This document shows positions 1 through 21,354 of a DNA stretch of 21,354 nucleotides, one piece after another. The first letter of the stretch is position 1. Each line of letters opens with the position of its first letter. The notes beneath the pieces were generated by a model. It saw only the letters and a list, made by a program, of their open reading frames with translations, made no database searches and had not been told where the DNA came from. Both the position numbers and the translations under genes were made by a program. The DNA is from a virus. The DNA lies in IMG/VR virus record IMGVR_UViG_3300043410_000642, positions 1 through 21,354 of that record; one strand, written 5' to 3'.

Positions 1-530
1 GACATATGAAGCTTAGAAATGATAGCGGCAGGAGAAGCAGCAGGGCGTCCCATAGCGCCAACGGGCCAGTAATGACTAAACCCAACACCTTCAATGAAAA
101 CCGGATGTAAGAACTCATGTACTTCCCAATCTTTCAAGTCAAGATCATCATAGGTCAATAACCCTTCGAGCATAGGATTGTTGTTAACAGCCCTTGTGAG
201 TCGATTCTCATGATTACCCTTCAAGAATACCATACGAGGCTTATAAGGCTTATGTTTGGACTTCTTCTGGGTGTCCTGAAGCTCTTTGAGAGGCTTTAAG
301 AGCACTTCCATGCCCTTATTGCCAGCTTCTACGTCAGCTAGGTAGCGTTTACCTTCAAAGTATTTACTACCTGCTTTATCGTGGCTAGAGAGACTAGGAA
401 AATCCCAATGATCTCCTAAGTGTACAACTACATCAGGGCGGTACTCACATATTGCTTTCCCTGCCCATGTGAGATGTTCTTGAGGTGCTTCAGGTTTACA
501 TTGTGTGTCTGGAATACATAAAATTCTCAT
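1..530 (-). CDS. Calcineurin-like metallophosphoesterase, C-terminus cut by window edge
   Basis: A binuclear-metal phosphoesterase that would hydrolyse phosphomonoester or phosphodiester bonds; its substrate in phages is not settled. I read 176 codons from the ATG at 528-530 (start MRILCIPDTQ). Family motifs appear in order: PDTQ (Asp8, where many relatives have D-x-H), LGDHWD (Asp40, His41, Asp43) and LKGNHENR (Asn106, His107). His153 in FSHYWP may be another ligand. The later GHTH-type motif would lie beyond the window. The start has AAGGA about 8 bases upstream, inside the preceding 28-codon gene, so translation is probably coupled. It is the last visible gene of the leftward operon. The family call is firm and the role (DNA repair, nucleotide metabolism or RNA processing) is open. 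Confidence 0.88.
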   Translation of the reverse strand, partial: MRILCIPDTQCKPEAPQEHLTWAGKAICEYRPDVVVHLGDHWDFPSLSSHDKAGSKYFEGKRYLADVEAGNKGMEVLLKPLKELQDTQKKSKHKPYKPRMVFLKGNHENRLTRAVNNNPMLEGLLTYDDLDLKDWEVHEFLHPVFIEGVGFSHYWPVGAMGRPAASPAAIISKLHM

Positions 531-617
531 TTACGAACATCCTTTAAATAAGACAAAAAGAACAAGTACTGAGTAAGCTAAAATCAGCACTCCAGAAAAG
601 AGTAATTCTTTTGTCAT
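531..617 (-). CDS. 28-residue single-pass membrane peptide
   Basis: A tiny reading frame, MTKELLFSGVLILAYSVLVL followed by FVLFKGCS. After a short charged start it is almost entirely hydrophobic, which fits one transmembrane helix with a short tail ending in Cys. Its ATG shares one base with the stop codon of the upstream gene (TAATG), and AAGGAG lies about 10 bases before it. It ends directly before the metallophosphoesterase start and carries that gene's ribosome-binding site. The exact fit between two genes and the good binding site are the evidence that it is coding. Function is unknown; a small lysis or membrane-modifying peptide is possible but nothing shows it. Confidence 0.6.
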   Translation of the reverse strand: MTKELLFSGVLILAYSVLVLFVLFKGCS

Positions 618-1078
618 TACAGTTTGAACTCCTTGTGTCCTTGCCAATCATAGACTTCAGGGTAAGCCAACAAAAGCTGCTGAAGTACTTCATCGTTAAG
701 GCTACGTCCATAACCTGTTTTACCTTCGATGTTCATGGGCATGAAGACAGAGTAGTAGACTTGCTCTTTGATGTCATAGCCGTAGTGCTTACTAAATACA
801 TCCAATAACTGATCTAGAGACTCCATCCAAGTGCCGTTATTGTCGCCTTGAATGATAGTCTCTTTCATCGGGATAAATTCACCATCTTCATTGACGTAAG
901 AATCAGTACGCATAACGAATGCCCATCCTTCTTCGTAACTTTTCTCTTCCTCTGGCTCAATCCAAGTATATCCAAAATTCCAAAATTCAGTCCATTTGGC
1001 TTTCAATACATCAAACATCGTTGGTTCCTTTTCAGCTGGTTTATTTACAATCAATTTAAAGTAATCTTCAAGTGTCAT
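617..1078 (-). CDS. Hypothetical phage protein, 153 residues
   Basis: I do not recognise this protein. It is acidic and rich in aromatic residues (Trp, Tyr, Phe), with no signal peptide, membrane segment or obvious catalytic motif. The C-terminal part contains GRSLNDEVLQQLLLAYPEVY, which looks like a helix-forming segment. An ATG 29 codons further upstream is open, but I prefer the start MTLEDYFKL. It has GGAGAG just before it and overlaps the upstream gene's stop by only 11 bases, as is usual in this operon. Its stop is coupled to the 28-residue membrane peptide. It sits between ThyX and the phosphoesterase, a position that says little about its job. Confidence 0.75.
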   Translation of the reverse strand: MTLEDYFKLIVNKPAEKEPTMFDVLKAKWTEFWNFGYTWIEPEEEKSYEEGWAFVMRTDSYVNEDGEFIPMKETIIQGDNNGTWMESLDQLLDVFSKHYGYDIKEQVYYSVFMPMNIEGKTGYGRSLNDEVLQQLLLAYPEVYDWQGHKEFKL

Positions 1079-1271
1079 AGAACTCTCCGTCCATTGGGTG
1101 ATATACGACATAAGCAGTTTCAAAGATTCCGTTACCGTAGTCCTTAACAACTGGTGATGTCTCAATCATTCTACACCCTAATCGAGGATGGTCAATTACG
1201 TACACTTTGTACCCCTTAGTCCAATCAGGAATGAACATAGGAGGCTTATAGTGAACTACTAGCTTAGCCAT
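1068..1271 (-). CDS. Hypothetical small protein, 67 residues
   Basis: Unrecognised soluble protein beginning MAKLVVHYKPPMFIPDW and ending GEFYDT. It is rich in Tyr, Val and Pro and probably beta-rich. The frame is open 15 codons further upstream, but those codons lie inside thyX. The ATG at 1269-1271 has AAGGAAG at good spacing and overlaps the thyX stop by 8 bases, so it is the better start. Its own end overlaps the next gene by 11 bases. Position directly after thyX suggests co-translation with it but does not establish a shared pathway. Confidence 0.7.
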   Translation of the reverse strand: MAKLVVHYKPPMFIPDWTKGYKVYVIDHPRLGCRMIETSPVVKDYGNGIFETAYVVYHPMDGEFYDT

Positions 1272-1896
1272 GCAGTACTTCCTTAATTGAGGGGAACTCA
1301 GCAAAGATAATATCACGACATTGCTCAGCTACTTGGCGATGTTCTAACTGTGTTGCAGAATCACAACGGATGTCAATGTAGTGCAACCAGCTACGCAGAG
1401 TGCCGTTCATGTACATCTTAGACATTGTAAGGCCTTCAGGGAGGAGCTTACGAGCTACTTCCTTAGCAATGCCTTTGTCTAGAGCTGCTGTATACAGGAA
1501 CTTAGCTTCATCTACGATACGTCGTTGGATACCCTCCCACCAGTACTGGAGACTCAAGTCATCAGTGTACAAGCTATTCTGACGATTCTTCTCGTCTTGT
1601 AGACGTACCTGTGTGTCTTGAATGAAGCCTTCAGAGACTGCGTAACGCTGAGAGAACTCTTGGAAGGAGAAGCTACGGTGACGCAAGATCTGACGAGCTA
1701 TATCACGAGTAGTTTCAATCTCCATACAGACGTTCACCATCTCAAAAGGTGACCAGTGCTTGTTCTCAATAAGGTACTTGAGTAACTTCGTCGCAGATGC
1801 AGTATTGTTCTGGTTTGCCGGATTTGACACACGGGCCATATACGCAATCTTCTGTTCCGCTTCCGGTGTTACCCACACTAGGCTCACTTGGGTCAT
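1264..1896 (-). CDS. thyX: Flavin-dependent thymidylate synthase ThyX
   Basis: ThyX makes dTMP from dUMP using methylene-tetrahydrofolate and NAD(P)H through FAD, supplying thymidylate for phage DNA synthesis. The signature RHRX7S is intact: Arg72-His73-Arg74 followed by Ser82 and Arg84 (RHRSFSFQEFSQR). It is preceded by the typical HWSPFEMVNVCMEIETTRD segment (residues 47-65). The C-terminal part contains the conserved-looking LEHRQVAEQCRDIIFAEFP. The protein is 210 residues, a normal size for the family. I chose MTQVSLVWVTP because AGGAAGG lies a few bases upstream; the six-codon extension lacks a site. The first 131 bases overlap the end of the upstream gene in another frame. Confidence 0.96.
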   Translation of the reverse strand: MTQVSLVWVTPEAEQKIAYMARVSNPANQNNTASATKLLKYLIENKHWSPFEMVNVCMEIETTRDIARQILRHRSFSFQEFSQRYAVSEGFIQDTQVRLQDEKNRQNSLYTDDLSLQYWWEGIQRRIVDEAKFLYTAALDKGIAKEVARKLLPEGLTMSKMYMNGTLRSWLHYIDIRCDSATQLEHRQVAEQCRDIIFAEFPSIKEVLHG

Positions 1897-2035
1897 ACTG
1901 TTTACCTTCCTCAATCGTTCGTTTCAATACTTCAATTAAACCAACTCTGACAATCTGCTGTACTTCAACACACGTTAGCTGTAAGTCAAAGTCAGCACTA
2001 CCATCAGGATTTTCCTTCGTTAATATAAGCTCCAT
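1766..2035 (-). CDS. Conserved-type small phage protein with tail overprinted on thyX
   Basis: An 89-residue frame beginning MELILTKENPDGSADFDLQL. The first ~45 residues resemble short phage proteins of unknown function that pair a 'TKENxDGSADF' start with a helical segment (VEVQQIVRVGLIEVLKRTIEEG). From about residue 47 the frame runs into thyX and becomes Gly, Ser and Cys rich (SVGNTGSGTEDCVYGPC), a tail that may be dictated by the thyX coding frame. The start overlaps the end of the HNH gene by 32 bases and has only a weak AGAAAG site. I am fairly sure the N-terminal half is a real gene. The tail could be real or just read-through to the first stop. Confidence 0.62.
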   Translation of the reverse strand: MELILTKENPDGSADFDLQLTCVEVQQIVRVGLIEVLKRTIEEGKQYDPSEPSVGNTGSGTEDCVYGPCVKSGKPEQYCICDEVTQVPY

Positions 2036-2453
2036 CTTTGTGTCTTTCTAAATAAGTAATCGCTTTAGAGATTGTATCCGGATTATCCTTAAACATTCCT
2101 AAACCTCGATTACAGTTGTTACATAAAAATCCACGGACTTTCCCTGTAAAATGATCGTGGTCTACGCACATTGCATTTCCAGCTATTCCTTTACGAAGTA
2201 GCTCAATGTCACAGATTTCACAGTGTGTTGTGGCTTCCATATCATTCAAAGTAACTCCGTAAGTTCGGGAAAGTCTAGAACTTCTAGCTTTATCTGTCTT
2301 TGCATACGTTTTACTTTTATCGCGAGCACATTGCATACACTGACGAGTAGAAACAAAACGTTCTTCTAGATGTCCATTTTTACATAAGAGATCTGTGAAG
2401 TACCGTTTTAAGCCTTGCTTTTTAGCATCTTCTTTACTGATTATTGGTTTCAT
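2004..2453 (-). CDS. Recombination endonuclease VII-type HNH nuclease
   Basis: A 149-residue zinc-dependent nuclease of the T4 gp49 (endonuclease VII) fold, a fold also used by mobile homing-type enzymes. The N-terminal part has CKNGH (Cys24, His28) and CMQC (Cys39, Cys42), a small zinc-binding unit. The core has CEIC (78-81), VDHDHFTG (His99-Asp100-His101), CNNC (111-114) and NRGLGMFKDNP (115-125), the standard zinc-His-Me arrangement. The start lies inside the last codons of endonuclease I (20-base overlap) with GGAGAAAGG before it. It could resolve branched DNA or be a selfish insertion. The extra N-terminal zinc unit, typical of free-standing phage HNH proteins, makes me lean to the latter. 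Confidence 0.88.
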   Translation of the reverse strand: MKPIISKEDAKKQGLKRYFTDLLCKNGHLEERFVSTRQCMQCARDKSKTYAKTDKARSSRLSRTYGVTLNDMEATTHCEICDIELLRKGIAGNAMCVDHDHFTGKVRGFLCNNCNRGLGMFKDNPDTISKAITYLERHKDGAYINEGKS

Positions 2454-2895
2454 TTAACCTTTCTCCTGTTTTTACACTTTTACGTCTTTCACGCAACCAG
2501 TGCTCTGGAATTACTTTATCGTGATAAAGATAGCCGTTTTTCTCGCACCACATGCCGTAAGTAGTCCGTGATGCTTTACTTAGACGTTGCTTCGAATTGG
2601 AAAAGACAAAGCGAATATCTAAGTGAGGATGTTGTCGTTTCACAAGCATATGCTTCTGACGATCTACCGCTGTGAATAGCCCCTTAGTTTCAATGATGAT
2701 ACCGTTGTCAAGAACAAAGTCAGGAGTATATTGATGTTCACTCGCTGGCTTGATGTACTTAACTTTGGTCTTCTCATACGTGAAGGGAACACCTGCTTCA
2801 GTGAGAGCATTAGCGACCTTCTCTTCTAAGCCGCTACGCCAACCATGTCGCAAAGCATTAGCCCTTACTGAGCTTGTTGTCTTACGAGTTACCAT
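2434..2895 (-). CDS. T7-type endonuclease I (Holliday junction resolvase)
   Basis: Cleaves four-way and branched DNA during replication and before packaging, and in T7 also helps degrade host DNA. The 153-residue protein has the catalytic set Glu24 (RSGLEEKV), Asp59 (YTPDFVLDNG), Glu69 and Lys71 (IIIETKG). The spacing is exactly that of T7 endonuclease I residues Glu20, Asp55, Glu65 and Lys67, shifted by four. The C-terminal YGMWCEKNGYLYHDKVIPEHWL region (113-134) also fits the family. The start ATG overlaps the preceding 48-residue gene by 14 bases. It is followed at once by the endonuclease VII-like gene, so two unrelated junction-cutting folds are adjacent. Confidence 0.94.
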   Translation of the reverse strand: MVTRKTTSSVRANALRHGWRSGLEEKVANALTEAGVPFTYEKTKVKYIKPASEHQYTPDFVLDNGIIIETKGLFTAVDRQKHMLVKRQHPHLDIRFVFSNSKQRLSKASRTTYGMWCEKNGYLYHDKVIPEHWLRERRKSVKTGERLNETNNQ

Positions 2896-3028
2896 CGAAC
2901 CATTCTTTCATACGGCTATCAACAATTTCATACACCATACCTTCAAGTTTTATTACTACTTCTGTTGCTGTTGCATTGCCTCGTTTAAAATCCCAAAGAA
3001 TTTCGACTAAGTCTTCAGTATCAATCAC
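2882..3028 (-). CDS. 48-residue acidic protein with GTG start
   Basis: A small frame starting at GTG, reading (M)IDTEDLVEILWDFKRGN and ending SRMKEWFDGNS. It looks soluble and helical, with no known motif. The GTG overlaps the stop of the metallopeptidase-like gene (GTGA), with AAAGGA eight bases upstream, and the end overlaps the endonuclease I start by 14 bases. It fills the only gap between these two genes exactly, which is the main reason to believe it. Its place between exonuclease and resolvase genes hints at a role in DNA metabolism, but there is no direct evidence. Confidence 0.72.
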   Translation of the reverse strand: MIDTEDLVEILWDFKRGNATATEVVIKLEGMVYEIVDSRMKEWFDGNS

Positions 3029-3309
3029 AATTTAGTCCTTTCATACTGATGAAGTAATTGTCCAAAGGCATCTACGAATGTCTCATCGTGTTGTGTGTGC
3101 CCCATAGAGAACATGATAGCGTGTACGAGTTCATGACAGAATGTTTGCTCAGTGAAGTTCTTATTCATGCCTGAACGTAAGAAGATCGTCTGAGTATCAC
3201 AAGCGCACTTACCGTACTCACTTAGGTCTTCTACGTACTTGACGTTCCACTGACACCCAACGAGGTAGAAAGATGTGGGCACACTTGGTTTGGTGTTCTT
3301 CGGAGCCAT
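3025..3309 (-). CDS. HExxH metallopeptidase-like protein (SprT/zincin type)
   Basis: A 94-residue protein with the zinc-protease motif HELVH (His59, Glu60, His63). It is followed by a helix with HDETFVDAFGQLL, where Glu76 or a nearby acidic residue could be the third metal ligand. The N-terminal region (FYLVGCQWNVKYVEDLSEYG) is predicted beta strand, as in short SprT-like or ImmA-like folds. The substrate is unknown. The start overlaps the end of the exonuclease gene by 79 bases in another frame and has no clear binding site, so initiation probably depends on translation of that gene. Cleaving a host protein or a DNA-protein crosslink is conceivable but is inference. Confidence 0.75.
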   Translation of the reverse strand: MAPKNTKPSVPTSFYLVGCQWNVKYVEDLSEYGKCACDTQTIFLRSGMNKNFTEQTFCHELVHAIMFSMGHTQHDETFVDAFGQLLHQYERTKL

Positions 3310-3956
3310 AATAAATTTAGATTTTCATCGACACGAAGTTGATTACCATCGTAAGCTTTGAGACAAGCGTCATAGTATTCCCTTTCAGTTTTACAATCCT
3401 TTAAAAGCTTTTCAGCCTTCTTAGGCCCAATGCCTTTCAAGCCAATGATGTTGTCAATACGATCCCCTGTGAGCACCTGAGTGAATAAGTTACGAAGACC
3501 TTGTTCCTCAGTAACGTAGTATTCCTCATGCTTCACGAAGTTGTAATGCCAACCTGCGACTTGATCTAGGTCTTTATCAATGGAGACAATCCACCCACCT
3601 GTCTTAGTTGCTTCGATAGCCACTGCATCATCAGCTTCTTGACCTTCTACCAGTTCTGCACCTAGGCGCTGGAGATGGTTCCTGATAGCTATGTAATGCT
3701 GAGGCTTCTTAGCATCCTTACGGTTACCTTTGTAAGGCTCAGTGACTGCGATCTCATTCCTGAAGTTGGTACGACCTGTAATGTAAGCTTTGTAATCGTC
3801 ACATTTGAGGTTATCGTACACGATCTCATGGATCAAGGTAGTCACCCGAGCCAAACAAATAGCTTCGCTAACATCTTCGCTGGCAAAACCACATCTGTAT
3901 GTAATAATGTCAGCGTCGATGATGGCTAACTTAGGCCTTTCAGAGGGCTTCGTCAT
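3231..3956 (-). CDS. 5'-3' exonuclease (T7 gp6-like, PIN/flap endonuclease family)
   Basis: Degrades duplex DNA 5'-3' and removes RNA primers, acting with the phage polymerase and SSB. In its 241 residues I see the acidic metal-binding clusters AIIDADIITY (Asp14, Asp16), EGQEADD (104-110) and SIDKDLDQV (Asp127, Asp129, Asp131), then GDRIDN (164-169). The helix-3-turn-helix DNA-binding segment GLKGIGPKKAEKLL (172-185) follows. The start MTKPSERP overlaps the SSB stop by 17 bases. The last ~26 residues lie over the start of the next gene in a different frame and look low in complexity (STSLGVSGTSST). The family call is firm. Confidence 0.92.
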   Translation of the reverse strand: MTKPSERPKLAIIDADIITYRCGFASEDVSEAICLARVTTLIHEIVYDNLKCDDYKAYITGRTNFRNEIAVTEPYKGNRKDAKKPQHYIAIRNHLQRLGAELVEGQEADDAVAIEATKTGGWIVSIDKDLDQVAGWHYNFVKHEEYYVTEEQGLRNLFTQVLTGDRIDNIIGLKGIGPKKAEKLLKDCKTEREYYDACLKAYDGNQLRVDENLNLLWLRRTPNQVCPHLSTSLGVSGTSST

Positions 3957-4359
3957 CGTCTTTAGGTTCAGGCACGTAAGTCTTAACTTCAGTGACCATC
4001 AACTTCTTGATCGTAGGAGCATTACCATGCTTAGCTGACATACGGTGCGTATATGAGGTCAACACTGCAACACACTTAGAACCGTTACCGAGATCCTTAA
4101 CGTCTACTTCCTTCATGTTGTCATCAGTAGGGTTAAACAAGTACTTGCTCTTAGCAACAATGAAGTTACCCATAGCTTCTTTGTGTTTCACCTTGATACC
4201 CAAGCTTGTGAGCTTAGCTGCATCATCATCACTGATGTTACCAATGGTACATTCATAACGATCATTGTCGCTGTTGAATGCTGTGTTGAACTCAGCCATC
4301 CACTTAGACCAAAAAAGCTCCCCAGAGATCTTTACTGGTTTCAAATCTGCTTGTGCCAT
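3940..4359 (-). CDS. Probable single-stranded DNA-binding protein (T7 gp2.5-like)
   Basis: Probably coats single-stranded DNA and recruits polymerase and helicase through its acidic tail. The 139-residue protein starts MAQADLKPVKISGELFWSKW, has alternating strand-like segments compatible with an OB fold, and ends in a short acidic tail with a hydrophobic last residue (PEPKDDDEAL), the hallmark of phage and bacterial SSBs. It lies between DNA polymerase and exonuclease genes, which supports the role. It is much shorter than T7 gp2.5 (232 residues), with a smaller acidic tail. AAAGGAAA precedes the ATG. Identification rests on tail, size and context rather than a strong motif. Confidence 0.72.
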   Translation of the reverse strand: MAQADLKPVKISGELFWSKWMAEFNTAFNSDNDRYECTIGNISDDDAAKLTSLGIKVKHKEAMGNFIVAKSKYLFNPTDDNMKEVDVKDLGNGSKCVAVLTSYTHRMSAKHGNAPTIKKLMVTEVKTYVPEPKDDDEAL

Positions 4360-4410
4360 GTTTTCATTTCCTTTGAAAGTTAAGTTAAGTTGTTGCTGTC
4401 TTTCCAGCTG

Positions 4411-4596
4411 TCATTGTAAATAGCTGCCTTCTTTGCGAGAAAGAGCCTCTGCTTCATCCTCAATGTAATCGAGGGCTGCTGAGAGCACCAAGTATACATC
4501 CAAGATATCTAACGATTCGCTATGAAGGATCATAAACGACTCGTCTGAAATGTTTAAGATTATCTGATCTTTAATCTTATCTGATTTGTCTATCAA
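4411..4596 (-). CDS. 61-residue acidic protein starting at TTG
   Basis: Reads (M)IDKSDKIKDQIILNISDES and ends EALSRKEGSYLQ. It looks soluble and acidic, mostly helical in its second half. The frame is open for 17 more codons upstream, but those lie inside the polymerase end. The TTG at 4594-4596 has a strong GGAGGG at seven bases and overlaps the polymerase stop as TTGA, matching the ATGA/GTGA junctions elsewhere in this operon, so I chose it over the upstream ATG. It sits between polymerase and SSB genes. I do not recognise its family. Confidence 0.66.
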   Translation of the reverse strand: MIDKSDKIKDQIILNISDESFMILHSESLDILDVYLVLSAALDYIEDEAEALSRKEGSYLQ

Positions 4597-6344
4597 TGAG
4601 TTTCCCTCCAGTTTCGGCCAATCTTGTATTCCCCATCGAGAGGACAACGGAGATTATAAGCTAACCCTGCATCAATAATTGCTTGCCTACCGGCGTTACC
4701 CACTAAGTCAGCAATGTCTTTCCTGCATTCTATCTGAAATTCATCGTGGACGTTAGCTACGAACTTAGCATCCCATCCATTCTTCTGAATTGTATCATTT
4801 AAGATACACAAAGCCTTCTTCATCACGATTGCACCTGCCCCTTGAAGCAAGCTATTGAGTGCCGCATGTTCAGAACGAACCCAAATCTTACGACCATCAA
4901 GCCCGGGTACATAGCCCTTGGACGCATATACGGATACTTTATCACGTAGACGCTTGAGTGCGGGAGTCCCTTTAAGAAAGGCATCAATGAGCTTTTGTCC
5001 AGCCGCACTATTACCACCGACAATCGAGCCAATCTTCGCTGGCCCTGCACCGTACAGGAACGCATAGATGAAAGTCTTCGCTTGGTCGCGTGTTTGTAAC
5101 GAGGCTGCTTTTTGATTAACCGTGTGGACATCCGTGCCATCTTTAGAACTTCCCTCACAGACCGTTTTGACATACTTATCATCCTTCATGTAATGAGCCA
5201 ACATACGTAGCTCTAGTCCACTAGCATCACAGCCAACCAATACGTTACCTTCCTCAACAGTCCAGCACTGACGGCACTCAACGCCGTATCCTCCAGCTTG
5301 GCCCATAAGGATAGTTCCTTTGTCATCCTTCTTTACAGCAGGTACTTGAGCCATGTTAGGCTTCATGTGGGTCATACGGCCTGTCACAGCACCATTGGTG
5401 ATAACTCTACCGTGTACTCGCCCATCATCAGCTACCACTTCCAACCAAGATTCAATCTGAGCAATACGTTTCTGTAGCATGAAGTACTCAGCAATCATTT
5501 GAGCTTCAGGCCACTTGAGTCCTTGCAACGTAGATTCATCGACGATCACTGAACCCTTCTCAGTCTTCTTAGTTGGCTTCCAACCTAGTCCGATGAGCTT
5601 ATCAGCCACCTGTTGACGAGAGGCGGGATTAAACACTACCAATTCAGGCTTTAATGTCTTCCCTGTCTTCTCAGAGATACGCTCCTTCTCATAAGGTGGC
5701 CATGTCTCTTGCATCTTGTCGTTGATAGCACTCATCTTTCCCTTGAGTTCAGAGAGAAGGCAAGTAGCGTGAACTACATCGAGTTTGAATCCATTGGTTT
5801 CTTGCTTTTTGATGATAGCTGCTACTTGGTGCTCAAGAGTTACAGAATCATCTGAGAAACCTTTATCAACTGTTGTCCCCACCAAATGCAGAAACAAACG
5901 ACTAAGAACGAAAACGTCGCGCCTGCAATACCAGTTAAGAAGATCTTCAATAGGATTATCAAAACATTCTCCTTCATATTCTTCCCTTCTGTTCATCATC
6001 CATTGCCACGTTGCTTTGTAGTCCAGCTTCTGAACTCCTAGCTCTTTTCCCCATGCGTCCAGAGAGTGTCCGTTCTCCTTCGTTGGCTCTAGTAACCTTG
6101 ACACTACGAGTGTGTCGTACGCTTTCTTCAATCCAATCTTTGTCTTCCAGAGCTTGTTTAAGATCGGAAAGTCAAAGGATATTCCGTTGTGAGCCACGAT
6201 CAACGTAGCGTCCTTTAAGTAGTCCCAAAGTCCTGTTGGAGCTTTCCATACTCTTACTTCTCCTGTGTCAATGTCCTGAGTTACGCACAAATGGATCGTA
6301 TCGTGAGCCATGTTCGTCTCGATGTCCAGTGCAATTCTTTTCAT
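4593..6344 (-). CDS. DNA polymerase, family A (T7-like), with 3'-5' exonuclease
   Basis: The replicative polymerase. The N-terminal proofreading domain has LDIETN (Asp7, Glu9), AHNGISFD (Asn53, Asp58) and YCRRD (Tyr139, Asp143). The polymerase domain has motif A GCDASGLELR (Asp373), motif B RDQAKTFIYAFLYG (Arg419, Lys423, Tyr427, Tyr431) and motif C VHDEF (His533, Asp534). Tyr427 corresponds to T7 Tyr526, the residue tied to weak discrimination against dideoxynucleotides. At 583 residues it is about 120 shorter than T7 gp5, and the stretch between Asp143 and Asp373 is about 70 residues shorter than in T7. The start MKRIALDIET is fixed by the exonuclease motif. It lies inside the upstream gene's tail with only a weak purine-rich site. 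Confidence 0.97.
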   Translation of the reverse strand: MKRIALDIETNMAHDTIHLCVTQDIDTGEVRVWKAPTGLWDYLKDATLIVAHNGISFDFPILNKLWKTKIGLKKAYDTLVVSRLLEPTKENGHSLDAWGKELGVQKLDYKATWQWMMNRREEYEGECFDNPIEDLLNWYCRRDVFVLSRLFLHLVGTTVDKGFSDDSVTLEHQVAAIIKKQETNGFKLDVVHATCLLSELKGKMSAINDKMQETWPPYEKERISEKTGKTLKPELVVFNPASRQQVADKLIGLGWKPTKKTEKGSVIVDESTLQGLKWPEAQMIAEYFMLQKRIAQIESWLEVVADDGRVHGRVITNGAVTGRMTHMKPNMAQVPAVKKDDKGTILMGQAGGYGVECRQCWTVEEGNVLVGCDASGLELRMLAHYMKDDKYVKTVCEGSSKDGTDVHTVNQKAASLQTRDQAKTFIYAFLYGAGPAKIGSIVGGNSAAGQKLIDAFLKGTPALKRLRDKVSVYASKGYVPGLDGRKIWVRSEHAALNSLLQGAGAIVMKKALCILNDTIQKNGWDAKFVANVHDEFQIECRKDIADLVGNAGRQAIIDAGLAYNLRCPLDGEYKIGRNWRETH

Positions 6345-6468
6345 TCTTTTCTTTCAATTTGGCTTCAATAACTTCTGCAATTTCTTGGAAGGAATACCAA
6401 CCCATGATATGTTCAGTTGAATACCAAGCTTGTTTCTTTTCTTGTTCAGTTAAGTCTTGCCATGTCAT
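6268..6468 (-). CDS. Small accessory protein with the 'LT...EAKLKEKN' module
   Basis: A 66-residue frame starting MTWQDLTEQEKKQAW. The segment from LTEQE to IEAKLKEKN (residues 6-42) matches the C-terminal module of the proteins at 9878-10336 and, more loosely, 6774-7037. After it the frame runs 77 bases over the polymerase start in another frame, giving a tail (GHRDEHGSRYDPFVRNSGH) unlike the module. The ATG overlaps the stop of the preceding membrane peptide (ATGA) and lacks a good binding site of its own, so coupling is likely. The function of this module is unknown to me. Confidence 0.66.
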   Translation of the reverse strand: MTWQDLTEQEKKQAWYSTEHIMGWYSFQEIAEVIEAKLKEKNEKNCTGHRDEHGSRYDPFVRNSGH

Positions 6469-6611
6469 TTGAGATTTAGGAACAAGCCTACCTGTGCAAA
6501 TGCGTAACCAATCCAGATCATACCATTAGCGTACTCACCTTTGAGGCTCTGTAGCGTCCCAACAATAGCGTATCCGATACCTGTGCTACCTACGATTAAC
6601 ATTTCAACCAT
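6465..6611 (-). CDS. 48-residue membrane protein, probably two helices
   Basis: Begins MVEMLIVGSTGIGYAIVG and ends AFAQVGLFLNLK. There are two hydrophobic stretches (about residues 3-18 and 33-46) separated by a polar turn (SLKGEYANG), which suggests a two-pass membrane protein. The open frame extends upstream, but AGGAG lies seven to eight bases before this ATG. The longer version would overlap the preceding gene further, so I take the shorter one. The previous gene ends three bases inside it. It could be holin-like in shape, but nothing else supports lysis and no endolysin is nearby. Confidence 0.66.
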   Translation of the reverse strand: MVEMLIVGSTGIGYAIVGTLQSLKGEYANGMIWIGYAFAQVGLFLNLK

Positions 6612-6777
6612 TACGAAGCTCCTGAAGTTTTGTTTCATACCAATGTGTTTCTTTACCTTTTTTAGCCCATCCATATCGTGTCATTAACACAGGATTGGAA
6701 AACATAGGGTGGTTTATAACTTTTGATTCTTGGACAGGTACATTATCTTCGAGGTCTTCAGCCATTTCACGAATCAT
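6604..6777 (-). CDS. 57-residue hypothetical protein
   Basis: Reads MIREMAEDLEDNVPVQESK, continues through NPVLMTRYGWAKKGKETHWY and ends ETKLQELRNG. It has an acidic N-terminus and a basic, aromatic C-terminus with no membrane segment. The start overlaps the upstream stop as ATGA with GAGGAAA before it, and the end overlaps the next ATG, so it fits the operon exactly. Unrecognised. Confidence 0.68.
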   Translation of the reverse strand: MIREMAEDLEDNVPVQESKVINHPMFSNPVLMTRYGWAKKGKETHWYETKLQELRNG

Positions 6778-7037
6778 GTATTTTTCCTCTTTAACATAGC
6801 TTCAACATCTTCCATCAACTGTCGAGCTTCAGGATCTGCAAGCGCTTCACAAGGGTCTGCGCTAACTAAACACTCATTACGTTCCTCATCTGTTAAACCT
6901 TTCCAGTTAGCTATTGGTTGAGCAGTGTAAAGAAGTGTTCCAACACGAGGCCAGTTATCTGTTAGTCCCTGTAGTCGAGGCCCTTCTACACCCCAATCAA
7001 CTACCTTTGCAACAGGTCGATTAAGTTTATCAATCAT
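6774..7037 (-). CDS. Small accessory phage protein, degenerate 'LTDEE' module
   Basis: An 87-residue protein with two parts. The N-terminal half (PVAKVVDWGVEGPRLQGL to VGTLLYTAQPI) resembles a short beta-rich module common in phage accessory proteins. The C-terminal half (GLTDEERNECL to VEAMLKRKNT) is a divergent copy of the helical module seen at 6268-6468 and 9878-10336. The start has AGGAAG upstream and overlaps the preceding gene by 8 bases. The function is not known; such proteins are usually dispensable and vary between related phages, which is a general observation and not shown here. Confidence 0.7.
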   Translation of the reverse strand: MIDKLNRPVAKVVDWGVEGPRLQGLTDNWPRVGTLLYTAQPIANWKGLTDEERNECLVSADPCEALADPEARQLMEDVEAMLKRKNT

Positions 7038-7362
7038 GATTGATCTTCCTCGCTCGAATTATTTTAGCTGCATTTTTTAAAGCACTTCGTCCCTCAGGGA
7101 TCCAGTAAAAATCACTATTCTCTGATAAATACAGATAATCGCATACTTCTGCACAAGCTTCACGTTCTAACAGAAGAGCCTCTTTAGCCCATTCGTGCGG
7201 CCCAGCATAAATCATACGCTCACGTTCTTCAGTTGCCACAATTTTAAAAAGATCAAACATCTGATGAAGTGTTAAAGAATAGTGAATTGAGCGTTTAGGT
7301 TTACTGGTTAATTCACATACCCGTAGCGATCTTGTAATCCGAATAACATCATCTTCTGTCAT
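7030..7362 (-). CDS. Hypothetical phage protein with 'LEREACAEVC' helix
   Basis: A 110-residue soluble protein starting MTEDDVIRITRSLRV, with good AAGGAG before the ATG. The central segment EALLLEREACAEVCDYLYL and the C-terminal ALKNAAKIIRARK are helical modules that recur in small phage proteins of unknown function. Histidine 31 and two later cysteines are present but form no clear metal site. Both ends overlap their neighbours by 4-8 bases. I give no function. Confidence 0.72.
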   Translation of the reverse strand: MTEDDVIRITRSLRVCELTSKPKRSIHYSLTLHQMFDLFKIVATEERERMIYAGPHEWAKEALLLEREACAEVCDYLYLSENSDFYWIPEGRSALKNAAKIIRARKINHD

Positions 7363-7469
7363 TTTACTTGCTCCTTATCCCATAAATACCCAAGATAGAA
7401 CCCCGAGACAAATTCAAAGATTAAAAATAAAATCCAGTTTAAATGTTCAAAAAAGTCACGTTCAATCAT
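7359..7469 (-). CDS. 36-residue single-pass membrane peptide
   Basis: Starts MIERDFFEHLNWILFLIFEF and ends GYLWDKEQVK. A charged start, a 17-20 residue hydrophobic helix and a charged tail predict a single-pass membrane peptide. It exactly fills the gap between the primase-helicase (ATGA overlap at the start, with GGAGGA before it) and the next gene (ATGA overlap at the end). Those two junctions are the evidence for coding. Role unknown. Confidence 0.68.
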   Translation of the reverse strand: MIERDFFEHLNWILFLIFEFVSGFYLGYLWDKEQVK

Positions 7470-9067
7470 AGTTCCTCCATAGTAACTTCAATCATTCTTC
7501 CGGTTTGCTGATCATACAAGAGACTTCCAGCAGGGCCAGTGGCGCCGTTATAACGATTCTTCGCGACAGCAACCTTTGTTGTATTCCTCACAACAGGATC
7601 ATCACTCATGGAGTTACGTTCCAAGGTAATAACAGCATCAGACAACTGAGCAATAGCACCAGAGCCACGTAACTGAGATAGGGATACCGCCGAACCATCT
7701 TCATGTCCTTTGTCAGTGTTAGGTCGTTTAAGATGTGAGACGCAGATCAAAGTAATGCCTGTCTCTTGTACCAATGTACGTAGCCTTGTCATCAAGACAT
7801 CAATAGACTTACGCTCATCATTCCCATCCATACCAGAGACAACGAGAGAGATGTGATCCAAAAACACAACACGACAATCACAAGCGCGGGCCATGTATCG
7901 AATGCGATTAAGCACGTTGTCAATAGCAAGGGAGCCGAAATGGTCAAAGAGAAACACACGATTAGTGCCCAGAGTAGCATCGAAGGCCTCCTTTAATTCT
8001 CGTTCGGTGACTTCAGTGTCTGGTAAATGCAGTTTTTTGTTTGCGTGCAGTGACATGATCGACCTTGCAGTCTTCCGCACTGATTCTTCAAGGAACATTC
8101 CTCCAATATTCCATTTTGTTGTTCGGAGAATTGTGAAAAGAATCTCTCTAAGAAATTGAGATTTTCCGAGACCGCTACCAGCCGTGACTGTAATAAGTTC
8201 AGCTGACCTAAGGCCATAGAGTAACTCGTTGAGTCCTTTGAAGGGATAGAAGGCTTCTGCGACTGGTTCAGGTGAAGATACGCTGTCCCAAAGTGTTGAG
8301 GCTTGGATGATCCCATCGGGTACATAACTCTCAGCTCTCCACCACTGGTTAACGTATTCAGCTCCTCGTCCGTTAATGAGGTAATCACAGGCATCTTTGC
8401 ACTCCTTTAAATGTTTAACGATTTTAACCTTGTTTCCGAACAGTTCAGCAACTTCTTTAGCAGCCTTCTGTCCAACTTCATCAGCATCGAAGCAGATCAC
8501 GATAGTCTCAAAGCTATCTAGGTACTCATACTGAGCCTTGCAGTCTTTAACAGCCGCTGAAGCCCCATTACGGATGCTCACAGTAGGCCACTTGCTGCCT
8601 GTCATCTGATAAGAAGCTAATGCGTCTAACTCACCTTCAACGATGGTGATGTACTTACCCTCTTTCTGAAACAAGTTTTGTCCAAAGAGTGTAGCTTTGT
8701 TGAAGTTCCCTGCAATGGAAAACGTCTTGTTCTCTACAGATCGAATCTTTTCAGCTACCTTAGCACCTGTTTCATCAAAATAAGGATAGTAGTGTTTACC
8801 ATCTGCTTGAGTAACACCAAAGTATTCACAAGTATCCCGTGAGATACCTCGATCTACGATAGCCTTAACTTCTCCATGTTGTTTCATTTGAAATACCTTT
8901 GTATGTTGTTTTTGTACAACAGGTTCATGTTCATCGGCACTGCGTGTGTATGTATTGCAACTATGACAATACGAATGTCCATCATCATAGAGACTGTTGG
9001 CGTCTGAGCTACCACAATGGTCACACGATGTGTGCTTGATGAATTTAGAAGCAACTTTTAGATTCAT
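7466..9067 (-). CDS. DNA primase-helicase (T7 gp4-like)
   Basis: Unwinds DNA at the fork and makes primers for the lagging strand. The N-terminal zinc-binding domain has CDHC (15-18) and CHSC (34-37). The TOPRIM primase core has VEGELDAL (Glu144, Asp148) and CFDADEVG (Asp194, Asp196). The RecA-like helicase has Walker A GSGLGKS (297-303), Walker B VVFLDH (Asp404) and SHLKRP (445-450), followed by the SQLRGSGAIAQLSDAVI segment. I prefer MNLKVASKF, preceded by GAAAGG, to the ATG eight codons earlier; this gives 533 residues against 566 in T7. An internal Met61 with its own site could give a shorter helicase form. The first 23 bases overlap the preceding gene. Confidence 0.96.
   Translation of the reverse strand: MNLKVASKFIKHTSCDHCGSSDANSLYDDGHSYCHSCNTYTRSADEHEPVVQKQHTKVFQMKQHGEVKAIVDRGISRDTCEYFGVTQADGKHYYPYFDETGAKVAEKIRSVENKTFSIAGNFNKATLFGQNLFQKEGKYITIVEGELDALASYQMTGSKWPTVSIRNGASAAVKDCKAQYEYLDSFETIVICFDADEVGQKAAKEVAELFGNKVKIVKHLKECKDACDYLINGRGAEYVNQWWRAESYVPDGIIQASTLWDSVSSPEPVAEAFYPFKGLNELLYGLRSAELITVTAGSGLGKSQFLREILFTILRTTKWNIGGMFLEESVRKTARSIMSLHANKKLHLPDTEVTERELKEAFDATLGTNRVFLFDHFGSLAIDNVLNRIRYMARACDCRVVFLDHISLVVSGMDGNDERKSIDVLMTRLRTLVQETGITLICVSHLKRPNTDKGHEDGSAVSLSQLRGSGAIAQLSDAVITLERNSMSDDPVVRNTTKVAVAKNRYNGATGPAGSLLYDQQTGRMIEVTMEEL
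8885..8900 (-). promoter_or_regulatory. Possible internal translation start of the helicase (T7 gp4B-like)
   Basis: On the minus strand AAAGG is followed eight bases later by an in-frame ATG (codon 61, MKQHGEVKAIVDR). This lies just after the zinc-binding domain. T7 makes a short helicase-only gp4B by starting at Met64 in the same place. The sequence shows the site and spacing; use of the start is inference. Confidence 0.45.
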
Positions 9068-9302
9068 TGTTAAGCCTTTCACAAATATCATCGTTCATCT
9101 CAAACACACGTAATCCTAAGAGCTTCCTACCATCATTGGTCTTAATCATAGAAGCCTTTTTACGATGGTATGCAGCACGTTTAAGCTCATTCTGTCTATC
9201 CATAGCCTCACGAGTATGAACCCTACGTTTAACTGTAAGACGTTCAGGTGCTACATACTCAAAAGGCCAGCATTCTTTGATGTGTACTGATTTATAAATC
9301 AC
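9045..9302 (-). CDS. Basic hypothetical protein, 85 residues, GTG start
   Basis: Reads (M)IYKSVHIKECWPFEYV, with a strongly basic middle (VKRRVHTREAMDRQNELKRA, then YHRKKASMIK). That could bind nucleic acid, although there is no recognisable fold. The start is a GTG overlapping the upstream stop as GTGA, with AGGAG seven bases before it. Its end overlaps the primase-helicase by 23 bases. Position just ahead of the helicase suggests it is expressed with the replication proteins. Confidence 0.7.
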   Translation of the reverse strand: MIYKSVHIKECWPFEYVAPERLTVKRRVHTREAMDRQNELKRAAYHRKKASMIKTNDGRKLLGLRVFEMNDDICERLNNESKSCF

Positions 9303-9628
9303 ATTGATTCTCCTATTTCTGCTGCTGCTCTTACGATTGCTCGGCGGGTTGCTGCGTATGGGTCGTTACCGTGAAGCATCTCATCCAAACCTTCGTGCCC
9401 GTTTGTTGCCGCCGTGAAAAAGTCTGTCACATTTACCAAAAGTTTCAACTTCACAGCCAGCCGCAACGCATCGCCATCGTCTGTTAGTGGGTTCCAAGCA
9501 AACCAATTCGCTTCTTTAAAAGACGCCATTGGTCTGTGCAAGTTCATTGCTGTGTATGAATCCCAATCCAAATTAAGTCCAGTCGCTTTAGCAGCTAGCT
9601 CTAACAATTCTTTGTCAGATGTAGTCAT
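9299..9628 (-). CDS. Accessory phage protein with 'WNPLTDDGDALRLAVKL' segment
   Basis: A 109-residue protein starting MTTSDKELLELAAKATGL. The middle FAWNPLTDDGDALRLAVKL (48-66) and the end ATRRAIVRAAAEIG (93-106) match a family of small phage proteins I associate with Burkholderiales phages (DUF2591-like), function unknown. Two adjacent ATGs exist; the second is better spaced from GGGAG. The gene is visibly richer in GC than the replication genes around it. It overlaps the upstream zinc-motif gene by 14 bases. Confidence 0.76.
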   Translation of the reverse strand: MTTSDKELLELAAKATGLNLDWDSYTAMNLHRPMASFKEANWFAWNPLTDDGDALRLAVKLKLLVNVTDFFTAATNGHEGLDEMLHGNDPYAATRRAIVRAAAEIGESM

Positions 9629-9881
9629 CATCAACTCCCTCACAAGGCTCTACACCTGTGCCGTGACACCTACGACAAGCAGCCCCATCGTAGTCACCTT
9701 CACCGCATCCACCGCACCATGTGCAAGTGTCATCGTATTCTTCATCAAAGTCTTCAATGTTATCTTCTTCAATCATAGCTTTATCCTTTCCGAAAATAGT
9801 ATCCCATCCACGTTGGTAGGCTTTATTGTCCTCGTTACGTCTTACTGAACCCTTACCACCATCACTCATTGGTTTACTCAT
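9615..9881 (-). CDS. Small protein with DnaJ-type zinc-finger repeats
   Basis: An 88-residue protein. It starts MSKPMSDGGKGSVRRNEDNK, followed by an acidic linker, then CTWCGGCGEG (53-62) and CRRCHGTGVEPC (69-80). These are two CxxCxGxG-like units, as in the zinc centre of DnaJ, so it probably binds zinc. The target is unknown. GGAGAAG precedes the ATG, which overlaps the upstream stop as ATGA. It belongs to the GC-richer accessory cluster. Confidence 0.74.
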   Translation of the reverse strand: MSKPMSDGGKGSVRRNEDNKAYQRGWDTIFGKDKAMIEEDNIEDFDEEYDDTCTWCGGCGEGDYDGAACRRCHGTGVEPCEGVDDDYI

Positions 9882-10336
9882 GTGTTCTTCTCCTTGAGTT
9901 TGGCTTCAACCAACTTTGCAACTTCGTGAGCGACTTCATCGGGTCGTTGACCAAACCATGCTTGGTCTTTGTTAACAATATTCATCCACTCAATATCCGT
10001 CAGCCCAACCCATGTTCGCTGTGGTGGGGTGATGTTCGCAAACGCGGCCTTGCACATACTCATGCACTTTGCCCAGCCTTCTGCATAACCATCCTCAAAC
10101 AGCACAGGAGACTGCCCTTTACTTGGCGGCATGGTCGGCCACGCCACAGGCTCCAAATGCTCGCTAACGCTGCGCTGCTCTGGCTCTTTGGGTTGTGTCA
10201 AGACTTTTTTAGCAAATTGCCGAACTTTTGAGCGTAATTCAAAATAACCATAATCCGTGTGGTGCATATTTGCCAAATCAAACGCCAGCTTCAATGCTTC
10301 TTCGGTACTCCGTACCTTTGTTTTTGTTGTGTTCAT
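9878..10336 (-). CDS. Accessory phage protein with C-terminal 'EAKLKEKNT' module
   Basis: A 152-residue protein beginning MNTTKTKVRSTEEALKLAFD. It has a helical N-terminal part, a middle with GYAEGWAKCMSMCKAAF, and the C-terminal module GLTDIEWMNIVNKDQAW to LVEAKLKEKNT, shared with two other proteins in this window. I start it at the ATG with AAGGA eight bases upstream. An ATG 15 codons earlier, overlapping the previous stop as ATGA, is the alternative. GC content is clearly above that of most of the window, and a GC-rich stretch lies in the middle of the gene. Function unknown; recent acquisition is plausible. Confidence 0.74.
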   Translation of the reverse strand: MNTTKTKVRSTEEALKLAFDLANMHHTDYGYFELRSKVRQFAKKVLTQPKEPEQRSVSEHLEPVAWPTMPPSKGQSPVLFEDGYAEGWAKCMSMCKAAFANITPPQRTWVGLTDIEWMNIVNKDQAWFGQRPDEVAHEVAKLVEAKLKEKNT

Positions 10337-10377
10337 AGGTTTAATCCTTCCATATTCTCGTTTACGCCACCCTGACG

Positions 10378-10587
10378 TCATATCTTGACGTTATCCCATT
10401 TAGACAAGTCAGTTATGATGTCCGCTAGAACGGTCTCAGAGACACCTTTGTAGGCTTGGTAGCCTTGGGTATACCCTTTAAGACTTTCGAGCATCTGACA
10501 GGCTTCTAGCCCTTTGAGAGCACATTTATACGCATAGACTTGTTCAGGTTTAGACAAATCATATTCTAAGGTTAGTTTTCCACTCAT
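10378..10587 (-). CDS. Hypothetical phage protein, 69 residues
   Basis: Starts MSGKLTLEYDLSKPEQVYAY and ends DIITDLSKWDNVKI. It has the 'strand, then DLSKPEQ, then helices' pattern of several small phage proteins of unknown role. AAAGGTG lies ahead of the ATG at longer than ideal spacing, inside the preceding tiny hydrophobic frame, so it may rely on coupling. No metal site or membrane segment. Confidence 0.7.
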   Translation of the reverse strand: MSGKLTLEYDLSKPEQVYAYKCALKGLEACQMLESLKGYTQGYQAYKGVSETVLADIITDLSKWDNVKI

Positions 10588-10640
10588 TTTAATGACACCT
10601 TTATCAAAGTTAAGATAAATACAAACAAAGAGATCACCAT
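10584..10640 (-). CDS. Possible 18-residue hydrophobic micropeptide
   Basis: MVISLFVFILTLIKVSLK. Its ATG overlaps the stop of the upstream gene by seven bases, GGGGA precedes it, and its TGA overlaps the next ATG (ATGA). Those junctions mirror the real genes of this operon, and it fills an otherwise empty 46-base gap. It is so short that chance cannot be excluded; its use may be mainly to couple translation of the next gene. Confidence 0.42.
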   Translation of the reverse strand: MVISLFVFILTLIKVSLK

Positions 10641-10828
10641 GTTTTGTTCCCCATAGCAGTCCTTAAGTCACCAATGACTTTATCGTATCCATAGACAACA
10701 ATCAATTCCACGAAATCGTTGATTGTATGGACATAGTGACTTTCGTGCATCATAGCGTTTAAGTCATCATCTACGTTTAGAGTTGAACCTCTAACTTCTT
10801 TTTCGTTTGTAGACATAGAATCTTTCAT
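10634..10828 (-). CDS. Hypothetical acidic protein, 64 residues
   Basis: Begins MKDSMSTNEKEVRGSTLNVD and contains INDFVELIVVYGYDKVIGDL, a probable helix followed by a helix or strand. A strong GAGGGG lies seven bases ahead of the first ATG, so I prefer it to the Met at codon 5. It is the first gene after a 95-base repeat-rich intergenic stretch and may therefore have its own control. Family unknown. Confidence 0.72.
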   Translation of the reverse strand: MKDSMSTNEKEVRGSTLNVDDDLNAMMHESHYVHTINDFVELIVVYGYDKVIGDLRTAMGNKTW

Positions 10829-10923
10829 GTTGTATCCCCTCTTTTACTTTAAAGTAGTTTTAAAGATAATAAACAATAAAGTATGGTATTTACTTTAATG
10901 TAGCTTTAATGACATAGAAGACT
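10829..10923 (-). promoter_or_regulatory. Intergenic control stretch with CTTTAAWG repeats
   Basis: This is the longest gap in the leftward operon. It holds five copies of CTTTAAAG or CTTTAATG or close variants, at 10847, 10858 (one mismatch), 10893, 10904 and 10922. Two pairs lie 11 bases apart, about one helical turn. The first copy sits in a perfect 12-bp palindrome, TACTTTAAAGTA (10845-10856), which recurs at 13771-13782 before the terminase genes. No clear -35/-10 pair is visible. A repressor or activator site is the most natural reading, but the region is AT-rich and some matches may be chance. Confidence 0.45.
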
Positions 10924-11181
10924 TTAAAGATCATTAGAGTTATCTTTAGAGTATTGCAAGAAGTGTGCCAAGTCTTCTACATCATCGTCAATGACGTCAA
11001 GATCGTCATCAATCTCATCAAGATCAGCCTCTGTGATTAAGTCTTTTCTGTCGATGGTGGGCACAAACGGCTTCACATCTTCAAAACAAACCTTGCACAA
11101 GTCAATAAACTGGAATGTGTTAGCGTTACGACGAGTAGATTCAAACTCAGTCAGTAAACGATCGCAGCAGCTACAATGCAT
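10924..11181 (-). CDS. Small zinc-ribbon-like protein with acidic tail
   Basis: An 85-residue protein starting MHCSCCDRLLTEFESTRRNA. Cys3, Cys5 and Cys6, then LCKVC (Cys29, Cys32), make up a small zinc-ribbon candidate. The second half is very acidic (EADLDEIDDDLDVIDDDVED). Similar 'CSCC..LLTEFEST' proteins occur in many phages, with no role that I can name. GGAG stands before the ATG next to a small hairpin at 11193-11206. An acidic tail might mimic DNA or bind a host enzyme, but that is speculation. Confidence 0.74.
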   Translation of the reverse strand: MHCSCCDRLLTEFESTRRNANTFQFIDLCKVCFEDVKPFVPTIDRKDLITEADLDEIDDDLDVIDDDVEDLAHFLQYSKDNSNDL

Positions 11182-11192
11182 TTTAAGTCTCC

Positions 11193-11206
11193 ACCCTAGT
11201 CAGGGT
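11193..11206 (-). other. Small stem-loop beside a ribosome-binding site
   Basis: A perfect five-base inverted repeat, ACCCT/AGGGT with a four-base loop, lies a few bases ahead of the GGAG of the zinc-ribbon gene. No T-run follows, so it is not a classic terminator. It could affect initiation or mRNA stability. Confidence 0.35.
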
Positions 11207-11238
11207 ATTGGTTGATGAAATTACAGGTCTTGGTGATC

Positions 11239-11352
11239 CTATAAAGGGCTTTCAGGGACATTCTTGAGTTGTTCTTCCGCGTACTTACGCTGTTGCTCGG
11301 GTGTCCAAGGCACAGGTGGGCACTGTGACGGAAAAGGCCATACATTGTTCAT
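11239..11352 (-). CDS. 37-residue proline-rich peptide
   Basis: Reads MNNVWPFPSQCPPVPWTPEQ, then QRKYAEEQLKNVPESPL. The N-terminal half is Pro/Trp rich and the second half is a charged helix. GGAG lies seven bases ahead of the ATG, and it begins five bases after the preceding stop. Not recognised. Confidence comes from spacing and binding site only. Confidence 0.58.
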   Translation of the reverse strand: MNNVWPFPSQCPPVPWTPEQQRKYAEEQLKNVPESPL

Positions 11353-11356
11353 TAAG

Positions 11357-11512
11357 TCACTCCACTTCAATATCATCGACATAGGCATCTAAGCCCGGAT
11401 TGTCTTTATTTACCTGTTTTGCTTGTTGCTCTGCATCATCTTTGTTTTGATGATAACTGACAATTTCATCATAATCGTACCCTGTTTGGTACTTAACTAC
11501 ATAAATCACCAT
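11357..11512 (-). CDS. 51-residue hypothetical protein
   Basis: Begins MVIYVVKYQTGYDYDEIVSY and ends DAYVDDIEVE. A beta strand, a charged helix (NKDDAEQQAKQVNKD) and a final strand suggest a small alpha/beta fold. The ATG has GGAG eight bases upstream and overlaps the preceding 20-residue frame. Function unknown. Confidence 0.66.
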   Translation of the reverse strand: MVIYVVKYQTGYDYDEIVSYHQNKDDAEQQAKQVNKDNPGLDAYVDDIEVE

Positions 11513-11568
11513 AGTTCATGCTCCAAGATTAGATCAACACAGAATAGACAAATGAGAATCGTTATCAT
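11506..11568 (-). CDS. Possible 20-residue hydrophobic micropeptide
   Basis: MITILICLFCVDLILEHELW. It starts as an ATGA overlap with the upstream stop, with GAGGTG seven bases before, and ends seven bases inside the next gene. Hydrophobic, with two Cys. The good binding site and junctions favour real translation, but length alone gives no support. Confidence 0.45.
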   Translation of the reverse strand: MITILICLFCVDLILEHELW

Positions 11569-11924
11569 TTAGAGTCACCTCTAATTGTAGGGAATGAATC
11601 TAAAGGGTTTTTACCTTCAAAATAGGCGTCTTGCAAGGCCGTAGATGGCTCTTTCACCAATGAATCCTTGAATTCTTGGTAGGCATCAGGGTCATCCCAG
11701 TAAGACAACATCCTATGCTTATCCCATGCGTCATAGCGTTCACTAATGAACATGGCAAATTCACAATCTAAGTCACCTGATTCAAACTTACTTTCAAATT
11801 CTGATTCATTCATTCTATTATCTCCGTATAAGTTACCACAGTTAAGACAAGCCAAAGCCTTTGGTATACCTACGTTAGCGTAATCCCAATTAGGTGAGTT
11901 ACATTTTGGACATCTCCGCATCAT
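11565..11924 (-). CDS. Zinc-ribbon protein, 119 residues
   Basis: The N-terminus MMRRCPKCNSPNWDYANVG with CLNCGN (Cys27, Cys30) is a C-x2-C...C-x2-C zinc ribbon. The rest (from MNESEFESKFESGDLDCEF) is acidic and helical with many aromatic residues. The start overlaps the previous stop as TAATG with AGGAG before it. A second ATG at codon 38 also has GGAGA ahead, so a ribbon-less product is possible. The zinc ribbon suggests nucleic-acid or polymerase binding, but no partner is evident. Confidence 0.72.
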   Translation of the reverse strand: MMRRCPKCNSPNWDYANVGIPKALACLNCGNLYGDNRMNESEFESKFESGDLDCEFAMFISERYDAWDKHRMLSYWDDPDAYQEFKDSLVKEPSTALQDAYFEGKNPLDSFPTIRGDSK

Positions 11925-12169
11925 TACTCTCCTAAGTTATAGGTTAAATTGTCGATACTATCCCCGAAGTTATCCCATTCCCTGTAAAAGTCTAGGTCAT
12001 CATCGGTAGACAGTTGATTGATTACAGGTGAGTACTTTTCTATTACCTTTTTAGCCTGAGACAATAGGTATAGCAGTTCATCACGTGTAGACACAAGTTC
12101 ATCACATAGAGGATTGCCTTCAGCCCATAGACGGCGTTCTAGAGATACAAAGTCATTGTTATTAAGCAT
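11924..12169 (-). CDS. Hypothetical helical protein, 81 residues
   Basis: Starts MLNNNDFVSLERRLWAEGNP. The sequence is mostly amphipathic helix (RDELLYLLSQAKKVIEKY) with an acidic end. It has no cysteine pair or membrane segment. It lies 12 bases after the previous gene and overlaps the next by one base. Not recognised. Confidence 0.7.
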   Translation of the reverse strand: MLNNNDFVSLERRLWAEGNPLCDELVSTRDELLYLLSQAKKVIEKYSPVINQLSTDDDLDFYREWDNFGDSIDNLTYNLGE

Positions 12170-12181
12170 GGTTTATCCCTC

Positions 12182-12511
12182 TTAAAATTGAACATAAACG
12201 AGGTTGCATTGATCTGATGTTTGACCAATAAGAATCGAGGCTGATTCAATAAAGTCTTTAACCTGCTGAATATGCTCTTGCTCTGTGTCTTCAGGGCTTA
12301 ACTCAATCCCGTATAAATCAGCAATTTCACTATAATGCCCTTCTGAGTATTCACAGCAGATACCGATAACGTCTAACTCCACATCAGAGCCACAGTCGTT
12401 GAGATAGTCGAAGATTAAGCCTAGAGCCTCATAACTGAACTGGTCACCACGACCGCAGCGGTGGAACTGGTCACGGAATTGTGAAGCGGTGTCAATGGTT
12501 TGGTAAATCAT
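12182..12511 (-). CDS. Conserved-type hypothetical protein, 109 residues
   Basis: Begins MIYQTIDTASQFRDQFHRCG and contains QFSYEALGLIFDYLNDCG and ELDVIGICCEYSEGHYSEI. This arrangement (F-R-D...FSYEAL..LFDYL...ELDVI..CCEYSE) recurs in small proteins of phages and mobile elements, often near early genes. I know of no established function. It is acidic overall. A loosely placed AAGGAT stands well upstream of the start. Confidence 0.78.
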   Translation of the reverse strand: MIYQTIDTASQFRDQFHRCGRGDQFSYEALGLIFDYLNDCGSDVELDVIGICCEYSEGHYSEIADLYGIELSPEDTEQEHIQQVKDFIESASILIGQTSDQCNLVYVQF

Positions 12512-12538
12512 GGTCTTGATCCTTAAGAGGTTGATTGA

Positions 12539-12616
12539 TTACAGAGTAAGCCACACTACCACAATAGCGATAGCATAGAGCCAGTATAGTACAGTTTGAC
12601 TGATAGAGTTGTTCAT
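12539..12616 (-). CDS. 25-residue membrane peptide
   Basis: MNNSISQTVLYWLYAIAIVV followed by VWLTL. A polar start is followed by a single hydrophobic helix with Trp and Tyr at its ends. AAGGG lies seven bases ahead of the ATG. It occupies the otherwise empty 135 bases between two genes. A longer frame on the same strand at 12492-12689 overlaps it but has no binding site and an unlikely composition. Role unknown. Confidence 0.55.
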   Translation of the reverse strand: MNNSISQTVLYWLYAIAIVVVWLTL

Positions 12617-12646
12617 GATAGTTTCCCTTAGATTGATTGTGGCTGA

Positions 12647-12859
12647 TTACATGCCATATACTGCTGCGTGAGACATAGCAGCTGCGCAAGCTTCTTTGCG
12701 TGCGTTGTAGTAAGCCTTAGAGCGTGTAGAGAATACGTTACGGATAACTAGGGATTCTTTATTACCTTCCCTGCGTGTAACTACTGCTGCATAACCATTA
12801 CGGTCTGCGACAGTGTAGCCACTGAATGTAGTGTTTGTCTTGGTGTTAGTGATTAACAT
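12647..12859 (-). CDS. First gene of the leftward operon, basic 70-residue protein
   Basis: Starts MLITNTKTNTTFSGYTVADR, followed by strand-like segments and a basic helix (STRSKAYYNARKEACAAA). Net positive charge fits a DNA- or RNA-binding early protein, but there is no known domain. GGAG lies eight bases ahead of the ATG. It is the closest leftward gene to the promoter at 12965-12992, so it would be among the first made. That makes a host-takeover role plausible, by position only. Confidence 0.68.
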   Translation of the reverse strand: MLITNTKTNTTFSGYTVADRNGYAAVVTRREGNKESLVIRNVFSTRSKAYYNARKEACAAAMSHAAVYGM

Positions 12860-12921
12860 GTGAGTGCTCCGATACTTGGTGAGTTACTCCGCAGCTCCGT
12901 GCCTTGGATGCAGTTTACTTA

Positions 12922-12934
12922 GCACGTAGCGTGC
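12922..12934 (-). other. Leader stem-loop upstream of the first leftward gene
   Basis: GCACG/CGTGC with a three-base loop, in the ~100-base leader between the predicted leftward promoter and the gene at 12859. There is no T-run. It could shape the 5' end of the long leftward transcript. Confidence 0.35.
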
Positions 12935-12964
12935 CAGCTTAGTATTTGTAATACTTGAGTATAC

Positions 12965-12992
12965 ATTATATATTTGTAACCTCTTAAGTTAA
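12965..12992 (-). promoter_or_regulatory. Predicted leftward sigma70-type promoter
   Basis: On the minus strand there is TATAAT (rc of 12965-12970), with TTAACT 16 bases upstream (rc of 12987-12992; four of six bases match TTGACA). It is placed correctly to start the leftward operon about 100 bases before its first gene. The -10 is perfect and the -35 is weak. Confidence 0.5.
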
Positions 12993-13035
12993 TACTAATC
13001 TGTTCAGTGTTGTACCATTACAACGCCCATTAATA

Positions 13036-13096
13036 GTGCATAATTCCCTTTGATGGTGCATTATTGCACCTAAATTGTGCATCTAAGTGGCACAAT
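13036..13096. repeat. GTGCAT repeats and nested inverted repeats
   Basis: GTGCAT occurs at 13036, 13056 and 13077, spaced 20 and 21 bases (about two helical turns). The second copy forms the perfect inverted repeat GGTGCA-TTAT-TGCACC (13055-13070). The third forms ATTGTGC with GCACAAT (13074-13096). The cluster lies 45-105 bases upstream of the leftward -35. This is the layout of a multi-site operator or a DNA-binding initiator array; the protein is unknown. Confidence 0.5.
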
Positions 13097-13383
13097 AGTT
13101 GCTTAGATTTACCCCTGATAGTGTCTTGATAGTGTAGCTTATTAGGTGCTACATAGCCATACACACTAGTCCTTTACTGACTACTGAGTCATTAGCTACC
13201 TGACTAGAACCTGACTTAGTACCTTTGATGTAACTTGATAGGGGGGAGGGGTATCGTTAGTGTTTTACTTTGACGGGAGCCTCCTAAGTACACAAAAAAG
13301 TCAAATAAGGACTTGTTGTAAAAAGAAGACAATATAGACTAAAAAGTCTAATAAAATCAACATAGTTACTAATTTAATTAGGG

Positions 13384-13421
13384 ACAGGTTAGACCATAGA
13401 AGTAATGGAGACCTAATCTGT
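13384..13421. other. Imperfect stem-loop in the control region
   Basis: ACAGGTTAG pairs with CTAATCTGT (nine pairs, one G-T), with an inner CCAT/ATGG stem and a seven-base loop. Four unpaired bases bulge on one side. No T-run follows. It may be an RNA structure in a leader, a DNA extrusion site or chance. Confidence 0.35.
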
Positions 13422-13458
13422 GCACAGGAGCCTGTCATAGAGGCTCTAGAGGGGCTAT

Positions 13459-13473
13459 GAAAGTGGACACAAG
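13459..13473 (+). repeat. First copy of a 15-base repeat
   Basis: GAAAGTGGACACAAG, identical to 13689-13703. Upstream bases CTAT here correspond to CTA in the second copy with one base inserted, so about 18 bases match. Repeats of this length in an intergenic region of this size are unlikely by chance. Confidence 0.6.
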
Positions 13474-13544
13474 AGGTCTATGAAGTAAAGAATTAGATGA
13501 TAGACTCTAATATGGATGTCTATGAAAATAAATGTAAATAAAGC

Positions 13545-13572
13545 TTGACATTTGAGAAAAGTACTGTACAAT
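13545..13572 (+). promoter_or_regulatory. Rightward sigma70-type promoter ahead of the terminase genes
   Basis: TTGACA (13545-13550), a 16-base spacer and TACAAT (13567-13572). The -35 is perfect and the -10 has five of six bases. The surrounding AAATAAAGCTTGACATTTG is almost repeated at the promoter before the portal gene. The spacer and -10 overlap GTACTGTAC, a possible small operator. Confidence 0.6.
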
Positions 13573-13601
13573 ATTCTATGAAGATAATTCTTCCAAGAAC
13601 T

Positions 13602-13670
13602 CAAATGAAGTTACTAAGTAGACAAGCTGCTTAGCTAATACAAGATGTTTCTAAATGAGGTTACTTAGTT
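13602..13670. repeat. Pair of 19-base imperfect direct repeats
   Basis: CAAATGAAGTTACTAAGTA (13602-13620) and TAAATGAGGTTACTTAGTT (13652-13670) match at 15 of 19 positions and are 50 bases apart, downstream of the rightward promoter. Meaning unknown. Confidence 0.4.
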
Positions 13671-13688
13671 AGCCCTAGTGTTCTCCTA

Positions 13689-13703
13689 GAAAGTGGACAC
13701 AAG
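13689..13703 (+). repeat. Second copy of a 15-base repeat
   Basis: GAAAGTGGACACAAG, 230 bases after the first copy. Here it is followed 15 bases later by TATAAT (13719-13724). TGGACA inside the repeat would be a -35 with a poor 19-base spacing. Confidence 0.6.
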
Positions 13704-13770
13704 GGTTAAATAAGAAGTTATAATAAATACTTCATTTAGATTCTTGTACATATATGTTAACTTACATAGA

Positions 13771-13782
13771 TACTTTAAAGTA
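13771..13782. repeat. 12-bp palindrome shared with 10845-10856
   Basis: TACTTTAAAGTA, a perfect palindrome about 60 bases ahead of the small terminase gene. It is identical to the one in the leftward intergenic stretch at 10845. A shared regulator site is likely if it is not chance in AT-rich DNA. Confidence 0.45.
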
Positions 13783-13841
13783 CTCTAAGTAGGTGTAATC
13801 CTATTTACTATTATTGTGTACATCTCCGTATAAGGGCAAAG

Positions 13842-14225
13842 ATGGCTAGACCAAAGAAACAAGACCTAGTAGCGGTCAAAAACAAGAACAAAGGCATTAT
13901 CGGTAGGCCTAAGGGTGATAAAGCTATCATTGACGAGTATAAGGCTCGTATGCTTAATTCCCCTAAATCAGCTAAGGTGCTAGAAGCTATCTTCGATGCA
14001 GCCCTTAATGATGACCATAAGAACCAAGCTGCTGCGTGGAAGCTGATTGTGGATAGAGTGGTACCAGTAAGTGCATTCGAGACAGCAAAACAAGGCAATG
14101 GTTCTGCTTCTATTAGCATTAACATTATGGGTCTTGGTCAAGCTACAACAGAAGTTATTGACAATGATGTCGAAGTTGACATCCAAGATGTCGAAGTAAA
14201 GGACTCAGACGATGACGAGTCTTAA
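13842..14225 (+). CDS. Terminase small subunit
   Basis: A 127-residue DNA-recognition subunit of the packaging motor. It selects phage DNA and hands it to the large subunit. It starts MARPKKQDLVAVKNKNKG and has a basic, Lys-rich N-terminus, GRPKGDKAIIDEYKARML, and the helical segment HKNQAAAWKLIVDRVVPVS (about 67-85). The acidic C-terminus (DVEVKDSDDDES) may contact the large subunit. AAGGG stands before the ATG. It overlaps the large terminase gene by 14 bases, the classic arrangement. The call relies on characteristic sequence features plus position. Confidence 0.85.
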   Translation: MARPKKQDLVAVKNKNKGIIGRPKGDKAIIDEYKARMLNSPKSAKVLEAIFDAALNDDHKNQAAAWKLIVDRVVPVSAFETAKQGNGSASISINIMGLGQATTEVIDNDVEVDIQDVEVKDSDDDES

Positions 14226-15471
14226 CTTTGAGCTCCTTAAGTGGCAACAGACTGTCTTTAAGGATAAGCACAGGTTTAAAGTGGTTGCAGCAGGACGTCG
14301 CTGTGGGAAGTCAAGGCTTTCTGCGGTGACCCTGCTCATTGAGGCTCTGAACTGTCCTGAAGGTTCTGCTGTGATGTACATAGCGCCTACCTTAGGACAA
14401 GCTAGAACTATTATGTGGGATCTCTTGTTAGACCTAGGTAGACCTGTCATCAAGGCTTCCCACGTAAACAACTTGGAGATCACTCTTGTCAACGGAAGAA
14501 AGATCCTTGTTCGAGGGGCTGATAATCCCGATTCTCTTCGTGGTGTCTCTCTTACTTATGTCGTTCTAGACGAGTGTGCCTTTATTAAAGAGGATGTCTG
14601 GCAGAAGATCATTCGAGCTTCCCTGTCTGATAAGAAGGGTAGAGCCTTATTCATCTCCACGCCGTCAGGCCGTAACTGGTTCTACGATGTCTATAACCTA
14701 GGTCAGGAAGAAACAGACGAAGAGTGGCGAAGCTGGCATTACACGACCAAGGACAATGAGACTATTGATCCTAAAGAGATTGAGGCTGCTGAGAGGACTC
14801 TAAGCTCCTTTGCTTTCAAGCAGGAATACTTGTCTTCCTTCGATACGGCTGGTTCCGATCTATTTAAAGAAGAATGGTTAAAGTACCGAGATGAACCTAC
14901 TTATGGCGATTACGTTATCGCTATTGACTTGGCTGGTTTTGAAGATGTAGCTAAGAATGCTGGTGCATCTAAGAAGCGTCTAGACGAATCAGCTATCACC
15001 ATCTGTAAGATCCTAGACAATGGTGACTGGTGGGTAAAGAAGATAGAACACGGTCGTTGGGATATTCGCATGACCGCTTCTAAGATTCTTCTAGCCATCC
15101 GTGAGCATCGTCCTGTGGCTGTAGGTATCGAGCGAGGAGCCTTGAAGAATGCTGTGATGCATTACCTTGAGGACTTGATGAGGAAGAATAATGTCTATGC
15201 TCATATTCAAGACCTCACGCATGGGAATAAACGCAAAACAGATCGTGTTGTCTGGGCCCTACAAGGTCGCTTTGAGCACGGTAGGATCTCTTTGAACAAG
15301 GAAGAAAACTGGAAGGAGTTTGAAGATCAGTTCATTATGTTCCCTGCTACAGGCGTTCATGATGACTTGATTGATTCCCTTGCGTATGTGGATCAACTTG
15401 CTATGACTACTTATCAGCAAGATTACGAAGATGATGAGCACGAAGTACTAGATATTATCTCAGGGTATTGA
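14212..15471 (+). CDS. Terminase large subunit (packaging ATPase and nuclease)
   Basis: Pumps DNA into the prohead and cuts concatemers. The N-terminal ATPase has Walker A AAGRRCGKS (26-34) and Walker B YVVLDECAF (Asp120, Glu121), then STPSG (149-153), the coupling motif. The C-terminal RNase H-like nuclease has IAIDLAG (Asp239), VGIERG (Glu307) and HDDLIDSLAY (Asp384, Asp385, Asp388). At 419 residues it is compact compared with T7 gp19 (586). The ATG lies inside the small subunit gene without a clear binding site, so it is probably translated by coupling. All catalytic residues are present. Confidence 0.96.
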   Translation: MTSLNFELLKWQQTVFKDKHRFKVVAAGRRCGKSRLSAVTLLIEALNCPEGSAVMYIAPTLGQARTIMWDLLLDLGRPVIKASHVNNLEITLVNGRKILVRGADNPDSLRGVSLTYVVLDECAFIKEDVWQKIIRASLSDKKGRALFISTPSGRNWFYDVYNLGQEETDEEWRSWHYTTKDNETIDPKEIEAAERTLSSFAFKQEYLSSFDTAGSDLFKEEWLKYRDEPTYGDYVIAIDLAGFEDVAKNAGASKKRLDESAITICKILDNGDWWVKKIEHGRWDIRMTASKILLAIREHRPVAVGIERGALKNAVMHYLEDLMRKNNVYAHIQDLTHGNKRKTDRVVWALQGRFEHGRISLNKEENWKEFEDQFIMFPATGVHDDLIDSLAYVDQLAMTTYQQDYEDDEHEVLDIISGY

Positions 15472-15495
15472 CATTTTATTTTAAAGTGTTATAAT
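15468..15495 (+). promoter_or_regulatory. Consensus sigma70 promoter in front of the HNH gene
   Basis: TTGACA (15468-15473), a 16-base spacer and TATAAT (15490-15495), perfect in both hexamers. It starts inside the last codon of the large terminase and lies about 20 bases ahead of the HNH gene. It would let the HNH gene be expressed independently of the late genes. Confidence 0.72.
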
Positions 15496-15514
15496 TCTCT
15501 TTTTAGGAGATTTT

Positions 15515-16003
15515 ATGACAGTTTGGAAAAATGAACTAGAGACTTTGCAGCAGTTGATTGATGCTGGGATTACATTAGATGCTATTGGAGAAAAGTATGA
15601 TGTAAGCAAACAACGTGTGTATCAAGTCATTCAAAAATTTGGACTACGTACACCCGTATTTGATCGAAAAAGCTTCTTAAAAGAAAAAGGTTTAAAAACT
15701 TTCTGGCTTGATCGTAATCTACGAAATAAAAAACTTGACAAGATTGCTAGATTGTCTATTCTTACTTCGTTTGAACCGCCAGATTTTTGTCCTATTTTAG
15801 GGTTAGAATTAAATTATAGTGGTTATGGCAGCGGAAAAGAACGCTCTGATTCTTCTCCTTCTGTAGACCGTATTGATAGTAATAAAGGTTATACAATAGA
15901 TAACATACATATTATAAGTTGGAGAGCCAATCGTATAAAAAACGATTCAACTCCTGAAGAACTTAAAAAAATTGCAGACTATATGTTAAATTTAACAAAA
16001 TAA
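15515..16003 (+). CDS. HNH-type homing endonuclease, free-standing
   Basis: A 162-residue protein. The N-terminal helix-turn-helix is LDAIGEKYDVSKQRVYQVIQ (21-40). The C-terminal nuclease is CPILGLELNYSG (92-103), PSVDRIDSNKGYTIDNIHII (115-134) and SWRANRIKNDSTPEEL (135-150). The DRID...GY..DN..I.S..AN..K pattern is that of a phage HNH-like family often found as mobile genes. The gene is much more AT-rich than terminase or portal, carries its own promoter, and interrupts the normal terminase-portal order. All this points to a selfish insertion. TAGGAG precedes the ATG. The target site, if it is a homing enzyme, is probably in this locus of related phages. Confidence 0.84.
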   Translation: MTVWKNELETLQQLIDAGITLDAIGEKYDVSKQRVYQVIQKFGLRTPVFDRKSFLKEKGLKTFWLDRNLRNKKLDKIARLSILTSFEPPDFCPILGLELNYSGYGSGKERSDSSPSVDRIDSNKGYTIDNIHIISWRANRIKNDSTPEELKKIADYMLNLTK

Positions 16004-16006
16004 AGC

Positions 16007-16035
16007 TTGCATTTGTAATGTTTTTGTGATATATT
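16007..16035 (+). promoter_or_regulatory. Sigma70-type promoter ahead of the portal gene
   Basis: TTGCAT (16007-16012), a 17-base spacer and TATATT (16030-16035). The upstream AAATAAAGCTTGCATTTG (15998-16015) matches the promoter region at 13536-13554 except for one missing A. Confidence 0.55.
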
Positions 16036-16063
16036 CACCCCAATTATATAAGGTGCGCACCTA

Positions 16064-18130
16064 ATGGCTGATATGGAAAACGAAAAAGAAGCTCCTCCAT
16101 TCGAGGAACCAACGGAAAACGATAAAGAGCTAGTCTCTTGGGTGGTTGACCACATCGAACGTTGGCGTGACTTCCGTGATAATAACTACATGGATTCATG
16201 GGAAGAGTATGAGCGTATCTTCCGTGGTCAATGGGCTGAATCTGACTCTACTCGTGACTCAGAACGTTCTCGTATTATTTCCCCCGCCACTCAACAAGCT
16301 GTTGAAACGTCCCATGCTGAGATCATGGAAGCTATCTTCGGTCAAGGTGAATTCTTTGACATCTCTGATGACGTTAAGGATGTGAACGGCAATCCTCTTG
16401 ATATTGAAGCTCTTAAGACTCAAATGTCTGAGGACTTTGCTAAGGATAAGATCCGTAAGAGTATCGACCAGATTGGCTTGATGGCTAAGATTTACGGTAC
16501 AGGTATTGGCGAATTGGTCGTTAAGACCGTTAAAGAGTACGTTCCTTCTACTCAGCCTATCCCCGGCGTTACAGGTCAAGCAGCTATCGGTGTCATGGAA
16601 AAAGACCGTATCAGTGTTACCTTGAATCCTATCAACCCTAAGAACTTCTTGTTCGACCCTAACGGCACATCGGTGGATGACTGCATGGGTGTAGCGATTG
16701 AAAAGCCAGTATCCATCCATAAGATCGTAGCTGGAATGGAAGCTGGTATCTATCGCAAGGTAGACATCAATCCTTATATGGACGATCAGAGCTTGGAAGC
16801 TACTCAAGAAGTACGTCAGTTCCAAGACGGTAAAGCCACTCTGTTGACCTATTACGGTCTGGTTCCTCGTGAGATGCTCGACTCTACAGGTGAGATGAAG
16901 GACGTTCAAGACCTCTTTCCTGAAAACTCTACCGCTGACGAGTACTGTGACATGGTAGAAGCTATTGTCGTTATCGCTAACGGTAATATGCTCTTGAAGG
17001 CTGAAGAAAATCCTTACATGATGAAGGATCGTCCTGTGATGTCCTATCAGGATGACACAGTCCCTAACCGTCTATTGGGACGTGGCGTGGTCGAGAAAGC
17101 ATACAATATGCAAAAGGCCATTGACGCTCAGTATCGTGCTTATTTGGACTCATTGGCACTTACTACAGCCCCTATGATTGCCATGGACGCCACTCGTCTG
17201 CCTCGTGGTGCTAAGTTTGAAGTTAAGCCCGGTAAAGCCCTCTTGACCAACGGTAATCCATCTGAGATTATGATGCCATTTAAGTTTGGCTCTACTGATG
17301 GTAACGCTCCAGCAGCTGCTCAGAACTTTGAGCGTATGCTTTTGCAAGCTACTGGTACTATGGATACCAATGGTATGATTAGCCAAGTCTCACGTGATGC
17401 CTCTCAAGGTGGTATCTCAATGGCTGTAGCTTCTTTGATTAAGAAGAACAAACGTACTCTGACTAACTTCCAAGAGGATTTCCTGTCTCCTTTTATTAAG
17501 AAGGCAGCTTTCCGCTTCATGCAGTTTGACCCTGAGCGTTACCCTTCTGCTGACTTGAACTTCGTGCCTACAGCTACCTTGGGAATCATGGCTCGTGAGT
17601 ACGAACAGTCTCAGTTCATTGCTCTTTTGCAGACTCTAGGCCCAAATACTCCTGTATTGCCTTTGATTTTGAAGGGTGTAATTGCTAATTCTTCTCTGTC
17701 TAACCGTGCTGAAATGATTGAAGCTCTCGATAAGATGGCTCAACCTGATCCACAACAAGCAGCAGTACAGCAACAACAGCAGCTTTTGCAGCTACAAGCT
17801 ATTCAAGCTCAGACTGCTGTGAATCAGACACAAGCTGAACGCAATAAAGCTGAAGCTATGAGCGCTATGATTGATGCTCAATTGAAGCCTAAAGAAGTTG
17901 AAGCCAAGATTGCTGCTTCTTTGACACAAAATTTGCCTTCTAATGACCAATTAGCTAGTCAAGAGTTTGACAAACGTGTTAAAATTGCGGAGTTAATGCT
18001 TAAAGAAGCTGACATCAAGAACAAATCTAAGATTGTTGAGATGCAGATGAACGAAAGCAAGAACAAACTAGGTGGAATGGAAGAAGATTTCCTCACTAAA
18101 CTCCAAGAGAAGCTAAATAATGGACATTAA
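16064..18130 (+). CDS. Portal (head-tail connector) protein
   Basis: Forms the dodecameric ring through which DNA enters the head and to which the tail attaches. The 688 residues begin with an acidic segment (MADMENEKEAPPFEEPTEND). A Trp- and Arg-rich helix and IISPATQQAVETSHAEIMEA follow, typical of podovirus portals. A conserved-looking stretch PVMSYQDDTVPNRLLGRGVV lies mid-protein. The C-terminal third has a Gln-rich coiled-coil (around 563-605) and further charged helices, probably a tunnel or barrel region. Size and position after the terminase support the call. AAGGTG, within a 12-base palindrome, precedes the ATG. Its stop overlaps the fibre gene by 11 bases. Confidence 0.9.
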   Translation: MADMENEKEAPPFEEPTENDKELVSWVVDHIERWRDFRDNNYMDSWEEYERIFRGQWAESDSTRDSERSRIISPATQQAVETSHAEIMEAIFGQGEFFDISDDVKDVNGNPLDIEALKTQMSEDFAKDKIRKSIDQIGLMAKIYGTGIGELVVKTVKEYVPSTQPIPGVTGQAAIGVMEKDRISVTLNPINPKNFLFDPNGTSVDDCMGVAIEKPVSIHKIVAGMEAGIYRKVDINPYMDDQSLEATQEVRQFQDGKATLLTYYGLVPREMLDSTGEMKDVQDLFPENSTADEYCDMVEAIVVIANGNMLLKAEENPYMMKDRPVMSYQDDTVPNRLLGRGVVEKAYNMQKAIDAQYRAYLDSLALTTAPMIAMDATRLPRGAKFEVKPGKALLTNGNPSEIMMPFKFGSTDGNAPAAAQNFERMLLQATGTMDTNGMISQVSRDASQGGISMAVASLIKKNKRTLTNFQEDFLSPFIKKAAFRFMQFDPERYPSADLNFVPTATLGIMAREYEQSQFIALLQTLGPNTPVLPLILKGVIANSSLSNRAEMIEALDKMAQPDPQQAAVQQQQQLLQLQAIQAQTAVNQTQAERNKAEAMSAMIDAQLKPKEVEAKIAASLTQNLPSNDQLASQEFDKRVKIAELMLKEADIKNKSKIVEMQMNESKNKLGGMEEDFLTKLQEKLNNGH

Positions 18131-20279
18131 GAAGCTCACCCAAGAAGTTCTATTGAAAAACATGACTCCAGAGCAGCAGTTAGCTGTTTTGGATAGTGTT
18201 ACAGCCTCCGTTAAAGAGGCTAAAGCTGTTCAGAAGCAGAAAATTGCTGAGAATGTCGACTTGGTGCTCCAAGCTTTGAAGCGTATCGAAGCTGATATGC
18301 TCAAACGTGTTCAAGAATCTTCTAAAGTTATTGAAGATCGCGTTAAGACCATCAAAGACGGTAAAGATGGGGCAAAAGGCGATAAAGGTGACAAAGGAGA
18401 GAGAGGAGACAAAGGTGACAAAGGAGATCGAGGAGATCAAGGACGTCCCGGCCTCAACGGAGCAGCAGGTGAACGAGGACAAGATGGTGTTGGCGTCCAA
18501 GATGCTCACATTGATTTTGACGGTAGCCTCATTATTTCTCTCACTGATGGTCGTGTTCTCAACGTAGGTGAAGTAATTCCTTTTGACATGGCTGAAAAGA
18601 TCCGTGTCATTGGTAATGGTGGCGGCACAAGTCAGTATGTCTTGGATGCTATCGCTGACCTTCAGACTCAGATCAATAACTTCGGTGGTGGTTTAAGTTA
18701 TAAGGGTACTTGGAATGCTTCAACAAATACTCCTACACTTACTTCAGGATCCGGCACTAATGGCTGGTATTACGTTGTTAATACTGCTGGCTCTACCAAC
18801 TTAAACGGTATCACTGATTGGCAAGTAGGCGATTGGGCTATCTTTAACGGTACTGCATGGCAGAAAATTGACCAATCATGGGCTGCGGCAGGTAATAACT
18901 CAGATATTACATCTCTGTCTGGCATTACTGGTGGTATTTCTACTACTGACTATGTAATCTTTGATACAAATCCAAGTACAACACCCACAACACCGGGAAC
19001 TTTGTATTGGGATAATGCCGATGGAAATCAGACACTAAGTTTGGTGATGGCTGGCGGTACAGCTACTCAGCAGATTGGAGAAGAACAGTATTTCCGTATC
19101 AAAGCTTCTTCAGCTATCGCTAACGGTCAAGTGGTGATGTTTACAGGAACTGTAGGGGCTTCAGGCGCTCTTACAGGCGCTCCTGCAACAGGTTTGACAG
19201 CCTCTACAGCCTCGTATGTAATGGGTATTGCTACTCAAGACATCGCTTTGAATGGTTGGGGCTATGTGACCTCTTTTGGTCTTGTACGTCAACTGGACAC
19301 ATCAGCCTTTACAGCGGGCCAGATATTGTATCTTGACCCTACGGTAGCTGGTGGATTGACTGCTACGTTACCTACAGCGCCTGCTCCTAAAGTACAGGTC
19401 TGTGCTTGTGTTTATTCATCAGCTAGTAACGGATCTTTGTTTATTCGCCCTGCTTTTGGAGGAACACTTGGTCAGTTTGAGGGCGATGTAAACTTTACTT
19501 CTTTAGCTGATGGAAATTTAATTGTACGGGATCAGACTTCAGGTGTTTGGAAGAATGCTACTTTGTCTGCTGGTACTGGGATGTCCGTCACCAACGGCGC
19601 TGGCTCAGTAACTGTCACTAATACAGCTCCAGATCGTACTGTTACACTTACTAACGGCACAGGTATTTCAGCCACAGGGACGTACCCTAACTTTACAATT
19701 ACCAATACTGCTCCTGACCAAACAGTGGCTTTAACAAGCGGTACAGGTATCTCCGTAACTGGTACATATCCTAACTTCACTATAACCAATACAGCCCCTT
19801 CGTCGGGCGGTACAGTCACTTCTGTAGCTACAGGCACTGGTTTGACAGGCGGGCCTATTACAGGTTCAGGAACTATCAGCCTAGCTAATACGGCTGTTAC
19901 TGCGGGTTCGTATACAGCTGCTAACATTACAGTTGATGCTCAAGGTCGTATCACAGCAGCCGCTAGCGGAACTGCTGGAGCCACAATTAGTAACGACACA
20001 AGTACTAGCACTAATGTCTATCCGCTCTTTGCTGCTGCTACATCTGGTGTTCCTACAACTATTTACACCAGTAATGCTAAATATCTTTACAAACCTATTA
20101 CTGGTGAGTTACAATCTAACCATCATGTGAGCACTAATGGTATTCATGTGAATTCTCAGACTATTTCTAGTGATTACACAATTGCTAGTGGTACCAATGG
20201 TTTGTCAGCAGGCCCTGTAACAGTGGCTTCAGGTGTAACAGTAACGATCGCTAGCGGATCAGTTTGGACGGTAGTATGA
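18120..20279 (+). CDS. Collagen-like tail fibre protein
   Basis: A 719-residue trimeric fibre candidate. Residues 1-78 form a charged helix or coiled coil. Residues 81-125 are 15 Gly-X-Y triplets (GDKGDKGERGDKGDKGDRGD and similar). A small strand domain (FDGSLIISLTDGRVLNVGEV) and a Gly/Thr/Asn-rich module (SYKGTWNASTNTPTLTSGSG) follow. A further domain contains FRIKASSAIANGQVVMFTG. Then two 28-residue repeats ending TGTYPNFTITNTAP lead to a beta-rich C-terminus. The layout (coil, collagen, beta modules) is typical of fibres that bind receptors. The N-terminus likely anchors it to the tail or head. Position right after the portal, without scaffold or capsid between, is notable. Which end contacts the host is inference. 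Confidence 0.86.
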   Translation: MDIKKLTQEVLLKNMTPEQQLAVLDSVTASVKEAKAVQKQKIAENVDLVLQALKRIEADMLKRVQESSKVIEDRVKTIKDGKDGAKGDKGDKGERGDKGDKGDRGDQGRPGLNGAAGERGQDGVGVQDAHIDFDGSLIISLTDGRVLNVGEVIPFDMAEKIRVIGNGGGTSQYVLDAIADLQTQINNFGGGLSYKGTWNASTNTPTLTSGSGTNGWYYVVNTAGSTNLNGITDWQVGDWAIFNGTAWQKIDQSWAAAGNNSDITSLSGITGGISTTDYVIFDTNPSTTPTTPGTLYWDNADGNQTLSLVMAGGTATQQIGEEQYFRIKASSAIANGQVVMFTGTVGASGALTGAPATGLTASTASYVMGIATQDIALNGWGYVTSFGLVRQLDTSAFTAGQILYLDPTVAGGLTATLPTAPAPKVQVCACVYSSASNGSLFIRPAFGGTLGQFEGDVNFTSLADGNLIVRDQTSGVWKNATLSAGTGMSVTNGAGSVTVTNTAPDRTVTLTNGTGISATGTYPNFTITNTAPDQTVALTSGTGISVTGTYPNFTITNTAPSSGGTVTSVATGTGLTGGPITGSGTISLANTAVTAGSYTAANITVDAQGRITAAASGTAGATISNDTSTSTNVYPLFAAATSGVPTTIYTSNAKYLYKPITGELQSNHHVSTNGIHVNSQTISSDYTIASGTNGLSAGPVTVASGVTVTIASGSVWTVV
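19632..19799 (+). repeat. Two 84-base in-frame repeats in the fibre gene
   Basis: Residues 505-532 and 533-560 share the pattern D-x-TVxLTxGTGISxTGTYPN then FTITNTAP. A more distant copy (AGTGMSVT to VTVTNTAP) stands just before. The DNA copies differ at many third positions, so the duplication is old or under protein selection. Confidence 0.8.
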
Positions 20280-20506
20280 CGGTAACAATTAACGGAACTA
20301 CAGGTATTACAGCGCCTTCAGTAACTGCTGATAATTTGATGCACTCGACTGCGTATACAGTAGCCACTCTCCCGACAGCAGGTACAGCAGGTCGGAGGGC
20401 TTATGTGACCAACGCTTTACTTCCTGTGTGGGGATCTACAGTTGCAGGCGGTGGGAGCGTTAAAGTACCTGTTTTTGATAATGGTACTAACTGGATTGTA
20501 GGTTAA
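20276..20506 (+). CDS. Short fibre-tip or fibre-associated protein
   Basis: A 76-residue protein starting MTVTINGTTGITAPSVTADN and ending VKVPVFDNGTNWIVG. The YTVATLPTAGTAGRRAYVTN segment (27-46) and the final GGGSVKVPVFDNGTNWIVG resemble the C-terminal cap of many phage tail and fibre proteins. Here the cap is a separate gene whose ATG overlaps the fibre stop as ATGA, with GGACGG before it. A longer frame from a TTG is open but lies inside the fibre gene. It may assemble on the end of the preceding fibre. Confidence 0.76.
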   Translation: MTVTINGTTGITAPSVTADNLMHSTAYTVATLPTAGTAGRRAYVTNALLPVWGSTVAGGGSVKVPVFDNGTNWIVG

Positions 20507-20508
20507 AT

Positions 20509-21042
20509 ATGGCAGTAAAACTTGTTTCATCAGGCGGCGGTAGTGTCACCGTTGCGGACCCAGCGTCTACCGCAAGTAACTTTACTCTGAATCCTCCGCT
20601 GCGTAGTGGTAATCTGGCTGTCGACGGCCCCGCGTTCAGTGCTTATAGGAGTACAAACCAATCGATCTCAGCAGCCACTTATACCAAGGTACAGTTTGAC
20701 ACAAAAGAGTTTGATACAAATTCAAACTACGATAACACGACCAACTTTCGATTTACACCAGCAGTGGCTGGATACTATCAAGTTTCGTTGGGTGTTGATT
20801 TTTCTTCGAGTACGAACATTAACTCGGCGCAAGTTGGAATCTACAAAAACGGCACTTCTTGGAAAAGAAATAATCAAATTCTGACGGTCAACGGTACTAA
20901 CTCGTCAGGTATTACTGCTTTGATCTATATGAACGGTACTACAGATTACCTTGAAGGATATGCGTGGGGAAACACTGCGCCAACAGTAACAGGAACGCAG
21001 TCTGGGACGTTTTTCCAAGCAGTACTTGTAAGGGCAGCATAA
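20509..21042 (+). CDS. C1q-like virion or fibre protein
   Basis: A 177-residue protein starting MAVKLVSSGGGSVTVADPAS, a tail-associated start seen in many phages. It continues with GPAFSAYRSTNQSISAATYT and the beta-rich pattern FRFTPAVAGYYQVSLGVDF. That pattern matches a C1q/TNF-like jelly roll, a trimeric domain used in receptor binding. The end (SGTFFQAVLVRAA) also fits. Rich in Asn, Thr and Ser, as in fibres. It lies two bases after the previous gene and overlaps the next by one base. Confidence 0.8.
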   Translation: MAVKLVSSGGGSVTVADPASTASNFTLNPPLRSGNLAVDGPAFSAYRSTNQSISAATYTKVQFDTKEFDTNSNYDNTTNFRFTPAVAGYYQVSLGVDFSSSTNINSAQVGIYKNGTSWKRNNQILTVNGTNSSGITALIYMNGTTDYLEGYAWGNTAPTVTGTQSGTFFQAVLVRAA

Positions 21043-21212
21043 TGACACTCTACGACAAAATCAAAACAATTTACCCTGAACTCACTGATGCCGACTTCAT
21101 AACAGTCATTCGTCTCCAAAACGACTCTGATGGTCGTGGTGATTACATCGCTGCTTGGGATCACCCAATGCTCCCTCAGCCAACTGAAGAGCAACTTAAG
21201 GAGATCCAATAA
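21042..21212 (+). CDS. XkdW-like small tail-region protein
   Basis: A 56-residue protein, MTLYDKIKTIYPELTDADF followed by a strand, RLQNDSDGRGDYIAAWDH, and a Pro/Glu-rich helix. This resembles the small XkdW-type proteins found near phage tail-fibre genes, whose function is uncertain. The open frame extends upstream, but the ATG at the TAATG junction with the preceding stop is clearly the start. Confidence 0.7.
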   Translation: MTLYDKIKTIYPELTDADFITVIRLQNDSDGRGDYIAAWDHPMLPQPTEEQLKEIQ

Positions 21213-21354
21213 TGTCTATGAAATATGGTGGTGATAACGTCACATTTCCAGATAATTCCATTCAGTCAACCGCTGCGACAGGGTTTGGGTTCAAGAACCG
21301 CATCATCAATGGTGCGATGATGATTGACCAACGTAATGCGGGGGCTAGTGTTAC
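21212..21354 (+). CDS. Start of another tail or fibre protein, cut by window edge
   Basis: The first 47 residues, MSMKYGGDNVTFPDNSIQST and AATGFGFKNRIINGAMMIDQ, then RNAGASVT. The 'KNRIINGAMxIDQRNAG' segment is a common opening of phage tail and fibre proteins. GGAG precedes the ATG, which overlaps the previous stop (TAATG). The remainder lies outside the window. Confidence 0.78.
   Translation, partial: MSMKYGGDNVTFPDNSIQSTAATGFGFKNRIINGAMMIDQRNAGASV

Follow-up and report, generated by a model that had tools for sequence, protein, structure and literature searches.

What do three copies of the hexamer GTGCAT, set 20 and 21 bases apart between the leftward and rightward genes of a virus, bind, and which promoter do they serve? 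The window, by which we mean the whole stretch of DNA analysed, is the 21,354-bp virus record IMGVR_UViG_3300043410_000642 of IMG/VR, taken from position 1 to 21,354. It encodes T7-type replication proteins (primase-helicase and family A DNA polymerase) leftward, its terminase and portal genes read rightward, and a control region of about 980 bp (982 bp, 12860-13841) parts the two blocks. Viral contigs hold many close relatives of this phage record. Among annotated phages no terminase match exceeds 60% identity, positions 12400-13800 have no DNA match in phage records, and two scans of bacterial genomes (two peptide patterns each; terminase and DNA polymerase alignments) returned no relative.

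The GTGCAT copies as parts of three phased dyads

The GTGCAT copies lie on the plus strand at 13036-13041, 13056-13061 and 13077-13082. The hexamer is not enriched across the window (9 copies on both strands against 11.7 expected), and when the 982-bp intergenic region was dinucleotide-shuffled 5000 times, three copies never fell within 61 bp; the cluster is real and not a chance event. The original prediction had described this spacing together with two inverted repeats on the second and third copies, and both descriptions hold. The inverted repeats are side effects of a larger order, in which each GTGCAT copy supplies the right half of a 17-bp dyad. The three dyads, with spacings of 20 and 21 bp, are the true units. 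The same dyads were also found as direct repeats (family D2), shifted one base rightward. In the following list, dyads are scored as matching letters out of 12 against TGCACY-N5-RGTGCA, and centres are counted from the predicted leftward start.

13024 to 13040, no strand: NtrC-type dyad 1, CGCCCATTAATAGTGCA, 9/12, left half poor, centre about -122
13044 to 13060, no strand: NtrC-type dyad 2, TTCCCTTTGATGGTGCA, 10/12, right half perfect, centre about -142
13065 to 13081, no strand: NtrC-type dyad 3, TGCACCTAAATTGTGCA (TGCACC-TAAAT-TGTGCA), 11/12, best of the three, centre about -163
13055 to 13070, no strand: inverted repeat GGTGCATTATTGCACC, the right half of dyad 2 facing the left half of dyad 3
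13075 to 13095, no strand: inverted repeat TTGTGCATCTAAGTGGCACAA (TTGTGC...GCACAA), pairing dyad 3 (right half) and the -24 box of a sigma54-type element that faces rightward

When the intergenic region was shuffled 1000 times, 9 shuffles gave at least one dyad of the grade of dyad 3 and 1 gave at least two dyads at 10/12. Dyads 1 and 2 have poor left halves in the window, and the position of dyad 1 is the same in five relatives.

Promoter elements around the dyads

A sigma54 promoter is recognised by a -24 GG and a -12 GC with 10 nt between them, in the context TGGCAC-N5-TTGC, and an NtrC enhancer by at least two in-phase sites some 70-150 bp or more upstream of such a promoter. Transcription from a sigma54 promoter requires RpoN together with an AAA+ activator. 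Sigma54-type elements with 12 of 13 consensus letters were found in both directions around the dyads, and no site scoring at least 12 arose in 300 shuffles of the intergenic region.

12921 to 12937, minus strand: leftward sigma54-type -24/-12 element CTGGCACGCTACGTGCT, with GG at 12934-12935, GC at 12922-12923 and 10 nt between; 12/13
13087 to 13103, plus strand: sigma54-type element GTGGCACAATAGTTGCT facing rightward, next to dyad 3, with its start predicted at about 13114, toward the terminase genes; 12/13
12965 to 12992, minus strand: sigma70-like TTAACT-N16-TATAAT, between the enhancer and the sigma54 element, 10/12, a possible second leftward promoter
12948 to 12965, no strand: palindrome-like GTAATACT-NN-AGTATaca (GTAATACT-NN-AGTATTAC), centred on the region some 47 bp before the predicted leftward start; 13/16 letters
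12647 to 12859, minus strand: first leftward gene, 70 aa

The leftward element, which the original prediction did not mention and whose -12 box in the window is GTGC and not TTGC, has a predicted start at about 12910, 51 nt before the ATG (12859) of the first leftward gene, and that start codon has a CGGAG ribosome site ahead of it. Judged from sequence, this predicted sigma54-type promoter is the best-supported leftward one. The dyads stand at -122, -142 and -163 from its start, in steps of 20 and 21; in the window's sub-group of relatives they are also about 40-80 bp from the predicted rightward start. We take the places -142 and -163 to resemble those of Klebsiella nifL. The palindrome at 12948-12965 has at least 13 of its 16 letters in 17 of 38 loci carrying the leftward element, a grade reached in 0.7% of shuffles, and is a putative regulator site just behind the sigma54-polymerase.

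Other promoter-like sequences were seen further away. A 13/13 sigma54 match at 10955-10971 was rejected as a promoter and read as coding sequence, since it lies inside the gene at 10924-11181 and has similar copies in two relatives (L013 and L046). Sigma54 matches also recur downstream of the terminase in other loci, and a near-perfect rightward sigma70 promoter, TTGACA-N16-TACAAT (11/12), lies at 13545-13572 in the window, 270 bp before the small terminase gene.

Conservation and geometry in relatives

The first scan gathered 80 relatives, 51 of which extend 1700 bp or more upstream of the terminase, and three scans combined gave 95 distinct loci, the window included. The 51 include four pairs with near-identical terminases, which left the conservation result unchanged. 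A leftward sigma54 element of at least 12/13 is present in 38 of the 51 (shuffles: mean 0.475, i.e., about 0.5, and maximum 3), and 19 of the 51 have a perfect 13/13, a score that no relative reached in 40 shuffle rounds. Across the 95 distinct loci, 53 carry the element at 12/13 or better and 36 have none of at least 11/13.

For the dyads, we searched the 260 bp upstream of the leftward element in the 38 loci for arms matching at least 11 of 12 letters at every gap from 0 to 11. The gap of 5, which is that of NtrC sites, gave 35 dyads in 29 of the 38 loci against 0.3 in shuffles, and the remaining gaps gave two dyads at gap 0, one at gap 9 and none elsewhere. The nine loci without such a gap-5 dyad are four whose best dyads at the NtrC gap score 9 or 10 (L013, L029, L031 and L034) and five of another type, described below. 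A search over 53 loci, with all 4-letter arms, gaps of 3-12 and 20 shuffle rounds, was topped by TGCA-N9-TGCA in 20 loci and GCAC-N7-GTGC in 18, where the shuffle maximum was 7. Also above 7 were, among others, TGCA-N4-TGCA (15) and GTGC-N6-GCAC (13), which may derive from neighbouring half-sites, and TGTA-N11-TACA (14) and GTTG-N8-CAAC (12), which point to further elements.

The arrangement recurs as well as the sites. The leftward and rightward sigma54 elements are 166 bp apart in the window and in six relatives (L002, L036, L043, L050, L055 and L094), in all six of which the rightward element scores 13/13; in L002 the leftward one reaches just 11. Dyads occupy -122/-142/-163 in the window and in the first five of these relatives, where the stretch from promoter to first dyad is 56-77% identical in 14 of 15 pairs and 91% identical in one. 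Other groups place three dyads at about -131/-152/-183, -108/-129/-160 or -168/-189/-220, in steps of about 21 and 31 or of 30 and 23, all near whole helical turns. In each of the 38 loci an ORF lies behind the leftward element, as judged by a lax test (ATG, at least 45 aa, GGA-like ribosome site, within 400 nt) that was run without a control. Conservation of sites and spacing, which the original prediction had named as its test, is thus found both in the 29 of 38 loci and in the five same-layout relatives.

These data bear on a competing reading, in which leftward transcription would start mainly at the sigma70-like site (12992-12965), the dyads would bind its activator or repressor, be it NtrC or another protein, and the sigma54-like element would be secondary. 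The site stays a rival because its -10 box, TATAAT in the window, is kept in four of the five same-layout relatives (6, 3, 5, 5 and 5 of 6 letters) and only the -35 is lost; the conserved palindrome moreover overlaps its start region. Nevertheless, the -35 matches just 2, 1, 1, 1 and 2 of 6 letters in those relatives, being kept in none, such sites are frequent in this AT-rich region (11 found against 6.3 expected), and the sigma54 element stands far above chance across the family. We therefore consider a sigma70-type main start very unlikely, although the site may have some role.

The genes behind the leftward promoter

The 70-aa product of the first leftward gene has no Pfam or PHROG match. 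By tblastn it was matched in 1 of 80 relatives; among the 32 whose sequence continues for at least 1.5 kb past the promoter it was again matched in one and absent from the other 31, whereas the gene at 11924-12169 was matched in all 32 of these loci. A variable block next to a promoter is usual for early host-takeover genes, and the first leftward genes may well be of that kind.

The original prediction had proposed that a dimeric protein binds cooperatively upstream of the leftward promoter, and had offered the 12647-12859 product as one candidate binder. The same-face spacing, the dimer-type (palindromic) sites and the position upstream of a leftward promoter are all supported. The phage-encoded binder did not survive the comparison, the gene occurring in so few relatives while the sites and the promoter are widespread, and we rejected this product as the candidate.

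Host NtrC as the likely binder

The published NtrC site is the 17-bp TGCACCAnnnTGGTGCA, as given in the accessible text of two papers (PMC8743547; also PMC4987338), and NtrC enhancers often lie 70-150 bp upstream of their promoters according to the accessible part of a third (PMC3844500). In the window, dyad 3 agrees with this site in 11 of 12 letters and dyads 1 and 2 more weakly. The consensus of 54 distinct dyads from the phage family is TGCAC[TC]-A-WWW-T-GGTGCA, in which positions 7 (A in 30 of 54) and 11 (T in 42 of 54), neither used in selecting the dyads, also agree with the published consensus. Some dyads in the family lie farther upstream than 70-150 bp.

Searches for a factor encoded by the phages themselves were negative. 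The sigma54 activator family PF00158 was found in none of 13 possibly incomplete records, with all 14 controls matched, and no GAFTGA-like motif was seen in the loci searched. The T7-type single-subunit RNA polymerase family PF00940 was found in none of 11 records (the window and 10 relatives of 36-39 kb), although the control phage MK984681 was matched; the window is a fragment and the other ten may be fragments too, so that a gene missing from these records is not proven to be missing from the genomes. The gene that would mark an Autographivirus, a single-subunit RNA polymerase gene of its own, was accordingly observed in none of the 11. With neither a phage RNA polymerase nor a phage sigma54 activator found, host factors are implied: the binder is likely host NtrC and the enzyme likely the host's sigma54-polymerase. 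The host would then possess both NtrC and RpoN. The integrase family PF00589 was likewise found in none of 11 records of the phage family (14 of 14 controls matched), and the one weak PHROG integrase match (E 0.0087) was to a protein that matches better elsewhere. Since no integrase family was found in these records, we treat the phage as probably of lytic type.

Could the dyads instead be operators of a phage-encoded repressor or activator governing divergent promoters, in the style of a lambdoid switch? Phased palindromes between divergent units, and many small leftward genes without a family, would suit such a switch. Yet the phage proteins scanned, a subset of the ORFs, included no regulator family, the first leftward gene has its single relative among the 80 loci, the dyad type varies between close relatives where the sigma54 element stays, and the consensus equals that of NtrC down to its inner positions. 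We give a phage-encoded switch very little credence.

Taken with the geometry, the evidence makes it quite probable, in our judgement, that host NtrC, or a very close host relative of the same specificity, uses the three phased sites as an upstream activating sequence (enhancer) for the leftward sigma54 promoter at 12921-12937. Counting against this are the poor left halves of dyads 1 and 2, the GTGC form of the -12 box, the sigma70-like -10 box, the TGTC-N8-GACA dyads found away from the enhancer's place, and those relatives that lack a leftward element or have one with none of the three enhancer types. A caution comes from a paper on cyanophage Pho boxes, whose accessible text describes the prediction of regulator sites in phages as unreliable (PMC10976474).

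In such a system, dimers of phosphorylated NtrC would occupy all three dyads along a single face of the helix and assemble into a hexamer, which would contact, via a DNA loop, the sigma54-RNA polymerase waiting at 12921-12937 and open the promoter. Transcription would then run through the fast-changing gene block and on toward the replication genes, so that the nitrogen-limitation system of the host would switch the leftward transcription of the phage. In the window's sub-group, the rightward element at 13087-13103 could share the same enhancer.

Apparent exchange of the proposed enhancer among relatives

Nine relatives retain the sigma54 core and carry other phased dyads in the enhancer's place, either TGTC-N8-GACA or GGYAAAWWTTGCC. 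Five of them (L037, L057, L059, L061 and L080), which are the five loci set aside above, have no NtrC-type dyad of at least 9 letters and together carry 11 exact copies of TGTC-N8-GACA upstream of the leftward element. These and four copies that are off by one letter lie at about -75 to -90, -118 to -146 and -138 to -164. In that stretch, exact TGTC/GACA dyads at any other gap from 2 to 14 are absent, and the other 33 loci have no exact TGTC-N8-GACA there. The dyad does occur anywhere in the control region in 23 of 95 loci, and thus also away from the enhancer's place. The palindrome seen at 12948-12965 in the window lies about 65 bp upstream of the start in most loci of the TGTC group. The remaining four relatives (L130, L161, L166 and L172) have three GGYAAAWWTTGCC sites in 21-bp steps, 58 bp from the leftward element. 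To our knowledge, the GGYAAAWWTTGCC class has no known activator; NtrX (CAA-N3-5-TTG) is a possible lead.

GlrR sites at sigma54 promoters, TGTC(N)10GACA in the accessible text of PMC4987338, share the inverted TGTC/GACA arms of the five loci. The gap of the phage dyads is strictly 8 and not GlrR's 10, and their activator is therefore probably another one. A literature search for PilR sites gave nothing usable for the activator of TGTC-N8-GACA.

On a terminase tree of the 95 loci, built by a quick method, the five states need 20 changes against a shuffled mean of 44.5, a count to which recombination between terminase and control region could add. One clade (starred in the tree) mixes the TGTC and NtrC types, with L057, L061 and L080 beside L087 and L089, and the TGTC-type L037 pairs with the NtrC-type L046 with a support of 86.

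A further 11 of the 95 loci have a leftward element without any of the three enhancer types. Three loci (L066, L156 and L190) have two perfect sigma54-like elements in tandem, facing rightward, and none of the three enhancer types. We also observed two or three tandem perfect sigma54-like elements, facing leftward and again without the three enhancer types, in L211 and L212.

Such tandem elements, two or three in each of these five loci, would fit the idea that the sites and sigma54 elements are decoys, which titrate NtrC or the sigma54-polymerase and so weaken the stress response of the host. This we hold to be highly improbable: the element, its distance and the gene orientation fit a working promoter in the window and in the 38-locus set, an ORF follows in every one of the 38 by the lax test, and a handful of sites would titrate little.

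Other boxes in the control region

Several further boxes were observed. Between 2200 and 300 bp before the terminase, 48 of 95 loci (e.g., L044, L046 and L006) hold exact DnaA boxes (TTATCCACA), and the window's region has none; in the relatives these boxes could mark an origin or a DnaA-controlled promoter. The 13-mer AATGATTCTCATT, which we take to resemble a Fur box, is present in 18 of 95 control regions (e.g., L002, L047, L050, L071 and L161). Together with ACTGACTnnTnAGTCATTAG, GTTGT...ACAAC and other palindromes, it looks like part of a shuffled set of host operator sites. A G-rich box, GGGGGGAGGGG, lies at 13241-13252 in the window, is followed by TTACTTTnGnnGGAGCCTC in many relatives and is kept in 89 of 95 loci, perhaps for packaging or processing. 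Between the enhancer and this box, TAGGTGCTACATAGCC...CACAC at 13144-13167 recurs in many of the relatives compared. A reading as an RNA element was rejected, Rfam giving no match at gathering score in 12500-14200.

It is extremely unlikely that the repeats serve as iterons in a replication origin. In favour are the three imperfect 17-bp direct repeats at 20-21 bp (D2) and the exact DnaA boxes in about half of the loci (48 of 95). On the other side, the window's region has no exact DnaA box, the palindromic gap of the dyads is strict and their place is fixed with respect to the sigma54 elements, and the phage has a T7-type polymerase and primase-helicase with no initiator family among the proteins scanned.

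Known systems and biological meaning

Enteric NtrC enhancers at sigma54 promoters of the glnA, glnK and nifL type share with the host-NtrC arrangement proposed here the 17-bp TGCACC-N5-GGTGCA dyads described in the accessible texts (PMC8743547, PMC4987338), several of them in phase, upstream of GG-N10-GC. The phage arrangement differs in that it stands in a virus, faces a leftward block, has three sites and, in the window's sub-group, lies next to another sigma54 element that points the opposite way.

That phages draw on nutrient regulators of their hosts is already known, because NtcA sites have been predicted and PhoB binding has been shown in cyanophages. Cyanophage promoters with host NtcA share the predicted response to a host nitrogen regulator, and the accessible part of that study differs from the present case in having no sigma54 enhancer or exchange of regulator types in it (PMC3037559). 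In another accessible text, cyanophage genes, including DNA polymerase, answer to the two-component system for nutrient shortage through host PhoB, whose binding to cyanophage sites was shown in vitro; there the nutrient is phosphate and not nitrogen, and several separate promoters respond instead of one enhancer-driven promoter before a leftward block (PMC10976474). By a different route, Salmonella that has lost RpoN resists two phages better, owing to effects on glutamine and RpoS, according to the accessible portion of a further paper (PMC8744999). Among the matches listed in our literature search, the titles and opening lines of abstracts named no sigma54- or NtrC-dependent early promoter of a lytic phage, subscription papers standing outside this search.

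NtcA is a CRP-type activator of cyanobacteria, and the PhoB-responsive cyanophage is a T4-like myovirus; cyanophage genes under host PhoB were reportedly studied by Zeng and Chisholm in 2012. The general view is that lytic phages begin from host promoters that are strong and unregulated. If the reading proposed here is true, the virus, with a main promoter that depends on an ATP-driven activator of the host, could gauge the condition of the cell before it commits, and phage growth in nature would depend on nutrient status, which is directly testable. The phage likely reads the nitrogen state of its host, perhaps since nitrogen-short cells are normal in its habitat.

On a wider reading, about which our judgement is evenly divided, phages in which we found neither an integrase nor an RNA polymerase gene would have wired their main leftward promoter to sigma54 and would treat the enhancer as a sensor cassette open to exchange. 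Sets of about three sites, of the NtrC type (nitrogen), of TGTC-N8-GACA or of GGYAAAWWTTGCC, would swap at the same core, each lineage sensing a different host signal, and with the nearby DnaA- and Fur-like boxes the whole region would amount to an assembly of host sensors. That closely related phages differ in enhancer type offers a natural experiment in regulatory evolution. The virus probably ties its gene expression to a stress-response circuit of its host, and some of its relatives appear to have swapped that circuit for others.
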